Source of the DNA: an uncultured Ruminococcus sp.
Lineage (GTDB): Bacteria; Bacillota; Clostridia; Oscillospirales; Ruminococcaceae
Direction: 5' to 3'
Assembly: GCA_945877315.1 (NCBI GenBank)
Contig: CAMCRP010000008.1
Coordinates: forward strand, 1-64,000
DNA: 64,000 nt
Below are positions 1 to 64,000 of this stretch, one piece after another. The position numbers and the translations under genes are program-made. The notes beneath the pieces are model-generated. The model saw only the letters and a program-made list of their open reading frames with translations. It was not told the DNA's origin and did not search any database. Numbering within the stretch: the stretch's first letter is position 1; each line of letters opens with the position of its first letter.

Positions 1-528
1 CATATAGCAGCTTTTTGTGGTCCAAGCGGTGCTTGCAAGGTCAGACTCGGTAACGGTTGCACCCCAGGAGGGTCCGCTCACAGAGCCTGTTCCAAGACCT
101 CTCATTCTGACAAGTCTGCCCTGAACATCTTTGCCCTTATACTTAAATACTGTGCTTCTGTCAATAACAATTACTTCGATATTCTTGTAATCGGCGACCG
201 CCAGACCATTTTTATTGATGAAATAGTTTGCTGCGTCAGTAAGGTTACCTACACCGTAAATGTCAGCTGAGCCATCATTGTCGGTATCAATATCAATACC
301 TTGGTCAATTATAGAGATAGCCTTTGCATATCGTGTAGACTCGGCAATATAACTGATAATGCCGTTTTCCACGGTACGCTGCTGCTCATAGACTGTCGAA
401 TCCTTGTAAGCCTCTTGAACAGGCTCCATAAGCTGGAGAATAGCTGTCAGAAGCGAAACCATAATAGCCATAACGACTATAAGCTCAACCAAGGTAAAGC
501 CTTTTAAGCTTTTAAGTTTTTTCTTCAT
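1..528 (-). CDS. Type IV pilin-like protein, partial (C-terminus outside window)
   Basis: An ATG at 528 opens a reading frame that runs off the window start: 176 codons are seen without a stop. The N-terminus has a short basic leader, then the class III prepilin motif GFTLVELIVVMAI, with Gly before the cleavage site, Glu at +5 and a hydrophobic helix. A prepilin peptidase should cut after the Gly, and the protein then enters a pilus or pseudopilus. The rest is a soluble pilin head with no motif I recognise. It is the last visible gene of the leftward pil operon, 15 nt after the previous gene. It could be a major or a minor pilin; the missing end prevents a choice. Confidence 0.85.
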   Translation of the reverse strand, partial: MKKKLKSLKGFTLVELIVVMAIMVSLLTAILQLMEPVQEAYKDSTVYEQQRTVENGIISYIAESTRYAKAISIIDQGIDIDTDNDGSADIYGVGNLTDAANYFINKNGLAVADYKNIEVIVIDRSTVFKYKGKDVQGRLVRMRGLGTGSVSGPSWGATVTESDLASTAWTTKSCYM

Positions 529-543
529 TTCTACACCCCCACA

Positions 544-942
544 TTACGGCTGCTCGGGCGGCACGAAAACATTGTAGTACTTGAAATCAATGCTTTCATC
601 AACCATAGTATCGGAGGCGGGAGCATCAACGTCGACCCAGAAGGAGTCACCTGCAAGCTTTCCCGCAGGAACCGAACCGAAGCATGACGGCTGTGACTTT
701 GAAGTGTCAACAGAAAATTCAATAACGTTTGCAACAGACTCAAGTCCCGGGATAGAAGTATCATCCGAAGCATTTTCCGCTATCTTTACCTGCTGGCACA
801 TTCTCTCGTTAAACTGATGGGTTTCCCTGTTCGCCATGGAAACCGCAGCAAATGCTGTAACCAGCATTGTAGAACCAAGTCCAAGAATAGCGATAGCAAC
901 AACTACTTCAACGAGAGTCATACCTTTAAACTTATTTTTCAT
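544..942 (-). CDS. Type IV pilin-like minor pilin (PilV/ComGD type)
   Basis: This 132-residue protein starts with a basic leader and the prepilin motif GMTLVEVVVAIAILGLG, including Glu at +5, followed by a hydrophobic helix and a short head domain. It is expected to be processed by a prepilin peptidase and inserted in a pilus-like fibre. The start is supported by GGAGG upstream of the ATG. It lies 12 nt after the PilX-like gene and 15 nt before the next pilin gene, so translation of the three is probably coordinated. The small head (about 100 residues) suits a minor or priming pilin better than the main subunit, but that is inference. Confidence 0.85.
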   Translation of the reverse strand: MKNKFKGMTLVEVVVAIAILGLGSTMLVTAFAAVSMANRETHQFNERMCQQVKIAENASDDTSIPGLESVANVIEFSVDTSKSQPSCFGSVPAGKLAGDSFWVDVDAPASDTMVDESIDFKYYNVFVPPEQP

Positions 943-954
943 ATAAATGCCTCC

Positions 955-2994
955 TTATCTGTTGAAGTAATACAGGTCTTTCCAGAACTTGCTGGGTTTG
1001 TTTCCGTCGGGAGCAGTCGAAGGCTTTCTTACGAAGAAGAACTTAGGTTCGTTCCTCAAGTTTACTTCATCGAATACCAGCGAGCCCATTCCGAGAACAG
1101 TGCTGTTGTTAATATCAACGCCATCATAATTGATATTGCTGATGCCCGGCAGAGAAGAATTTGCCGTATTAACATTCAGAGTGCCCTGAGGAGCAAGAAT
1201 ATAAGCATTGATAAGGCAGTCATTATTAAGATTCAGGCTGGTATTATCGCCCCAGAAGTACATATTTGTTTTAAGAGTGATATTGTTAGCTCCTGCGGTT
1301 GTCAGCTCAATAGATGACTTGCCAAGAATGCTGTCGTTGGTGATATGTGCTCTGTCGCCAAGATAGTAGTTGCCCTCGTCAAAGTAGAAGTTTACATTGT
1401 TGGAGCCCTTGATAAGGAGCTTTCCGTTATCGGGTATAAAGGTACTGTAGCCCGAATTAACATGATAGTTTACATCATTGGTAGTTGCATCAATATAGCG
1501 ATAGCCTGTTGCAGTATCGTAGGGAAGTGCAAAGTAACCGGGCCATTCAACCCAGCCGTCATCATTTATGTACTGACTGAGCTTTGAAGGCTCATACTTC
1601 TCATAATTGGAGGCATTCTTTTCGTCGCCCTCACCGATCTTCTTGTAGCCCCACGCATTGAAGGAACCTATTCCGTCATAAGGAGCATAAGTAGATCTTA
1701 CGCTGTCAAGTGAAGGAAGTTCATTAGCAAGAAGATCTTCCTTTGATTTTGTATCGCTGGGAGGTGTTGTCAGATCTTCAACGGGAATTGAGTGCATATC
1801 GCCGCCGTAGGCAGTGCTGCCGATAGTCAGACCGTTGCTCTGAGTGATAGGAGAAGCTGTATTTGTGTACAGATTTCCTGTTACGGTAGCCTTATTGGAA
1901 ATGTTGATGCTTCCTGTACCCATATGATAAATGTTGCCGCGTACAGTACCGTTTAAGGTCACGTCGTCATTTCCGTAAATATAGAGATCTCCGTACAGTT
2001 CAAAGCTGTCATTACCCATTTCGAAGGAATCACAGTAAAGGTCTACCTTTTTGGAGCTGTTGCCGATCTTAGGACCGGTATTGCTGGAGAATTTACCGCC
2101 GACATACAGCTTGGCATCGTCGGTGTCTACAAGGATCTGAGCGTTATTCTTCAGCACCAGGTCACCGGCAACAACTGTTCCGCTGGCACCGGGATAAAGC
2201 TTTGCATTATCCAGTTCCATATTACAGTTAAAATACTGATTGCCCTGAATAGTTGTATTTGAGTTTGTGTATTTTACTGTGTTCAAAGGCAGGTCATCGG
2301 GTTCCTGATTGATGTTCAGGGAAGTACCGCCGAAAACGCACATATTATCCGCACCGGCTCCGCCGAATGTAGTAAGAGCGTTTTCAAAAACCTCGGGCGG
2401 CTCATCCGTAGGGCCAATGTAAAGCACGATAGTGCTCTCGCTGTCGCCGAGTGTTGCATGAGATACAAATCTTGCCTTCTTTGTGTCGGTCTTCTGGATA
2501 TAAACAGTGCATTCACCGTAAAGGTATTTCAGATCTGCATTGTTATACGCAGAAGCGGGAGGCTGGGGGAAGGTAACGTTGATCTTTGCGATTTTTGGGT
2601 TTTCGTCCATCTGTTTAAAGGTCAGGTTAGTATTCGGTTCAACATACTGCGTGCTTCTCTTAGGCGAGCCGCTGAAGGTATCAACAGGATACATCATCTG
2701 AAGAAATGCTCTGTAAAATTTGTTATTTGAAGTATCGTAGCTTGAGGTCTGATCTCTGTCACCCGAACCGTTATAGGTATAGTTCCAAAGAGATGTGGTA
2801 ACAGTTTCCAGACCCGACCTGGCTGTAAAATAAGCCTGATTTTCCTTAAATTTTGTATATGTACGCGTCTGAGCAGACGAAACAACCGAAAGGGTCGACA
2901 TAATCATAATAAATAGAAATAGCAAAATGCACACTACCGTGAAAAGAACAACGCCCTTCGTCTGCCTGCGCCGTGCTGCATTTCTGTACGACAT
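955..2994 (-). CDS. Large PilX-like pilus-associated protein with beta-rich C-terminal region
   Basis: The frame stays open upstream to 3096, but the best start is the ATG at 2994, which has AAAGGTGG in front; this gives 679 residues. The N-terminus is like PilX: a basic stretch RRRQTKG, one hydrophobic segment (about residues 15-37) and a polar helix with TARSGLE. From about residue 200 there are repeated short beta-like stretches rich in Asn, Gly and Thr, as in bactofilin-type or right-handed beta-helix folds, for example FNCNMELDNAKLYPGASG and YGDLYIYGNDDVTLNG. PilX proteins are usually near 200 residues, so this one is more than three times longer. It sits between pilO and the pilin genes and is probably exposed on the outer face or the pilus tip. 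Confidence 0.75.
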   Translation of the reverse strand: MSYRNAARRRQTKGVVLFTVVCILLFLFIMIMSTLSVVSSAQTRTYTKFKENQAYFTARSGLETVTTSLWNYTYNGSGDRDQTSSYDTSNNKFYRAFLQMMYPVDTFSGSPKRSTQYVEPNTNLTFKQMDENPKIAKINVTFPQPPASAYNNADLKYLYGECTVYIQKTDTKKARFVSHATLGDSESTIVLYIGPTDEPPEVFENALTTFGGAGADNMCVFGGTSLNINQEPDDLPLNTVKYTNSNTTIQGNQYFNCNMELDNAKLYPGASGTVVAGDLVLKNNAQILVDTDDAKLYVGGKFSSNTGPKIGNSSKKVDLYCDSFEMGNDSFELYGDLYIYGNDDVTLNGTVRGNIYHMGTGSINISNKATVTGNLYTNTASPITQSNGLTIGSTAYGGDMHSIPVEDLTTPPSDTKSKEDLLANELPSLDSVRSTYAPYDGIGSFNAWGYKKIGEGDEKNASNYEKYEPSKLSQYINDDGWVEWPGYFALPYDTATGYRYIDATTNDVNYHVNSGYSTFIPDNGKLLIKGSNNVNFYFDEGNYYLGDRAHITNDSILGKSSIELTTAGANNITLKTNMYFWGDNTSLNLNNDCLINAYILAPQGTLNVNTANSSLPGISNINYDGVDINNSTVLGMGSLVFDEVNLRNEPKFFFVRKPSTAPDGNKPSKFWKDLYYFNR

Positions 2995-3191
2995 ATAAAA
3001 ACCACCTTTCTTCTTTTTTGTTATGTTTTTGTAAATCGGTATCGCACGATTGGCGGGATACTGATTTCCGATACCTCCGCAAAGGTTCGGACGCATTGGA
3101 AATCAGTATCTCTACGCAGAATTAACTGAATAAAAATACTGACTGTACGGCAGAGCCCCGTAACGGGACCCTGCGTACAATAGTTACAGCT

Positions 3192-3902
3192 TTAGTCCTT
3201 GACCTCTGCCATGTGTTCAATGTGGAATACATAAACTGTGAGAACACCCTCAGGACCTTCTGCCTCACCCTCGCCGCTTGTCTGCTCCTTAGCATCAGAG
3301 CTCTTGCCCTCAAGTCCGACTACGATAACAGTCTTATCCTGAGAAGCAAAGTTGTCCAGAGCAGCTTCAATGTCCTCAAAGGGACCCTTGAATCCGATCT
3401 CAGCAGTTGTAAGACCGATCTTAACGCCTGCGGGAGCAGTAGCCTTGACCTGATTGTATGCGTCGATAACCTCCTGGGGAAGCTCGCCGTTCAGGTCAGC
3501 GTCCATTCGCATGGGGTAAGCAACTGCATTTTTCTGATAAACATAGTTCTGGAGTTCCTTAGCGTCCATAAGCTCATACTCAGAGCTCTTGATCTCAATT
3601 TCGCTCTCGCTGATGATATCGAAGAGCATGGGTTCAACCTCAAATGTTTCCATATGGGGAATAAACATTTCCTGGAGCTCTTCAACGTCCTTGACAGCCT
3701 TTTTCAGCTCATCCTTCTTGGATTCAAGAGTACCGATCTTATCCTCGGTAGCTGTCTTTTCGTTTCTCTTTTCCTCAAGTGTTACCTCGGTGGACTTCAT
3801 TTCCTGATACTTAGGCTTAACGAAAAGCACACCGCCCAGTAAGATAGTAAGGAATGCCACAACAGCAAGGAAAATAACCTTATCTCTCTGTGAAAGTTTC
3901 AT
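3192..3902 (-). CDS. pilO: PilO-like pilus alignment protein
   Basis: This 236-residue protein has one N-terminal membrane helix (about residues 8-27), then a charged coiled coil (about 30-80) and a C-terminal ferredoxin-like domain, the layout of PilO/GspM. PilO forms an inner-membrane complex with PilN that links the cytoplasmic PilM and the assembly platform to the fibre. The start codon overlaps the stop of the PilM-PilN gene by one base (TAATG), so the two proteins are probably made in a fixed ratio. The C-terminus carries a Gly/Glu-rich insertion (about residues 205-220). Identity rests on layout and gene order more than on sequence. Confidence 0.75.
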   Translation of the reverse strand: MKLSQRDKVIFLAVVAFLTILLGGVLFVKPKYQEMKSTEVTLEEKRNEKTATEDKIGTLESKKDELKKAVKDVEELQEMFIPHMETFEVEPMLFDIISESEIEIKSSEYELMDAKELQNYVYQKNAVAYPMRMDADLNGELPQEVIDAYNQVKATAPAGVKIGLTTAEIGFKGPFEDIEAALDNFASQDKTVIVVGLEGKSSDAKEQTSGEGEAEGPEGVLTVYVFHIEHMAEVKD

Positions 3903-5464
3903 TATGCAGCACCGCCTTCCTCAGCAGGAGTGTCTTCCTCCGCCGGTTTTTGCTCATCAGGGGCGATATTCTGACGAAGCCTGATGTTCATTTCAAACTC
4001 ATGAAGACCGCTAAGATCAGTAGCCGTATCTGATTCTTCACTGTCCTTTGATTCGCCGAAACCTGTATACTCGATATTATCATACTTATCAAGGTCGAAC
4101 AGATTCTGTGCTACCTGATAGGGACCGTTTACATCGGTAGAAACACCCTTGATGGTAACTACACCTTCCTTATAAGCAACCTCATTCCAATAGGTATCGT
4201 CAACTGCATTGAAGGACTCTGCAATGTCGTTGAACACCTCTGTCTTAAGAACGGGAAGGCTCTCAAACGCTGTCTTAACGAGAATAGCCTGATCCTTATA
4301 CTTAGCAACCTTGCCGATCTGCTCCTCGGTCTTATCAACCTCTGCGATCTGCTCAAGGACCTCGGGGCTGTTTATGTAAGCATCAATCTCGCCGATCTCC
4401 TTCTCCATACCTGTGATGTTGATGTTAAGACCGAGAGCTGCAACAGCAACGAGTGCTGCGGAAATACCGAATGTAATGCCGACTGTTGCGAAGAATGAAG
4501 CACCTGCAGCGGTACGACCCGTAGAAGCGTCTACTTCCAGCAGGTTGATACGCTCAACGTCCCTCTGACGCTTGAACATTGCACCGATAGCGTTTGCATA
4601 GTGTGAGAATTCGATATTCTCATAACCGGAGATTACGCTGGGCACCTGGAGAATGTTGCAGTTAATGTCCATACCCTCCAGAGAATCAGTCAGACGCTTG
4701 TAATCGGAGGTGTCGCCGTAGAAGATTACGTTAGCGATCTGAGCGCCGTTGTTCTTGGATTTATGGAACTGGAACATTCTGAAGATGTTCTCATTGACAG
4801 CCTCGTAAACATAGTCTTCGGAGTTTTCGTAGTCTGCGGGGTCAATGGAAGCAAATCTGGAGAATGAAAGCTGATGATTTTCGTAAAGGTTAAGGCTTAC
4901 GAAGTTGGGGTCGATCTGAACTACCAGCAGAGGCATCTTAGCTCTGATCTTCATATCGTTCAGTATCAGACGGGAGATACAGTTACAGGAAACTGCAATT
5001 GATCTCAGGTCGATGCCTAAGAAGTTGAATACCTTTCTGAAGCAGTCAACAATTTCAAAAGGACAAGCTGTTGCGAGAATTCTCTGCGCCTGAACGCCGT
5101 CCTCCTCAATGTCACCCGCAATGGTATAGGAGATACTGTAATCATCGCCGATACCCATTGTGTGCTGCATCTGGTTCTGAACCATCGTCAGCAGCTGCAT
5201 ACCCTTTGCTTTAGGAATGTGCAGCTCCTTGAAGATAACAAGGTTCGAGGAGATACTTACAACTGCGTCCTTGTCGCTCATTTTCTTTGCCTTCAACTCT
5301 TCGTTAATAAGAGTTGCAACCTTGGGTATATCTTTTATATGACCATTTACAATCAGACCTTCGCTTACCTCGATGGTAGAAGCGTCGTAGATCTTGATAC
5401 GGCCACGGTTTTCAATACCGCGGACGATCCGGATATGTCTGTCTGTAATATCAAATGAAAGCAT
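3902..5464 (-). CDS. pilM: PilM-PilN fusion protein
   Basis: Residues 1 to about 320 resemble PilM, the actin-like cytoplasmic ATP-binding protein of type IV pili (MLSFDITDRHIRIVRG at the start). A single membrane helix follows (about 325-350), then a coiled coil and a PilN-like periplasmic-type domain ending in an acidic, Pro/Glu-rich tail. In most systems PilM and PilN are separate and PilM binds the short PilN N-terminal tail; here they are covalently joined. The ATG at 5464 is chosen because GAGGTG lies 6 nt upstream; a GTG at 5473 is in frame but overlaps that site. It follows pilC by 76 nt and overlaps pilO. Confidence 0.82.
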   Translation of the reverse strand: MLSFDITDRHIRIVRGIENRGRIKIYDASTIEVSEGLIVNGHIKDIPKVATLINEELKAKKMSDKDAVVSISSNLVIFKELHIPKAKGMQLLTMVQNQMQHTMGIGDDYSISYTIAGDIEEDGVQAQRILATACPFEIVDCFRKVFNFLGIDLRSIAVSCNCISRLILNDMKIRAKMPLLVVQIDPNFVSLNLYENHQLSFSRFASIDPADYENSEDYVYEAVNENIFRMFQFHKSKNNGAQIANVIFYGDTSDYKRLTDSLEGMDINCNILQVPSVISGYENIEFSHYANAIGAMFKRQRDVERINLLEVDASTGRTAAGASFFATVGITFGISAALVAVAALGLNINITGMEKEIGEIDAYINSPEVLEQIAEVDKTEEQIGKVAKYKDQAILVKTAFESLPVLKTEVFNDIAESFNAVDDTYWNEVAYKEGVVTIKGVSTDVNGPYQVAQNLFDLDKYDNIEYTGFGESKDSEESDTATDLSGLHEFEMNIRLRQNIAPDEQKPAEEDTPAEEGGAA

Positions 5465-5540
5465 ACTCGTCACCTCACTAATTTTTAATTATAATAGCAT
5501 TGCCTGAAAGCCTTGACTCCGGGCAAATTTATCCTTGATT

Positions 5541-6731
5541 TTACTCGATATCGCCCAGACCGGAGTAAAGCAGCGGGAATACGCCTGCCAGTACCAGACC
5601 GATAACAATACCCATGATGATAAGCATTACAGGCTCGATCATACCAACCAGCTGACCGATAGCCGAGTCGGATTCTTCCTCGTAGAACTCAGATGTCTTC
5701 TGAAGGATAGTATCCAGAGCACCGGATTCCTCACCGACATAGATGATAGAGCAGAACATTGACTCGAATATACCTGTTCTCTGAATAGCAGCGGAGAGCT
5801 GATCACCCTGCTTTACCTCGTCAACTACCGTTTCAAAGGACTTGACGATATATGTATTTCCGAGTATCTTGGAAGATCTTTCAAGAGATTCTACCATTGG
5901 GATACCGCTGGAATAAAGGTTAGACAGAGTTCTTGAGAAGCGTCCCGTATAGACCTTAACAAGGAGCTTGCCGACCATAGGCATCTTGATAAGGAATTTA
6001 TCCCATTTAAGCCGCACCGTTTCGATCTTCAGCAGATAGTTGATAACAAACGCAACGATACCGATTACCAACAGATAAACGTACCAATGAGCCATAAGGC
6101 TGTCTGAGAATGCAAACAGGAATTTTGCGATCGCATTTGCATTATCGCCTGCCATATCACGGAAGATCGGGAAAACCTTTACCGCCAGAATGAGAATAAC
6201 AGCGATCAGCAGTACAAGCAGTATGATAGGATATGTGATAGCACCCCTGATCTTGTTGGCAAGCTTACCTTCCTTATCGTAGTGTTCCTCAAGTCGCTTC
6301 ATGATAACGTCCAGCTGACCGGAAGCTTCGCCCGCAGCGATCATACTGATGAAGAATTCAGGGAAAGCGCCGTCCTGCATTTTAAGAGCTTCGGAAAATG
6401 CACGACCCTTCTGAACCTCATCGTAAACCTCTCGGAATACTCTCTTTGTCGCTTCCTTTGGCTGCTCCTTATACAGAATGTCCAGCGCCTTTACAAGGGT
6501 AAGTCCCGAGCTGATCATTGCACTGAGCTGACGGCAGTTGAATGAAAGCTCCTTCGTCTTGAACTTGTAGATATTTTTGTCACCTTTTGAGTTCGTTTCT
6601 TTATAGCTCGAACAGAAAAGTCCTTTTTCGTTGATTTTATCCAGAAAGTCATTAACGTCCTCCGCCTGCATCCTTGCATTTTTGACGGTATTTCCCTGAA
6701 CGTCAGTGGCAGTATAGATAAAAGTCTTCAT
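5541..6731 (-). CDS. pilC: Type IV pilus / type II secretion inner-membrane platform protein PilC
   Basis: This 396-residue protein has the two repeated GspF domains of the PilC/GspF/ComGB family. The first is around residues 60-185 (FCRQLSAMISSGLTLVKAL-like helix, then AAGEASGQL); the second is around 260-385 (FSRTLSNLYSSGIPMVESL, then YVGEESGALD). Three strong membrane segments are seen near 165-190, 210-235 and 365-390. It should form the membrane platform that the PilB ATPase turns to add or remove pilins. It is the first gene of the operon, behind a clear promoter. No PilB, PilT or prepilin peptidase gene is in the window, so these must be encoded elsewhere or past the left edge. Confidence 0.92.
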   Translation of the reverse strand: MKTFIYTATDVQGNTVKNARMQAEDVNDFLDKINEKGLFCSSYKETNSKGDKNIYKFKTKELSFNCRQLSAMISSGLTLVKALDILYKEQPKEATKRVFREVYDEVQKGRAFSEALKMQDGAFPEFFISMIAAGEASGQLDVIMKRLEEHYDKEGKLANKIRGAITYPIILLVLLIAVILILAVKVFPIFRDMAGDNANAIAKFLFAFSDSLMAHWYVYLLVIGIVAFVINYLLKIETVRLKWDKFLIKMPMVGKLLVKVYTGRFSRTLSNLYSSGIPMVESLERSSKILGNTYIVKSFETVVDEVKQGDQLSAAIQRTGIFESMFCSIIYVGEESGALDTILQKTSEFYEEESDSAIGQLVGMIEPVMLIIMGIVIGLVLAGVFPLLYSGLGDIE

Positions 6732-6827
6732 AATCCGACACCTCCGAAGTGGATAATTTTACCCGACAGGATATGTCAAACGCCGGGCGCACGGCTGACA
6801 GATACTTCCTGCCTATGATACTATATC

Positions 6828-6856
6828 ATTATAACATTTTTGTTACTTTTTATCAA
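6828..6856 (-). promoter_or_regulatory. Promoter of the pil operon
   Basis: On the minus strand TTGATA (6856-6851) and TATAAT (6833-6828) are separated by exactly 17 nt. Transcription would start about 90 nt before the pilC start codon. Confidence 0.75.
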
Positions 6857-6915
6857 TATGTAATTTTGAACAAATTGTACCGAGAATATAAGCACAAATT
6901 AACAAATACACTGTG

Positions 6916-6943
6916 AAAAAGCACTAAAACAGCCCTGCTTTTT
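6916..6943 (-). terminator. Weak terminator-like hairpin after the amidohydrolase gene
   Basis: An 8-bp AT-rich inverted repeat (AAAAAGCA and TGCTTTTT) around a 12-nt loop lies 40 nt downstream of the amidohydrolase stop and is symmetrical enough to act on either strand. The stem is poor in G+C, so function is uncertain. Confidence 0.35.
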
Positions 6944-6983
6944 TGTTATATCATATGCGAAATAATAAATAATTTGAACTTTT

Positions 6984-7775
6984 TCAGCTAAGTCCAAGAA
7001 TTTTCTCTGCATTTTTGTGACAAATATTTTCACGGTCGGCATGGGAAATATCCAGCCTTGAAAGCATGAGCATTATCTCCGACGGCAGCTGCCAGGGCAT
7101 ATCGCTGGCAAAAAGTATCCTGTCCGAGCCGTGATTACGGATAATGCGCTCCGCCGTTTTATCGGGGATACGTCCGCCGCAGTAGGCGATGTCAAAGTAA
7201 ATGTCCTCCCCCACCAGATGCTTTTCCACCTCGTCCCAGCGGCAGTTTCCGCCGAAATGGGCAAGGATCATGGTCATTTCGGGGACAAGCCTGTGCACCC
7301 TCAAAGCCTCCTCGGGCATACATCTGACCACCTTAGGGGAAACAGCGTCCATTCCCGCATGGAAGATAACGGGCAAACGAAGCTCCGCACATTTCCGATA
7401 GATGGGCAGCATTCTCTCCTCGCTGACGAAAAAGTTCTGATACTCCGGGTGCAGCTTGACACCGTAAAGCCCCAGAGCCTTGATGCGCTCCAGCTCGCAA
7501 AGAGCGTCCTCCGCATCGGGGTGAATACTGCCGAAGGGAAGTATACGCTCCGACTTTACCTCCGCCGCCCAGTTGTTGATGACCGTCTGCTGGGTGGGCT
7601 TTGTGGCAATTGTCAGCAGCACCGACTTGTCGACTCCGCAGATGTCCATCTTTTCCATAAGACCGTCCAGCGTGCCCCTTGTATGAGCACGGGAAAGGGC
7701 ATTTTTTTCAAGTGACGTTATGGCACGTTCGGCAATGCTGTCCGCAAAAGCGTGGGTATGAAAATCTATTATCAT
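6984..7775 (-). CDS. Amidohydrolase family metal-dependent hydrolase
   Basis: This 263-residue TIM-barrel protein belongs to the amidohydrolase-2 group (ACMSD/uronate-isomerase-like). It opens with the metal-binding motif DFHTHAF (His6, His8). It also has KLHPEYQ near residue 126, FHAGMD near 157, ILAHFGG near 190 and a late FASDMPW near 239 that holds the catalytic Asp. Such enzymes hydrolyse or decarboxylate small organic acids, but the substrate cannot be read from sequence. It has its own promoter and a TAGGAGAA ribosome binding site and stands alone, so context gives no hint of the pathway. Confidence 0.85.
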   Translation of the reverse strand: MIIDFHTHAFADSIAERAITSLEKNALSRAHTRGTLDGLMEKMDICGVDKSVLLTIATKPTQQTVINNWAAEVKSERILPFGSIHPDAEDALCELERIKALGLYGVKLHPEYQNFFVSEERMLPIYRKCAELRLPVIFHAGMDAVSPKVVRCMPEEALRVHRLVPEMTMILAHFGGNCRWDEVEKHLVGEDIYFDIAYCGGRIPDKTAERIIRNHGSDRILFASDMPWQLPSEIMLMLSRLDISHADRENICHKNAEKILGLS

Positions 7776-7804
7776 AGAAAAATTCTCCTACTTTATTTGT
7801 CAAT

Positions 7805-7833
7805 ATTATAACACATATTTCACCATTTGTAAA
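7805..7833 (-). promoter_or_regulatory. Promoter of the amidohydrolase gene
   Basis: TTTACA (7833-7828), 17-nt spacer, TATAAT (7810-7805) on the minus strand, about 30 nt before the start codon. Confidence 0.75.
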
Positions 7834-7881
7834 GACAAAAAAACCAATTCAACGGCATTTCCGCAATTTTCATTTCCACAT

Positions 7882-7977
7882 TTAAGGAACTGCTGATAAA
7901 ATCGACAAATAATTTTTCCTTGTTAGCTGATTGACGTATCTATCCGGGTGTACCCCCATTAATCAGTATTTCCTTAA
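7882..7977. repeat. Palindromic element family B, copy 1 (longest)
   Basis: The 96-bp segment begins TTAAGGAA and ends TTCCTTAA, with CTGAT/ATCAG just inside both ends. Its interior matches the copy at 46.75 kb in reverse orientation, including AATCGACA and GTATCTAT. It adjoins a heptad repeat array on its right. It has no reading frame, so it is a small non-autonomous element or a structured RNA. Confidence 0.65.
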
Positions 7978-8183
7978 CACTCAACACTAATAATTCCACT
8001 TTTCACTTTTCACTTTTCACTTTTCACATTTAACTAAACACTCAACACTCAACACTTAACACTAAAAACTCCACTTTCCACATTTGAAACAAATTCCACT
8101 TTCCACATTCAACTCAACACTCAACACTCAACACTTAACACTCAACACTAAAAACTCCACTTTCCACTTTTCACTTTCCACAT
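7976..8183. repeat. Heptad repeat array (TCAACAC and TTTCCAC families)
   Basis: About 200 bp of 7-bp-period units alternate between the CAACACT type and the TTTTCAC/TTTCCAC type. They fill the gap between the M23 peptidase terminator and the family B element. No gene or promoter is seen in the array. Confidence 0.8.
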
Positions 8184-8185
8184 TC

Positions 8186-8219
8186 AAAAAAAGTCCTCTC
8201 CCGAAACACGAGAGAGGAC
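8186..8219 (-). terminator. Terminator of the M23 peptidase gene
   Basis: A perfect 8-bp GC-rich stem (GTCCTCTC and GAGAGGAC) with an 11-nt loop is followed on the minus strand by a run of T. It lies 5 nt after the stop codon. Confidence 0.88.
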
Positions 8220-8224
8220 AATTA

Positions 8225-10036
8225 TCAATACTGTGAAACGAAATCGAGAGGGTCGAGATAACGTCCGTTTGAACGTACCTCAAAGTGAAGATGATTTCCG
8301 CTGGAATCGCCTGTGCTGCCTACATAGCCGATAAGCTGTCCCTTGACAACATATTCGCCGTAGCTGACAGCCAGACTGCTCTGGTGAGCATAAACGGTAA
8401 CATTTCCGTCGGGGTGCTGGATCCTGATACAGTTGCCGTAGCCGCCGTTCCAGCCGCTGCCCGTTTCAATGATCTTACCTTCTTCTGCGGCGTAAATGGG
8501 AGTACCGTAGGGAGCAGCGATGTCAATTCCCTTGTGTCCTCTGCCGTCACCCATATAAGAGGTGATCTTGCCGCCGCTTACAGGCCAGTAGTAGTCGCCC
8601 GAACCACCTGTGCCCTTGCTTACATATGTAGAAGGCTCAATAGTGCCGACTCTTACAACTCTTGCGGTAGCTTCTTCAATGACCTTAGGCTCGTCGATAT
8701 TTTCCTCGGAAATCTTAATGCCGTCTGCATAGGTAGCGTAAACGTGGTATTCCATAATACCCGATGTGCCCTCGGTATCAACTCTTTCCATACCGATAAA
8801 CATGGTATCGTCCTTTACCTGTACCTCGGGGAGATGATAGCCAACTTGGAAGGTTTCCTCCTTGATTATCTCGGGCTGGAGATACTTGACCTCCTGACTG
8901 AGCTGAATGATCGTTCCCACATTGCACTTCTTTGTAATATCGGGGACTATCTCACCGTCACTTGTAGCAACGCACTGTTTAAGCTCGTCCAGAGTCATAT
9001 CATTATCTCTTGCAATATTCCATGGATTATCTCCCAGCTGAACCTCGTAATAAACAGGCTCGCTTACAACGGAATTGAAGATATTGATATAATAATCGCT
9101 GCTGCGAACCTCCTCGGGCTTTACAAAGCTTTCGGTATCATACTCAATATCCTTATTGAACTCAACGTCAACCACATTCTCGTCCGCATATTCGGATTTC
9201 AGGTCCTCAAAGTAAGCCTCCAGCCTGCTGTAATCCTCAACAGCACCGATAAACTCACCATCAACGGTAACAGAGTATGCTCTTACCTTGCCGCTGTTAT
9301 CCTCCATAGTCTTTGTAGGTTCTATGGAAACAACCTTTTTCTCCTCCTGCTCTGCGGTGGTAACGGCAGTTGCAAGCTCGGGGAGCTGCTCCTCCAGCTT
9401 CTGAGCAAGCTGCTCTCTGCTGATTACCTCGTCCTGAGCGGAAACGGCCTTTACGGCAATAGAAGCGGATTGGTATACGTTTTCATCGACATCGTAATAT
9501 GTGATCTTGCTCTGTACCTCCTGCTTTGCCTCCTCCATAATGGAATCGGCGGCTACAAGTCCCAGCTCCTGACCCTTGTACTCAACAGCAACAGCGTAAT
9601 CAACGCTTGTTTCTGCGGAGATAACGGCTGCAAGAGCGCAGACCGAAGCAATGGGCAGACCGTAGTTTACAGCGGTAACAGCAAGCCTTCTCTTGGTTTC
9701 CTTGCTTTCTCTTACCTCATCGGCGATCATAGCGACAGCCTGACGTGTGCCAACCTCTTTTCTTCTTTTAAGGAAAGCGGTAAACACGGAAGCCGTATTT
9801 CCCGCAGAGGAACCGATAGCATTTTTAAGCGATACGAAAACCTCTTTCAGCTTGGGAGCAAGCCTTTTTGCAAGGAAGGCTGCACCTGCACTTACTGCGC
9901 ATGCAGTTGTGAGGGCTGCGAAATATGCCGTGTCGCTTACGCATTTGCCCACAGCATTTGCAATAACGACGGGCTTTGATCTATTTTCATTTGACTTAAA
10001 CGTTTCATTTCCTTTAGACATCTGTTCCGTCCTCAT
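8225..10036 (-). CDS. Membrane-anchored M23 peptidoglycan endopeptidase with LysM and G5-type domains
   Basis: The ATG at 10036 has AAAGGAG 8 nt upstream (an in-frame GTG at 10042 is too close) and gives 603 residues. In order there are a basic cytoplasmic part, a membrane segment near residue 120-145, a long helical region, a LysM-like segment near 330-385 (YEVQLGDNPWNIARDNDM), a G5-like segment near 395-470 and a C-terminal LytM/M23 domain. The zinc motifs are complete: HKGID near 490 and HLHFE near 585. It should cut peptide cross-links in the cell wall from the outer face of the membrane, in growth or division. It is monocistronic, with its own promoter and terminator. Confidence 0.9.
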   Translation of the reverse strand: MRTEQMSKGNETFKSNENRSKPVVIANAVGKCVSDTAYFAALTTACAVSAGAAFLAKRLAPKLKEVFVSLKNAIGSSAGNTASVFTAFLKRRKEVGTRQAVAMIADEVRESKETKRRLAVTAVNYGLPIASVCALAAVISAETSVDYAVAVEYKGQELGLVAADSIMEEAKQEVQSKITYYDVDENVYQSASIAVKAVSAQDEVISREQLAQKLEEQLPELATAVTTAEQEEKKVVSIEPTKTMEDNSGKVRAYSVTVDGEFIGAVEDYSRLEAYFEDLKSEYADENVVDVEFNKDIEYDTESFVKPEEVRSSDYYINIFNSVVSEPVYYEVQLGDNPWNIARDNDMTLDELKQCVATSDGEIVPDITKKCNVGTIIQLSQEVKYLQPEIIKEETFQVGYHLPEVQVKDDTMFIGMERVDTEGTSGIMEYHVYATYADGIKISEENIDEPKVIEEATARVVRVGTIEPSTYVSKGTGGSGDYYWPVSGGKITSYMGDGRGHKGIDIAAPYGTPIYAAEEGKIIETGSGWNGGYGNCIRIQHPDGNVTVYAHQSSLAVSYGEYVVKGQLIGYVGSTGDSSGNHLHFEVRSNGRYLDPLDFVSQY

Positions 10037-10094
10037 CTGCACAACTCCTTTCGGAAAGGAACAAAATGATTACAAAGTGGTTACAACAGTTACA

Positions 10095-10122
10095 ATTATA
10101 ACTCATTTCCCGAAAAAATCAA
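10095..10122 (-). promoter_or_regulatory. Promoter of the M23 peptidase gene
   Basis: TTGATT (10122-10117), 16-nt spacer, TATAAT (10100-10095) on the minus strand. Confidence 0.65.
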
Positions 10123-10194
10123 CCACTTTTTACGATTTGCTTCAATTTGTTCATTCTTTTTGTGCAGTTATACAATTGTCAGCAGATATTTTTG

Positions 10195-10659
10195 TTAATT
10201 ATGCGCATTGTAATCCAGCATTTCTACCGTATAACCGCCCAAGGCAGAAAGGATAGGCAGCACTGCTTTTCTTGCTCCCCTCAGGTCGTGATAGAGATAG
10301 TTGCCACATTCCTCCTCACTGTTTCCGGGGATCTCACCGTCAAACTCGGAGATAAATTTCATAGAATCCCGAACCAGCTCAATAGCCTTTTCATGGGGAA
10401 GAGCTCTTGTCAGCAGATAAAAGCCCGTCATACAGCCCATGGGTCCCACATATACAACATTATCCGAAACAGCGGAATTTCTCGCATATGTTGCAAACAG
10501 GTGCTCTATGGTGTGGGCAGCGGGGCCGTAAAGATATTCGCCGCCGTTGGGCTTTACCATTCTTACATCATAAGTCACAATATCCCCGTCGATACGTGAG
10601 ATGTACATACCTACGCCGATCTTTCTGTGGTCAACGCTGAAGCTTGCTATTCTTTCCAT
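10195..10659 (-). CDS. luxS: S-ribosylhomocysteine lyase LuxS
   Basis: This 154-residue protein is the usual LuxS length. The zinc motif HTIEH (His49, His53, with Glu52) and a third ligand Cys118 in ECGNYLYHD are present, and the catalytic cysteine is Cys76 in GPMGCMTGF. The enzyme splits S-ribosylhomocysteine into homocysteine and DPD, the precursor of autoinducer-2, and recycles methyl-donor waste. No pfs or methionine-cycle gene is adjacent. Instead it follows the RluA-type gene by 17 nt, at the end of a four-gene leftward run. A metabolic role is certain by family; signalling is only possible. Confidence 0.96.
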   Translation of the reverse strand: MERIASFSVDHRKIGVGMYISRIDGDIVTYDVRMVKPNGGEYLYGPAAHTIEHLFATYARNSAVSDNVVYVGPMGCMTGFYLLTRALPHEKAIELVRDSMKFISEFDGEIPGNSEEECGNYLYHDLRGARKAVLPILSALGGYTVEMLDYNAHN

Positions 10660-10676
10660 TTTTCATCAACCTTTCA

Positions 10677-11537
10677 TCATTCAAACAAACCCGAAATATC
10701 TTCTCTGAGATTTTCGGACAAAACAACTTCCTCCCCGCTGACGGGGCTTACAAAGCTTATCTCCCCGCAGTGAAGGGCCTGAAATGCTATCCTTTCACGG
10801 CTCCCCCCATACAGATCGTCCCCCGCAAGAGGGTGACCGATATGGGCAAAATGCACCCGTATCTGATGCGTCCTGCCCGTTTCGGGAACTACTCTCACCA
10901 GCGTGTGCAAACCGTTTCCTTTTATAATAGTATAGACAGTCCTTGCATACTGCCCGTCGGGACGGACACATCGGCGAATGACCGAGCCGTCCTCCCGACC
11001 GATAGGTGCATCAATAACGCCGTCCCGCCTGAGTGTGCCCTCCGCAGCCGCAAAATATACCTTATTAATGTTATTCTGCAAAAGCCGTGCGGCGTGGGCA
11101 TTTTTAGCCACGGGAACAAGCCCCGAGGTATCCTTGTCCAGCCTGTATATGGGACGAAACGCCGTACCGGGACAAACGGCGGCAAACAGGTTCTCCAGAG
11201 CGTCGTCCCTGTGCCCCTGAGAGGTGTGCACAGGCATATTCACGGGCTTTGCAAATACGATAACATCGTCGTCCTCGTACCTTATAGGGGCTAGTCCCAT
11301 AAGCTGAGGCGAGCATCTGGGCGGCTTACCCTCCTCGGGCATATACACCGAAAGAACGTCCCCCGAACGAAGGATATTTCCCGTACCGACCGAAACGCCG
11401 TTTACCGTCAGACCGTTTTCCGTCCGCTTCAGTCTTGCGGTACGCCTTGCGGAAAAGCCCCTTAAACGCAGTATTTCTCCCGTTCTCAAACCGTCCTCTT
11501 CGGGGGAAATGAAAAGTTCAATCCTCCTCGACGCCAT
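10677..11537 (-). CDS. RluA-family pseudouridine synthase
   Basis: The 286-residue protein has a short S4-like N-terminal part (NGVSVGTGNILRSGDVL) and the RluA/RluD catalytic core with the Asp-containing motif YRLDKDTSGLVPVAK, then TGRTHQIRVHFAHIGHPLAGD. It should isomerise uridine to pseudouridine in rRNA or tRNA. The usual HRLD reads YRLD here; the catalytic Asp is kept. The ATG at 11537 lies inside the end of the upstream membrane-protein gene (20-nt overlap), with AAAAGG about 9 nt before it. The target RNA position cannot be told from sequence. Confidence 0.9.
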   Translation of the reverse strand: MASRRIELFISPEEDGLRTGEILRLRGFSARRTARLKRTENGLTVNGVSVGTGNILRSGDVLSVYMPEEGKPPRCSPQLMGLAPIRYEDDDVIVFAKPVNMPVHTSQGHRDDALENLFAAVCPGTAFRPIYRLDKDTSGLVPVAKNAHAARLLQNNINKVYFAAAEGTLRRDGVIDAPIGREDGSVIRRCVRPDGQYARTVYTIIKGNGLHTLVRVVPETGRTHQIRVHFAHIGHPLAGDDLYGGSRERIAFQALHCGEISFVSPVSGEEVVLSENLREDISGLFE

Positions 11538-12336
11538 TTTTATCAGCCTTTTCGGGAATATTTTCAGACTCCGACATTTTCAGACAAACCGTTGCGAAAA
11601 GTGTTGCACAATAGGGGAAAATGAAAATACAGCTTATAACTATGGCAATTACGGGAATGATCCTGATAAAAACAGCGGCAGTGTCCCGCAGAAGCTGTTT
11701 GTTTTCCCTTGTCAGACGGAAACAATGCCTGATATTTTCAATGCAGCTGTCATCATGATTAAGACAGTATATGTAAGGCACAGCGGCAAATCTCAGAAGA
11801 AGTCCGTAAACCGCCAAAAGAGCCGCCAGAGTTATCAGCCACTTGACCACCGCAGCAATAACATATCCAACGCCGTCAAGGGGCGCAATAAGCATATCGC
11901 AAATCAAATACACCCCGAAAACCGCCCCCATCAGCAGCGTGCAGGGAATATCCGACGCAAGCTTCATCTGCACCGACCTGAAAAACACTCTCGGCGACGA
12001 ATAGCAGGAAAGCAGACATTTCACGTCACGGCTGTCGTCCCTGACATAGTGTATCGTCCACCAGCAGCTGCCAATGTATGCGGGAGCGGAAACCGTGTAA
12101 GCAAGTATCCCGACCAAAACGGCAATTCCCGCAAACACGGGACTTTCGGACACTGCATTGCCGATATCCCCCGAAATAATGCCGCTTCGCAGAAAGCAGG
12201 CGTACACAGTCAGAAACACTCCCGTACAAAGCACCATGACCGCCGCATTTAACAGGAAAACCATTATTTCGTCGCCCCAGCAGCCTCTCAGCTTGTCGGC
12301 GGCGAGCTTTTTTACAGATTTGATGTCAGCATTCAT
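11518..12336 (-). CDS. Multi-pass membrane protein, DUF975-like
   Basis: This 272-residue protein has about five or six hydrophobic segments and an N-terminal soluble stretch (MNADIKSVKKLAADKLRG) like the DUF975 group of Firmicutes integral membrane proteins. No catalytic motif is visible, and the function of the family is unknown. The frame is open upstream to 12378, but the ATG at 12336 has GGGGGA in front and starts 14 nt after the phosphatase stop, so it is preferred. It is in the operon with the phosphatase, the RluA-type enzyme and luxS. Confidence 0.7.
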   Translation of the reverse strand: MNADIKSVKKLAADKLRGCWGDEIMVFLLNAAVMVLCTGVFLTVYACFLRSGIISGDIGNAVSESPVFAGIAVLVGILAYTVSAPAYIGSCWWTIHYVRDDSRDVKCLLSCYSSPRVFFRSVQMKLASDIPCTLLMGAVFGVYLICDMLIAPLDGVGYVIAAVVKWLITLAALLAVYGLLLRFAAVPYIYCLNHDDSCIENIRHCFRLTRENKQLLRDTAAVFIRIIPVIAIVISCIFIFPYCATLFATVCLKMSESENIPEKADKNGVEED

Positions 12337-12349
12337 AAGCCGTCCCCCG

Positions 12350-12961
12350 TTAATCCGGAATTCGTCCGAGTATCTCAAAAGTATTGCCGTTCTGCCACAT
12401 ATTTGCGGTCACCATTATCTCGTAGCCGAAGCCCATGCGGCAGTTGAATTCCATAGGCTTCATTTTCGGCAGACCGAAGCAGGAAAGGGTGTTCATGAGT
12501 ATTCCCGAATGGGTCATAATGCCTGCGTGGGTGATGCCGTCCTTCATCATATCCATGATAATGGCGTTCATGGCGGAGTAGCAGCGCACCATTACCTCAC
12601 GCATGCTTTCGCCGTTGGGTGCGGGATTGTCCAGACCGCCCTTCAGCCACTTTTTGTAGCTGTCCAGCTTAACAAGCTCCTCTGCGGGAAGTCCCTCGAA
12701 AACGCCGAAATCCATCTCCCGAAGGTCCTCGGCAATGGTAATATCCGTGTCGGGGAACAATATCTCCGCCGACTGCACCGCTCTTTCCAGCGGGCTTGAA
12801 TACACCCTATGCACTCTGGGATATTCGTAGGTCGCATACAGCGCTCGAAGCTCGTCCTTGCCCTCCTCGGTCAAAGGAAGGTCGGTTTTTCCGATATACA
12901 AGCCTTGGTCGTTTCCCCTTGTCCGCCCGTGACGGAGCATACTTATTCTATAACCTTTCAT
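12350..12961 (-). CDS. Histidine phosphatase (phosphoglycerate mutase-like) family protein
   Basis: The 203-residue protein has the phosphohistidine motif LRHGRTRGN near residue 9, the YSSPLERAVQSAE motif near 55, the acid Glu in REMDFGVFEG near 82 and the late His in MTHSGI near 150. It is of the small, cofactor-independent-of-bisphosphoglycerate type like GpmB/CobC/PhoE, so it is more likely a phosphatase than a glycolytic mutase. The substrate is unknown. It is the first gene of the run that ends with luxS. Confidence 0.88.
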   Translation of the reverse strand: MKGYRISMLRHGRTRGNDQGLYIGKTDLPLTEEGKDELRALYATYEYPRVHRVYSSPLERAVQSAEILFPDTDITIAEDLREMDFGVFEGLPAEELVKLDSYKKWLKGGLDNPAPNGESMREVMVRCYSAMNAIIMDMMKDGITHAGIMTHSGILMNTLSCFGLPKMKPMEFNCRMGFGYEIMVTANMWQNGNTFEILGRIPD

Positions 12962-12991
12962 TGGATCACGTTCCTTTTTTAATATAGTACT

Positions 12992-13020
12992 ATTTTACCA
13001 CGTTCCTGCAAGAAAAGCAA
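12992..13020 (-). promoter_or_regulatory. Promoter of the phosphatase-DUF975-rluA-luxS run
   Basis: TTGCTT (13020-13015), 17-nt spacer, TAAAAT (12997-12992) on the minus strand, 31 nt before the start codon. Confidence 0.6.
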
Positions 13021-13032
13021 GCATTTATATCA

Positions 13033-13107
13033 ATGTGAAAAGTGGAAAGTGAAGAGTGAAGTTGTCGGTAAATCAAAATTCCACTTTCCACTTTACACAC
13101 TTCACAA
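13033..13107. repeat. Heptad repeats, inverted pair
   Basis: GTGAAAA/GTGGAAA-type units (13033-13058) face the inverted TTTCCAC-type units (13079-13107) across a 20-bp centre, just behind the mfd stop codon. Confidence 0.75.
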
Positions 13108-13108
13108 T

Positions 13109-16100
13109 TTATTGCACTTCCCTGTTCTCAAACAATATCTTAACAACCGCTTCCATAATATCCACGGTTTTCTCCCCGGGCTTAAGCTTTACGGAAATAT
13201 ACGGCTTATCCGTACCGCTGACGGTCACTCTGCCCCTGTACGCCGCAACTACCGCCTGTATCTGCTCAATAGACCCGCTCTTCATATAGAACAGCAGACA
13301 GCCGTTTTTCTGGGATATCTCCGTCACCCCCGACGCACTTGCCATATTTCTGGTAAGCGCAACGGTTATCAGACCCATAATAGCCTTGGGCGGCTCGCCG
13401 TAACGGTCAATAAGCTCGTCGGTAAGGTCAATACTGTCCTCGGGAGTGCGGACGGCGGCTATCTTTCGGTAAATGTCAAGCCGTCCCGACAAACTCTCAA
13501 TATAATTCTCGGGAATGTGCGCTTCAATCTGCAGATCAACCAGACATTCCTCGGGGGACGGCGGCGGTGTTTCACCCTTGCCCTCTGCAATAGCTTCGTT
13601 CAAAAGCTGCAAATACATATCATACCCGACAGCCTCCATATGCCCGTGCTGCTTTCCGCCCAAAAGACTTCCCGCACCTCGTATCTCCAAATCTCTCAGA
13701 GCAATTCTGAAACCGCTGCCGAACTGCGTAAACTCACGAATAGCTTCCAGACGCTTTGACGCAATTTCCGTCAGCACCTTTCCCTTATGGAATGTGAAAT
13801 ATGCAAACGCCCTTCGATTGGAACGTCCCACACGTCCTCTTAGCTGATAAAGCTGAGAAAGCCCCAATCTGTCGGCGTCCTCAATAATAAGCGTGTTGCA
13901 GTTGGGAACGTCAACACCCGTTTCAATAAGGGTTGTGCAAACCAAAATGTCTATCTCATGCTCCACAAGCTGCCGCCAGATCTCCGAAAGTGCCTCCTCG
14001 CCCATCTGCCCGTGCGCAACGCCTATCCGTGCATCGGGCAGGGACTCGGCAATTTTCGCAGCGCACCCCTCGATGGTTTCAATGCGGTTGTGGATATAGT
14101 ACACCTGTCCCCCACGGCGCAGCTCCTTATTTATCGCCTGAATGATAACGCCCTGATTATGCTCGATAACATAGGTCTGGACGGGATATCTGTCCACAGG
14201 CGGTTCCTCAATGACCGACATATCACGAATACCGCTCATAGCCATGTTAAGCGTCCTCGGGATAGGCGTAGCGGACAACGTAAGAACGTCCACCCCCGCA
14301 AACAGCTCCTTAAACCGCTCCTTATGTGCAACGCCGAAACGCTGCTCCTCGTCCACAATAACAAGCCCTAAGTCCTTGAACCCAACGTCCTTCTGAACAA
14401 GCCTGTGGGTGCCGATAATAAGGTCGATCTCGCCCCTTTTCACCTGTCTGACAATATCCGCCTGTTCCTTTGTATTGCGGAATCTTGACAGCAGCTGCAC
14501 CTTTATGGGGAAATGCTCGAAACGCTTTACCGCACTCTGATAATGCTGCCATGCCAAAACGGTTGTCGGCACAAGCACGGCGCACTGCTTTCCGTCCTCA
14601 ATGCACTTAAATGCCGCCCGCCATGCGACTTCCGTCTTGCCGAAGCCCACATCTCCGCAAAGCAGTCTGTCCATAGGCACAGGCTTTTGCATATCCTCCT
14701 TAATTTCCATAACAGAGCGCAGCTGGTCGTCCGTTTCGGTATAGTCGAAACGTTCCTCGAAATCCACCTGAAAATCATCGTCTTCGGGGAATGCGTGCCC
14801 CGGGGTCTGACTGCGCTTTGCATACAGGGCAATAAGCTCGTCAGCCATATCCTTGACAGCCTTTTTGACCCGTGAACGTGTCTTTTGCCATTCCTGAGAG
14901 GACAGCTTATTCAGCTTAACGCCGCTGTCGTCCCTGGGACCTATATATTTTGAAACCAAATCAAGCTGTGTAACGGGAACATACAGCACGTCCGTCCCCG
15001 CATACTGAATGGTGATATAGTCTTTTGTAACGCCCTCCAATTCAAGCTTGCGTATCCCCGCAAACCGCCCGATACCGTGAAGCGCATGAACCACCAGATC
15101 GCCGCTTGAAATGTCCGAAAGGGACTTTATCTCCTCGCCTTTTTTCCGCTTTTTCAGTTTTCTTTTGGCGGTCATTGCCTTTGCCTGAGTGATAAGAGCA
15201 GCCTTTCCGTCGGGGTACTCAAAGCCTGCGGAAACAGCACCGTTCATCAGGTAAACTCTGCCGTTTTTCATCTCCGTTTTTTCGGTGATAATATCACAAG
15301 GAATGCCTTCCTCACGCAGGTCATTTGCAATAATGGGCAGAGTTTTCTCCGAACCCGCCATAACAACCGTCTTATAGCTTCTCGAACAAAAGCTGCGAAG
15401 CTCCTCTATAAGCTGACGAATTTCGCCGCCCCAGGGCGCAGTCTGATTTGCAGTGACGGAAATCAGCTTTTTGAACGTAATACCGCCGCTGCCCCGCATA
15501 AATGTGTCAAGATAAACGGTTTTCAGCTTTTCCGCAGAACGCTCAAAATCCGCCTGTTCAAGGATATAACCCTCCAGCCCCTTGAACAATTCACCCTCTT
15601 CAAGTAGAATTTTCACGTCCTCGTTATGCTGTGAACGGACGCTTTTCATCTTCTCATTGCAGTTATGCCGTTCGCTGAAAATGAGCAGCGCATCTTCGGG
15701 GAAATAATCAAAAAGTGTGGCAGGTGTTTCATAAGCGACAGGGAGATATTTGTCTATATTTCCAAGAGATAAGCCGCTGCTCAGACGGTCAATATCTGCG
15801 GACAATTTACTGCGGATAAGCTCCGTTCTCTTGCCCCTGACGCCCTTTGACAGCTCCTCTATCTTTCGGATAAACGCTTGCGGATCGTCAAACAGCACCT
15901 CCACAGCGGGGGCAACTGTTATCCCTTTCAGCGTGTCCGAACGCCGCTGAGATTCTATATCAAAGGCGGAAACCGTGTCAATTTCATCGCCCCAGTATTC
16001 AATACGAATGGGGAATGTTTCCGAAACGGGGAAAATATCCGCAATTGCGCCCCTGACGGAAAACTGTCCCGCACCCTCCACCTTGTCTGTTCTGGAATAT

Positions 16101-16588
16101 CCCGCCGACGTCAGACGCCTTACCAGTTCATCGACAGCTATCTCCATACCCGGGGAAAGTGTGATAGAACGGTCTTTCAGCGCATGGGGCGGGATAGTCC
16201 GCTGCATTGCCGCTTCTGCGGAGGAAACAACAACCTTGCAGGGGTGAGTATTCAGCCCCGAAAGAGAAGTCAGAACCGACAGCCTTGCCTGTTCATATTC
16301 ACGGGAAACGCCCTCAACATTTGTAAACGTAAAATCCTTTGCGGGATAGAGAACGGCACATTCCTCACCCGAGAGAGAGTTGATGTCATCGCAGATACGC
16401 TTTGCGGCGGCTTCGTCCTCGGTGATAACGAGAATTTTCTCCCGCTGACCCGACAGAGCGGAGATAAAATGCGCCTTGTGAATTCCCGCCACGCCTGTGA
16501 CGCCTACGGGGGAAAGTCCCATTTCAAGGGATTCTTTCAGTTCGGCAAATCCCGATAGTTCGTTCAGTATGCTGTCAAAAATGTTCAT
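13109..16588 (-). CDS. mfd: Transcription-repair coupling factor Mfd
   Basis: The 1159-residue length and all domains fit Mfd: an N-terminal UvrB-like module, an RNA-polymerase-binding domain near residue 480-550 and a RecG-like translocase with Walker A GDVGFGKTE, DEEQ, SATPIPRTL and the TRG motif LRGRVGRSNRRAFAYF. A C-terminal autoinhibitory domain follows. It removes stalled RNA polymerase and recruits UvrA to lesions on the transcribed strand. GAGGTGG precedes the ATG. It follows pth, across a repeat-filled gap of 188 bp. The pth-mfd order is common in Firmicutes. Confidence 0.98.
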   Translation of the reverse strand: MNIFDSILNELSGFAELKESLEMGLSPVGVTGVAGIHKAHFISALSGQREKILVITEDEAAAKRICDDINSLSGEECAVLYPAKDFTFTNVEGVSREYEQARLSVLTSLSGLNTHPCKVVVSSAEAAMQRTIPPHALKDRSITLSPGMEIAVDELVRRLTSAGYSRTDKVEGAGQFSVRGAIADIFPVSETFPIRIEYWGDEIDTVSAFDIESQRRSDTLKGITVAPAVEVLFDDPQAFIRKIEELSKGVRGKRTELIRSKLSADIDRLSSGLSLGNIDKYLPVAYETPATLFDYFPEDALLIFSERHNCNEKMKSVRSQHNEDVKILLEEGELFKGLEGYILEQADFERSAEKLKTVYLDTFMRGSGGITFKKLISVTANQTAPWGGEIRQLIEELRSFCSRSYKTVVMAGSEKTLPIIANDLREEGIPCDIITEKTEMKNGRVYLMNGAVSAGFEYPDGKAALITQAKAMTAKRKLKKRKKGEEIKSLSDISSGDLVVHALHGIGRFAGIRKLELEGVTKDYITIQYAGTDVLYVPVTQLDLVSKYIGPRDDSGVKLNKLSSQEWQKTRSRVKKAVKDMADELIALYAKRSQTPGHAFPEDDDFQVDFEERFDYTETDDQLRSVMEIKEDMQKPVPMDRLLCGDVGFGKTEVAWRAAFKCIEDGKQCAVLVPTTVLAWQHYQSAVKRFEHFPIKVQLLSRFRNTKEQADIVRQVKRGEIDLIIGTHRLVQKDVGFKDLGLVIVDEEQRFGVAHKERFKELFAGVDVLTLSATPIPRTLNMAMSGIRDMSVIEEPPVDRYPVQTYVIEHNQGVIIQAINKELRRGGQVYYIHNRIETIEGCAAKIAESLPDARIGVAHGQMGEEALSEIWRQLVEHEIDILVCTTLIETGVDVPNCNTLIIEDADRLGLSQLYQLRGRVGRSNRRAFAYFTFHKGKVLTEIASKRLEAIREFTQFGSGFRIALRDLEIRGAGSLLGGKQHGHMEAVGYDMYLQLLNEAIAEGKGETPPPSPEECLVDLQIEAHIPENYIESLSGRLDIYRKIAAVRTPEDSIDLTDELIDRYGEPPKAIMGLITVALTRNMASASGVTEISQKNGCLLFYMKSGSIEQIQAVVAAYRGRVTVSGTDKPYISVKLKPGEKTVDIMEAVVKILFENREVQ

Positions 16589-16607
16589 AAGCCACCTCTT
16601 TCGATAA

Positions 16608-16764
16608 AAGTGGAAAGTGAAGAGTGGAAAGTGGAGTTATTTAAGACCCACCGATTAACAGGTCGGCAGAAATGGTTTGACTATCGTTTTCCTAAAAATT
16701 TCACTCTTAACTTTCCACACTTCACATTGACTAAAATTCCACTTTTCACTTTTCACTTTACACA
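16608..16764. repeat. Heptad repeats, inverted pair between pth and mfd
   Basis: GTGGAAA-type units (16608-16636) and inverted TTTCCAC/TTTTCAC-type units (16702-16764) flank a 65-bp unique centre. No promoter is obvious in it, so pth and mfd may still be cotranscribed through the array. Confidence 0.75.
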
Positions 16765-16776
16765 TTATTCACAGAG

Positions 16777-17406
16777 CTACGCATTATACCTATTCATAGC
16801 CTCGTCCATTTTCCCCGCAACTATCAGCTCCGCACACTTCACCGCATTATCACACGAAGTATGCATCCCCTCGATCTCTTCCTTCTTAAAATTGCTCAGC
16901 ACCCAATCCGCCAAGTTGTAATCGGGGTGCGGCTTAGCCCCAACCCCCAGCTTTATCCGAGGAAAAGTGTCCTCCCCCGTTAAATATATGATGGATTTTA
17001 TGCCGTTGTGTCCCCCCGCACTGCCCTTTCTGCGGATACGCAGCTTGCCCGGTTCAAGGGAAATGTCATCGTAAATAACAAGCACATTCTCAATAGGCAG
17101 CTTGTAAAACTGCATTGCCTCCACCACCGCTTCACCGCTGTTGTTCATAAAGGTGGACGGCTTCATCAGCAAACACTTTTTCCCGCTTATCATGACCTCA
17201 CCCGTCAGCGACTTAAAACGCAGCTTTTTTATATCAACATTATACTTCTGCGCAATGGTGTCCACCGCCATAAATCCCGCATTATGACGTGTATTTTCGT
17301 ACTGTAAACCGGGATTTCCCAACCCGCAGATAATAAATTCCACGGGACCCGCCGCCTTCTCTTCCTTTTCGGCATTTAACTTATTTAAAATATCAAAAAC
17401 GCTCAT
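16777..17406 (-). CDS. pth: Peptidyl-tRNA hydrolase
   Basis: This 209-residue protein has the Pth signature GLGNPGLQYENTRHNAGF (Asn31, catalytic His41), then KPSTFMNNSG, YDDISLEPGK and GSAGGHNGIKSI. It frees tRNA from peptidyl-tRNA that has dropped off ribosomes. An extra 20 residues precede the usual start and are rich in Glu, Lys and Ala; TTTTCCTCC-like context around the ATG (GGAGGAAAAATG on the coding strand) supports this longer start. It lies between prs and mfd, as in many Firmicutes. Confidence 0.96.
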   Translation of the reverse strand: MSVFDILNKLNAEKEEKAAGPVEFIICGLGNPGLQYENTRHNAGFMAVDTIAQKYNVDIKKLRFKSLTGEVMISGKKCLLMKPSTFMNNSGEAVVEAMQFYKLPIENVLVIYDDISLEPGKLRIRRKGSAGGHNGIKSIIYLTGEDTFPRIKLGVGAKPHPDYNLADWVLSNFKKEEIEGMHTSCDNAVKCAELIVAGKMDEAMNRYNA

Positions 17407-17433
17407 TTTTCCTCCACAAAATTCAGCCTGTAA

Positions 17434-17460
17434 CTGCGGGACGGGGAACCCGTCCCCTAC
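17434..17460. repeat. 27-bp GGGACGGG palindromic repeat, copy 1
   Basis: This 27-bp sequence with CGGGACGGG and its inverse recurs at 23339-23365 in the opposite orientation with one mismatch. A 12-bp fragment (CCCGTCCCGCAG) lies at 45226-45237. It can form a GC-rich hairpin but has no T run. Confidence 0.7.
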
Positions 17461-17648
17461 AAATTAGTATAGACAGTTAAGCACCGTAAAATGCCTTATC
17501 CCCACACCGTATAGTACGGGTGGGGTCGGCTGAATTTATTTCATTACATTATTTATAATGTGTAACAACACAAACCATATACCGCGGAAACCATTTTACA
17601 TATCCCACAAAGCTGAAGCGCGATATGAGGTCAAGCGGTCGCCGCTTG

Positions 17649-18611
17649 TCAGTTGTTGAAAAGCGTAGAAACGGGCTTATCTGCGTAAATGCGCTGGATA
17701 GCCTGTGCAAATACGGGAGCAACGGGCAGAGTAACGATCTTGTCTATCTGCTTTTCCTTAGGCAGAACGATAGTGTCCAGCAGAACCAGCTCCTTAATGG
17801 GGCTTGCCTGAATTCTCTCGATAGCGGGACCCGACAGAACGCCGTGTGTTGCGCAAGCGTAAACCTCTTCCGCACCGCCTATTTCGATGATAGCCTTTGC
17901 AGCGTTGCAGAGAGTACCCGCAGTATCGATCATATCGTCAACGAGAATGACCTTCTTGCCCCTAACATCACCGATTATGTTCATAACCTCGCAAACATTT
18001 GCCTTCTGACGGCGCTTGTCAACGATAGCCAGAGGAGCATCGAAACGCTGTGCGAAGTTTCTTGCTCTTGTAACGGAGCCAAGGTCGGGAGATACTACCA
18101 TAATATCGTCGTGAACGTCCTTGAACTTCTCAACAAAATAAGGAACAAGGATAGGCACGCCCAGCAGATGATCCACGGGGATATTGAAGAAGCCCTGTAT
18201 CTGTGCAGCGTGAAGATCCATGGTAAGAATTCTGTCTGCGCCCGCAGTTGTCAGCAGGTCGGCAACCAGCTTTGCGGAAATGGGATCTCTTGCCTTTGCC
18301 TTTCTGTCCTGTCTTGCATAGCCCATATAGGGGATAACTGCGGTAATGCGTCCTGCGGAAGCTCTCTTGAAAGCGTCCAGCATAATGAGCAGCTCCATCA
18401 TATGGTCGTTTACGGGCGTGCTTGTGGACTGTACCACGAAAACGTCCGAACCTCTTACGCTCTCCTTAATGGAAACGGAGATCTCTCCGTCGGAAAAGGT
18501 CACAACCTCGGACATTCCCAGAGGAAGTCCCAGTGCCCTTGCAATGTCCGCAGCTACGGACGGGTTTGCATTTGCAGTGAAGATCTTGATATCCTTGCCG
18601 TGAAGATTCAT
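17649..18611 (-). CDS. prs: Ribose-phosphate pyrophosphokinase (PRPP synthetase)
   Basis: The ATG at 18611 with AAAGGAGA upstream gives 320 residues, the standard length. The ATP-binding [20 protein letters not shown] region, the ribose-phosphate loop [12 protein letters not shown] and the PRPP loop [13 protein letters not shown] are all intact. It makes PRPP from ribose 5-phosphate and ATP for nucleotide, His and Trp synthesis. It follows glmU by 53 nt, the classic Firmicutes pair. The 242-bp gap to pth carries the 27-bp palindrome and an AT-rich stretch that may hold a separate weak promoter for pth. Confidence 0.97.
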
Positions 18612-18664
18612 TTTTATTCTCCTTTGAATTTTAAAATATTTTACAGCCAAACAATGACTGTGAT

Positions 18665-20056
18665 TTACTTTTTAAGCTTTCTGGCTTTAAGCTTTCTTGC
18701 AGCATATCCCTCGATAAAACGAAGCTCGCCACGCTCGATAGCAAGTGCATCATCGGGAACATTCTTTGTGACCGTCGTTCCCGCTGCCGTATATGCGCCG
18801 TTTCCGACTGTTACGGGGGCAATAAGATTGGTATTGCAGCCGATAAACGCTTCATCTCCGATAGTCGTGCGGTACTTGTTTGCCCCGTCATAGTTGGAGG
18901 TCACCGTGCCGCAGCCGAAGTTTACGTGCTTGCCCACGTCACTGTCCCCAACATATGTGAGATGTGAAACCGCCGTGTCCTCGCCGATGTCGGAGTTCTT
19001 TATCTCGACAAAATCGCCTATCTTAACGCCGTCCCTGATACGGCTGCCGGGTCTTAGCTGAACGAATGGACCTATCTTGACGTTGTTGTCTATCTGCGAA
19101 TCATACGCCTGAACGGTGTTCAGATGAGTGCCGTTTCCGACGATAGTATTGTCAATAAGGCAGTTGGGACCGATAACGCAGTTTTCGCCAATAACGGTCT
19201 TTCCCGTCAGGATAGTGCCCTGCAGAATACAGGTGTTTGCACCCACCTTAACGTCCCTGCCGATAGTTACGCCGTCCGTGCAGAGGAACTCAACGCCCTC
19301 GTCCATAAGCTTTTCTATAACACGCTTTCTTGCCACATCGTTGAGCATAAGCATACCCTTGCGGTCATTTGCCCCGAGGACTGCATCGGGATTTTCCGAA
19401 ACGAAGGCACCCGCTCTGTCACCCGCCGAAAGCAGAATAAACACGGAATCCGTCAGATAATATTCACCCTGAGAATTATTCGGCTTCAGCTCGCCCAGCG
19501 CATAAAGCAGACGCTCCGCATTGAACCAGTAAGCCCCCGAATTTATCTCCTTTATCTTCTTCTGCTCGTCTGTGGCGTCCTTTTCCTCAACGATACCCGT
19601 AATACCGTTTCCGTCGTGATCTCTGAGGATACGTCCGTAACCCTTTGGCTCGTCAATTTCGGAGGTGATGACCGTAACGGCGTTCCCCTCGGAAATATGC
19701 GTTTCAAGGGACTTTTTGATAGTTTCGGAGTCGATAAAAGGCGCATCTCCGTTGAGAATGAGCACATTCCCGCCCGAATGTTCCCGAATGAAATCGGAGG
19801 CAGTCATAACGGCGTGTCCCGTACCCTTTCGCTCCTGCTGGAAAACGGTCTTGTACCGTCCGTCAGCCCATTTGTCGATAGCGTCGGCGTTAAAGCCCTT
19901 GACAATGCACATATCCTCCACGCCCGATTCCTCGCAGGCTCTGACCACCCATTGGAGCATAGGCTCGCCCAGTACCTTTAATAAGGGCTTTGGCAGCTCG
20001 GTTTTCATTCGCTTGCCCTGACCGCCCGCCAGAATTATTGCACAGTTATTACTCAT
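18665..20056 (-). CDS. glmU: Bifunctional UDP-N-acetylglucosamine pyrophosphorylase / glucosamine-1-phosphate acetyltransferase
   Basis: From the ATG at 20056 the protein is 463 residues. The N-terminal nucleotidyltransferase has LAGGQGKRM and the PKPLL lysine motif; residues from about 250 on form the hexapeptide left-handed beta-helix of the acetyltransferase. It makes UDP-GlcNAc for cell wall synthesis. The usual LAAGxGTRM reads LAGGQGKRM. The frame stays open to 20173 through a heptad repeat, which would add a false N-terminus of 39 residues; AAAGGGG before the ATG at 20056 decides the start. Confidence 0.96.
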
Positions 20057-20089
20057 AGTATTATCCCCTTTGCGGAATACTTTATGTAA

Positions 20090-20118
20090 ATGTGGAATGT
20101 GAAAAGTGGAAAGTGGAG
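20090..20118. repeat. Heptad repeat array (GTGGAAA type), glmU leader
   Basis: About four units of GTGGAAT/GTGAAAA/GTGGAAA lie between the family A element and the glmU start. No inverted partner is present here. Confidence 0.7.
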
Positions 20119-20149
20119 CTTTGAAATTGACAATTCGCTTTTCACACAT

Positions 20150-20276
20150 TAATACTAAACACCCATTAATCACGGTAATCTCTCGGCGTAAAAACCCATA
20201 AACAAACTGTTTTCAACAGTTTTAAGCTTCTTTACGCCGATTTCTTCTCCGTGATTTAAATGGTGTTTAGTATAAA
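20150..20276. repeat. Palindromic element family A, copy 1
   Basis: A 127-bp imperfect palindrome has ends ATACTAAACACC and GGTGTTTAGTAT. Nearly matching inner arms contain AATCACGG and TCGGCGTAAA, and there is a small apical hairpin (AAACTGTT and AACAGTTT). The arms match the copy at 42.77 kb, while the apex differs. It lies in the leader of glmU. No reading frame is present. Confidence 0.8.
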
Positions 20277-20364
20277 CTGTTTCCGAATGCTTTGGAATTA
20301 CTTTTTTATCTGTCAAACATTGAATTTTACCCAAATCTTACACGGAAAATATCCCATACCTTAT

Positions 20365-20393
20365 ATTATGACAGAAAAGTATGAATAGTTCAA
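20365..20393 (-). promoter_or_regulatory. Promoter of the glmU-prs run
   Basis: TTGAAC (20393-20388), 17-nt spacer, CATAAT (20370-20365) on the minus strand. The implied leader of about 300 nt holds the family A palindrome. Confidence 0.5.
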
Positions 20394-20501
20394 TAGTATT
20401 TTGCAATCTTAGGCGTTTTGGATAAAATATAGTCAAATTGCACGAAAATGTTATGCAAAATTCTAATACCAAAAGGTATGGTAAAATTCACAATTATCTG
20501 T

Positions 20502-20507
20502 TATAAT
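20502..20507 (+). promoter_or_regulatory. Minus-10 box of ppdK
   Basis: TATAAT sits 73 nt before the ppdK start codon. No good -35 box lies 17 nt upstream, so the promoter is only half supported, or it depends on an activator. GGAGGT 9 nt before the ATG at 20580 fixes the start of translation. Confidence 0.45.
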
Positions 20508-20579
20508 ATAGTTATGTTCACTATGGGGTCATTCTGCCCCAATGGTGAAGAAATCAAAATTAACGGAGGTAAACAACCA

Positions 20580-23219
20580 ATGGCAAAGAAATGGGTCTAC
20601 ACCTTTAAAGAAGGTAATATGACTATGAGAAACCTGCTCGGCGGTAAGGGTGCAAACCTCGCTGAGATGACTGAGATCGGTCTCCCCGTTCCTCAGGGCT
20701 TTACTATCACAACAGAAGCTTGTACTCAGTACTATGAGGACGGCAGAAAGATCAATGACGAGATCATGGCTCAGGCTATGGAAGGCGTTAAGTGGATGGA
20801 AGAGGTAAACGGCAAGAAGTTCGGCGACCTCAAGAACCCCCTCCTGGTTTCCGTACGTTCCGGCGCAAGAGCTTCCATGCCCGGTATGATGGACACTATC
20901 CTCAACCTCGGTCTTAACGACGATGTTGTTGCTGCAATGATCGCAGGCAACCCCGATCCCGCTTTCGAAAGATTCGTATATGACTCTTACAGAAGATTTA
21001 TCCAGATGTTCTCCGACGTTGTTATGGAAGTCGGCAAGAAGTATTTTGAGCAGCTCATCGACAAGATGAAGGAAGAAAAGGGCGTTCAGTACGACGTTGA
21101 CCTGACTGCTGCAGACCTCAAGACTCTGGCTGAGCAGTTCAAGGCTGAGTATAAGAAGCAGCTCGGCAAGGACTTCCCCTCCGATCCCGTTGAGCAGCTG
21201 AAGCTCGCTATCGAGGCTGTTTTCCGTTCCTGGGACAATCCTCGTGCAAACGTATACCGTCGTGACAACGATATTCCTTACAGCTGGGGTACTGCTGTAA
21301 ACGTAATGCCCATGGTATTCGGAAACCTCAACAATGAGTCCGGTACAGGCGTTGCATTTACTCGTGATCCCGCAACAGGTGAGAAGAAGCTCATGGGTGA
21401 GTTCCTCAAGAACGCACAGGGCGAGGACGTTGTTGCAGGCGTTCGTACTCCTATGCCTATCGCTCAGATGGAGCAGGAGTTCCCCGAGGCTTATGCACAG
21501 TTCATTCAGGTTTGCGAAACTCTCGAAAACCACTATCACGATATGCAGGACATGGAGTTCACTGTTGAGAACAAGAAGCTCTACATGCTCCAGTGCCGTA
21601 ACGGTAAGAGAACCGCTCAGGCTGCTCTCAAGATCGCTTGCGACCTCGTAGACGAAGGTCATAAGACAGAGCAGGAAGCAGTTGCTATGATCGATCCTCG
21701 TAACCTGGACACACTGCTTCACCCTCAGTTCGATGCTAAGGCTCTCAAGGCTGCTGCACCTCTGGGCAAGGGTCTGGGCGCATCTCCCGGAGCTGCTTGC
21801 GGTAAGGTTGTATTCACAGCTGATGACGCTGAGGCTTGGGACGCTAAGGGCGAAAAGGTTATCCTCGTTCGTCTGGAAACATCTCCCGAGGACATCACAG
21901 GTATGAAGGTCGCTCAGGGTATCCTGACCGTTCGCGGCGGTATGACCTCTCACGCTGCTGTTGTTGCTCGTGGTATGGGTACATGCTGCGTTTCCGGCTG
22001 CGGCGACATTAAGATGGACGAAGAGAACAAGAAGTTCGAGCTCGGCGGAAAGGTATTCCACGAGGGCGACGTTATCTCCATCGACGGTTCCACAGGTAAC
22101 ATCTACGGTGAGGCTATTCCTACCGTTGATGCTCAGATCGCAGGCGAGTTCGGCAGAGTTATGGCTTGGGCTGACAAGTACAGAAAGCTTAAGGTAAGAA
22201 CAAACGCAGATACTCCCGCTGACGCTAAGAAGGCAAGAGAGCTGGGTGCTGAGGGTATCGGTCTTTGCCGTACTGAGCACATGTTCTTTGAACCCTCCAG
22301 AATTGCAGCATTCAGAGAGATGATCTGCTCCGATACAGTTGAAGAAAGAGAAGCAGCTCTTGCTAAGATCGAACCTATGCAGCAGGCTGACTTTGAGGCT
22401 CTCTACGAAGCACTTGAGGGCTGCCCCGTTACTATCAGATTCCTGGATCCTCCTCTTCACGAATTCGTTCCTACTGAGGAAGCTGACATTGAAGCTCTTG
22501 CTAAGGCTCAGGGCAAGTCCGTTGAAGCTATCAAGAACATCATTGCAGGTCTGCACGAGTTCAACCCCATGATGGGTCACCGTGGATGCCGTCTGGCTGT
22601 AACATATCCCGAGATCGCTAAGATGCAGACAAAGGCTGTTATCAAGGCTGCTATCAACGTTAAGAAGGCTCACCCCGATTGGAACGTTAAGCCCGAGATC
22701 ATGATCCCTCTCGTAGGCGAGGTTAAGGAGCTTAAGTTCGTTAAGGACGTTGTTGTTAAGACTGCTGATGCTGAGATCGCTGCTGCTGGTTCCGACCTCA
22801 CATATGAAGTTGGTACAATGATCGAGATTCCTCGTGCTGCTCTCACAGCTGACGAGATCGCTAAGGAGGCTGACTTCTTCTGCTTCGGTACTAACGACCT
22901 GACTCAGATGACCTTCGGCTTCTCCAGAGATGACGCAGGCAAGTTCCTGAACGCTTACTACGATACAAAGATCTTCGAGAACGATCCCTTCGCTAAGCTG
23001 GACCAGGCAGGTGTCGGCAAGCTGATGGAAATGTCCATCAAGCTTGGCAAGCCCGTTAATCCCAAGCTCCACATCGGTATCTGCGGTGAGCACGGCGGCG
23101 ATCCTACATCTGTAGAGTTCTGCCACAAGATCGGTCTTGACTATGTATCCTGCTCACCCTTCCGTGTGCCTATCGCAAGACTGGCTGCTGCTCAGGCTGC
23201 TATTGCTGATAACAAGTAA
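20580..23219 (+). CDS. ppdK: Pyruvate, phosphate dikinase
   Basis: From the ATG at 20580 the protein has 880 residues, close to the family norm. The N-terminal ATP-grasp domain has GGKGANLAEM and SVRSGARASMPGMMDT. The phosphohistidine domain has GGMTSHAAVVARGMG, with the catalytic His and its regulatory Thr. The C-terminal PEP/pyruvate barrel has the Cys in GICGEHGGD. It interconverts pyruvate, ATP and phosphate with PEP, AMP and PPi; in fibre-degrading clostridia it serves PPi-linked glycolysis. Codon use is far more restricted than in neighbouring genes (GCT, GTT, CTC, AAG), a sign of high expression, and this creates an 865-codon antisense frame that is not a gene. Confidence 0.98.
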   Translation: MAKKWVYTFKEGNMTMRNLLGGKGANLAEMTEIGLPVPQGFTITTEACTQYYEDGRKINDEIMAQAMEGVKWMEEVNGKKFGDLKNPLLVSVRSGARASMPGMMDTILNLGLNDDVVAAMIAGNPDPAFERFVYDSYRRFIQMFSDVVMEVGKKYFEQLIDKMKEEKGVQYDVDLTAADLKTLAEQFKAEYKKQLGKDFPSDPVEQLKLAIEAVFRSWDNPRANVYRRDNDIPYSWGTAVNVMPMVFGNLNNESGTGVAFTRDPATGEKKLMGEFLKNAQGEDVVAGVRTPMPIAQMEQEFPEAYAQFIQVCETLENHYHDMQDMEFTVENKKLYMLQCRNGKRTAQAALKIACDLVDEGHKTEQEAVAMIDPRNLDTLLHPQFDAKALKAAAPLGKGLGASPGAACGKVVFTADDAEAWDAKGEKVILVRLETSPEDITGMKVAQGILTVRGGMTSHAAVVARGMGTCCVSGCGDIKMDEENKKFELGGKVFHEGDVISIDGSTGNIYGEAIPTVDAQIAGEFGRVMAWADKYRKLKVRTNADTPADAKKARELGAEGIGLCRTEHMFFEPSRIAAFREMICSDTVEEREAALAKIEPMQQADFEALYEALEGCPVTIRFLDPPLHEFVPTEEADIEALAKAQGKSVEAIKNIIAGLHEFNPMMGHRGCRLAVTYPEIAKMQTKAVIKAAINVKKAHPDWNVKPEIMIPLVGEVKELKFVKDVVVKTADAEIAAAGSDLTYEVGTMIEIPRAALTADEIAKEADFFCFGTNDLTQMTFGFSRDDAGKFLNAYYDTKIFENDPFAKLDQAGVGKLMEMSIKLGKPVNPKLHIGICGEHGGDPTSVEFCHKIGLDYVSCSPFRVPIARLAAAQAAIADNK

Positions 23220-23253
23220 TACATCTGACAGTTTTACAATAATAAGCATTTCC

Positions 23254-23287
23254 CGCCCCGTGTCGGTTTCGATGCGGGGCGTTTTTT
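23254..23287 (+). terminator. ppdK terminator, hairpin type copy 1
   Basis: Stem arms GCCCCGTGTCG and CGATGCGGGGC around a GTTT loop are followed by TTTTTT, 35 nt after the ppdK stop. A nearly identical hairpin recurs at 23570. Confidence 0.88.
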
Positions 23288-23338
23288 ACGGCGTAATAAC
23301 GGGGAACTTATTACTTGGCTGTTTATGGAATTATGATT

Positions 23339-23365
23339 GTAGGGGACGGGTTTCCCGTCCCGCAG
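23339..23365. repeat. 27-bp GGGACGGG palindromic repeat, copy 2
   Basis: It equals the 17434-17460 sequence in reverse orientation except at one position. It lies between the ppdK terminator and the candidate small RNA promoter. Confidence 0.7.
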
Positions 23366-23422
23366 CTTGCACACATCTTATACTAAATTCAACACGTTAT
23401 TTTCACTTATTGTCAAATCCCC

Positions 23423-23450
23423 TTGACAAATATAAATATAGGTGTATACT
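23423..23450 (+). promoter_or_regulatory. Promoter of the candidate small RNA
   Basis: TTGACA (23423-23428), 16-nt spacer, TATACT (23445-23450). The -35 box forms the right half of a perfect inverted repeat TTGTCAA / TTGACAA (23410-23429) that could bind a regulator. Confidence 0.6.
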
Positions 23451-23456
23451 ATTATT

Positions 23457-23541
23457 GGAGTCGATAGTTATTCCGTCCTGGGGTTGCGTTTGGCTCCGTT
23501 CTATGTATATAAAATGGGCTTGCTAAAACAAGTCCATTTTT
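23457..23541 (+). ncRNA. Candidate small RNA of about 85 nt
   Basis: A near-consensus promoter and a strong terminator enclose about 85 nt with no credible reading frame (the only ATG gives seven codons and no ribosome binding site). The predicted 5' end GGAGTC (23457-23462) can pair with GGCTCC (23492-23497), enclosing a 29-nt loop. The 3' end is a 12-bp terminator stem, AAAATGGGCTTG with CAAGTCCATTTT. I do not recognise it as 6S, SRP or tmRNA; it could also be a transcribed leader left from a lost gene. It lies between ppdK and the convergent DUF445 gene. Confidence 0.45.
23511..23541 (+). terminator. Terminator of the candidate small RNA
   Basis: A 12-bp stem with one G-U pair and a 6-nt loop is followed by five T. 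It cannot belong to ppdK, which already has its own terminator 230 nt upstream. Confidence 0.75.
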
Positions 23542-23569
23542 AATTTATATCTGAAAAATTGGTATTACT

Positions 23570-23606
23570 GCCCCGTATCGGTTTCGATGCGGGGCGGGAT
23601 TTTTGT
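23570..23606 (+). terminator. Hairpin type copy 2 (terminator-like)
   Basis: Stem arms GCCCCGTATCG and CGATGCGGGGC around a GTTT loop, then GGGATTTTT. The sequence differs from the ppdK terminator by one base in the arms, and pairing is kept. It may back up termination against the convergent DUF445 gene or be a dispersed hairpin repeat. Confidence 0.6.
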
Positions 23607-23610
23607 CCAA

Positions 23611-23638
23611 ACAAAAAGGCAGGTCAGAGCGACCCGCC
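23611..23638 (-). terminator. Terminator of the DUF445 gene
   Basis: On the minus strand GGCGGGTC and GACCTGCC pair (one G-U) around a 5-nt loop, followed by TTTTTGTTT, 9 nt after the stop codon. Confidence 0.85.
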
Positions 23639-23647
23639 GATTTTATA

Positions 23648-24544
23648 TCAGAAAAACAAATTGAAAAGCCCCAGAACAAATCCGATAACAGCACCCAGCC
23701 AAACAATAGCGTCCAGCTCCTTTTTCATAACCGAAAGGGTCAGCTGCTCAATTTCCAGCATATCCATGGAATTTATCTTGTTCTCGATTATTGCGGGGAT
23801 ATTTATGGTATCCATTACGCCGCTGAGCTTGGTTTCAACCACCATTTTGTAGATTTTCAGCACCATTCCCTTAATGTCCGCACCACGTTCCTCGGCGGAC
23901 GCTACCAGCGAACCCGCAGGCTTTTCCATAAACTTTGCGACCTCGTCCTTGACACGGGGTTTTATTATTTCTTCGCCGTGTTCGGAAATATGTCCGTCTA
24001 CGGGGGTTGCAATATGTCCCGAGAGATTTTCCACACCGCGGTCATTTAGCATCATGGCAAACATCGTCCCTTGTATCTTTTCCTTGACAGCCGATGCGAC
24101 CTGCTCCGCAACCAGCCTTCCGACGCCTATCTCGTCAGCCTTTTTCAGTATCTTCTCGGAAATAAGCTCTGACGCACCGTCCATAAGCTGCTCAGAGCTG
24201 CCCGTGAAGCTTTCCAGCAGCTCACGCAAGGGCGTTTCATTCTCACGATTTTCCGAAATCCACTTGTCAACGGCATCAGACACCTTTTCCATCATTGCGT
24301 CGGACAGCAAAGTTTCCTGTAAGACCTCATCGGTCAGCAGGGAATTTCCCACCGCCCCGCCTATTGCCTTCGCCAGACGGTCACGTCCCTTGGGGATAAT
24401 TCCCGGGGTGAAGGGCAGAGTAAAATTGCCTATCTTAACGGGTTTCAGCGGACGGAAAAGCATCTTCACCGCCAGATAATTTGTGAAATATCCGATAACC
24501 GAACCGATAACGGGAGCCGCTATGTATTCGACTTCAAAAGCCAT
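23648..24544 (-). CDS. DUF445 family membrane protein
   Basis: This 298-residue protein starts with a hydrophobic segment and the conserved stretch GSVIGYFTNYLAVKMLFRP, then LPFTPGIIPKGRDRLAKAIG, both typical of the DUF445/YheB family. A long amphipathic middle region follows, and a C-terminal membrane helix (VWLGAVIGFVLGLFNLFF). The biochemical role of the family is unknown; in Bacillus, YheB-like proteins are membrane proteins linked with sporulation-stage expression. It stands alone with a consensus promoter and a terminator. Confidence 0.88.
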   Translation of the reverse strand: MAFEVEYIAAPVIGSVIGYFTNYLAVKMLFRPLKPVKIGNFTLPFTPGIIPKGRDRLAKAIGGAVGNSLLTDEVLQETLLSDAMMEKVSDAVDKWISENRENETPLRELLESFTGSSEQLMDGASELISEKILKKADEIGVGRLVAEQVASAVKEKIQGTMFAMMLNDRGVENLSGHIATPVDGHISEHGEEIIKPRVKDEVAKFMEKPAGSLVASAEERGADIKGMVLKIYKMVVETKLSGVMDTINIPAIIENKINSMDMLEIEQLTLSVMKKELDAIVWLGAVIGFVLGLFNLFF

Positions 24545-24581
24545 ATTATCCTTCCTTTTTTGTCTATATTATATGACATAT

Positions 24582-24610
24582 ATTATACAACGCCGATTGC
24601 CGTTTGTCAA
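24582..24610 (-). promoter_or_regulatory. Consensus promoter of the DUF445 gene
   Basis: TTGACA (24610-24605), 17-nt spacer, TATAAT (24587-24582) on the minus strand: a perfect sigma-A consensus. Confidence 0.85.
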
Positions 24611-24631
24611 TAGATTTCACCTATTTATCAT

Positions 24632-24665
24632 CTAAGGAAATACTGAATAATGTGTGTTCCCCAAA
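24632..24665. repeat. Palindromic element family B, end fragment
   Basis: TAAGGAAATACTGA followed by TAATG matches one end of the 7882-7977 element. The other end is missing. A heptad array adjoins it. Confidence 0.5.
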
Positions 24666-24668
24666 AAT

Positions 24669-24713
24669 CCCACTCCCCATATTCAACTCAACACTCAACA
24701 CTCAACACTAAAA
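24669..24713. repeat. Heptad repeat array (CAACACT type)
   Basis: About five CAACACT-type units lie between the family B fragment and the end of the XRE gene. No gene is seen here. Confidence 0.75.
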
Positions 24714-24750
24714 CAAGTACCTCCCTGACCATTGCAGAGAGGCACAAAAA

Positions 24751-25632
24751 TCATTTATTTCTAAAATACTTAACGTGCTTTTTAAGATACGGCACAACAG
24801 CTGTGTAATAGAACGGAATTGTCAGATACCCTATCCAGCTTGTCGCCCAGAGATTGAACCAGAAGCCGCCTATCATCTGCACGATGACCATCAGCACGGG
24901 ATAGCAGAATATAGCAGGATTTCTCTTCTGCATTGCCGAAACAGTGGTGTAATACAGCGGGATAGCCAGCACAAAAAGCCAGCTCCAATCCCAACAGCCG
25001 AAAAACATTCCGAACAAAAACATCAGACCGATAGCCACCGCATAAATGGGGAACGCATAGAGCATTTTCCAGTTTGTGTTTTTAAACGGTTCCTCCCCGT
25101 CGGCAAGGCTGTTGAAGCCAAGACCCGCTATCTGAGCATCGGGCGCAGGCTCGGCGGTGCGTATTTCCATATTCGGTGCCTGTGTGGGATCGGCGTAATT
25201 TCCCGCAAAGGTCTTTTTCATATCCTGACCGAACTGTGTGAAGGTTTCCTTCATATCCTTTCCCATTTCGGTGAACGCCTTCTGCATATCACTGCCCATT
25301 TCCGCAAACTCGTTTTTAGGAGCGTTTTCGGTTATTTCGGGAGAGCTTACCTTTATTTCGGGCAGCGGTTCGCTTTCCGCCGCTTCCTCCGTAAGGGGAC
25401 GAAAAAAATCGTCCTCCTCCGATTTTTCGGCATCTCCCTTTACGATACTGTCAATGGAAACATCGTAGATCTGCGACAGCTTAATAAGCTTGTCAATATC
25501 GGGGACAGCCTCTCCCCTCTCCCATTTGGACACCGCCTGACGGGAAACCTCGGTCATATCCGCAAGCTCCTCCTGGGACAGTCCCTTTTGCTTTCTAAGT
25601 AAAAACAGCCTTTCAGCAATAGTTTCGTTCAT
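24751..25632 (-). CDS. XRE-family regulator with C-terminal membrane domain
   Basis: The ATG at 25632 with GGAGG upstream gives 293 residues; the frame extends further into a repeat and is not used. Residues 1-60 are a Cro/CI-type helix-turn-helix (QKGLSQEELADMTEVSRQAV, then SKWERGEAVPDI). An acidic linker follows, then a repeated Met/Lys/Phe amphipathic stretch (about residues 115-150: EMGSDMQKAFTEMGKDMKET-type). About four membrane segments end the protein. Such membrane-tethered XRE proteins are thought to sense envelope conditions. It is transcribed alone; two direct repeats before its promoter suggest autoregulation. Confidence 0.82.
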   Translation of the reverse strand: MNETIAERLFLLRKQKGLSQEELADMTEVSRQAVSKWERGEAVPDIDKLIKLSQIYDVSIDSIVKGDAEKSEEDDFFRPLTEEAAESEPLPEIKVSSPEITENAPKNEFAEMGSDMQKAFTEMGKDMKETFTQFGQDMKKTFAGNYADPTQAPNMEIRTAEPAPDAQIAGLGFNSLADGEEPFKNTNWKMLYAFPIYAVAIGLMFLFGMFFGCWDWSWLFVLAIPLYYTTVSAMQKRNPAIFCYPVLMVIVQMIGGFWFNLWATSWIGYLTIPFYYTAVVPYLKKHVKYFRNK

Positions 25633-25659
25633 TTTATGCTCCTCCTTTTCGTTGATATT

Positions 25660-25736
25660 ATCATAACACATCTCAAAGGAAAAATCAACCAACCCGCAGT
25701 TGCACATGAAAAAAATTTTTTGCAACCAACAGTTGC
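25660..25736 (-). promoter_or_regulatory. Promoter and twin operator-like repeats of the XRE gene
   Basis: TTGATT (25688-25683), 17-nt spacer, TATGAT (25665-25660) on the minus strand. Directly upstream of the -35 box lie two 14-bp direct repeats, CAACCCGCAGTTGC (25690-25703) and CAACCAACAGTTGC (25723-25736), 33 bp apart, about three helix turns. Confidence 0.6.
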
Positions 25737-25743
25737 GGCGGAT

Positions 25744-25889
25744 TGAATGTGAAAAGTGAAAAGTGGAAAGTGGAGTTGATAATGTGTTCATGAATATTTT
25801 CAGACGGCTTGTACTATACTATATCAGAGAGATTTTCAGCGGAAGTGCTGCACAAAAATTTCACTTTTCACTCTCCACTTTTCACATTT
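25744..25889. repeat. Heptad repeats, inverted pair around the spoIIP promoter region
   Basis: GTGAAAA/GTGGAAA units (25744-25776) face TTTTCAC/CTCTCCAC units (25857-25889). The 80-bp centre holds the candidate sporulation promoter of spoIIP. Confidence 0.75.
25791..25821 (+). promoter_or_regulatory. Candidate sporulation sigma promoter of spoIIP
   Basis: TGAATA (25791-25796), 18-nt spacer, TATACTA (25815-25821). This resembles the sigma-G consensus of Bacillus (TGAATA and CATACTA) and loosely sigma-E. No sigma-A promoter with a good -35 box is seen in front of spoIIP. Confidence 0.4.
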
Positions 25890-25910
25890 TATTGAAGGGA
25901 AGTACATATT

Positions 25911-27023
25911 ATGCGCAGATTTGAAAGACGAAGGATAAACGGTATGATGACCCTTGCCGCCGCAGGGATAGCCTCGGCAGCGGCGTTTGCAGTTCTCCCG
26001 CTGCCCTCTGCGGAGGAATGTACCATAACTGCGGTTCGGCTGATGACGGGGGCAGACAAGGAAACAGAAGCCGTTACCGTCACCGAACAGCCCGCTGAAA
26101 CCGCCGAAATTCCCGACTTTATGCCCATATCCTACGGAAATGTCACCCGTCCGTCCTCCGCAAATGAAGAAGCGGAAGTGCACAGCGAAGAACCCGTCCC
26201 CGAATCCCCCGACATACCCGAAAACGGCAGCGGTATCATCGAGCGAAAGCATTACGGCGAATTTGTCGGAGATGATTACATATCCCTTCCCAAAGGCGGG
26301 CAGATACGCAATATCACCGATGTTTCCAACGACGATGTTCTGTCTGCCGTCGAAAGCGGCGCAGATTTTCAGCTAAAAGCCGACGGAAAAGTCCGTGTAA
26401 TGATAATGCACACCCACACCACCGAATGTTACGAGCCAAAGCCCTCCGACAGCTACGACAGCGAACGTTCCTGCCGAACAACTGAGCTTTCCGCAAATAT
26501 GGCAGCGGTTGGGGACAGAATAGCCGCAGAGCTTGAAAAGGCGGGCATCGGCGTTTATCATGATGTGACCCTCCACGATTATCCGTCCTACAACGGCTCT
26601 TATGAGCGGAGTGCGGAAACGGTCAAGGCGGCTCTCACGGAATATCCCGATATACAAATTGTGCTGGACGTTCACCGTGACGCTATGGAAACCGCCGACG
26701 GCGTCCGCCTTGCCCCCGTTGCAGAAATTGACGGAAAGACCGCCGCACAAGTAATGATAATCTGCGGTGCCGACGACGGAACTATGGATATGCCGAATTT
26801 TATGAAAAATCTGGGATTTGCCGCCGATTTTCAGCAGGCGTTGGAGCAAACTGCGCCGTCCCTGACACGCCCCGTTTTGTTCGATTACAGGAGATATAAC
26901 CAGGATTTAACCACAGGTTCTCTGCTTATTGAGGTAGGCAGTCACGGAAACAGCCTTGACGAGGCACTGTACAGCGGGGAGCTTATCGGAAAAGCGTTGG
27001 CGGCAATGGCAAGTGAGGAATGA
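25911..27023 (+). CDS. spoIIP: Stage II sporulation protein P (SpoIIP)
   Basis: The 370-residue protein has an N-terminal membrane anchor (about residues 11-32), a Glu/Pro-rich linker and the SpoIIP catalytic domain. Key motifs are MIMHTHTTECY, VLDVHRDAM and LLIEVGSHGNSLDEA. SpoIIP is a cell-wall amidase/endopeptidase that, with SpoIID and SpoIIM, thins septal peptidoglycan during engulfment. An intact catalytic domain suggests that the organism can, or recently could, form spores. The downstream small gene overlaps its end. Confidence 0.95.
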   Translation: MRRFERRRINGMMTLAAAGIASAAAFAVLPLPSAEECTITAVRLMTGADKETEAVTVTEQPAETAEIPDFMPISYGNVTRPSSANEEAEVHSEEPVPESPDIPENGSGIIERKHYGEFVGDDYISLPKGGQIRNITDVSNDDVLSAVESGADFQLKADGKVRVMIMHTHTTECYEPKPSDSYDSERSCRTTELSANMAAVGDRIAAELEKAGIGVYHDVTLHDYPSYNGSYERSAETVKAALTEYPDIQIVLDVHRDAMETADGVRLAPVAEIDGKTAAQVMIICGADDGTMDMPNFMKNLGFAADFQQALEQTAPSLTRPVLFDYRRYNQDLTTGSLLIEVGSHGNSLDEALYSGELIGKALAAMASEE

Positions 27024-27025
27024 AA

Positions 27026-27292
27026 ATGAACCGAATAAGAGCATTTTTTCACGTTGAGATGCCGAAAAATCAGCGGCGCAGACGGGCGATATTTTTGACA
27101 TTTGAATATATCGTCCTGCTGACCGTCCTGTTTTTCGGGATAATCACCGCATGGAAAAACAGCTACAACCTGATGAACCGTGAACCTATCACCGTTTTCA
27201 CCGCCGACAGACAGGGGGACAGGGTAAATATTGTTTTTATGAACAGCGAATACCATGCGGAAATTCCCGATATTTTTTCGTCGGAGGGGTAA
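27026..27292 (+). CDS. Small membrane protein downstream of spoIIP
   Basis: This 88-residue protein has a basic start (MNRIRAFFHVEMPKNQRRRR), one membrane helix (about residues 24-44) and a short outer part. The ATG at 27026 is preferred because GAGG lies 7 nt upstream; an ATG at 27020 overlaps the spoIIP stop as ATGA but has its ribosome site too close. I do not recognise a family. Its position suggests a role with SpoIIP or cotranscription only. Confidence 0.6.
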   Translation: MNRIRAFFHVEMPKNQRRRRAIFLTFEYIVLLTVLFFGIITAWKNSYNLMNREPITVFTADRQGDRVNIVFMNSEYHAEIPDIFSSEG

Positions 27293-27313
27293 ACTATCTC
27301 CGAGGTGATAACA

Positions 27314-27574
27314 ATGTCCAAGCAAGGAATGAAGCGTCCCGAACACACCTATGTTCAGCCGTGGAACGAAGCGGCAGCTGTCCCCGAAATACAGGGCAAA
27401 GCCAAGCACGGCAAGGCAAAGGCCAACCCCATTATTGCGGGAACAAAGCCCCCCGCACAAAAGGTTTTCCACACCGAGCGTCCCATTTCTAAGGTTTATC
27501 CCGTTATTGACAACGACCTTGCACGGGATAATCTGGAAAATGATATGACTGCGGCGGACCTGCAAGACCTTTGA
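27314..27574 (+). CDS. Small basic hypothetical protein
   Basis: The ATG at 27314 with GAGGTG 7 nt upstream gives 86 residues, rich in Lys, Pro and Ala in the first half and acidic at the end (DLARDNLENDMTAADLQDL). There is no membrane helix or known motif. It lies 21 nt after the small membrane protein, at the end of the spoIIP run, and before an inverted heptad repeat that may stop transcription. Confidence 0.55.
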   Translation: MSKQGMKRPEHTYVQPWNEAAAVPEIQGKAKHGKAKANPIIAGTKPPAQKVFHTERPISKVYPVIDNDLARDNLENDMTAADLQDL

Positions 27575-27578
27575 AACA

Positions 27579-27660
27579 GTGTTGAGTTATAAGTGTTGAG
27601 TGTTGAATTATTTTTGGATCTCATTATAATTCAACACTCAACATTCAACACTTAACATTT
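27579..27660. repeat. Heptad repeats, inverted pair (GTGTTGA type)
   Basis: GTGTTGA-type units (27579-27608) and the inverted CAACACT type (27636-27660) surround a 27-bp AT-rich centre, after the spoIIP run. Folded as RNA this would be a long hairpin. Confidence 0.75.
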
Positions 27661-27667
27661 TTTTCGC

Positions 27668-27696
27668 TTGACTTGATGGTGTTTTTTGTGTACAAT
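27668..27696 (+). promoter_or_regulatory. Promoter in front of the interrupted GNAT gene
   Basis: TTGACT (27668-27673), 17-nt spacer, TACAAT (27691-27696). AAGGAGG follows at 27710-27716, 7 nt before the ATG at 27724. Confidence 0.7.
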
Positions 27697-27723
27697 AAAA
27701 ATATCAAAAAGGAGGAATGGCAG

Positions 27724-27735
27724 ATGATAGCATAA
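27724..27735 (+). pseudogene. Orphan start of the GNAT gene (ATG ATA GCA TAA)
   Basis: A perfect promoter and ribosome binding site lead into only three codons and a stop. The expected GNAT body resumes in another place at 28410, so this is read as the detached 5' end of that gene. Confidence 0.5.
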
Positions 27736-27816
27736 TATAAGTTTTGAGGCGTGGATAGATCTTAAAACTTGGGAAATATCTTCGGTTTATCCAATAAAGT
27801 AAAGGAGAAAGTATGT

Positions 27817-28404
27817 ATGCGATTTGTAGATGTGTTTCCGTATAATCGTGATGAGTATAGCCAAGTAATATGGTTTTTTGAAGAATGTATTGAACGTGAT
27901 TTTCAGGCGGTTATAGATAACTATGCACACGGACATCAATATAGCTTTGAATCCTGTGGATTGAATTTGCCAAACGGAGAGGATAACATAATGTATAAAG
28001 GTCCTTTTGCGTGGGCAGGTGATCCGTCTTCAGATATGTGCCCTGACGAATATGATCAGCTAGATTTCAAAATGTTTATTATATGTTTTGAGCTTGCTGC
28101 TAAGGTGTTTCTCCTTAATAATAGTTCTTATGAGTATCCAATGAGGATATTCGATAGTTTGAAGCTAATCAGAAAAAACTATACAAATGTTTTATGGCTT
28201 ATAGAGCATTTCTATGGTGCAGAGTTCTACGTTTGCGATAATCATGGAGTATGTACCGGTGAACATCACGGTAAAGAATGGGGAGAGAAGTGGTATGAAA
28301 CATATGGAAAGTTATTATATTTTGATGATGTAGATCAAATAGTAGAAGCGCAGTTTAGACAAGTATCACTTAAAATTAAAGGTATATATGATACTATCGC
28401 GTAA
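27817..28404 (+). CDS. AT-rich hypothetical protein inserted in the GNAT gene
   Basis: The ATG at 27817 with AAAGGAG upstream gives 195 residues rich in Tyr, Phe, Trp, Asp and Glu. It is soluble and acidic, with no signal peptide. I do not recognise the family. The composition (acidic, aromatic, single domain) is like polymorphic-toxin immunity proteins, but that is a guess. Its codon use and clearly higher A+T content differ from all neighbours, and it lies between the detached start and the body of an acetyltransferase gene. Both facts suggest horizontal arrival. It would be transcribed from the former GNAT promoter. Confidence 0.7.
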   Translation: MRFVDVFPYNRDEYSQVIWFFEECIERDFQAVIDNYAHGHQYSFESCGLNLPNGEDNIMYKGPFAWAGDPSSDMCPDEYDQLDFKMFIICFELAAKVFLLNNSSYEYPMRIFDSLKLIRKNYTNVLWLIEHFYGAEFYVCDNHGVCTGEHHGKEWGEKWYETYGKLLYFDDVDQIVEAQFRQVSLKIKGIYDTIA

Positions 28405-28409
28405 TGTAA

Positions 28410-28829
28410 ATTTCCGATTATGACGGCGTTTATGACCTTTGGATAAACACCCCGGGAATGGGTCTGAACACTGCCGATGACAGCCGTGAGGGCATAGAAA
28501 AATATCTCAAACGCAACCCCACCACAAGCTTTGTCGCTTTGGACGGAGAAAAAATCGTGGGCGTAATAATGGCGGGACATGACGGCAGACGGGGATTTAT
28601 CCATCACACCGCCGTTCTTTCCGAATATCGGGGGCGGCATATCGGCAAAGCTCTTGTGGAACACGCCATGTCCGCATTGGACAAGGAGGGCATAAACAAG
28701 GTGGCTTTAGTGGCATTTCAAAGGAATGAAGTCGGCAACGGCTTCTGGGAGAAGCTGGGCTTTTCCGTCCGTAATGATTTGGTTTATCGGAATAAGAATA
28801 TTCACGATTTACATAGGATTGATACTTAA
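28410..28829 (+). pseudogene. GNAT acetyltransferase, 5' end separated by insertion
   Basis: From 28410 the frame reads ISDYDGVYDLW, then the GNAT core with the acetyl-CoA loop SEYRGRHIGKALVEHA and GFWEKLGF. An in-frame TAA stands directly before it (28407-28409) and no start codon exists for the first 16 residues, which should hold the first beta strand. Translation could restart at the ATG at 28458 (123 residues), but no Shine-Dalgarno sequence is seen. GNAT relatives of the YpeA type start about 8-10 residues before the DVxxLW-like motif, which fits loss of just the first codons. Probably inactive. Confidence 0.65.
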
Positions 28830-28915
28830 GGGGCGACCCCTTTGTCAATTCGTTGGTATATTTGCTAAATGAGCAAGGTTTGTGGCTCGGTACCGTTAAA
28901 ACTTTTTTAAATGCA

Positions 28916-28961
28916 ATGCTCCCGCCGAGAGGTCGAAAACTCTCGGCGGGAGCATTTTTAT
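28916..28961 (+). terminator. Strong convergent terminator
   Basis: A perfect 16-bp stem (ATGCTCCCGCCGAGAG and its inverse) with an 8-nt loop is followed by TTTTTA. It separates the GNAT remnant from the leftward flotillin operon and may work both ways. Confidence 0.88.
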
Positions 28962-29122
28962 TCAATTTCTGCATCCTCCGCATTTAAAATATCCTCTTCC
29001 GAAACTCCAAGCATTTCTATAACTTCTTTTTCGGAATAGGTTTTATCCTCGGAGGAGTTCATTCTCCCGACAGCTTCAAATAAAAGCTGCTGATTTTCAT
29101 CAGATAAAACATTATCAAGCAT
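28958..29122 (-). CDS. Small acidic protein overlapping the flotillin 3' end
   Basis: An ATG at 29122 gives 54 residues (start MLDNVLSDENQQLLFEAVGR, end in an acidic tail). It overlaps the flotillin stop by 8 nt, with AGAGGAAA upstream, so translation is probably coupled. A YSEKEVIEMLGVSEEDI helix recalls the C-termini of small antitoxin-like or regulatory proteins, but no toxin gene is adjacent and I give no function. It is the last gene of the operon. Confidence 0.55.
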   Translation of the reverse strand: MLDNVLSDENQQLLFEAVGRMNSSEDKTYSEKEVIEMLGVSEEDILNAEDAEIE

Positions 29123-30737
29123 TAGCGGTTTCCTCTGCTGCCTTTTCCTCCACGGGAACATTAACATCGTCAGCCTTCTCGATCTCCTTACCAAGGAACT
29201 CGGGAAGCTCCATTCCCGCCTGCTTGAACAGCTCATTCATAGGCGGCACGGACTTCATGAGTCCCGAGATAAAATCGGAGGTAGCGTTCCTGCCGTCGGC
29301 GTTTGTGCCGCTGTCCCAAACAGTGACCTTGTCGATCTTGATGTTCTTGATAGCGTCCACCTGAATACGCATAAGCTCTTCCAGCTTGTCGGCAACGATA
29401 AGCTTAACAGCGGAATCAGCGTCACCGCCCGCCGCTTCAATAAGCTTGCGCATACCTTCTGCCTGCTTTTCGAGAATTTCCTGTGCACCGCGAGCTTCGG
29501 CTGCCATTTTTGCGAATGCTGCATCGGCTTCACCCTTTGCCTTGCGTCTGATGACCTCGGCTTCGGCTTCTGCGGCGATCTCGGCTTTTTCCTTTTCGAT
29601 TTGTGCCTTTACGATAATGTCAGCCTTCTGGCTTGCCATTTCCAGCTCTGCACGGCGAAGCTCGGCCTCCTGCTGCGACTGATAGGCTTCTGCCTTTGCC
29701 TTTGCTGCCTGTACTGCTTCGGCGGCTGTGGCGATACGGAGTGCTTCAGCTTCTTTTTCACGTCTTTGTGCGTCCGACTGAGCAATTGCTATCTTAGCGT
29801 TGTTTTCACCCTCAATAGCGGCTGCGTTTGCGGCTGCGACCTGAACTCTCTGCTCCTGCCATGCCTTTGCCTGACCGATGTCACCATCTCTGCCCGTCTG
29901 AGCAACGGTGATCTTAGCGTCATTTTCAGCCTTTGCGTTGGCCTCCTGCTCCTTCTGACGTCTGATAGCTTCTGACTGTGCGATCTCTATCTTAGCGTTG
30001 TTTTCACCCTCGATAGCGGACGCATTTGCGGCTGCGACCTGGATTCTCTGGTCACGTCTTGCGTTTGCTTCACCGATAGCACCATCTCTGTCCTGCTCGG
30101 CAACGCTCTTTCTTGCGTCGTTGATAGCCTTTGCAGCGGCTTCCTTACCGAGAGCTTCTATGTAACCCGATTCATCGTTAATATCTGTAACGTTTACGTT
30201 AATAAGCCGCAGACCGATCTTTTTCAGCTCAATTTCAACGTTATTCGACACGGCAATAAGGAACTTGTCACGGTCGGTGTTTATCTCCTCAATGTCCATA
30301 GTTGCAATAACAAGACGCAGCTGACCGAAGATAATATCCTTTGCAAGCTCCTGTATCTCCATCATTTTCAGACCCAGAAGTCTTTCAGCCGCATTCTGCA
30401 TAACGCCCGGCTCTGTGGAAATTCCAACGGTAAATCTTGACGGAACATCAACACGGATATTCTGCTTTGAAAGCGCATTTTTCAAATCAACGTTAATGGA
30501 AATAGGTGTCAGATCAAGGTACTGATATGACTGAATAACGGGAACGATAAACGCCGCACCGCCGTGGATACACTTTGCGCTCTTGGTAACGCCGTTTGCG
30601 TCGGTGCCCACCTTACCGTAAATAACAAGAACCTTGTCCGAGGGACATTTCCGAAACCTCGATAGCAGCGCAATTATCGCCGCCAGCAGCACCGCCGCAA
30701 TAATTACCACCGCTGTTAATACTTCAAATCCGCCCAT
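29115..30737 (-). CDS. floT: Flotillin-like SPFH domain protein
   Basis: The 540-residue protein has an N-terminal membrane hairpin or helix (about residues 5-27), an SPFH/band 7 domain (about 30-210) and a long Ala/Glu/Lys-rich coiled coil. Around residues 218-350 a block of about 65 residues is present twice in tandem; each half holds QVAAANA, then AIEGENNAKI and AIAQS/EIAQS. Flotillins scaffold fluid membrane microdomains and affect protein secretion and wall synthesis. The upstream partner encodes an NfeD protein, as in Bacillus yuaF-floT-like operons. GGAGG precedes the ATG. Confidence 0.93.
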   Translation of the reverse strand: MGGFEVLTAVVIIAAVLLAAIIALLSRFRKCPSDKVLVIYGKVGTDANGVTKSAKCIHGGAAFIVPVIQSYQYLDLTPISINVDLKNALSKQNIRVDVPSRFTVGISTEPGVMQNAAERLLGLKMMEIQELAKDIIFGQLRLVIATMDIEEINTDRDKFLIAVSNNVEIELKKIGLRLINVNVTDINDESGYIEALGKEAAAKAINDARKSVAEQDRDGAIGEANARRDQRIQVAAANASAIEGENNAKIEIAQSEAIRRQKEQEANAKAENDAKITVAQTGRDGDIGQAKAWQEQRVQVAAANAAAIEGENNAKIAIAQSDAQRREKEAEALRIATAAEAVQAAKAKAEAYQSQQEAELRRAELEMASQKADIIVKAQIEKEKAEIAAEAEAEVIRRKAKGEADAAFAKMAAEARGAQEILEKQAEGMRKLIEAAGGDADSAVKLIVADKLEELMRIQVDAIKNIKIDKVTVWDSGTNADGRNATSDFISGLMKSVPPMNELFKQAGMELPEFLGKEIEKADDVNVPVEEKAAEETANA

Positions 30738-30766
30738 AATAATTCCTCCCTAAAAATGTATAAAAT

Positions 30767-31426
30767 TTAGCCGTCCTTTTCGACTACAAGAGTATCTCCC
30801 CTAAGATCGATAATTCGCACGGACGAACCCGTTTTCATAGGCTCTCTGCCGTCCTGAACAGCGGGCAGCTCCATAAATCTTCCCTGTACAGTCAGCGTGA
30901 CCTTGCCTTCTCCGCCGCCCGATTCCGGGATAGTCAGGTAGACCGTTCCATGCTCGCCCAGGGCGTTTTTCAGCTCGATAGTTCCGCTTTCCGACAGCCT
31001 TTTGGACAGGCTCATTATCTTCGCAACACCGAACATTGCCGCCGCACCGAACGCCGCACCAATAAGCATCGCCGCAAATGCGGGAGTTCCGCCGCCGTAG
31101 GAGATTATGGAAACCCAGCTGAACACCGTCAGAAACGCTATGACCGTCTGCAGGGTAAACAGCCGCAAAGCACCAATATCTGCGGGATTTCCCCCGTCGC
31201 TCATATTGGAAATATCCGTGTCAACATCTGCGGAAATATCGGGCATATCATCGGGAATGTCGCTGAGATCCAGCCCCGAGGTATCGCTCATTTCAATTCC
31301 CGAACCGCCGTCACCTATTCCGCAGAGCGAAATTATCGTCTGAATAATAAGGATAAGCGAGGACGGAACGGCAATGCAGTACAGCACCTTCAAGATAGAA
31401 TCAAGACCGTCCCACCATTCACTCAT
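30767..31426 (-). CDS. NfeD-like membrane protein, partner of flotillin
   Basis: The 219-residue protein has one membrane helix near residue 13-36, an acidic Asp-rich loop (about 40-80), two further helices (about 85-135) and a C-terminal OB-fold domain with GEHGTVYL and RIIDLRGDTLVV. This is the short NfeD (YuaF) layout without a protease domain. NfeD1b proteins work with flotillins at the membrane. It is the first gene of the operon, 29 nt before the flotillin gene. Confidence 0.85.
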   Translation of the reverse strand: MSEWWDGLDSILKVLYCIAVPSSLILIIQTIISLCGIGDGGSGIEMSDTSGLDLSDIPDDMPDISADVDTDISNMSDGGNPADIGALRLFTLQTVIAFLTVFSWVSIISYGGGTPAFAAMLIGAAFGAAAMFGVAKIMSLSKRLSESGTIELKNALGEHGTVYLTIPESGGGEGKVTLTVQGRFMELPAVQDGREPMKTGSSVRIIDLRGDTLVVEKDG

Positions 31427-31458
31427 ACAGATCCCCTCCGTAAATTGTATTTACTTAA

Positions 31459-31487
31459 ATTATAAGATATTCCCCACAAAATGTCAA
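31459..31487 (-). promoter_or_regulatory. Consensus promoter of the nfeD-flotillin operon
   Basis: TTGACA (31487-31482), 17-nt spacer, TATAAT (31464-31459) on the minus strand: a perfect consensus. Confidence 0.85.
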
Positions 31488-31592
31488 TATGTTTTGATAC
31501 GATTTTTGCAATTTGTGACTGTTGCACAATTTAGATAGGTGATTTTTGTACACGATACAGAGCTTGTACGGGAAAATATTTTGAAAAACCCC

Positions 31593-31621
31593 TTGCAATT
31601 CCAAAATAAATCTGTTAAAAT
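31593..31621 (+). promoter_or_regulatory. Promoter of the XRE-TPR gene
   Basis: TTGCAA (31593-31598), 17-nt spacer, TAAAAT (31616-31621). The leader carries a heptad array before the start codon at 31774. Confidence 0.6.
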
Positions 31622-31653
31622 ATATGTAAATCATATTTACTAGAGCCTAAATC

Positions 31654-31752
31654 AATGTGGAAAGTGAAAAGTGGAATTTCTTATTAAATTCAACACCCAT
31701 CACTCAACATTCAACACTAAAAACTTCACTCTCCACTTTTCACACTTCACAT
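31654..31752. repeat. Heptad repeats, inverted pair in the XRE-TPR leader
   Basis: GTGGAAA-type units (31654-31675) are followed by inverted CAACACT and TCTCCAC/TTTTCAC units (31689-31752). The array lies between promoter and gene and so is probably transcribed. Confidence 0.75.
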
Positions 31753-31773
31753 TATTAAAAAGGGAGGAATACT

Positions 31774-32322
31774 ATGGACCCTATCGAGCTGGGCAAAAAG
31801 ATAAAAGAAGCAAGACTGGCAAAGAAAATGACCCAGAGCGAGGTGGTGGGCGATTTCATCACACGAAATATGCTCAGTCAGATAGAAAGCGGCACGGCAA
31901 CGCCCTCGGTGAAAACGCTGGAATATCTGGCGAAAACCCTGGGACTGAACCTCACAAGCCTGATGCCCACCGAAGAAACCTCTGCGGACGATACCGTCAG
32001 ACGCTTAGAAAGCACCAAGCAGCTTATCCGTGAAGGCTTTTGGCGGGAGGCTGCCGACCTTGCGGAGGAATCCATTGCAATGGGGCTTATGAATGACGAA
32101 TTTTCCGCACTTCTGGCAAGGGCATATTATGAGCTGGCAAAGGAATCCCACACCGAAAAGGACTATCCCGCCGCCATTTCACGGGCTGACAAGGCGTATG
32201 CTCTGGCGTCCAAGGGAGTCTACGCAAACCGTTCCCTTGAAGCGGACTGTATGTTGCTTAAAGCGGAAATTGCAGGCAAGCTTAGTGAATTTTACAGCGA
32301 AATGGCGAAAAACCCCAAATAA
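31774..32322 (+). CDS. XRE-family regulator with TPR-like C-terminal part
   Basis: The 182-residue protein has an N-terminal helix-turn-helix (residues 5-62: AKKMTQSEVVGDFITRNMLS, then QIESGTATPSVKTLEYLAK). Two or three TPR-like helix pairs follow (about residues 85-175: REAADLAEESIAMGLMNDEF and the next helices). This layout is like Rgg/PlcR/NprR-type sensors in miniature, where the TPR part binds a peptide, but it is too short for a full RNPP sensor. No peptide gene is seen next to it. GGAGG precedes the ATG. Confidence 0.8.
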   Translation: MDPIELGKKIKEARLAKKMTQSEVVGDFITRNMLSQIESGTATPSVKTLEYLAKTLGLNLTSLMPTEETSADDTVRRLESTKQLIREGFWREAADLAEESIAMGLMNDEFSALLARAYYELAKESHTEKDYPAAISRADKAYALASKGVYANRSLEADCMLLKAEIAGKLSEFYSEMAKNPK

Positions 32323-32351
32323 CAAAGCTTGTACCAAACGACACACAGAAA

Positions 32352-32485
32352 TTAATGTTAAGTGTTGAATGTTGAGAGTTGAATTATTATTTTGAACGGA
32401 ATTTGAGTTAGACAGAATAATATCGTTTACTGTAAACTCAACACTCATCACTCAACTTTCAACATTAAATTTCACATTTCACATT
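32352..32485. repeat. Heptad repeats, inverted pair before ackA
   Basis: GTGTTGA-type units (32352-32385) and inverted CAACACT and TTTCACA units (32436-32485) flank a 50-bp centre. The ackA promoter starts just after it. Confidence 0.75.
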
Positions 32486-32497
32486 AATAAAAAATGC

Positions 32498-32526
32498 TTG
32501 ATTTTCGGCGGAATATGTGGTAAAAT
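32498..32526 (+). promoter_or_regulatory. Promoter of ackA
   Basis: TTGATT (32498-32503), 17-nt spacer, TAAAAT (32521-32526), 41 nt before the start codon. Confidence 0.7.
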
Positions 32527-32566
32527 GTAGAGTAGTCTATTTTTAATATGAAAGGTGAATTTTACT

Positions 32567-33766
32567 ATGTTGATTCTCGTTGTAAACGCAGGAAGCTCCT
32601 CGCTGAAATATCAGCTTATCGATATGGATAACGAAAGCGTTCTTGCAAAGGGTAACTGCGACCGTATCGGAATTGACGGACACGTTTCCCACAAAACAGG
32701 CGACGGACGCACATTCGACGCCGACTGCAATTTTCCCACACACACCGAAGCTTTTGAGAAGCTGGTAGATGTCCTGACCACAGGCGATGCTGCCGTTATC
32801 AAGTCTATGGACGAAATTTCCGCAGTAGGTCACAGAATCGTACAGGGCGCAGAGGTGTTCAATGAAACAACTCTCGTTACAGACGAAGTTATCGACAAGA
32901 TCGACGGTCTGTCCGAGCTTGCTCCCGTACATAACCACCCCCACGCACTTGCTCTCAGAGCCTGCAAGAAGGTTATCCCCGCAAGCTGCCCTCAGGTTGT
33001 TGTGTTCGATACCGCATTCCACCAGACAATGCCCGAAAAGGCTTATATGTTTGGTCTGCCTTATGAGTGCTATGAGAAGCTCCACGTTAGAAAATACGGC
33101 TTCCACGGCACATCACACCGCTTTGTTTCCGCTGCTCTTGCCGAGGCTATGGGCAAGGACGTTAAGGATCTGAAGATAGTTTCCTGTCATCTCGGAAACG
33201 GCTCCTCCATTACCGCTATCGAAGGCGGAAAGTCCATTGACACAACTATGGGCTTCACTCCCCTTGACGGCGTTATCATGGGAACACGAAGCGGCGCAGT
33301 TGACCCCTCCGCAGTTGAGTTCGTTCAGAAGAAGCTGGGTCTTACAGCCGACCAGATGAGCGATTATCTCAACAAGAAGTCGGGATTCCTGGGCATTTCC
33401 GGTATCTCCAGCGATAACAGAGATATTGCCGCAGCTGCCGCAAAGGGCGATAAGAGAGCTATTCTCGCAGGAGAAATGCTCCGTTACGAAATAAAGAAGT
33501 ACATCGGCAGCTTTGCAGCTGTTATGAACGGTCTTGACGCTGTTATCTTCACAGGCGGTATCGGTGAAAACGCTCCCGAGGTAAGAGCCGATGTTTGTGC
33601 AAATATGGACTATCTCGGCATCAAGCTGGACGCTTCCAAGAACGACGGTCTGAGAGGAAAGCTCTGCAAGATCTCCGCAGACGATTCCAAGGTTGAGGTT
33701 TGGGTAGTTCCCACCAATGAGGAGCTGCTTATTGCAAGAGATACACTTGCTCTTATTTCAAAGTAA
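32567..33766 (+). CDS. ackA: Acetate kinase
   Basis: The ATG at 32567 with AAAGGTGA upstream gives 399 residues, the normal length. Signatures are ILVVNAGSSSLKYQL at the start, the catalytic-site stretch VVFDTAFHQTMP, HLGNGSS and FTGGIGENAP. It makes ATP and acetate from acetyl phosphate in fermentation. The usual partner pta is not adjacent; the gene is monocistronic with its own promoter and terminator. Confidence 0.97.
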   Translation: MLILVVNAGSSSLKYQLIDMDNESVLAKGNCDRIGIDGHVSHKTGDGRTFDADCNFPTHTEAFEKLVDVLTTGDAAVIKSMDEISAVGHRIVQGAEVFNETTLVTDEVIDKIDGLSELAPVHNHPHALALRACKKVIPASCPQVVVFDTAFHQTMPEKAYMFGLPYECYEKLHVRKYGFHGTSHRFVSAALAEAMGKDVKDLKIVSCHLGNGSSITAIEGGKSIDTTMGFTPLDGVIMGTRSGAVDPSAVEFVQKKLGLTADQMSDYLNKKSGFLGISGISSDNRDIAAAAAKGDKRAILAGEMLRYEIKKYIGSFAAVMNGLDAVIFTGGIGENAPEVRADVCANMDYLGIKLDASKNDGLRGKLCKISADDSKVEVWVVPTNEELLIARDTLALISK

Positions 33767-33789
33767 TTTTTTCTCGTATAAATAGTATA

Positions 33790-33823
33790 TCCCCCGCCGA
33801 TTGATTTCGACGGGGGATTTTTT
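33790..33823 (+). terminator. Terminator of ackA
   Basis: TCCCCCG and CGGGGGA pair around a CGA...TCG inner stem and are followed by TTTTTT. It lies directly before the convergent ligase gene. Confidence 0.85.
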
Positions 33824-33824
33824 A

Positions 33825-35375
33825 TTAAACAATTTCGCCCTGAACATTCTGATTTCTTCTAATCTTCTTAGATGTGGTCTTGTCAAATTCCACTCTTCTC
33901 AGACGAATTCTGCGGATAGTTTTCGACGATGTGAGGGTCTTGTTTATCTCCATAATAAGCTGTGTCAGGTCTGCGCCGATAGCCTTGTCGTCAGCTTCGC
34001 CGTACAGATCAAGGTTCGGGAAAATCTCTGCAGTAATAACACCGTCCTCGGCATATACCAGAACTTCCTTTACCTTGTCAACCATTGCAAACTTGTTTTC
34101 CAGCTCCTCGGGAGATACGTTCTCGCCGTTGCTGAGGATAATAAGGTTTTTCTTTCTGCCTGTGATGAAAATGCGGTTTTTCTCGTCAACATAGCCAAGG
34201 TCGCCTGTATGCAGCCAGCCTTCGGAATCAAGTGCTTCGGCGGTTGCGGCTTCGTCCTTGTAATAGCCCTTCATAACGGATGGACTCTTTGCGGTGATCT
34301 CGCCGTCAACAATGCGTACTTCGCAGCCGTTTACGATAGTTCCGACTGCTTCACTGTACTCGTCCTGTAAAGTTGCTGTGGAAATTCTCGGTGAACATTC
34401 GGTCATACCGTAGCCCTGTGCAATGGGCAGACCGAGAGAATTATATCCCTTAATAAGCTCGGGGCTGAGATATGCCCCGCCGCTGTAAATTCCCTTCAAG
34501 CGTCCGCCGAAAACAGCCTGTGCTATCATAGCGGGAGGAACGTCGGGCTTTGCCTTTGACGCTGCCATTATCTGCTTGTAAATGGTTTCTGCTATCATGG
34601 GAACAAGCAGGATAAGCGTCGGACGAAAAAGCTTTAGATTTGCCGCAATTCTCAGGAGAGAATCGTTCACGCATACCGTTGCGCCGTATCTCAGAGAAAG
34701 GAGGATATCGCAGGTAAAGCAGTAAACGTGGTGAACGGGCAGAACCGTCAGCAGCTCGTCCTCGGTGGAGCTTTCGTTGTCCTGACAGGTGGTGTTGTCT
34801 GCAAAATTGCCGTGAGTGAGCATTACGCCCTTTGGCTTGCCTGTTGTTCCCGATGTGTAAACGATTGAAGCAAGTGCCTCGGGAACAGCGTCCTTGCCCT
34901 CTAAAGGCTGATATTTGTCAAGAATGTCGGGCAGAACATTATCCGCACCCTCGCAGGTCTGCAAGGACACATAAGTGTGTACAGCGGGACAGCTTTTCTT
35001 GATAAGCTCGATCATGGGAGTGTATCTTGAATCATAGAAGAAGATCTCCGAATCGGAACGGTTTATCAGCTCGCAGATGTCGGGGCAAGCCAGCTGTGCG
35101 TCCAGCGGAACAATAACATTTCCGTCCAGAACAGTTCCGAAATAGCACTCCAGATAAGCCGCACTTGTAGGACCGATAACCGCAGCGTGAATCTTGTTTC
35201 CCTTAGCAACGTCCTTAATGAAGGCGTTTACCTTCATAGCGTTCTCGTAGAATTTATTGAAGGAGGTTTCGGCAATGCCGCCCACAGCCTTTTCCTTTAT
35301 GTATGCCTTGTCGCCGTATTCCTCTGCGGCAAGTCTGACTAAATCGGCAAGGGTCTTTATTCTGCTCTTGTCCAT
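33825..35375 (-). CDS. Acyl-AMP ligase / acyl-CoA synthetase-like adenylating enzyme
   Basis: This 516-residue ANL-family enzyme has the P-loop VYTSGTTGKPKGVML (about residues 172-186), GYGMTECSP (321-329), WLHTGDLG (387-394), the hinge GRKKN and a C-terminal Lys in TTSKKIRR. It should activate a carboxylic acid with ATP. The next gene upstream encodes a free carrier protein, so the acyl group probably goes to the carrier's phosphopantetheine arm rather than to CoA. The substrate (fatty acid or amino acid) is not readable; the whole-protein pattern is nearer to fatty-acid ligases. Last gene of the four-gene run. Confidence 0.88.
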   Translation of the reverse strand: MDKSRIKTLADLVRLAAEEYGDKAYIKEKAVGGIAETSFNKFYENAMKVNAFIKDVAKGNKIHAAVIGPTSAAYLECYFGTVLDGNVIVPLDAQLACPDICELINRSDSEIFFYDSRYTPMIELIKKSCPAVHTYVSLQTCEGADNVLPDILDKYQPLEGKDAVPEALASIVYTSGTTGKPKGVMLTHGNFADNTTCQDNESSTEDELLTVLPVHHVYCFTCDILLSLRYGATVCVNDSLLRIAANLKLFRPTLILLVPMIAETIYKQIMAASKAKPDVPPAMIAQAVFGGRLKGIYSGGAYLSPELIKGYNSLGLPIAQGYGMTECSPRISTATLQDEYSEAVGTIVNGCEVRIVDGEITAKSPSVMKGYYKDEAATAEALDSEGWLHTGDLGYVDEKNRIFITGRKKNLIILSNGENVSPEELENKFAMVDKVKEVLVYAEDGVITAEIFPNLDLYGEADDKAIGADLTQLIMEINKTLTSSKTIRRIRLRRVEFDKTTSKKIRRNQNVQGEIV

Positions 35376-35390
35376 ATTATCCTCCTAAAA

Positions 35391-35618
35391 TCAAGCCTTG
35401 CGGGACTCGATATACTTAACGGCTTCACCTACTGTGTGGATATTTACGACCTCCTGCTCGTCAACGGTAATGCCAAGCTCGTTTTCCATTTCACCGAGAA
35501 GGCTCATAAAATCGAAGGAGTTAAAGCCCAGATCCTCGATAAATCTGGAATCCTCCGTAATGGTTTCGGGGTCAACGTCAACATAGTTGCAGATAAGTTC
35601 CTTCATTTTTTCAAGCAT
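35391..35618 (-). CDS. Acyl/peptidyl carrier protein
   Basis: From the ATG at 35618 (GGAGG upstream) the protein has 75 residues of typical ACP fold: helix 1 MLEKMKELICNYV, then EDLGFNSFDFMSLL with Ser34 as the phosphopantetheine site. The motif GFNSFDF differs from fatty-acid ACP (GADSLD) and is nearer to dedicated carrier proteins such as DltC-like or NRPS carriers. It lies between the condensation-domain gene (19 nt) and the ligase gene (15 nt). It should carry the group activated by the ligase. Confidence 0.9.
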   Translation of the reverse strand: MLEKMKELICNYVDVDPETITEDSRFIEDLGFNSFDFMSLLGEMENELGITVDEQEVVNIHTVGEAVKYIESRKA

Positions 35619-35637
35619 TTTTATTTCCTCCATTAAA

Positions 35638-37047
35638 TCAAATCATTTCAAGTATCTCGCCAACCGTGCGGTTATGGTTTTCAATACCTCTGAACAGAAC
35701 ACGGCAGAGATAATAATACAGATACTCCATTTCCGACTCGGTAACAATAGCCTTCTTGTACTCGAAATTGAAGTCCAGACCGTTGTCATCAACACGGTGC
35801 ATAACAGTCAGATAAAGGGGCTGTGCGGCAACGCCGTTTGTGTACCAAAAGCTCTTGTACTGAACATCGGGGATATCCGCTTCCTTCTGCTGGAGAGTCA
35901 GGGGCTGATATGTAAGGCTGATGCTCTCGTAGCTTGCTCCGGGACGAAGCTTCCAATGTCTTGAACGCTCCATTGTCAGGGCGATAGGGTCCTTGTTAGC
36001 GTGGTGGAAGAGCTTGTTCTGCTCTGTCTGGATAATTCTGATAGCGTCAAGGAAGGTGGTTTCGGGCTCGATAATTGTTCTCAGGGGGAAGAAGTGAATT
36101 CTTGTACCGCCCGAACGCTTTTCAAGGAGAGTACCTCTTCTTGCAACGTTGCTCTTGACGGAAACGTCCTTTTCATCGTTGTTGAACTTGGACAGAACCG
36201 TTCTCAGACCCATTAACAGCAGACTTGCCATAGGAACGTTATTGTCAAGGCAGAACTGCATAAGTCTGTCGGAGGGATCCTTTTCAAGGTGATAAACGGA
36301 AATGGAAGCGTCCAGACTGTCGGAGGTGATAATAGCGGAACGCAGATCGGGATTACCTGTTTCCCTTCTCTGTGTGAGCAGTCTGCCCATTCCCGTGAAG
36401 TCGGTGTACATAGGCTCACTGCCCGCAATTTCATTTGCGAAAAAATCGTTGTCTTTAAGCTTTGCGGGGGAATCTGCCTCATAAGCTAAGTCCTTTTCAA
36501 CGCACTTGATGTAGGACTGCATAGGCTTGGGGTAGGGTGTGCCGTACTTTTCAGCGCAGTACAGCTCAAGCACATCTCTGTCAAAGCCGATAATGGAGCT
36601 GGAATCCATTGTCATATGGTCAACCTTCAGATAAATGCCGTTATATCCGCCGGGCAGCTTTATCATAACCACCTTGTTCATAGGCGAATTGTAGCGGGGG
36701 AACGGCTCGGCTGTCCACTTTCTCATTTCATCGTGGGCTGCTTCTTCACGCCAGTTTGAGAAATCGCAGAAGCCGATATCTCTCTCCTCAAAGGGGACAA
36801 CATACTGATAAACGGTTCCGTCCTCGTCCTCGATAAATCTCAGACGCATAGACTCAAAACGCTCATATGCCTTGTAAATAGCCTTTTTCAGAATTCTGAA
36901 ATCGGTGTCCTCCTTGACGTAAAGTCCTGTGCCGATGTTAAGCACCTGCTGACGGGGACAATATTTCACCGTGTAATGGTGAAGCCTCTGTGAAGCTGTC
37001 AGAGGATAGCATTTCATGACCGAACCGTTAATGTTTATCTCTTTCAC
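35638..37047 (-). CDS. Stand-alone condensation-domain acyltransferase
   Basis: This 469-residue protein has the CoA-dependent acyltransferase/NRPS condensation fold in two halves. The active-site motif is DHMTMDS (residues 143-149), which keeps the catalytic His and the structural Asp of HHxxxDG but has Asp for the first His and Ser for Gly. It is a lone domain, not part of an NRPS. It should join the carrier-bound acyl group to an amine or alcohol. Translation probably starts at GTG 37047 (GGAG about 10 nt upstream). It lies 61 nt after the hydrolase gene and has no good promoter of its own. Confidence 0.8.
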   Translation of the reverse strand: MKEININGSVMKCYPLTASQRLHHYTVKYCPRQQVLNIGTGLYVKEDTDFRILKKAIYKAYERFESMRLRFIEDEDGTVYQYVVPFEERDIGFCDFSNWREEAAHDEMRKWTAEPFPRYNSPMNKVVMIKLPGGYNGIYLKVDHMTMDSSSIIGFDRDVLELYCAEKYGTPYPKPMQSYIKCVEKDLAYEADSPAKLKDNDFFANEIAGSEPMYTDFTGMGRLLTQRRETGNPDLRSAIITSDSLDASISVYHLEKDPSDRLMQFCLDNNVPMASLLLMGLRTVLSKFNNDEKDVSVKSNVARRGTLLEKRSGGTRIHFFPLRTIIEPETTFLDAIRIIQTEQNKLFHHANKDPIALTMERSRHWKLRPGASYESISLTYQPLTLQQKEADIPDVQYKSFWYTNGVAAQPLYLTVMHRVDDNGLDFNFEYKKAIVTESEMEYLYYYLCRVLFRGIENHNRTVGEILEMI

Positions 37048-37108
37048 TTGATTTACACTCCTATCATATTTTAACTCTGCGTTTAATGTTGCTTTAGCGG
37101 CATATTTA

Positions 37109-38089
37109 TTATGATTGCTTTGCCGAATTTATAGGCGCATACTTGTTAATAAACTCATCAACCTTCGCTTCGTAGCGGTCTGTGTTTTCGTAAAGACTTG
37201 CGGCGTGTCCCGCATTTTCAACTATCATCATATCTTTTGGTGCGGCGCAGGCAACGTAGTTTTTCTCGCTCATCCATGTGGGTACAAAATCATCGTCCTT
37301 GCCGTGGATAAACAGAGTGGGTATCTTTGTGACCTTCATAGCGTCAAGGGTGGAATAATCTTGGAAGCCGTAGCCAGCCTTTTTGCGGCACATTGCGTCG
37401 TTAATGTTCATTACGGGGAAAGGGGGCAGATGGTAATCTCTCTTTAAAATGTGTGCGAAAACGTCATAGGGTGATGTAAATGCGCAGTCCGCAACAATAG
37501 CCTTGACATTCTCGGGAATGTCGGTAAAGCCCGAAGTCATAAGCACAGTCGCACCGCCCATGGAAACGCCGAACAGAATAATTTTCTTATCCTCTCCGAA
37601 ACGTGAAACGGCGTACTTTATCCATTCAAGGCAGTCAAAACGGTCAAGAATACCAAAGCCTATGTACTTGCCCTCACTCTTGCCGTGTGCCCTGTTGTCA
37701 ACGATAAGGCAGTCTGCGCCCTTTTCCAGGAAGAATTTGCAGATAGAAGGGCAGTCGTTCATACCCATGCTTGTATAGCCGTGAAAACCGATAACAATAG
37801 TGTCCGACGGTTCATCTGCGGGGAAATAATCGCCGTGGAGAGTGAGATCGTCCCTTGATTTTATGGTGATATGCTCGGAAGTGCGTTCAAGCAGCCATTC
37901 CTTTCGGGGACGGATTATCTTGCGGTATTCCTCCCATTTTGCCATATCCGCCATTTCGTCAAGATTTACACGAACTTGATCCTGACGGGGGATAACTCTG
38001 TTAAAAAGCGTAAGTGCGCCCGCTGTCGCACCTGCCGCGCCCAGCAGAGCGACACCGCCCACTATTGCGGCAATTGATGTGCCATTCAT
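37109..38089 (-). CDS. Membrane-anchored alpha/beta hydrolase
   Basis: The ATG at 38089 gives 326 residues with an N-terminal membrane segment (about residues 5-27). An alpha/beta-hydrolase domain follows: HGYTSMG oxyanion region, the nucleophile elbow FGVSMGGAT, Asp in IHGKDDDFVP and His in ENAGHAAS. It is of the DUF1749/YqkD-like 'HGxTS' type. It could be an esterase or thioesterase acting on the product of the downstream ligase/carrier/condensation genes. It is the first gene after the TetR-controlled promoter; a frame upstream to 38185 overlaps the operators and is not used. Confidence 0.85.
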   Translation of the reverse strand: MNGTSIAAIVGGVALLGAAGATAGALTLFNRVIPRQDQVRVNLDEMADMAKWEEYRKIIRPRKEWLLERTSEHITIKSRDDLTLHGDYFPADEPSDTIVIGFHGYTSMGMNDCPSICKFFLEKGADCLIVDNRAHGKSEGKYIGFGILDRFDCLEWIKYAVSRFGEDKKIILFGVSMGGATVLMTSGFTDIPENVKAIVADCAFTSPYDVFAHILKRDYHLPPFPVMNINDAMCRKKAGYGFQDYSTLDAMKVTKIPTLFIHGKDDDFVPTWMSEKNYVACAAPKDMMIVENAGHAASLYENTDRYEAKVDEFINKYAPINSAKQS

Positions 38090-38113
38090 AAAAATCTGCT
38101 CCCTTCCATAATT

Positions 38114-38130
38114 TTCGACCGACAGTCGAA
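38114..38130. promoter_or_regulatory. TetR operator 1
   Basis: TTCGACCGACAGTCGAA is an inverted repeat that lies just downstream of the -10 box of the leftward hydrolase promoter. It shares TTCGACCGAC with operator 2. Confidence 0.7.
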
Positions 38131-38143
38131 ACTCTCTGTTTTC

Positions 38144-38172
38144 ATAATAGCATATTTTCGACCGACGGTCAA
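38144..38172 (-). promoter_or_regulatory. Promoter of the hydrolase-condensation-carrier-ligase run
   Basis: TTGACC (38172-38167), 17-nt spacer, TATTAT (38149-38144) on the minus strand. Operator 2 covers its -35 box and operator 1 its start site, so bound repressor should block it. Confidence 0.75.
38157..38172. promoter_or_regulatory. TetR operator 2
   Basis: TTCGACCGACGGTCAA, palindromic around GACCGACGGTC, overlaps the -35 box of the leftward promoter. A half site GACCGA recurs at 38229-38234 near the tetR start region. Confidence 0.7.
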
Positions 38173-38191
38173 GTATTTTTTCCAAAAAATA

Positions 38192-38220
38192 TTGTCAAAT
38201 GTAAAATTTTGTGTTACAAT
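38192..38220 (+). promoter_or_regulatory. Promoter of the tetR gene
   Basis: TTGTCA (38192-38197), 17-nt spacer, TACAAT (38215-38220). The half site GACCGA at 38229 lies at the expected start of transcription. Confidence 0.7.
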
Positions 38221-38285
38221 AACATAGTGACCGAAAACAAAATCCGATTTACTGTGAAAATATCCAAAGGGTGAATTAATAATCT

Positions 38286-38900
38286 ATGAAAACCGACAAA
38301 AAAGAACTTATTTTTAAAGCCACCGAGGAGCTTATCTCCGAAGCAGCCTATAACGATATAACCGTTGACGCCATTGCAAAAAAGGCGGGCATAGGCAAGG
38401 GCAGCGTCTATTACTATTTCAAGAGCAAGGACGAAATTATTTACGCCGTTGTGGAAAGAAGCTACCGCCGTGCGGTCAGGGACTTTTTTGAGAATATCCA
38501 TAAACGTCCCGAAATATCGGCTCTTGAAAAGATGAAGCTGCTCTTTTACAGCATCATCAAGCAGGATTACAGCAACAATGAGAAGAATATGCTGCATAAG
38601 CTGAATCTCCACGAGGACCCCGATATCCACCATAAAATAAATGTTGCCGCCATTCAGGAGATAGCCCCCGTAGTGGAGCAGCTGATGTACGAGGGCATTG
38701 CCGAAGGTACCATACATTCCCAAACGCCAAAGGAAAGCGCAGAGGTCATTGTGGCGGTGCTGACATATTTCCTCGACAGGTCAATGTATTCCGAGGACCC
38801 GCAGGTAATGCTCAACAGAATGAAACTTATCTCCGAGGTTATGGAAACCTGTCTGAAAGCCGAAAAAGGCAGCTTTGACTACCTTTACAAGCTTAACTGA
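38286..38900 (+). CDS. TetR/AcrR-family repressor
   Basis: The 204-residue protein has the TetR helix-turn-helix at residues 25-55 (ITVDAIAKKAGIGKGSVYYY then FKSKDEII) and a helical ligand-binding domain that I cannot assign. It is divergent from the hydrolase run; two matching palindromes in the shared 196-bp gap are its likely operators. A lipid-like or acyl ligand would fit the acyl chemistry of the controlled genes (inference). Confidence 0.92.
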   Translation: MKTDKKELIFKATEELISEAAYNDITVDAIAKKAGIGKGSVYYYFKSKDEIIYAVVERSYRRAVRDFFENIHKRPEISALEKMKLLFYSIIKQDYSNNEKNMLHKLNLHEDPDIHHKINVAAIQEIAPVVEQLMYEGIAEGTIHSQTPKESAEVIVAVLTYFLDRSMYSEDPQVMLNRMKLISEVMETCLKAEKGSFDYLYKLN

Positions 38901-38925
38901 GAAATATGAAAAGCTGACGACTAAA

Positions 38926-39101
38926 AGTGGAAAGCTGAAAACGAAAAGTGGAAAGTGGAAAGTGAAAAGTGAAAATATTGGGAGAATACCTATAAATTAG
39001 TTTTCCCCGTGCAATACGTAACTCAGGGAACATAAAAATGAAATACCGATGAAAGCATCGGTTCCCCGAAAATTCCACTTTTCACTTTTCACTCTCCACT
39101 C
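38926..39101. repeat. Heptad repeats, inverted pair with palindromic centre
   Basis: GTGGAAA-type units (38926-38972) and inverted TTTTCAC/TCTCCAC units (39071-39101) flank a centre with a small palindrome (ACCGATG and CATCGGT, with GGGAAC and GTTCCC outside). It fills the gap before the S41 gene. Confidence 0.7.
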
Positions 39102-39139
39102 TTGCGCTGTATTTGCCATTATTTGAAAGGAGAAACAGA

Positions 39140-40822
39140 ATGAAAACTGTTGGAAAAGTAATAATCGCCGTTCTGATATGTGCGCTGGTCTTTTGCTGTA
39201 TGCCCGGCAGAGATGACACTATTGCCGATATAATCGACACATTTACCTACAAGGAGATAGAATTTACCGAGCCAACAAAGGAGCAAATGCTGTCGGATTT
39301 TGACTATATGCTGGACGTTCTCAAAACAGGTATACCAAACATCTCCGAGGCGGAAAAGCTTTACGGCTATGATTTTGACGAGAAATGCGTAAAATACCGT
39401 GAAATGGCGGAGAAATGCGAAAACGGCTTTGATTTTTACGTTCTGTGCAAAGCTGTGCTTGCGGACGTCCCCAACTGCCACACATATATGGGATATGTAC
39501 AGTCCAGCTATATTGCGTCACAGATGTGCTTTAATTCGGAGCACGTCCGTTTTAAGCCGAATATAGGCGGTATCGCTGACGCATGGAACAAGTATCTCGG
39601 CGAAAAGATGGAGCCGCTCTATGACAGGGACAACTCCGCACTTTTCCTTTACTGCGACGGTCACTATATGAACATCGAATATGAAAAGCCCGAGCTGCGG
39701 GAAAAGGTCGGTCAGGAAATACTTGAAATTAACGGCAGACCCGTTTCCGAATTTGTGAACGAGCACCTGTTTTATTCAAAGCTTAACTACGATTTCAAGA
39801 ACGAGATCCCCTACCGTGACAATGTTTTCTTTAGTTTGACAGACGGCGAGGAGGTGGACGCTCTCGTTCTCTGCGATGACGGCACCACCAAGAATATCAA
39901 GCTTTATTACAGCCTTGAACGTGAAATTGCCTTCAACGAAGCGGCCTCCTACTCAGTTCTCACCGATTTCGATTTTGAAGAAGCCATGCAGGAAGTTGAC
40001 GAGGAATCCTACACCCTGATCTACACCGAAGAAACAGACACGCTTTATGCCGAATTCACAAGCTTCGACTATTTGGACGGCGAAAAGCTGAAGGCGGAAA
40101 TAGAAAAGTATGCCGAATGCCGTCATATCATCTTTGACGTTCGTGAAAACGGCGGCGGAATAACGGGATTTTGGGAGAAAAACATTTACGCTCCCCTTTT
40201 CAAGGATAAGCTGATAATCGACAACGAGTCCTATCTGGAGCTTAACAAATACAACTGCAACCCCTTCGGCGACCTGTTTGAAACACTTTATTATTCCCAT
40301 GAAAAGCTGTCCCCCGCCGAGCTTCCCTTTGAAACGGACAGCGCATACAGCTGGTACAAATTCAGCGAATATAATGAATATGACGGAGAATATGACGGCG
40401 AAACAGCTGTTGAGGACAGGGATATTTACATTCTTTCAGGACGAAACTCCGCATCGCTCACCGACGAATTTATCTACTATTTCAGCAAAAACGGACTTGC
40501 GACCATAGTCGGCGAAAACACCAAGGGCGAGGGTATCGCACCCACCTTTATGTGTCAGGTAATGCCCGAAACGGGGCTGGTGTTCAACTATTCCCCCTTT
40601 ATTGCCTTTAATGCGGACGGAAAGGACAACTCCGTTTACTGCTCCGCTCCCGATATTTACGTAACTCTCACCCGTGACGACTATGTTATCAACCGCAAGC
40701 TGCGTATGGAGGGCAAGGACACTCTCGAATATGAAAACCGCCTTTTGTGGGACACGGAGCTGAAATATGTTCTGGACAAAATTGCGGCAGATGTTGATGA
40801 TATGCCCGCTGTGGCGGCGTAA
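39140..40822 (+). CDS. S41-family (tail-specific-like) serine protease, membrane anchored
   Basis: The ATG at 39140 with AAAGGAG upstream gives 560 residues. An N-terminal hydrophobic segment (about residues 5-21) acts as signal or anchor. The S41 core is C-terminal: FDVRENGGGITGFW near 335, the nucleophile in LSGRNSASLTDEF near 440 and the Lys in VGENTKGEGI near 465. No clear PDZ domain is seen, but a stretch near 190-215 (GQEILEINGRPVSEFV) looks like the ligand loop of one. It should cut extracytoplasmic peptides. It is followed after 29 nt by an HSP90-like gene. Confidence 0.82.
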   Translation: MKTVGKVIIAVLICALVFCCMPGRDDTIADIIDTFTYKEIEFTEPTKEQMLSDFDYMLDVLKTGIPNISEAEKLYGYDFDEKCVKYREMAEKCENGFDFYVLCKAVLADVPNCHTYMGYVQSSYIASQMCFNSEHVRFKPNIGGIADAWNKYLGEKMEPLYDRDNSALFLYCDGHYMNIEYEKPELREKVGQEILEINGRPVSEFVNEHLFYSKLNYDFKNEIPYRDNVFFSLTDGEEVDALVLCDDGTTKNIKLYYSLEREIAFNEAASYSVLTDFDFEEAMQEVDEESYTLIYTEETDTLYAEFTSFDYLDGEKLKAEIEKYAECRHIIFDVRENGGGITGFWEKNIYAPLFKDKLIIDNESYLELNKYNCNPFGDLFETLYYSHEKLSPAELPFETDSAYSWYKFSEYNEYDGEYDGETAVEDRDIYILSGRNSASLTDEFIYYFSKNGLATIVGENTKGEGIAPTFMCQVMPETGLVFNYSPFIAFNADGKDNSVYCSAPDIYVTLTRDDYVINRKLRMEGKDTLEYENRLLWDTELKYVLDKIAADVDDMPAVAA

Positions 40823-40851
40823 ATCTACCATTGAAAAGGAACAGAAATATT

Positions 40852-42621
40852 ATGCAGAATGATTTCAAATTCAAAGTAAATTTAGGCGGAATGATAGATA
40901 TCCTGTCAAACCACCTTTACAGCAGCCCCGATGTTTTCGTCCGTGAGCTTATGCAAAACGGCGTTGACGCTATTTCCGCAAGACAGACAGCGGACAAGGA
41001 TTTCCCCGAAAACGGCGGACTTATTACCGTGGAGATCGACGAGGGGAAAACCATTCGCTTTACCGATAACGGCACGGGTTTGACCGAGGAGGAGATACAC
41101 CGTTTTCTGGCTGTTATCGGACAATCGTCCAAGCGTGACATTGAGGAAGGTATGATAAACGCCGACTATATCGGACGGTTCGGCATAGGTCTGCTGTCCT
41201 GCTTTATGGTAACGGACGAGATACTTATACGAACCCGCTCCTTCCGTCAGCCGGACAACTGCATTGAGTGGCACGGCCGTCCCGACGGTACATACACTAT
41301 CCGACCCGCTCTCAGAGAATGTGAAATAGGCACGGAAATTGTCATAAAGGCAAAGCAGGGCGCAGAGGACTATTTCACCGAGGAACGTGTCAGCGAGCTT
41401 ATACTCTATTACGGTCTGCCCCTTCCCTTCCCTGTTTGCATTAAAAAGGGGGACAAGCTCACACGGATAAACACTCTCCCCACCGTTTCGGGCAGCACAA
41501 GGGAAAGCGTTATGCAGCTGGGAACGGCGCTTTTCGGGGAAAGCTTCATCGACTTTATCCCGCTGGAATCAAAGTCGGGACTGTTCAGCGGGGCGGCGTA
41601 TATCCTGCCATATTCCGTGGCGGCAACTGCCGAGCAGAAGCACCGTATCTATCTGAAAAGCATGCTCCTTACCGAGGACGGCAAGTCCATTCTGCCGAAA
41701 TGGGCGTTTTTCGTCCGCTGCTTTTTTAATACGGCAAAGCTGCGTCCAACGGCGTCCCGTGAGGATTTTTACGATGACGATAATCTGAAAACCGCAAGAA
41801 AAGAGCTGGGGGAATGTATCAGCAAATATCTTATGCGAATTTCAAGGACAAATCCCCCGCTTTTAAAACGCATAGTGACCGTCCACAGCCTTGCGGTAAA
41901 ATCCATTGCCGCCGAGGACGACGAGCTTTTCAACGTTTTCATGCCGCACCTGACATTTGAAACCTCTCTGGGCGAAATGACGGGCAGCGAGATACGCAGC
42001 TTTTCGGGACGGATAAGCTATACCCCCGAGCTGGACAGATTCCGTCAGCTTTCGTCTATTTTCAGGGCGCAGGGCGAATTGCTTGTAAATGCGGGATATG
42101 TCTACGACGCTTCACTTATACGCAAGCTTTCCGAGAAAAACGCCTTTGCGGATATCAAGGAAGTTGAGGACAGCGACATTGAAGGTATTCTCTCAGACCC
42201 CGACGGTGTTGACCGAGAAACAGTCAGACGCTTTGAACAGGCGGCAAATGATGCCGTTTCCGACGGGGAAATTTTCTGCGCACTGAAAAGCTTCTCCCCC
42301 GAACAGCTGCCTGCCCTGTTTGTTACCGATGAAAATGCACGTATCCTTCGGGATATAAAGCGTTCAAAGGCGGCAGGGCTTGACATTTTTTCGGAGATGC
42401 TGGACGCATTCAGCGAGGAATTTGAGGGGCTGGGACACTCGACCTTGTATTTCAACGCAAACAATCCCTTGGTGAAAAAGCTTATCTCCACCGACCGTGA
42501 GGAAAAGCTGAAGGCGGCGGCTGCGGTGCTGTATGTTCAGTCCCTTTTGTCGGGAGGGCACCCCGTCAAGGCGAAGGAGATGGAGCTGCTTAATAATGGG
42601 CTTTTAATGCTGTTGGATTAA
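40852..42621 (+). CDS. Divergent HSP90 family protein
   Basis: The ATG at 40852 gives 589 residues. The GHKL ATPase domain has ELMQNGVDA (motif ELISNAxDA), FTDNGTGL and the lid/phosphate motif GRFGIGLLSCFMV. A middle domain with RPTASREDFYDD follows (compare the catalytic Arg region), and then a C-terminal part unlike HtpG. The usual Ser in ELISN is Met here and Gln precedes Asn. Housekeeping HtpG is about 620 residues and stands alone; this one is behind an S41 protease gene, so it may serve specific clients. AAAGGAA precedes the ATG. Confidence 0.85.
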   Translation: MQNDFKFKVNLGGMIDILSNHLYSSPDVFVRELMQNGVDAISARQTADKDFPENGGLITVEIDEGKTIRFTDNGTGLTEEEIHRFLAVIGQSSKRDIEEGMINADYIGRFGIGLLSCFMVTDEILIRTRSFRQPDNCIEWHGRPDGTYTIRPALRECEIGTEIVIKAKQGAEDYFTEERVSELILYYGLPLPFPVCIKKGDKLTRINTLPTVSGSTRESVMQLGTALFGESFIDFIPLESKSGLFSGAAYILPYSVAATAEQKHRIYLKSMLLTEDGKSILPKWAFFVRCFFNTAKLRPTASREDFYDDDNLKTARKELGECISKYLMRISRTNPPLLKRIVTVHSLAVKSIAAEDDELFNVFMPHLTFETSLGEMTGSEIRSFSGRISYTPELDRFRQLSSIFRAQGELLVNAGYVYDASLIRKLSEKNAFADIKEVEDSDIEGILSDPDGVDRETVRRFEQAANDAVSDGEIFCALKSFSPEQLPALFVTDENARILRDIKRSKAAGLDIFSEMLDAFSEEFEGLGHSTLYFNANNPLVKKLISTDREEKLKAAAAVLYVQSLLSGGHPVKAKEMELLNNGLLMLLD

Positions 42622-42730
42622 AAGTGTTGAATGTTGAGTGTTAAGTGTTGAGTGTTTAATTTAAGTAAAGAGTTAATAGCTCCAAATTCCACATTAAATT
42701 CAACTCTCAACTTTCAACACTCAACACTAA
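42619..42730. repeat. Heptad repeats, inverted pair before the GH74 promoter
   Basis: GTGTTGA-type units (42619-42660) and inverted CAACACT-type units (42686-42730) around a 25-bp centre, directly upstream of a consensus promoter. Confidence 0.75.
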
Positions 42731-42738
42731 CAAAACCA

Positions 42739-42767
42739 TTGACATTTGCCGTATTATGGTTTATAAT
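42739..42767 (+). promoter_or_regulatory. Consensus promoter of the GH74 gene
   Basis: TTGACA (42739-42744), 17-nt spacer, TATAAT (42762-42767), a perfect consensus. The family A palindrome begins 3 nt after the -10 box, so the transcript would start inside its left arm. Confidence 0.85.
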
Positions 42768-42769
42768 TA

Positions 42770-42872
42770 ATACTAAACACCCATTAATCACGGGAATCTC
42801 TCGGCGTAAAAATCCATATATGCAAGATTTTTACGCCGATTTCTTCTCCGTGATTTAAATGGTGTTTATTAT
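42770..42872. repeat. Palindromic element family A, copy 2 (GH74 leader)
   Basis: The 103-bp palindrome has ends ATACTAAACACC and GGTGTTTATTAT and a perfect 12-bp inner stem GGCGTAAAAATC / GATTTTTACGCC. The arms are nearly those of the copy at 20.15 kb; the apex is different and shorter. It ends 64 nt before the GH74 start codon. Confidence 0.8.
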
Positions 42873-42935
42873 AAGTAAATGCCGTGATAAATCGGCATGT
42901 GTAATCGTATACATAATTTATGGAGGAAAAAATCT

Positions 42936-45179
42936 ATGAAGCTCAGACTGAAAAAAGCGGCAGCTCTGGCGACTGCCGTAATTATGAGTGTCTTTTCCCT
43001 GACAGGCTGTAAGTCGGACAGCGGCGACAGCGGGGAAACGTCTGCCGAAGCGACGGAAACCACCGCTGCGGAAATACAGTCGGCAGACCTCGGCTATGTA
43101 AACCCCGACTGGACATACGGTCAGGTGTTTATGGGCGGCGGCGGATTTGTAACGGGACTTATCTCCTGCCCCACCGAAAAGAACCTGTTCTTCGCAAGAA
43201 CGGACGTTGGCGGCGCATACCGCTGGAATGAGGAGGAAAAACGCTGGAAATGCCTTTCCTACAACATCAGCGAGCCTGACAGAGGACTGCTTTCCATTGA
43301 CGGTCTGGCAGTTGACCCCTCATCTCCCAACAACGTTTATATGCTGGCAGGCTGTGCATATTTCAGCGGCGGAAAGACGGCTATTCTCGTTTCCCACGAC
43401 TATGGCGACAGCTTCACTCAGGTGGAAGTGACCAATCTTATCACCGCCCACGGAAACGGCATGGGCAGACAGAACGGCGAACGTATCGCAGTTGACCCCA
43501 ACAACGGCAAGAACATTCTGGTCGGCGGAAGAACAGGCGGCGTTATCCGCTCCACCGACGGCGGTATGACATGGGCAGCTGTTGATTTCCCCGTTAATAC
43601 TACGGGAAATTCTAACGGCGTATGCTCCATAGTTTACGACAACAAGACCGCAGATACCGTTTATGCGGCTATCTCGGAGGATTCCAAGAAAACAAACAAC
43701 ATCTTCGTTTCCAAGGACGGCGGCGTTACGTGGGCTGAGCTCCCCGACAAGATGCCCAAGGGAAAGTATATGCCCATGCGAATGAAGATGAACAGCGAGG
43801 GCAAGCTGCTTATCACCGCCGCAAATGCGGAGGGCCCCTGGAATCCCGGCTTCGGCGGACTGTACATCTACGACCCGTCCACCGAGAAAATGTCCGACAT
43901 TACCCCGAAGGACAATCCTATTGCCGATGTTGTGGTTCACCCCGATGACCCCAACAAAATGGTATCCTGCACTATCAACAGATGGGAACAGCAGGCAAAC
44001 GGCGCTTACGGCGATGATTTCTATTTCACCACCGACGGCGGCAAGACATGGACAAGCCTTCTCAACGATATGGGAACCATGCAGATGGACAACAACGGCT
44101 GCGAATGGATAACAAACTACGCTATCCACTGGTGCGGCTCGCTGCTTCTCGACCCCTACAACCCCGACAGGCTTATGGTGACCTCGGGTAACGGCGTTTT
44201 TGCCTGCGACAATATCTGGGACGACGCACCCAAGTTCTATTTCAACGCTTACGGCATTGAGGAAACTGTTCCTCTGGACGCTGTCAGCGTTAAGGGCGGA
44301 AATCTTGTTACCGCTATCGGTGACTATGACGGCTACGACCACAGCGATATCTTTAAGCTGGGCAGACTCCACACCTATGCAGTAGGCACAACAACAGGCA
44401 TTGACGTTGCGGGCGCAAACCACGATGTCTGGGTAAAATGCGGCAACAACGAAAAGGAACTGACTATCCTTTACAGCGAAAACGGCGGTGACAGCTGGTC
44501 TAAGGTGAAGAATTCCCCCGAAGAGGGCAAAATCCCCACAGGCGGAAAAATATGCGTAACAGCTGACGGCGGCACTATTATTTACAGCCCCGAAAACCTC
44601 CATTCCACATACTACACCACCGACAGAGGCGAAACATGGGCTAAGTGCGAGGGCATTATGGGCAATCTGAGCGTAAGAGGAGATTCCGTAAATCCCGATT
44701 ATGTTTACGCAAGCGGAAAAGGCTCCTTCTTTGTCAGCACAGACGGCGGAAAGACCTTCAAGCAGACAGTAAACGGTATGGGCGATCACAGCAGATTTGC
44801 CGTTTGCGCCGATATTGAAGGCATGGTATACAGCACCATTAACGGTCTGAACGTTTCCACAGACCACGGCAGCACATTCACAAGAATTGACACGGTAAAG
44901 CTTTGTGACGCAGTAGGCGTTGGCATCGGCAAGACCGAAAGCGACCCTTACGTTATCTACATCTGGGGCGTTCCCGTTACCGAGGAGGGTACAGACAGAA
45001 ACCTCTGGATGTCCGAGGACGAGGGCAAGACTTGGGTAAGAGTCAACGACGATCAGCATATGTTCGGCGGTCCCGGCAACGGTGATTTCGTTATCGGTGA
45101 TATGAATGTTTACGGCAGATGCTATATGTCCACGGTAGGTCTGGGACTGGCGTACTGCGATAAAACGGACAAATCTTAA
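42936..45179 (+). CDS. GH74-family (xyloglucanase-like) lipoprotein
   Basis: The ATG at 42936 with GGAGG upstream gives 747 residues. A lipoprotein signal ends in SLTGC (Cys25), followed by a Ser/Thr/Glu linker. The rest is a twin seven-bladed propeller with repeated BNR/Asp-box motifs (STDGGMTW, SKDGGVTW, TTDGGKTW, STDGGKTF). The stretch ARTDVGGAYRW matches the conserved GH74 catalytic-Asp region, and GDYDGYDHSD is the likely second Asp region. GH74 enzymes cut xyloglucan. Anchoring by lipid, with no dockerin or carbohydrate-binding module, suggests a cell-surface enzyme that trims oligosaccharides. The substrate is inferred from family only. Confidence 0.88.
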   Translation: MKLRLKKAAALATAVIMSVFSLTGCKSDSGDSGETSAEATETTAAEIQSADLGYVNPDWTYGQVFMGGGGFVTGLISCPTEKNLFFARTDVGGAYRWNEEEKRWKCLSYNISEPDRGLLSIDGLAVDPSSPNNVYMLAGCAYFSGGKTAILVSHDYGDSFTQVEVTNLITAHGNGMGRQNGERIAVDPNNGKNILVGGRTGGVIRSTDGGMTWAAVDFPVNTTGNSNGVCSIVYDNKTADTVYAAISEDSKKTNNIFVSKDGGVTWAELPDKMPKGKYMPMRMKMNSEGKLLITAANAEGPWNPGFGGLYIYDPSTEKMSDITPKDNPIADVVVHPDDPNKMVSCTINRWEQQANGAYGDDFYFTTDGGKTWTSLLNDMGTMQMDNNGCEWITNYAIHWCGSLLLDPYNPDRLMVTSGNGVFACDNIWDDAPKFYFNAYGIEETVPLDAVSVKGGNLVTAIGDYDGYDHSDIFKLGRLHTYAVGTTTGIDVAGANHDVWVKCGNNEKELTILYSENGGDSWSKVKNSPEEGKIPTGGKICVTADGGTIIYSPENLHSTYYTTDRGETWAKCEGIMGNLSVRGDSVNPDYVYASGKGSFFVSTDGGKTFKQTVNGMGDHSRFAVCADIEGMVYSTINGLNVSTDHGSTFTRIDTVKLCDAVGVGIGKTESDPYVIYIWGVPVTEEGTDRNLWMSEDEGKTWVRVNDDQHMFGGPGNGDFVIGDMNVYGRCYMSTVGLGLAYCDKTDKS

Positions 45180-45200
45180 AAAGTGGAAAGTGGAATGTGG
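45179..45200. repeat. Heptad repeat array (GTGGAAA type)
   Basis: About three GTGGAAA-type units follow the GH74 stop. No inverted partner is seen; a fragment of the 27-bp GC palindrome (45226-45237) follows. Confidence 0.65.
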
Positions 45201-45270
45201 AATTTTTCAGTTAATTGATAAAGCTCCCGTCCCGCAGATATGCACTTTTCGGTGTTCGAGAAATTTGAAG

Positions 45271-45308
45271 ATTTCGCTCGTCATATTTTTGGCGGGCGAA
45301 ATTTTTTG
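45271..45308 (+). terminator. Terminator of the GH74 gene
   Basis: ATTTCGCTCGTC pairs with GGCGGGCGAAAT (two G-U pairs) around an 8-nt loop, followed by TTTTTT, 90 nt after the stop codon. Confidence 0.8.
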
Positions 45309-45337
45309 TTGAAATCTGCCTTTTTATGTGGTATAAT
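45309..45337 (+). promoter_or_regulatory. Promoter of the HD-GYP gene
   Basis: TTGAAA (45309-45314), 17-nt spacer, TATAAT (45332-45337), directly after the GH74 terminator. Confidence 0.8.
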
Positions 45338-45380
45338 GACATAATGAAGATTTTTTCGGACATTTGGGAAAGGTGATATT

Positions 45381-46703
45381 ATGCTGATTCTGCAATATGC
45401 AAAAACACAGATAATGGCATTGCTGGTACTGATTTATGTGGGGATATTATACATAATCGAAGGCGAACGGCTGAACAAGCTGATGAAAAAGTCCAACTGC
45501 AACCCGTTTTACAGCGCATTGTATATCGTTTCGGAAATAGCTGTGCTGTTTGACGGCATTACCGCCTGTACGGTAAATTTCCTTGATACCGTACCGAGGA
45601 CGGTAAATCTCCTGCTGCATCTGGGAATGTTTTTGTCCTACGAATTATATGTTATCCTGCTGTTTCTCTACTGGATTTCGGTAACGGTGGGACTCAGGAA
45701 GGACAAGCCGGCAAGGGTCGCATATATTCTGCCGGGTATCGTTTCGGCGGTGCTGACTGTATTTTTCCTGCCCAATGTGGAATTTATAACAGGCAGATAC
45801 ACTAACTATTCTATGGGAAATTCGGTCTATGTCTGCTTTGCAACAGTCGCTGTCTACTGTATACTGACTGTCGGTATCATCATCACAAAGCACAGATATA
45901 TACCGAAGAGAAAGAAGATAAATATCTACACATCGCTGGTGCTTATAGTTGGGGTAATGATTGTGCAGCTGATGTTCCCCGAATCCTTAGTGACCTGCGT
46001 TGCCGCAGTTATGGCGACACTCAGCATCTATCTGAATATGGAAAACCCGTCTATTATCGAGCTTCAGCATTATCACAATGAAATGGTAATGGGCTTTGCC
46101 ACACTTGTTGAAAATAAGGACGACAGCACAGGCGGACATATCAGGCGTTCCTCCGCATACGCCTGTCTTATTGCCGAAAAGCTGAGAAATGACGAACGGT
46201 ACAAAAATCTCATAACAAAGGATTTTCTCAATAATCTGGGACAGTCCGCACCTATGCACGACATAGGCAAGATAGGGATCCCCGATGCTGTCCTGCAAAA
46301 GCCCGGGAAGCTGACCGACGAGGAGTATGCAACCATGAAGCAGCACCCAATTATCGGCGGAAAGATAATCAAGGACACCTTCGGGCATCTTTACAATGAC
46401 GATTACGAAAGCATGGCATTTCAGGTGGCAAGGCATCATCACGAAAAATGGAACGGCAAGGGCTATCCCGACGGACTCAGCGGGACGGATATACCCCTTT
46501 CTGCCCGTATAATGGCGGTTGCGGACGTGTTCGACGCTGTTTCCGCAAAACGCTGCTACCGTGACGCAATGCCCCTTGAACAATGCTATGATATTATCCT
46601 AAAAGGACGGGGAAAGGATTTTGACCCCGATATTGTAGACATCTTTCTGGCAAATAAGGACAAGGTGGAGGAGATCTATCGAAGCGAACAGCAGAGATGT
46701 TAG
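45381..46703 (+). CDS. Membrane HD-GYP domain phosphodiesterase
   Basis: The 440-residue protein has about six or seven membrane segments in the first 230 residues and a C-terminal HD-GYP domain: MHDIGKIGIPD (metal-binding HD), HP in MKQHPIIGG, RHHHEKWNGKGYPDGL (the GYP motif) and MAVADVFDAV. HD-GYP enzymes hydrolyse cyclic di-GMP or related dinucleotides. The membrane part, a 7TM-like sensor with no known motif, probably senses an outside signal. No GGDEF protein is in the window. It is monocistronic behind its own promoter. Confidence 0.92.
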   Translation: MLILQYAKTQIMALLVLIYVGILYIIEGERLNKLMKKSNCNPFYSALYIVSEIAVLFDGITACTVNFLDTVPRTVNLLLHLGMFLSYELYVILLFLYWISVTVGLRKDKPARVAYILPGIVSAVLTVFFLPNVEFITGRYTNYSMGNSVYVCFATVAVYCILTVGIIITKHRYIPKRKKINIYTSLVLIVGVMIVQLMFPESLVTCVAAVMATLSIYLNMENPSIIELQHYHNEMVMGFATLVENKDDSTGGHIRRSSAYACLIAEKLRNDERYKNLITKDFLNNLGQSAPMHDIGKIGIPDAVLQKPGKLTDEEYATMKQHPIIGGKIIKDTFGHLYNDDYESMAFQVARHHHEKWNGKGYPDGLSGTDIPLSARIMAVADVFDAVSAKRCYRDAMPLEQCYDIILKGRGKDFDPDIVDIFLANKDKVEEIYRSEQQRC

Positions 46704-46752
46704 TAATTAGTGTTGAGTGATAAGTGTTGAGTGTTAAGTGATAAGTGTTGAA

Positions 46753-46828
46753 TTAAGGAAATACACATAGATACTTCACTCAGGTAACAAGAAAAGTAGA
46801 AATGTCGATTTATTTAGTTGTTCCTTAT
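46753..46828. repeat. Palindromic element family B, copy 2
   Basis: The 76-bp segment has TTAAGGAA at the left and TTCCTTAT at the right end. In reverse orientation it shares AATCGACA, TTGTTA and GTATCTAT in the same order with the element at 7.88 kb. Confidence 0.65.
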
Positions 46829-46829
46829 T

Positions 46830-46870
46830 GTATGTATTTCTACCCGCCTACGGCGGGTAGAAATACATAC
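46830..46870. repeat. Perfect hairpin, 19-bp stem with UACG loop
   Basis: GTATGTATTTCTACCCGCC and its exact inverse (46852-46870) enclose TAC, which gives a C(UACG)G tetraloop in RNA. No T run follows, so it is not a standard terminator. The same design occurs at 61378 with another stem sequence. Confidence 0.8.
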
Positions 46871-46938
46871 ACTCAACACTCAACACTCAACACTCAACAC
46901 TCAACACTCAACGCTTATCATTATTTTTCGCTTTTCTC

Positions 46939-46967
46939 TTGTAAAACAGGTATAAATATGTTATAAT
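46939..46967 (+). promoter_or_regulatory. Promoter of the 47-54.7 kb operon
   Basis: TTGTAA (46939-46944), 17-nt spacer, TATAAT (46962-46967), 35 nt before the first start codon. Confidence 0.75.
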
Positions 46968-47002
46968 GAATATATATGACAATGCAAGGAGGACAGCCCC
47001 CG

Positions 47003-47794
47003 ATGCTGTATGCGGATAGATTAACAAAAGAACTGAAAAACGTCCTGAAACGGCTGGGAATGAAGATAGTTTCCAGAAACGGCGACGTCTTTGAACTAAC
47101 CGACAATCACGTCACATTTAAGGCGGATATGTCGGGTTACCGTGATTTCGAGGCCATTTCGTCGGACGAAATTGAACGCATAGTTGTACGCCTTCAAAAA
47201 GAAGCCGAGGCGGAATCAAGAATGGTGTCCTTTACCAACGGTCAGGCATTTCTCAGATATATCCTGCTGCCCGAGGAGGAGGTCAACGAGCATATGGTAA
47301 GTGCGGATTTTGCCGCAGGACTGAAAAAGGTAGTGGTCTGCACCGTTGACGATATGCACATAAAGCTGTTTGACGAGAAATATCTGCAAAGATGGGCAGT
47401 ACCGAAGGAAGTGGCAGTTTCCGCCGCCGACAAGAATATGTGCAGACTTATGGACAGCTGCGAATTCATCGAAACAGGGCTTAGAAGCGACCTGAAAGCC
47501 GTTGAGGTGGAGCCGAAATATCCCGTGTTTACAGCGGCATTTATGGCGTGCAACAATTTCCGTTCCAAAATGTCTAAGCTGCTGGGCGAAAGATACATAG
47601 TTCTGGCACCCTCATCATCTTCTGTCATCGCCCTTGAAAATCTCACAAGGGACATCGCAGACGAAATAGGCAGGGCTGTCGTAAAGGAATATAACACTGC
47701 GGAACGTCCCCTGACAACGGCTGCTTTGGTATTCGACAGATCGGGCATTACAGAAGCAGGAAAATTCACCCCCGAAAGGAGCTTAACAAAATGA
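47003..47794 (+). CDS. DUF1444-like (YtpQ-type) hypothetical protein
   Basis: The ATG at 47003 has GGAGG 10 nt upstream and gives 263 residues. It is soluble with no signal. The pattern of a strand VVCTVDDMHIKLFDEKYLQRW, helices in the middle and VLAPSSSSVIALENL near the end resembles the DUF1444/YtpQ family, whose role is unknown; the match is weak and it may be a related unnamed family. It overlaps the next gene by 4 nt (ATGA), so translation is coupled. It is the first gene of the operon. Confidence 0.5.
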   Translation: MLYADRLTKELKNVLKRLGMKIVSRNGDVFELTDNHVTFKADMSGYRDFEAISSDEIERIVVRLQKEAEAESRMVSFTNGQAFLRYILLPEEEVNEHMVSADFAAGLKKVVVCTVDDMHIKLFDEKYLQRWAVPKEVAVSAADKNMCRLMDSCEFIETGLRSDLKAVEVEPKYPVFTAAFMACNNFRSKMSKLLGERYIVLAPSSSSVIALENLTRDIADEIGRAVVKEYNTAERPLTTAALVFDRSGITEAGKFTPERSLTK

Positions 47795-48984
47795 GCGGTA
47801 AAAAGAAAAACAGTTATCCCGTAAAGGAAAAAAGCCTTGGAAAAAGAATACTCGTTATCATAATGTGTGCGGCAATGGTGCTGGGATTCATTGCTCTGCC
47901 GCTGTTTTCCGTGTTTGCGTCCGCCGAGAAGGACGAAAGCACTATTATTGTGGAATCCTTTGAAAAGGGTCAGCTGCAGTCCGCTATCGACGAGGCAAGG
48001 GGAAGCGTTGACTTCAACAACATCAAGCGTCTTGCGGTTATGAGCGGAACTCTCGCTTCCAACGACTACGCCGCTATTTTAGGTCTGCCCAATCTGGAAT
48101 TTATCGAGCTTTCAGGATGTGAAGCGGAGAACGGCGTTTTTTCCGACAATGCCATTCAGGGCAGAAACAATCTGACATATATCAGTCTGCCGAAAAATAC
48201 CGTGGAAATAGGCAGAGCTGCACTTGCAAACAACAAGCGTCTGGCTAAGATAGATATGCCCGACTGCGTTGAGCGTATACTTGACTATGCCTTTGAAAAC
48301 TGCGAGGGTCTGACCGATATTACCCTTCCTCTGGGACTGAAAACTCTTTCCCCCGGCGTGTTCAACAACTGCCGCTCCCTGACCTCTATTGACCTTCCTT
48401 TGGGACTCAAGGCTATCCCCGACAACTGCTTCACTCGCTGCTACGGACTTACCGACCTGCATATCCCTCCGACGGTAGATATTATCGGTATGAACGCTTT
48501 CGCCGACTGTGACAGCCTGAAGGGGATATATTTTTACTCGGAAATAGCTCCCACACCCGGCGGCGGAATGTTCCCGCAAAACGGCAGACCCACCGTCCAC
48601 GCCGTACCCGACGCTATCGGCTTTGACGACGGCGAATGGACAAAGGCTCCCGTTGAATATGACGTTGACCCCGACGCACCCTACTATTATCGTGAAACGG
48701 ACGAACCCACATCTACCGAGGAGCCCGCACCCTCCGAAACCGCTCCCGCCGACGATACCGACAAGGCAGAAGCGGAGGAAACTAAGGCTGAAACAGAATC
48801 TGCCGTTTCCGAAAATACCGAAAAGACCGAAACCGAAGCCGCTCCCGCCAACGCCGAACCTCAGTCAAACGGCGGAATATCAGCGGGAACTCTGGTGCTG
48901 ATAATCGTCATTGTTGTGCTTCTTGCATCGGGCGTATCGGCGGCTGTTACAATTTTGATAATCAAGAAAAATAAGAAGGATTGA
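47791..48984 (+). CDS. Membrane-anchored leucine-rich-repeat (BspA-like, LRR_5) protein
   Basis: The 397-residue protein has a basic N-terminus and a membrane helix (about residues 19-40). About six LRR_5 repeats of 22-24 residues follow (about 75-250, with LTDITLPLGLKTLSPGVFNN and LTSIDLPLGLKAIPDNCF). Then come a Glu/Thr/Ala/Pro-rich linker (about 290-355) and a second membrane helix with a Lys-rich tail. The repeats should face outward and bind another protein. Its place before moxR and after a DUF1444-like gene suggests a surface complex with the downstream genes. Confidence 0.85.
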   Translation: MSGKKKNSYPVKEKSLGKRILVIIMCAAMVLGFIALPLFSVFASAEKDESTIIVESFEKGQLQSAIDEARGSVDFNNIKRLAVMSGTLASNDYAAILGLPNLEFIELSGCEAENGVFSDNAIQGRNNLTYISLPKNTVEIGRAALANNKRLAKIDMPDCVERILDYAFENCEGLTDITLPLGLKTLSPGVFNNCRSLTSIDLPLGLKAIPDNCFTRCYGLTDLHIPPTVDIIGMNAFADCDSLKGIYFYSEIAPTPGGGMFPQNGRPTVHAVPDAIGFDDGEWTKAPVEYDVDPDAPYYYRETDEPTSTEEPAPSETAPADDTDKAEAEETKAETESAVSENTEKTETEAAPANAEPQSNGGISAGTLVLIIVIVVLLASGVSAAVTILIIKKNKKD

Positions 48985-49001
48985 CCGAAAGGAATTCCAA
49001 T

Positions 49002-49931
49002 ATGGATAACAGAACTCAGCTTCTTACGGATAACATTGAAAAGGTCATCGTGGGCAAGCATCAGACTGTCACTCTGGCGGTCTGTGCGCTGCTGGCGGAG
49101 GGACACATTCTTATTGAGGACGTGCCGGGCGTCGGAAAGACACGTCTGGCGGCGGTGCTGGCAAAATCGGTAAACGGCGAATTCTCCCGAATACAGCTGA
49201 CCCCCGACGTTATGCCCTCGGACATTACAGGCTTTACCATGATAGACAGGGACGGAAACTCCTCCTACTGCAAGGGTGCAGCCTTCTGTAATTTCCTGCT
49301 GGCGGACGAAATAAACCGTGCCTCGCCTAAGTCACAGTCAAGCCTTCTGGAGGTCATGGAGGAGCGTCAGATAAGTATTGACGGCGTTACCCACACTCTT
49401 CCCAGACCCTTTATGACCATTGCAACACAGAACCCCGTGGAAACCTACGGCACCTATCATCTCCCCGAAGCGCAGATGGACAGATTTTTGATGAAGCTGT
49501 CCATGGGCTATCCCACCGTGGAGGACGAGCTTTCCATTCTGGCAAGAAGCGAAAGGGAGATAACCGAAAAGACCGTTGATGCCGTGCTGACTGCGGAGGA
49601 CATCTGCGATATGCAGGACAAGGTGCGAAACGGCGTTACCGTGTCGGAAAATGTGAGAAAATATATCATCGGCATATGCGCAGCCACACGCTCCACCGAC
49701 CTTATCAGGCTGGGTGTCAGTCCGAGAGGTACCATTGCGCTTTTCAGAACGGCAAAGGCGGCTGCATATATTAACGGCAGAGATTTCGTCACACCCGACG
49801 ATGTTAAGGCGGTAGCAGTCCCCGTGCTGGCTCACAGACTTATCCTTTCACCCAAGGGCAAGGCGCAGTTTGCGTCACAAGAAGAAGCTATGGCGGCATT
49901 GGCGGGGAAGGTCCTTGTGCCAAGCGTTTAA
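49002..49931 (+). CDS. MoxR-family AAA+ ATPase
   Basis: The ATG at 49002 with AAAGGAA upstream gives 309 residues. Walker A is EDVPGVGKTRL, Walker B LLADEINRASPKSQSSLLE, then the sensor-1 Asn in TIATQNPVE and the arginine-finger region LPEAQMDRF. MoxR ATPases act as chaperones that mature or load partner proteins, often with DUF58 and transglutaminase partners, which follow here. The start chosen lies 17 nt after the LRR gene stop. Confidence 0.94.
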   Translation: MDNRTQLLTDNIEKVIVGKHQTVTLAVCALLAEGHILIEDVPGVGKTRLAAVLAKSVNGEFSRIQLTPDVMPSDITGFTMIDRDGNSSYCKGAAFCNFLLADEINRASPKSQSSLLEVMEERQISIDGVTHTLPRPFMTIATQNPVETYGTYHLPEAQMDRFLMKLSMGYPTVEDELSILARSEREITEKTVDAVLTAEDICDMQDKVRNGVTVSENVRKYIIGICAATRSTDLIRLGVSPRGTIALFRTAKAAAYINGRDFVTPDDVKAVAVPVLAHRLILSPKGKAQFASQEEAMAALAGKVLVPSV

Positions 49932-49934
49932 TCG

Positions 49935-50085
49935 GAATGTGAAGAGTGAAAAGTGGAAAGTGAAATTATTTGGAAATTGCGGGTTTTATCGGGAACTCTG
50001 TTATTTACGGCACCGTCGATATTTCCGAGTGGGTGCTGCCGCTAAAAATTCCACTTTTCACTTTCCACTTTCCACATTTGGCAAC
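49935..50085. repeat. Heptad repeats, inverted pair inside the moxR operon
   Basis: GTGAAAA/GTGGAAA units (49935-49961) and inverted TTTTCAC/TTTCCAC units (50047-50080) fill the 173-bp gap between moxR and the DUF58 gene. No promoter or terminator is evident, so the unit is probably transcribed as part of the operon mRNA. Confidence 0.75.
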
Positions 50086-50104
50086 TGCTAAAATTGGAGA
50101 TATT

Positions 50105-51364
50105 ATGAAGAAAAACATAAAAAGGATTTTGGGGTATCTGACTGCTGTTTTGCTGACGGTGGTTTTTGCCCTGCTTATTGATGGAAAGATCGGCTGGTTT
50201 TTCCTTACTGTGCTTATTTGCGCCGCATTTCTGTCATGGTTTGCGGCGTTTTTTACAAGCAAAAGCATCTCAATTGAAGCGGATTCGGATAATACCATGC
50301 TGTATAAGGGCGAACGGCTGCGGCTTAAAGCGTCGGTGAAATGCCGTTTCCCATTTCCTGCGGCACTTATTTCGGTGCGTCTGGCGGAAAGCGGACGGCT
50401 TGTGTCCTGTTCCGGAACGAGCGGTGCGGTCTTTATGCCGTCACCGAAAATGACCGAAGATGGTGCGGAAAATTCCTGCATTATTGACGAGGAATATATT
50501 GCAAGTCTTTGGGGTACCGCTGCGGTAGGCATTACCGAATGTACCGTCAGTGATCTTCTGGGATTTTTTACCTTTGAGATATACAAGGAGCGTGGGCTGG
50601 GTGACTACCTTTTCAAGGTGTCCGTCTGCCCCGATATTCCCGAAATTTCCGACGAAACGGGGCTTGTCCGCTACGTTTGCGCCACCGCCTATGCCGATGA
50701 CAGCGAGGAAACTAAGGAATCCCACTCCTTCTCGGGCGGCACGGCAGGCTACGAACACCGTGACTACTACCCCGGCGACCCCATAAAACGCATAAACTGG
50801 AAGCTTTCAGCCAAGCGGGACAAGCTTATGGTACGCCTTGACGACGAGATAATTTCCTCCAAGCAGGTGATAATTCTCGACTGCGTTTCCTTCTCACGAA
50901 GGGGAATGTCCCCCGAGCAGTCGGCGGCGGTGGATATGGTCTGCCAGACTGCCGCAGAAGCCATGCTGGGGATCGTCCTTGAGCTTGTGAAAACAGGCGT
51001 GGGCTGCCTTGTCAGCGTGCTTTACGGCAGGGAACGCCGCCTTTCGGAGATAGCTTCATTGGAGGAGCTGGAAAGATTTCGGACGGAGTTTTCTCATGCG
51101 GAAATGGGCGAGCCGTCCCCCGACCTTGCGGAAATGCGTATCCCCGAGGACACAGCGGCAATGGCGGGAAAGGACGCACCCGTTATACTCTTTACCGCCT
51201 GCCCCGACAGAAGCCTTGCGGAGCTTGCTGCGGCAAGAGCGTCCGTCTGCGGCGGAATAATTTGCTGTTCGGCGGACATTTCCCCCGTCGGATTTACCGA
51301 ATACGGCGGATTTTCCGACCTGAGAATTATTGACAGTGAGTACGTTATCCGAAAGGGGGGCTGA
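50105..51364 (+). CDS. DUF58 domain membrane protein
   Basis: The ATG at 50105 with TTGGAGA upstream gives 419 residues; the longer frame from 49970 would run through the heptad repeat and is rejected. Two membrane helices lie near residues 8-50. The DUF58 signature is near 250: YYPGDPIKRINWKLSAKRDK, followed by a VWA-like domain. DUF58 proteins are partners of MoxR ATPases. The stop is 2 nt before the GTG of the transglutaminase gene. Confidence 0.9.
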   Translation: MKKNIKRILGYLTAVLLTVVFALLIDGKIGWFFLTVLICAAFLSWFAAFFTSKSISIEADSDNTMLYKGERLRLKASVKCRFPFPAALISVRLAESGRLVSCSGTSGAVFMPSPKMTEDGAENSCIIDEEYIASLWGTAAVGITECTVSDLLGFFTFEIYKERGLGDYLFKVSVCPDIPEISDETGLVRYVCATAYADDSEETKESHSFSGGTAGYEHRDYYPGDPIKRINWKLSAKRDKLMVRLDDEIISSKQVIILDCVSFSRRGMSPEQSAAVDMVCQTAAEAMLGIVLELVKTGVGCLVSVLYGRERRLSEIASLEELERFRTEFSHAEMGEPSPDLAEMRIPEDTAAMAGKDAPVILFTACPDRSLAELAAARASVCGGIICCSADISPVGFTEYGGFSDLRIIDSEYVIRKGG

Positions 51365-51366
51365 CG

Positions 51367-53634
51367 GTGACTGCCGAAAATAGCGCAAAATATTATAAAT
51401 ACGGCAGCTTTCGGGAATTTCTCTCCCGTGCCGTCATAGACCGTTCCCTTTCCATGGTCTATGCAATGCTTATCCAGCTTGCCATAATTGACGTTCTGGG
51501 ACAGGGCTTTCTGTCGATTTATACGCTGGGTATAATCTTCGGGACAGTCTTTTTCAATATCATCTGCGACTTTACCAACCGCACAAAGCTTGTCGGAAAG
51601 CTAGTCTATGTGGTGATGATGTTTGTCGTATGGAACGTAATGGTTCGTATGGTATTCGTCAGCTTCGGGGACTATAACTATTTTATGGCGTGGTTCTTCG
51701 GGGATAATCCCAATGTGGAACGGGCGGCGGCATACACCTTCGTCTGCTGGCTGGGCTTCTGCTTTTTCATAAGCTCGGTGGTGTTTTATTTCTCGGAGGT
51801 AGCCTTCCGACGGCTTTATCTGCTGATGATCGGGCTTATTCCCTGCGTGCTTTACGTCAAGCGGGAGCAGGATCTGCCTTACGTTTACATGGTGCTGCTT
51901 ATCGGAACATATCTGCTGCTGACGCTTCGGGACAGATACAAAAAGCTGTCAGCGGAGGAGCGGCTGTCACTGAAAATAAGCGGCGGCGGACGGCTGTTTC
52001 TCGGTGGATTTGCGGCGGCTGCCGTTATCCTCGGGCTGATGATACCAAAATCGGAGGACACTCCCTACAAGATAGATTTCGACAAGGTAGCGGAGGACGC
52101 TGCTATTGCCGTTCAGGGCGCAATGTCATCATTTACCAGATATTCGGGAAATGCAGACTTCTATTCCTCCCTTTCCGACAAGGCAATATACTATGTGTAT
52201 ACAGACGAAGCCTTTTATCTGAAACGCCAGATATTCACCGACTTCAACGGCGAACGCTGGGACGCAGGGGACAGTATGCAGAATGGCATTTCCGACTGGA
52301 AAAGATACTTCTCCTCTCTCAATTACAAAGACCTCCGAGATGCCCTTCAAAAAGCCTGCGAGCTTGACCCGAAGCTTATCGAACAGTACGGCATTGGTGA
52401 AATAGCGGAAGGCGTGCGCATCTCCGACGAGGAAAAGAAGGCAATGATAGTCCCCATGATGCCTTCTCAGTGCTTTGTCAGCCCCCTGAGAACCGTAAAT
52501 CTGCGGGGAAATCCCCTTTCAGACAAGATCTCACGGACAATAAACGGCGAAATGTACTGCTGGGAGGACAGCAAGCTGCAAACAGTCGACAGCTCCTATA
52601 ATATCAGCTACTATTCGGAGTATTCTGCGCTGAATTGGTCCTCACTTATGGAGGGCAGCCTTCCTGCCGAGGATATGTCCGTCTGGAAAAATCTGCTCAT
52701 AGAAGCGGATAACATTCTGCGAAAAAACAAGCAGAAGGAGCTTACCACAACCGTCGAGGATTTTCTGGACGAATATTACAACGCCGAAAAGATACTGAAT
52801 TTCTCCGATATACAGGTTTCCGACAATATGAAGGCACTGGCGGAGGAATTGACCCGAGGAAAGATGAACGCTTACGAAAAGGCTCTGACTTTGCAGAACT
52901 ATTTCATCACAAACGGCTTTGAATATGACCTGGGCTACCGTCCGCCAAAGGGAATGGACACCCCCGATTATTTCGTGTTTACAAGCAAGCGGGGCACCTG
53001 CTCCGACTTTGCCACCGCCTTCTGTCTGATGGCAAGCTCTGTGGGACTTCCCGTCAGATACGCCGAGGGCTACACCATGGAGCTATATGCGGAAAACGCC
53101 GAAAATGCACAATTTACGGGATATGTTGTCAAGGAGAAAAACGCCCACGCATTCCCCGAGGTGTACATTTCGGGCACGGGCTGGATGACCTTCGAGCCCA
53201 CCGTTCCCGCACAGCAGGAAAACAGCAATGTCAGCTACAATCTGACCATAAGGCAGTATATAATACTCGGAATTTTTGTCCTGCTGGGAATTGGCACAGC
53301 ACTATTTGTTGTGTTCCTGCTGCCCGGCATTTCCGAGAAGCATTTCCGCAAAAAAGTAACAGCCATTGCCCCCGAAAAGGCTGTCATTCTCATGTATAAC
53401 CGTATGCTCTCACAGATCCGCCGCAGAATGAAGGCGGACACCTCCGTAATGTCCGCAGGATATGTGACAGGCTTCTGCAAACAGATACTGAACACCGATA
53501 TTTCCCGCCTGCGTTCGGCGTTTGAACGTGCCTGCTTCGGCGAAAAGTCCATTTCCGAGGAGGAGCGGACAAATGCGCTGGTCTGCTATGAACAGGTAAG
53601 CGAGGCCATCGGGCATATCAAAAAGCGAAAGTGA
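51367..53634 (+). CDS. Transglutaminase-like membrane protein
   Basis: The GTG at 51367 with AAAGGGGG upstream gives 755 residues. About six membrane helices come first (residues 25-235). An extracytoplasmic part follows with a transglutaminase/protease core near 540-625: Cys in KRGTCSDFATAF, GLPVRYAEGY, His in NAHAFPEVYI and Asp/Glu in WMTFEPT. A membrane helix (about 640-660) and a cytoplasmic tail end it. MoxR-DUF58-transglutaminase sets are widespread; the biochemical activity is mostly unknown. Confidence 0.92.
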   Translation: MTAENSAKYYKYGSFREFLSRAVIDRSLSMVYAMLIQLAIIDVLGQGFLSIYTLGIIFGTVFFNIICDFTNRTKLVGKLVYVVMMFVVWNVMVRMVFVSFGDYNYFMAWFFGDNPNVERAAAYTFVCWLGFCFFISSVVFYFSEVAFRRLYLLMIGLIPCVLYVKREQDLPYVYMVLLIGTYLLLTLRDRYKKLSAEERLSLKISGGGRLFLGGFAAAAVILGLMIPKSEDTPYKIDFDKVAEDAAIAVQGAMSSFTRYSGNADFYSSLSDKAIYYVYTDEAFYLKRQIFTDFNGERWDAGDSMQNGISDWKRYFSSLNYKDLRDALQKACELDPKLIEQYGIGEIAEGVRISDEEKKAMIVPMMPSQCFVSPLRTVNLRGNPLSDKISRTINGEMYCWEDSKLQTVDSSYNISYYSEYSALNWSSLMEGSLPAEDMSVWKNLLIEADNILRKNKQKELTTTVEDFLDEYYNAEKILNFSDIQVSDNMKALAEELTRGKMNAYEKALTLQNYFITNGFEYDLGYRPPKGMDTPDYFVFTSKRGTCSDFATAFCLMASSVGLPVRYAEGYTMELYAENAENAQFTGYVVKEKNAHAFPEVYISGTGWMTFEPTVPAQQENSNVSYNLTIRQYIILGIFVLLGIGTALFVVFLLPGISEKHFRKKVTAIAPEKAVILMYNRMLSQIRRRMKADTSVMSAGYVTGFCKQILNTDISRLRSAFERACFGEKSISEEERTNALVCYEQVSEAIGHIKKRK

Positions 53635-53647
53635 AAGGACCCTTCAA

Positions 53648-54667
53648 ATGAGCATTTCCGTCAATGACCTTACCGATAATGAGCTTGTCCGACTTATAAG
53701 CACAGATGAATATGACGAAAGGCTGAAAGCTCGTGCAGATGATGTCCGCCAAAGCATCTACGGAAGGGACGTGTATATCCGAGGGCTGATAGAGTTTACA
53801 AGCTTCTGCCGCCGAAACTGCCTTTACTGCGGACTTCGCCGTGAAAATCACCGTGAACGCTACCGTCTGACTGATGACCAAATTATGGAGTGCTGCGAAA
53901 CGGGCTATTCTCTGGGATTTCGCACATTTGTCCTGCAAGGCGGCGAGGACGCTTTTTTCGACGACCTGCACATTTGTCGGATAGTCAGCGGTATCAAGGA
54001 ACGTTTTCCCGACTGCGCCGTTACCCTGTCCATAGGCGAAAAGCCGAGGGAAAGCTATCTTGCATACAAAAAAGCGGGCGCAGACAGATACCTTCTCCGC
54101 CACGAAACCGCCGATTTTGCCCATTACGGGAAACTTCACCCGTCGGAAATGAGCCTTAAAAACCGTATGCGCTGTCTGTTTGACCTGAAAGAGCTGGGTT
54201 ATCAGACGGGGGCGGGCTTTATGGTGGGTTCGCCGTTCCAGACAGCGGAAAGCATTGTAAGCGACCTGCGGTTTATGCAGAAGCTGCAGCCCGAAATGAT
54301 AGGCATCGGACCCTTTATCCCCGCCGAAGGAACGCCTTTTTCGGGATATCCTGCGGGGGAATTGTCCCTGACGCTTAGGCTTATTTCCATAATACGGCTG
54401 ATGTTCCCGAATGCCCTCATACCGTCCACCACCGCCCTCGGCACTATCCACCCGAAGGGACGTGAAATGGGGCTTGCGGCAGGTGCAAACGTAGTTATGC
54501 CGAATCTTTCCCCAACCTCCGTAAGAAGGCTTTATTCCATCTACGACAACAAGATATGCACGGGAGATGAAGCCGCCGAATGCCGATGCTGCCTTGAAAA
54601 CCGTGTGGCGGCTGCGGGGTATCGAATTGTTACCGACCGTGGAGATATCAAAAATACGAATTACTAA
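53648..54667 (+). CDS. hydE: [FeFe]-hydrogenase H-cluster radical SAM maturase HydE
   Basis: The 339-residue radical SAM barrel has the cluster motif CRRNCLYCGLR near residue 55, FVLQGGED, LRHETAD, GFMVGSPFQT and GIGPFIPAEGTPF, all typical of HydE. HydE works with HydF and HydG to build the diiron part of the H-cluster. No hydF, hydG or hydrogenase gene is in the window. It lies 13 nt after the transglutaminase gene, with AAAGGA upstream, so it is at the end of a cell-envelope operon, an odd place. Confidence 0.94.
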   Translation: MSISVNDLTDNELVRLISTDEYDERLKARADDVRQSIYGRDVYIRGLIEFTSFCRRNCLYCGLRRENHRERYRLTDDQIMECCETGYSLGFRTFVLQGGEDAFFDDLHICRIVSGIKERFPDCAVTLSIGEKPRESYLAYKKAGADRYLLRHETADFAHYGKLHPSEMSLKNRMRCLFDLKELGYQTGAGFMVGSPFQTAESIVSDLRFMQKLQPEMIGIGPFIPAEGTPFSGYPAGELSLTLRLISIIRLMFPNALIPSTTALGTIHPKGREMGLAAGANVVMPNLSPTSVRRLYSIYDNKICTGDEAAECRCCLENRVAAAGYRIVTDRGDIKNTNY

Positions 54668-54672
54668 TTTTC

Positions 54673-54958
54673 TATCAGCATATGGGCTATTTTGCAAACA
54701 TGTTTCTGTTATTGGTATTTGATAATTTACATTTTCCTGTTGCACGTTCTTTTCTCTCAACCGCTTTTGTGACCTTTGTAGCTGTGTGGCTCTCCCGCAG
54801 AGGGGGAACCTATATGGGCGGGGGACACAACAAACCCTAACGCAAAGCAGGGAGTTTCCCCCGCCCCTAACGGTTCCCCCTAATTATTCCACTAGGAAGA
54901 ATTTGCACTCACCCTTCCCTTTCACCCCACCCTCTTTACCCTGCTTTACATTTTGGAG
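54673..54958. repeat. Palindromic element family C, copy 1
   Basis: About 285 bp align with 61541-61808 in the opposite orientation. A 96-bp core (54786-54881) differs at one position. Within the core AGGGGGAACC pairs with GGTTCCCCCT and GGGCGGGGGA with TCCCCCGCCC, so it is a large stem-loop. A small open frame reading ALPQRGNLYGRGTQQ lies in it but has no start signals and is not called a gene. The rest of 54668-55183 holds only the family A half copy. Confidence 0.82.
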
Positions 54959-55080
54959 GGATTTGTTAAATTAATGTTCTTTGGGGAGTTTGAGCCTGCT
55001 TTTGAGCGTTTATCCTTACTTTTGCGAGGCTTGGCGGTTTGTTCGGTGGCTCTTGATAAAAATTAAGAAAAAACTTGCGT

Positions 55081-55130
55081 ATATGGTTTTTTACGCCGGG
55101 AGATTTCCGTGATTAATGGTTGTTTGGTAT
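55081..55130. repeat. Palindromic element family A, half copy
   Basis: TTTTTTACGCCGGGAGATTT followed by CCGTGATTAATGG and TTTGGTAT matches the inverse of one arm of the elements at 20.15 and 42.77 kb. The other arm is absent. Confidence 0.65.
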
Positions 55131-55183
55131 AACGCAGATTTTGATTTCTGATTTTGTCTGCATTTTTATTGGTTATAAGTATG

Positions 55184-55216
55184 AAAAAGCCCCCACAAGC
55201 TGCTGCCTGAGGGGGC
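55184..55216 (-). terminator. Terminator of the PrsA-like gene
   Basis: On the minus strand GCCCCC and GGGGGC (extended by TCA/TG pairs) enclose a loop and are followed by TTTTT, 18 nt after the stop codon. Confidence 0.82.
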
Positions 55217-55234
55217 GTCTTATTGGGCTTTTAA

Positions 55235-56620
55235 TTATTTCTCTGCAAATTTCTCAAACTTATATCTCTTAACAGCTGCGTCGTTGATAGTCAGGGAAAC
55301 AGCCTCTGCCCAAGTGTCAACCATAGCGGAGAATTCCTCTTCCTTCATTTCGTAAAGGGCAGCGTTCTTGTTGGTGTCGTAATATGTTTCGTCGCTGAAA
55401 AGCTCCATTCTGTAAACCAGATAATAGTACTCGCCGTCCTCAATGATCTTGTACTCGCCGTCCTTCATAGTGTTGAAAATGGCGTCGTTTACGTTTTTGG
55501 AGGGTGAGTAGTCGCCCTTCTTAATGACCTTCTCGTTATTTACCGCTTCAACATCTTCCTCTGCATCTGCGGAAGTGTCCTCGGCAGGCTCGGTTTCTGC
55601 GGCGGTGGTTTCGGTGTTATCGGAGCTTACGGGCTCGGTTTCGGACTCGTCGGTGTCGTCGTCTGCTTCCTCGTCGGAGGTATCGTCGGTTTCTTCCTCG
55701 TCAGCTTCCGTTTTGGGAACGGTGGTTTCCTCTTCGTCCTCGTTTACGGAGGTTTCTTCCTCGGGGGAATCCTCATTTGCAGGGCTTTCGGGAACGGTCA
55801 CTTCGCTTACATTGTCATCTTCGTCAAAGACAGTGACAGTGTTTCCCTCTGCGTCCTCAATAGCGATGATCTGTCCTGCACCCTCGGTGTTATCCTCCTC
55901 GGGCTCTTCGTCTGCACCCGTCAGCTCGCTCCAGTAAGCGTCATACTCGGCAATAAGAGCATCAAAGCTTTCTCCGCTCTCTGCACGTGCAAGGTAATCC
56001 TCAGCCATCTTCATGACCTCAGCCTTGCCTTCGGATTTCAGAAGATTTCCCTCTGCGTCCTTGAGGTTCAGGGCGATATACTTAACTCTTGCATAATTAT
56101 CCAGCATATGTGCCTTGATATCCTCCTCGGAAACGGGGGTGATACCGTCCTCGGAATTGTAATATTTCATAAATATCTCGTCACGCTTGATGGAATTGAG
56201 GTAAATGTCACGATAGCTTTCCTTTCCTATGCCGTAGCCCTCAAACATATCGCCGTACTGCGACCACATCTGCTCCACCATATAATCGGCGTAAGATGTG
56301 CTGTACTCGTCAAGCTCCAGACCCATTTCGGTGAATTTAGCGTCAATGGCAGCCTGATTTCTGAGATTCTTCTCGGTTTCCTTTGCCATCCAGTCCTTAG
56401 CGGGCATTTCTTCGATGGTTGAAGAGAAAACGTCGGTGTCGGTTTCGGCTTTTTTGCTTTCTGCGTCAAAATACGCATTCATAGCGTGATAGATGTATAT
56501 ACCTGCTCTGTACTCGGTATCGCCCGACTTTGCGCCCCATGAAGTATCGGAGCAGCCTGTGCAGCTCAGGGCAACAGCAAGGGCTGCGGCACCTGCCAGA
56601 ATTTTTTTAGCTTTAAACAT
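55235..56620 (-). CDS. PrsA/SurA-like foldase lipoprotein with acidic linker
   Basis: The 461-residue protein has a lipoprotein signal ending in SCTGC (Cys23), an N-terminal helical chaperone domain of the SurA/PrsA type (about residues 30-235) and a C-terminal segment (about 375-455). Between them lies a very acidic Glu/Asp/Thr-rich linker of over 100 residues (about 236-350). A parvulin isomerase domain is not clear; the segment around KVIKKGDYSPSKNVNDAIFN may be its remnant. It would help fold secreted proteins outside the membrane. It has its own promoter and terminator. Confidence 0.72.
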   Translation of the reverse strand: MFKAKKILAGAAALAVALSCTGCSDTSWGAKSGDTEYRAGIYIYHAMNAYFDAESKKAETDTDVFSSTIEEMPAKDWMAKETEKNLRNQAAIDAKFTEMGLELDEYSTSYADYMVEQMWSQYGDMFEGYGIGKESYRDIYLNSIKRDEIFMKYYNSEDGITPVSEEDIKAHMLDNYARVKYIALNLKDAEGNLLKSEGKAEVMKMAEDYLARAESGESFDALIAEYDAYWSELTGADEEPEEDNTEGAGQIIAIEDAEGNTVTVFDEDDNVSEVTVPESPANEDSPEEETSVNEDEEETTVPKTEADEEETDDTSDEEADDDTDESETEPVSSDNTETTAAETEPAEDTSADAEEDVEAVNNEKVIKKGDYSPSKNVNDAIFNTMKDGEYKIIEDGEYYYLVYRMELFSDETYYDTNKNAALYEMKEEEFSAMVDTWAEAVSLTINDAAVKRYKFEKFAEK

Positions 56621-56688
56621 TCGGATATTCCTCCAAAAATAATTTCAATAAGTAATGCGGGGACAGCCTGCCCTTACGCATACAGATT

Positions 56689-56717
56689 ATTATAACACAC
56701 AAACCGTCCGATGTCTA
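56689..56717 (-). promoter_or_regulatory. Promoter of the PrsA-like gene
   Basis: TAGACA (56717-56712), 17-nt spacer, TATAAT (56694-56689) on the minus strand. Confidence 0.7.
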
Positions 56718-56807
56718 GTATTTTCGCAGTTTTTCATCTGTTTTTCACAAACATAAGGATTTTGTTTGGCGGATTTGATACATTTATTACTATTACCGTT
56801 GCAAATG

Positions 56808-57092
56808 TGGAAAGCGGAGTTGTTAGTGTTAAGTGTTGAGAGTTGAGTGATGAATGTTGAGTGTTGAGTTAAATGTGAAAAGTGGAAAGTGGAATTTTTT
56901 TAGTGTTTAGTGTTGAGAGTTGAGTGTTGAATTATTTGGGCTGTTTACGAAATATTGCAGGGGCAAAAGTGCATATATGCTTTTGCCCATACAATAACGT
57001 TACTTTTACAGATTGCCAACATTCAACACTAAAAACTTCACTTTTCACTCTCCACATTAACATAAAGCTCCACTTTTCACTTTTCACATTTG
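56808..57092. repeat. Composite heptad unit with palindromic centre (longest)
   Basis: Mixed GTGTTGA and GTGGAAA units (56808-56937) and their inverted forms (57021-57092) flank a centre with GGGCAAAA and TTTTGCCC around GCATATATGC. The gap 56621-57254 holds this unit, the leftward promoter and the fusA-like promoter; no gene is seen in it. Confidence 0.8.
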
Positions 57093-57165
57093 GTAAACCC
57101 TTGTGCAATCTTAACAAAATCAATCATCAAGTTTATAATTATCTGTATAAATTACAAATAAACTA

Positions 57166-57194
57166 TTGAAATCATCACAGAAAAGTTATATAAT
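57166..57194 (+). promoter_or_regulatory. Promoter of the EF-G-like gene
   Basis: TTGAAA (57166-57171), 17-nt spacer, TATAAT (57189-57194), 60 nt before the start codon; AAAGGAG lies upstream of the ATG at 57255. Confidence 0.8.
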
Positions 57195-57254
57195 AGTAAT
57201 TACCGTAGTTCATACTACAAAAAATACAGAATATCCGAAAAGGAGCGATTCAAG

Positions 57255-59333
57255 ATGAAACATTTCAGCGTTTCCAATATACGCAATATCACCCTCGCAG
57301 GTCACGCAGGTTCGGGAAAAACTTCCCTTGCCGAAGCTCTGCTTTTCAAGGCGGGAGTTACCGACCGTCTGGGAAAGACAGCTGACGGAAACACCGTTTG
57401 CGATTTCGACCCCGAGGAGATCAAGAGAAAGGCGTCGCTGAACACCTCCGCCGCTTCCTTTGAATATAACGACATCAGAATTAATCTTCTGGACACTCCG
57501 GGACTGTTCGATTTCGCCGCAGGTATGTACGAAGGCGTTGCCGCAGCGGGTACGGTAATGATAACCGTTTCCGCAAAATCGGGCGTTAAGACCGCTACCG
57601 AAAAGGCTTACGAGCTGGCTGTTGCCGCAAAGCGTCCCAAGATGTTCGCCGTTACAAAGATCGACGACCCCGACGCTAACTTCTATAACGTCCTCACCGA
57701 CCTTAAAACGGTTTTCGGTCCCACAGTATGCCCCGTTGTTGTCCCCGTTATCAAGGACAGACAGATCGTTTCCTACGTAAACCTCATTGAAATGAAGGCA
57801 TACAAGTATGACGAAAAGGGCAATGCCGTTGAAACGGAAATGCCCACCGCCGAGATCTCCGAAAAGATGGAATACCGTATGGACGGTCTTATTGCCGCAT
57901 TCTCCGAAGCCGTTGCCGAAACAGACGAGGCTCTCATGGAGAAATTCTTCGAGGGCGAACCCTTCACTCAGAAGGAGCTTATCCACGGTCTGCATAAGGG
58001 AATGAACGAGGGTATCATCACTCCCGTTGTCTGCTGCTCCGCATTTACGGGCGCAGGCATTGATATGCTTTTGAAGGAGATCGAGCTGCTGCTCCCCGCT
58101 CCTCAGGATAACGCACCCGTTTTCGGTACCGACACAAAGGGCGAACCCGCCGAGATCGCATACAGCGAAACAGATCCCCTTGCTGCTTACATATTCAAGA
58201 CAGTTGCCGACCCGTTTGTAGGCAAAATGTCCTATATGAAGATAATCAGCGGACGCATTTACTCGGGCTGCGACTGCATCAACGCTTCTACGGGACAGCC
58301 CGAAAAGATAGGCAAGCTGTACTCCGTATGCGGCAAAAAGCAGACGGAAATTTCCGAAGCCTTTGCGGGCGACATTGTTGCGGCTGCAAAGATTGGTGCC
58401 TCCACCTGTGACACTCTCTGTGACCCGTCAAGAGTCATCGCCGCAGAAAAGACAGTTTACCCTGAGCCTTGTTACAGAATGGCTGTTAAGGCTAAATCTC
58501 AGGGCGATGAAAGCAAGATATCGGGCGGACTTGCAAAGCTCCTTGAAGAGGATAAGACCCTTTCTTATGAGAAGGATCCCTTCACCTCCGAGATGATACT
58601 TTCCGGTCTTGGCGAACAGCATCTGGAAATTGCCGCAGCTAAGCTGAAAGCAAAATTCGGCGCAGACATTCTCCTGTCCGAGCCTCAAATCGCATACAGA
58701 GAAACTATCCGCAAAAAGGTCAAGGCGGAAGGCAAATATAAGAAGCAGACAGGCGGCCACGGTCAGTACGGTCATGTTTGGATAGAATTTGAGCCCTGCG
58801 TTTCCGACGATCTCGTGTTTGAAGAAAGAGTATTCGGCGGCGCTGTTCCGAGAAACTTCTTCCCCGCTGTTGAAAAGGGACTGCAGGAGTGCGTAAAGAA
58901 GGGCGTTCTGGCAGGCTGTCCCGTTGTTGGTCTGAAGGCTATACTGGTTGACGGCTCCTACCACCCCGTTGACAGCTCGGAAATGTCCTTTAAAACAGCC
59001 GCTTCTCTTGCTTATAAAGAAGGCTTGAAGCAGGCAGACCCCACTATTCTTGAGCCCATAGGAAAGCTTATCGTTACCGCTCCCGACGATAACACGGGAG
59101 ATATTATGGGCGATCTGAACAAGAGAAGGGGCAGAGTCCTCGGTATGAATCCCGTCAAGAAGGGCGTTACCGAGATAGAAGCTGACGTTCCCATGAGAGA
59201 GATGCAGTCCTTTACCATGACGCTCCGTCAGATAACCAAGGGCAAGGGCAGCTTCAAGTTCACCTTCCTCAGATATGAACAGCTCCCCGCAAACCTTGTA
59301 AGTGACGTTATTCTCAATTTGCAAAATGACTAA
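57255..59333 (+). CDS. Elongation factor G paralogue (EF-G2 type)
   Basis: The 692-residue protein has all EF-G domains. The GTPase motifs are GHAGSGKTS (G1), DTPG (G3) and TKID (G4). Domain IV has GGHGQYGHVWIEFEP and the C-terminus RGRVLGM. G1 lacks the GHIDAGKTT form of canonical EF-G and G4 has Thr for Asn, as in the FusA2 group of translation GTPases that coexist with true EF-G. It may act in recycling or under stress rather than in normal elongation; the true fusA is presumably elsewhere. It is monocistronic. Confidence 0.9.
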   Translation: MKHFSVSNIRNITLAGHAGSGKTSLAEALLFKAGVTDRLGKTADGNTVCDFDPEEIKRKASLNTSAASFEYNDIRINLLDTPGLFDFAAGMYEGVAAAGTVMITVSAKSGVKTATEKAYELAVAAKRPKMFAVTKIDDPDANFYNVLTDLKTVFGPTVCPVVVPVIKDRQIVSYVNLIEMKAYKYDEKGNAVETEMPTAEISEKMEYRMDGLIAAFSEAVAETDEALMEKFFEGEPFTQKELIHGLHKGMNEGIITPVVCCSAFTGAGIDMLLKEIELLLPAPQDNAPVFGTDTKGEPAEIAYSETDPLAAYIFKTVADPFVGKMSYMKIISGRIYSGCDCINASTGQPEKIGKLYSVCGKKQTEISEAFAGDIVAAAKIGASTCDTLCDPSRVIAAEKTVYPEPCYRMAVKAKSQGDESKISGGLAKLLEEDKTLSYEKDPFTSEMILSGLGEQHLEIAAAKLKAKFGADILLSEPQIAYRETIRKKVKAEGKYKKQTGGHGQYGHVWIEFEPCVSDDLVFEERVFGGAVPRNFFPAVEKGLQECVKKGVLAGCPVVGLKAILVDGSYHPVDSSEMSFKTAASLAYKEGLKQADPTILEPIGKLIVTAPDDNTGDIMGDLNKRRGRVLGMNPVKKGVTEIEADVPMREMQSFTMTLRQITKGKGSFKFTFLRYEQLPANLVSDVILNLQND

Positions 59334-59373
59334 GGCTGCCTTTTTAGCAAATTAAACAAATTATTGTCCAAGA

Positions 59374-59409
59374 TTTGTCAATGGATATTCACAGAAATCC
59401 ATTGACAAA
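59374..59409. promoter_or_regulatory. 13-bp inverted repeat over the -35 box (operator candidate)
   Basis: TTTGTCAATGGAT and ATCCATTGACAAA face each other across 10 nt. The right arm contains the -35 box TTGACA of the next gene. No T run follows, so it is more likely an operator than a terminator. It lies 41 nt after the EF-G-like gene stop. Confidence 0.5.
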
Positions 59410-59430
59410 AGAGGCAAAATGTATTAAAAT
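59402..59430 (+). promoter_or_regulatory. Promoter of the 59.5 kb membrane protein gene
   Basis: TTGACA (59402-59407), 17-nt spacer, TAAAAT (59425-59430). Confidence 0.7.
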
Positions 59431-59501
59431 TAATGAGTAGAGCTAATTGCGCCCTTTGGTGTCTTTATGCTCGGAAAATATACATATTTCGGAGGATGAC
59501 A

Positions 59502-60245
59502 ATGAAAAAGATAATTGGGGCAATTTTTGCAGCAGCCGTTATGACCTTTGGCGGAATTGTATGCTCCGCAGCCAAGGAAGAAAAGGCTTCCTCTGCCGCT
59601 GATGCAGGTGCTACTTTTTGTTTTGATACAAATGCAGGTATTTCCAAGTGGGAGATCTTCGGTTCTGCGGAATCAGCAGGACTTACTATGGACATTTCCA
59701 ATGACAGAAAGGTTTCGGGAAGTGCTCTCGTTCTCAAAGAGGATTTCACTGAATCGCTTTCCTCTAAATTCGGCGGTATAAAGGTTTCCTCCAAGCAGTT
59801 TGGAATGTCCAGCTTTGAGGGCTGCCGCTTTGAAATGGATATTTATGTTGAAGCTCCCGTTAAGGACCACGCAAATGAGCTGAAAATGTATTCCGACGGC
59901 AAGGCATGGATAGAGCAGATAGTAGATGTTGACAAACAGAGCTGGGTACACTATTCGCTGACAGTTCCCACAGGTCAGGCTAATGACTACTTTGGTCTTT
60001 CAATTCCCATTGCCGACGGTTACAGCGGCACAGTTGCATATATCGACAATCTTGCCATATATGACCCCAGCGGAGAAATGATGCTTAATGTGGGCGACTT
60101 TTCACCCGAACAGGTCAAGGCAGAAACAAAAGGCGGAAGCACCTTCGGATATGTAATGATGATAATCTTCTTTATCATTCTTATCCTCGGCGTCCTTGCG
60201 GCACTTGCATATTTCGTAATGCGCCTGATAATCAGATACAGATAA
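59502..60245 (+). CDS. Secreted, C-terminally membrane-anchored beta-rich protein
   Basis: The ATG at 59502 with GGAGG upstream gives 247 residues; an earlier in-frame ATG at 59433 would cover the -10 region and is rejected. It has a signal peptide (about residues 1-24, MKKIIGAIFAAAVMTFGG), then a domain of about 170 residues with aromatic and Gly-rich strands (EGCRFEMDIYVEAPVKDHAN and WIEQIVDVDKQSWVHYSLTV). That domain looks like a carbohydrate-binding beta-sandwich of the CBM type, a structural guess. A C-terminal membrane helix (about 212-240) with basic end holds it on the surface. No known family is recognised with confidence. Confidence 0.7.
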   Translation: MKKIIGAIFAAAVMTFGGIVCSAAKEEKASSAADAGATFCFDTNAGISKWEIFGSAESAGLTMDISNDRKVSGSALVLKEDFTESLSSKFGGIKVSSKQFGMSSFEGCRFEMDIYVEAPVKDHANELKMYSDGKAWIEQIVDVDKQSWVHYSLTVPTGQANDYFGLSIPIADGYSGTVAYIDNLAIYDPSGEMMLNVGDFSPEQVKAETKGGSTFGYVMMIIFFIILILGVLAALAYFVMRLIIRYR

Positions 60246-60251
60246 TAATTC

Positions 60252-60284
60252 CGGAGCTGTCCGAGAAAGGGCAGCTCCGTTTTT
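60252..60284 (+). terminator. Terminator of the 59.5 kb gene
   Basis: CGGAGCTGTCC pairs with GGGCAGCTCCG (one G-U) around GAGAAA, followed by TTTTT. Confidence 0.9.
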
Positions 60285-60422
60285 GTTGAGTGATGAATGT
60301 TGAGTTTTGAGTGTTAAGTGTTGAGTGTTAAGTGTTGAGTTAAGGAACTGCCGGATAAATCGATATTTCTGCTTTTCCTTAACTCAACATTCATCACTCA
60401 TCACTCAACACTTAACACTAAA
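60285..60422. repeat. Composite heptad unit with family B centre
   Basis: GTGTTGA-type units (60285-60339), a short family B element (60340-60382) and inverted CAACACT/CATCACT-type units (60383-60422). Confidence 0.8.
60340..60382. repeat. Palindromic element family B, copy 3 (short)
   Basis: It starts TTAAGGAACTG and ends TTCCTTAA, only 43 bp apart. It shares ATAAATCGA and CTTTTC with the longer copies, so it is an internally deleted copy. Confidence 0.65.
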
Positions 60423-60434
60423 CGAAAATTGTTG

Positions 60435-60463
60435 TTGATTTTTGCGGAATAATGCTGTATAAT
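60435..60463 (+). promoter_or_regulatory. Promoter of the 60.5 kb membrane protein gene
   Basis: TTGATT (60435-60440), 17-nt spacer, TATAAT (60458-60463). Confidence 0.8.
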
Positions 60464-60523
60464 GGTAGTATGACAAACACGGTTCTGCCGTGATGACAAT
60501 TATTTGCAAAGGTGGTAACGAAA

Positions 60524-61258
60524 ATGCCTCAGATATTCAAAAACAAATGGTTCATAGTGGGTGTCAGCCTTCTGGGACTTCTCTACACCGCAGGACTGCT
60601 GGCTATTGACTATGCCGTACTTTTCTATGACATTCAGTATGAAAACAAGGTAGTCTTTGCAGTGGTCTACTCCATAATCTCACTGCTTTTCGGGCTGCTG
60701 TATTTCTACACCAGAAAATCCTTTGTCACTTCGGCGGCGGCTATGTTCAATATGCTGTTCCTCTTCCCTGCCCTGCTGCTGGACTGGGGAAACTGGCCGC
60801 TTCTTATCCCCGCCATAATCGTGACGCTGTTTGCATTTTTCGCCTGCGGAATGGGCGATACGGCAAAAACCATCTTCGGTACCATCTTCCTGCTGATGTA
60901 CATAATCGGCGGAGTGGCGTTCTTCCTTATCGTCAACATCTTTAACACAAAGACCATTGACACGGTAGTGGAGGAACAGGTTTCCCCCGACGGACAGTAC
61001 AGATACATTCTCGTAGATGTCCAAAATCAGGCAAACGGCAAAATGATAGTTTACGTCGAGCCCAACACCCTTGACAAGGAGATCGGCGGCTTCTTAAAGC
61101 TCCGTGCCACAGGCTATCAGGATATGGTAAAGCAGGTCAACAGGCAGAGCGGCAAGGACGAGATACACCTTGACTGTCAGTGGGTAGGTGACAGCACACT
61201 TTACATCAACGGCGAGCATTACGCCTTTGAAATTGGAGATTGGCAGTTTGACTTTTGA
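60524..61258 (+). CDS. Membrane protein with extracytoplasmic C-terminal domain, unknown function
   Basis: The ATG at 60524 with AAAGGTGG upstream gives 244 residues. Five hydrophobic segments lie in the first 150 residues. A C-terminal domain of about 95 residues begins EEQVSPDGQYRYILVDVQNQ and ends with a strand motif DSTLYINGEHYAFEIGDWQF, resembling DUF5412-like domains of Firmicutes membrane proteins. I do not assign a function. It stands alone between its own promoter and terminator. Confidence 0.72.
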   Translation: MPQIFKNKWFIVGVSLLGLLYTAGLLAIDYAVLFYDIQYENKVVFAVVYSIISLLFGLLYFYTRKSFVTSAAAMFNMLFLFPALLLDWGNWPLLIPAIIVTLFAFFACGMGDTAKTIFGTIFLLMYIIGGVAFFLIVNIFNTKTIDTVVEEQVSPDGQYRYILVDVQNQANGKMIVYVEPNTLDKEIGGFLKLRATGYQDMVKQVNRQSGKDEIHLDCQWVGDSTLYINGEHYAFEIGDWQFDF

Positions 61259-61312
61259 TCAGTGTTAAGTGTTGAGTGTTAAGTGTTGAGTTATAATGCG
61301 AAAAGTGGAATT
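61259..61312. repeat. Heptad repeat array (GTGTTGA and GTGGAAT)
   Basis: Units of GTGTTAA/GTGTTGA then GTGGAAT follow the stop of the membrane protein gene. The terminator comes after the array. Confidence 0.75.
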
Positions 61313-61322
61313 TTCCCAAATA

Positions 61323-61352
61323 TGCCCTCGCAAATTGCGGGGGCACTTTTTT
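61323..61352 (+). terminator. Terminator of the 60.5 kb gene
   Basis: TGCCCTCGC pairs with GCGGGGGCA (one G-U) around 5 nt, followed by CTTTTTT. Confidence 0.85.
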
Positions 61353-61377
61353 AATTAGTAATAATCAAATACTAATT

Positions 61378-61418
61378 TAATGGGTGTTCCCCCGCCTTCG
61401 GCGGGGGAACACCCATTA
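61378..61418. repeat. Perfect hairpin, 19-bp stem with UUCG loop
   Basis: TAATGGGTGTTCCCCCGCC and its exact inverse (61400-61418) enclose TTC, which gives a C(UUCG)G tetraloop. No T run follows. The outer stem bases TAATGGGTGTT also occur in the family A arms. The rest of 61427-61540 shows no gene. Confidence 0.8.
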
Positions 61419-61540
61419 TACTAATAGTTCATCAACATATAGACAAATAACAAAATAATCTATATCATTATTCTGTTTGCCAATAAACAGCCTCTTTGAC
61501 AGTTTTCTTAGCTATTTACCCATAGTAATTCAATTATTTC

Positions 61541-61808
61541 CGTTTCACCAAAATGTAAAGCAGGGTAAAGAGGGTGGGGTGAAAGGGAAGGGGTTTGCAA
61601 AGGGGGAACCGTTAGGGGCGGGGGAAACTCCCTGCTTTGCGTTAGGGTTTGTTGTGTCCCCCGCCCATATAGGTTCCCCCTTTGCGGGAGAGCCACAAAA
61701 GAAACAACGGTCACAAAGAATTGAAGAGAATAAAAAGCAGACCGGGAAACAGCAAACTTTCCATACTCACCAAAGGAATACACTTGCAAAATAGTCTATA
61801 TGTTGATA
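61541..61808. repeat. Palindromic element family C, copy 2 (inverted)
   Basis: The reverse complement of the 54673-54958 element. The core at 61601-61696 differs at one position of 96; the flanks are more diverged, and a short middle insertion of copy 1 is absent. Both copies can fold to the same stem-loop. Confidence 0.82.
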
Positions 61809-61839
61809 GAAGATTAGTATTAATCAGTATTTCCATAAT

Positions 61840-61863
61840 TCAACACTCAACACTCAACATTAA
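61840..61863. repeat. Short heptad array (CAACACT type)
   Basis: Three CAACACT-type units run directly into the stop codon of the ABC permease gene. Confidence 0.65.
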
Positions 61864-62855
61864 ATGTAGTAGATAAATCTCTTGCTGAATTTCTTGTTGA
61901 AAAGATACGCCGCCGTTACCGATAAAAGCGCATAGAACATACACAGCAGATGAAGGTCGAAGGAAGGCAGACGTGCCTCAATTACCACTGTTCTTGCATA
62001 GGTTATGAAGCAGTACACGGGGTTCAGGTAGAAAAGCTTCTGCATGGTTTCGGGGAATATGCTCACATAATAAAATGGCGCACTCAAATAGTGGAGAATA
62101 TTTGTAAAAATGGTGTAGATATACTGCGTGTCCTTGAAAAAGAGGGACAGTCCCGAAAGAATGTAGCCTATCCCCATATTCATAATAAACATAAGCGTGG
62201 TCGGGAAAACCAGCCCGATACAGTATGGCGTTATCCGAACGTCAGAAAACAGGAGCACAGCAAAATATATCGCCTCGGCAAAGGCAAAGTTTATCAGGCA
62301 TGCCGTTGCCTTGGACAGAAAAAATGTCAGCTTAGGCACGTTTATCTTTGAGATTATCCCCGCATTCTGCCGAAGGGTGAACATCTCCTGCATGGTGGAG
62401 TCGTTGAAGAAATTGAAAAAGGTGGTTCCCGTCATCAGGTAAATAACATAGCTTGTATCACGCCCGAAAAGCCTTGAAAATACCAGATACTGCACCAGCA
62501 TGACCGCAAAGGGCGACATCAGGCTCCACAGAACGCCGAAAAACGTCCCCTTGTACCTTGCCTTGAAATCCCGCTTTATAAGCTGCTCCATAAGATAACC
62601 GTATCTGTCCGCCAGCTGCATAAGCTTGGAACGGTGCTTTTTTTCGGGAATATCCTGTGCAGGCTGCTCAACAGGTTCGGGAGGGGCTTCTTCCTCGGGA
62701 ATTATTTCGGGTGGTTCTGGGGCAGTCTGCGGCGGTTCTTCCTCGGGGAGCTTCTCCTGCGGCACCGTCTGCTCGGGCTGCTGTCTGCTGCGGATAAGCT
62801 CGTCCTGCCTGGCATATTCTTTTAAAATATCCTCTATGGTATAGAGCTTTAGCAT
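61860..62855 (-). CDS. ABC-2 type polysaccharide export permease (Wzm/TagG-like) with N-terminal extension
   Basis: The 331-residue protein has a cytoplasmic N-terminal extension (about residues 1-75) rich in Pro, Glu and Gln, then an ABC-2 permease domain with six membrane helices. The conserved start is LIKRDFKARYKGTFFGVLWS near 92, then LRQNAGIISKINVPKLTFFL. It should export surface glycan or teichoic acid with an ATP-binding partner (Wzt/TagH). No ATPase gene is in the window; it may lie further right. The extension is unusual for the family. It starts 15 nt after the HAD-type gene. Confidence 0.88.
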   Translation of the reverse strand: MLKLYTIEDILKEYARQDELIRSRQQPEQTVPQEKLPEEEPPQTAPEPPEIIPEEEAPPEPVEQPAQDIPEKKHRSKLMQLADRYGYLMEQLIKRDFKARYKGTFFGVLWSLMSPFAVMLVQYLVFSRLFGRDTSYVIYLMTGTTFFNFFNDSTMQEMFTLRQNAGIISKINVPKLTFFLSKATACLINFAFAEAIYFAVLLFSDVRITPYCIGLVFPTTLMFIMNMGIGYILSGLSLFFKDTQYIYTIFTNILHYLSAPFYYVSIFPETMQKLFYLNPVYCFITYARTVVIEARLPSFDLHLLCMFYALLSVTAAYLFNKKFSKRFIYYI

Positions 62856-62870
62856 ACGAACAATATCCTT

Positions 62871-64000
62871 TCATCGGGAAATCAAAAACCTTATGCAGCT
62901 TCTCAGCGTATTGTCAGCCCGCAAAAGCCGTTTGAAACGAACGTCCGACAAAGCCGCCGTTCCGCAAAACCAAATAAGACTTTTGGCGGGCATGCCTCTA
63001 TGCAGCAGCCTTCTTGCCGCCGAACAGAAAAGCGTCTGCCGAAAAAGCTCCTCCGCTCCCACTTTTTCCGAAACGGGCAGGAGATAGCAGTCCGAGCTGT
63101 CGTCGCAGAACATCACCTCGGAGAAAGCCGCCGCCTGTTGGGGTGTGGGGTTTGTCATAAAGGGGACAATGCTTTTTTGTGCGGTTTTCACCAACTTGTC
63201 CTCGGACAGCTTCATAAGCTCTGCGGCATTTTCACGGCAGTATTTCTCAATATCTCGGGAAATGGCTTCACAAAGAGCGTACTCCCCTTCCCCCACTGAA
63301 TTTCCCGAAAAAACAGGTTCTATCCCGCCTTCGGTGTATTCATATCCCACGGTCATAGGGTGGGGCGCACTGAGGGCTATCTCAATAAGATTGTTACAGA
63401 ATTTCGCCTTTCTCAGGACATTTTTCCCGGGAGAAAAATAAAAGCACCGACTATTCCGCCGAACCTCAGAGGGCGCTGCAAACAGCCCGAAATAATAACC
63501 GAAAACCTGTTGCTTTGCTCCCGCTGCCCTTATAAGTGTTGAGATGGACTGCTGCACCGAGCCGCACCAGCCGCTGTCCGCAATATAGATAGTGTCCTCG
63601 GAAAAAAGCCCCTCGGCGGTGAAATAGTCAATAGTCCTCTCAAATGCCTTCTTGGATTTTATATCCATTATGCTGTCAAAAACGACGCTTTCCCGAAGCT
63701 TACGGCAAAGCTCCTCCGCGTCGCTGCGAGTGAGGACGGTATCGGAGCCTTCACGGGAAATGTCCGCAAGCACGGCGGCACGTTCCTCCCCATTAAGCTG
63801 AATACGGCTGAACAAGGTGTTTTCCGTCAGCCTTGCACAGCCGTTGAGCAGTCGTTTCATTGAAGCTTCCTCATCAAGAAAATATTCCGCAGTCCTCAAA
63901 GAAAGCCTTGAACAGTATAGATACCGACATTCCATAGAAATGCCGCAGACAGCACAGACCTGCTCCGCTGCCCTTTTGAGCGTGTACCCGTCACGGGCAA
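62871..64000 (-). CDS. HAD-type (COG5610-like) protein of a glycan gene cluster, partial
   Basis: The frame is open to the right edge (375 residues seen), so the N-terminus is outside the window; an internal ATG at 63935 is not the true start. The visible part begins with ARDGYTLKRAAE and continues CRYLYCSRLSL, the conserved pattern of the HAD-superfamily proteins of the COG5610 type found in capsule and wall-polysaccharide clusters, often fused to glycosyltransferases. IADSGWCGSVQQSI near residue 145 is another conserved stretch. Catalytic activity is unproven for the family. With the downstream export permease it suggests a glycan cluster starting outside the window. Confidence 0.72.
   Translation of the reverse strand, partial: ARDGYTLKRAAEQVCAVCGISMECRYLYCSRLSLRTAEYFLDEEASMKRLLNGCARLTENTLFSRIQLNGEERAAVLADISREGSDTVLTRSDAEELCRKLRESVVFDSIMDIKSKKAFERTIDYFTAEGLFSEDTIYIADSGWCGSVQQSISTLIRAAGAKQQVFGYYFGLFAAPSEVRRNSRCFYFSPGKNVLRKAKFCNNLIEIALSAPHPMTVGYEYTEGGIEPVFSGNSVGEGEYALCEAISRDIEKYCRENAAELMKLSEDKLVKTAQKSIVPFMTNPTPQQAAAFSEVMFCDDSSDCYLLPVSEKVGAEELFRQTLFCSAARRLLHRGMPAKSLIWFCGTAALSDVRFKRLLRADNTLRSCIRFLISR

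Follow-up and report, generated by a model that had tools for sequence, protein, structure and literature searches.

A toxin-tailed candidate orphan immunity gene inserted behind the promoter of a broken GNAT acetyltransferase gene in an uncultured Ruminococcus sp.

Introduction

In an uncultured Ruminococcus sp. (assembly GCA_945877315.1), the start of a GNAT acetyltransferase gene is separated from its body by an AT-rich stretch with a gene of its own. What is the DNA that came to lie there, and how did it enter? The window analyzed in this study is the 64,000-nucleotide stretch of contig CAMCRP010000008.1 that contains this locus. A preliminary description took the arrangement for a single-gene cassette that had captured the promoter, and guessed that its product was an immunity or antitoxin protein. 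In most cases, the gene found directly behind a polymorphic toxin gene encodes the matching immunity protein (PMC3482391, PMC9086364). Orphan immunity genes have been well described (PMC9086364, PMC7400221, PMC12247911), including CDI and T6SS genes of this kind that have remnants of toxins close by (PMC9086364, PMC7400221, PMC5361080). In this study, the insertion site was compared with an intact relative, and the two ends of the insert and its gene were analyzed.

Results

The GNAT gene has lost its start

All features given here lie on the forward strand. The GNAT promoter, TTGACT-17-TACAAT (27668-27696), has its -35 box at 27668-27673 and its -10 box at 27691-27696, with a 17-bp spacer; it now stands 5' of the inserted gene. 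The ribosome site AAGGAGG and the leftover start ATG ATA GCA, closed by a TAA that the junction created, extend over 27710-27735 (ATG-ATA-GCA-TAA at 27724-27735). Downstream, the remaining GNAT gene (28395-28829) consists of native bases from TATCGC onward, as judged from its sequence, Pfam, and its relatives. It reads ATG TAA where a relative has ATG AAA; this TAA (28407-28409) lies just 5' of the body, and the frame restarts directly after it at ATT 28410 and ends at 28829. The promoter, the dead start, and the stop before the GNAT body are thus as the preliminary description had them. The first usable start in the body is ATG 28458, and Pfam Acetyltransf_1 matches 28458-28826 (3e-17). The neighbors are ordinary chromosomal genes, with SpoIIP upstream and an SPFH/Band 7 protein downstream.

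The preliminary description would have been contradicted by the same arrangement in orthologous GNAT genes of distant species, or by a family that naturally starts at 28458. Neither was found. The frame is open upstream of the junction point in 80 of 80 related loci, most of which start 6-9 codons upstream; none is closed at the junction, and all extend 5' of 28458, which rules out a natural start at that position. Because the frame is open across the junction in all 80 loci, the GNAT gene of the window is a broken gene with a lost start. In a functional GNAT, the start, the first strand, and the helix are joined to the body; here, the insert severs the start and a stop stands at 28407. In one further genome, G057, this GNAT family is represented by several broken copies, which contain internal stops (contigs C275, C220, and C81).

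The empty site defines a foreign insert of 662 bp

To find the empty site, the GNAT body was searched against genome contigs and whole genomes. As the preliminary description had proposed, an intact GNAT gene was found in a close relative of the same genus (L040, JAGAJN010000019.1; Oscillospiraceae MAG RGIG8500 from water deer cecum), where the GNAT protein is 94% identical and stands in the same gene context. This site reads GGCAA TTG ATA GCA TAT CGC ATA ATG AAA ATT TCC GAT TAT GAC, and its start is intact (translation M I A Y R I M K I S D Y D). The relative also keeps the promoter, as TTGACT-17-TAAAAT. In DNA, the flanks of the window agree with L040 to 89% over about 1,330 bp upstream, where the alignment stops at the junction, and to 91-94% downstream.

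Comparison with L040 and with L011 (G001:C7) placed the inserted DNA between GATAGCA and TATCGC, at 27733-28394. The net insert is therefore 662 bp; the 675 bp between the dead start and the GNAT body, taken earlier as its size, is too long. Host bases are not missing at the site, and the TA at the left edge repeats a host TA, so the overlap is at most 2 bp. The insertion after the third GNAT codon is real. The inserted DNA is foreign by composition: its GC content is 34% against 47.6% for the window, and the third-position GC content of the 195-codon frame is 29%, compared with 54-56% for the nearby GNAT, SpoIIP, and acetate kinase genes. The insert was observed in a single draft genome, an assembly of 138 contigs.

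Over the 139 codons of the GNAT body, the window and its relative are separated by 23 synonymous nucleotides and 8 amino-acid changes, and the body carries no further stop or frameshift. This suggests that most of the divergence is older than the gene loss, and that the insertion is probably recent.

Several other features of the window were observed. Two more AT-rich spots, 20001-20700 and 56601-57300, have a GC content of 32-36%, about as low as that of the insert. An intergenic repeat of about 72 bp (AAGGGGCGACCCCTTTGTCAATTCGT...GAGCAAGGTTTGTGGCTCGGTACCG) lies at 28828-28900, directly after the GNAT stop; about 20 copies, 78-90% identical and in both orientations, occur in the genome, and the repeat resembles those of the MITE or REP type. 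Another intergenic repeat, TCAACACTCAACATTCAACACT, at 27620-27660, has about 15 genome copies and occupies the same place in the same-genus relative.

The left end of the insert resembles the end of an EndoU toxin

The insert opens with one reading frame of 23 codons, HNISFEAWIDLKTWEISSVYPIK, followed by TAA (27731-27802); its terminal residues are FEAWIDLKTWEISSVYPIK. An end of a BECR/EndoU-type RNase toxin was suspected for this tail before the tests were run. A search of 148 genomes with PF14436 (EndoU) found three places in two genomes, and none in the strain's own genome. A separate search of 255 genomes with the tail peptide gave ten weak non-self matches, one of which, NNLKFVGYIDAKSGKISNFYP in genome G126, was the exact end of one of the three EndoU domains. 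A profile was then built from four EndoU ends, of which G126 supplied two, and G017 and a CdiA toxin of solved structure (5hkq) one each. Against it, the tail peptide scored 18.8 bits, while the highest score among about 17,000 C-termini of open frames taken as controls, and 5,000 shuffles, was 9.7 bits. In the alignment, the codons AAT ATA AGT TTT correspond to N-L-K-F of EndoU. The peptide alone registered nothing in Pfam, NCBIfam, or PDB, for which it is too short a query, and it occurs once in its own genome. The left end thus resembles EndoU tails, and by these comparisons the insert starts some 23 codons short of the end of a putative EndoU-like RNase toxin gene, the upstream gene of a foreign locus. 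An inverted repeat, AAGTTTTGAG/CTTAAAACTT (27739-27770), was considered as the end of an element and rejected; it falls within the toxin-tail codons and was taken as chance.

A 195-codon gene lies directly behind the toxin tail

The stop of the tail is overlapped by a ribosome-binding site, AAAGGAG (27801-27807), which precedes a 195-codon gene, P0001 (27817-28404). The earlier account of AT-rich DNA with a single 195-residue protein holds for the composition and for this frame, but the left 70 bp are also coding, and belong to the end of a different gene. P0001 takes its last two codons and its stop from host DNA (GAT ACT of the insert is followed by ATC GCG TAA), and so its native C-terminus was probably shortened a little.

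P0001 is matched by nothing in Pfam, NCBIfam, PHROGs, PADLOC, or PDB, nor in phages, plasmids, or viral contigs, and about 1,200 genomes of the phylum yielded noise only. The search for this protein in similar cassettes, suggested by the preliminary description, accordingly returned no relative from any of these collections. Weak matches in L120, L121, L125, L131, L139, L161, and L163 were discarded, since they were to other proteins, in the wrong frame, or limited to a few residues. Viral contigs searched for P0001, EndoU, and immunity genes gave nothing, as did an Rfam search of 27500-29000. A single-sequence fold made without an alignment had a pLDDT of 36, too low to be informative. P0001 looks like CdiI_4 (PF18624) by eye; this assignment was rejected, for it matches neither Pfam nor NCBIfam, including immun_CdiI (NF033826), its hhalign probability against CdiI_4 is 1.3%, and in a test with shuffled and natural controls its HMM score lies inside the range of its own shuffles.

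The EndoU loci found elsewhere offer a guide to its position. In G126, three CdiI_4 immunity genes stand behind an EndoU toxin of 772 aa (L181, 2787-6972 of G126:C14), and a second, decayed EndoU tail separates the second of them from the third; this locus represents a local, displaced-module array. The PT-HINT/EndoU toxin of G017 has behind it a 149-aa protein that no Pfam family matches. Where it can be recognized, therefore, the gene behind an EndoU toxin is an immunity gene, and its family varies. Since P0001 lies directly behind a toxin tail, its position marks it as a probable immunity protein. It adjoins the remains of a polymorphic toxin gene, given the tail score and the EndoU end of G126, and its genome contains no EndoU or LXG domain that could belong to a cognate toxin. 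P0001 is thus most likely an orphan immunity gene, with its function read from its position, and it would guard against the toxins of other cells. The toxin tail lends the earlier guess of an immunity or antitoxin protein indirect support, although P0001 matches no known immunity family.

The junctions look like illegitimate recombination

The preliminary description had noted an imperfect 18-bp direct repeat at the junctions. The repeat is present, at 27727 and 28396 with 14 of 18 positions equal, but an equally good match arose in 7 of 400 local shuffles, and the two copies differ in origin: the left one joins host GATAGCATA to the toxin codons AAT ATA AGT TTT, and the right one is the native GNAT start ATCGCGTAATGTAAATTT. 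A target duplication is therefore ruled out. The empty site already has the near-tandem ATAGCAT/ATCGCAT, from which the repeat partly arises.

The insert edge and the host have a few bases in common (CATA), which fits microhomology-mediated (illegitimate) recombination. In an alternative alignment, the left junction may lie after GCATAAT, with one 7-bp unit lost. The insert cuts the toxin gene near its end and enters host sequence before its own stop, as a random fragment would. It has neither terminal inverted repeats nor a second copy in its own genome or in 99 relatives. Defined ends or terminal inverted repeats and further copies, which would mark a mobile cassette or transposon, are thus absent, and the join looks like illegitimate recombination rather than transposition. 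Homology-facilitated illegitimate recombination has been proposed for displaced effector-immunity modules (PMC5361080).

Discussion

The locus is best explained as a fragment of a foreign polymorphic-toxin locus, carrying a candidate orphan immunity gene and the scar of a toxin tail, that was inserted in a GNAT gene behind its promoter; we give this reading a probability of roughly 0.72. The fragment would start 23 codons from the end of an EndoU-type RNase toxin gene and finish just before the termination codon of the gene that follows, and would have entered behind the third codon of a conserved gene for a GNAT acetyltransferase. A circular fragment and one short crossover could achieve this without loss of host DNA. 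The GNAT promoter may now drive the dead leader ATG ATA GCA TAA and then the 195-codon gene with its own ribosome site; only the three-codon dead start and the toxin tail lie between the promoter and the inserted gene. The P0001 protein is predicted to bind the RNase domain of a rival's toxin and inhibit it, in a cell that lacks a toxin of this kind. The GNAT gene was given up for this candidate immunity gene. Expression of this gene at the cost of the acetyltransferase is the likely outcome, as the arrangement suggests.

A mobile single-gene cassette with its own recombination ends, targeting TA or the GNAT start and carrying P0001 as cargo, would account for the precise insertion without host loss, for the TA at both edges, and for the 18-bp repeat at the junctions. 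Host sequence and toxin codons account for the repeat, however, and the left end lies inside a coding sequence while the right end lacks a stop of its own. Neither terminal inverted repeats nor a second copy accompany it, and relatives of P0001 are absent from all collections searched. Such a cassette is therefore improbable; what stands from the preliminary description is a foreign single gene behind the GNAT promoter, with its empty site. An assembly artefact from two false joins might be considered for a draft contig, in an assembly of many contigs with an insert observed in no other genome. Both flanks are syntenic with L040, however, and the two joins share one position in a single gene, with an overlap of 0-2 bp, which is not expected from two chance misassemblies; this explanation is highly implausible.

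The fragment may also derive from a foreign locus in which the 195-codon gene is another gene behind the toxin, or an unrelated one, and not an immunity gene. P0001 has no family match and the tail is short, at 23 residues, which leaves this alternative some room; it is unlikely, since the tail matches EndoU ends far above the controls and the gene in this position usually encodes immunity. A broader proposal builds on the reading as an immunity-gene fragment. Immunity genes might move among gut Firmicutes as single, promoterless, toxin-tailed pieces that are captured behind the promoters of dispensable genes without host loss, and P0001 might found a new EndoU immunity family; we regard this as speculative and doubtful.

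The exact empty site shows one route by which a bacterium can acquire what is likely a gene for resistance to interbacterial RNase toxins, in which a bare gene is placed behind an existing promoter, rather than in an island or array. In this case, the price is the host gene to which the promoter belonged. The leftover toxin tail serves as a label; immunity proteins evolve rapidly and toxin ends remain recognizable, so searches with such tails could reveal orphan immunity genes that sequence families miss.

Among known systems, integron gene cassettes are similar in placing a promoterless single gene behind the promoter of the insertion site; here, in contrast, no attC-like site is seen by eye, no integrase adjoins, the insertion is internal to a GNAT gene, and a toxin tail forms the left end. 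In the EndoU CdiA-CT/CdiI pair of E. coli STECO31 (PDB 5hkq), the C-terminal end of the toxin resembles the 23-residue tail, whereas its CdiI (129 aa, CdiI_4) is not detectably related to P0001 (195 aa). Displaced T6SS effector-immunity modules of Vibrio also retain an old immunity gene after its effector was displaced, with the same kind of recombination proposed (PMC5361080), but their remnants stay at the secretion locus, while the piece described here sits elsewhere in the chromosome, at an unrelated site. Orphan CDI and T6SS immunity genes and interbacterial defence islets, such as the SAIDI-1 islet of Salmonella (PMC7400221) and those of gut Bacteroidales (PMC12247911), share with this locus an immunity-type gene without its toxin in the genome and a horizontal acquisition, and toxin remnants can adjoin them. 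Unlike these islets and arrays, the Ruminococcus locus has one gene within an unrelated gene, behind the promoter of that gene. Within a known class of genes, a single candidate orphan immunity gene in a broken, unrelated gene, with a toxin tail as its tag, is an unusual form.
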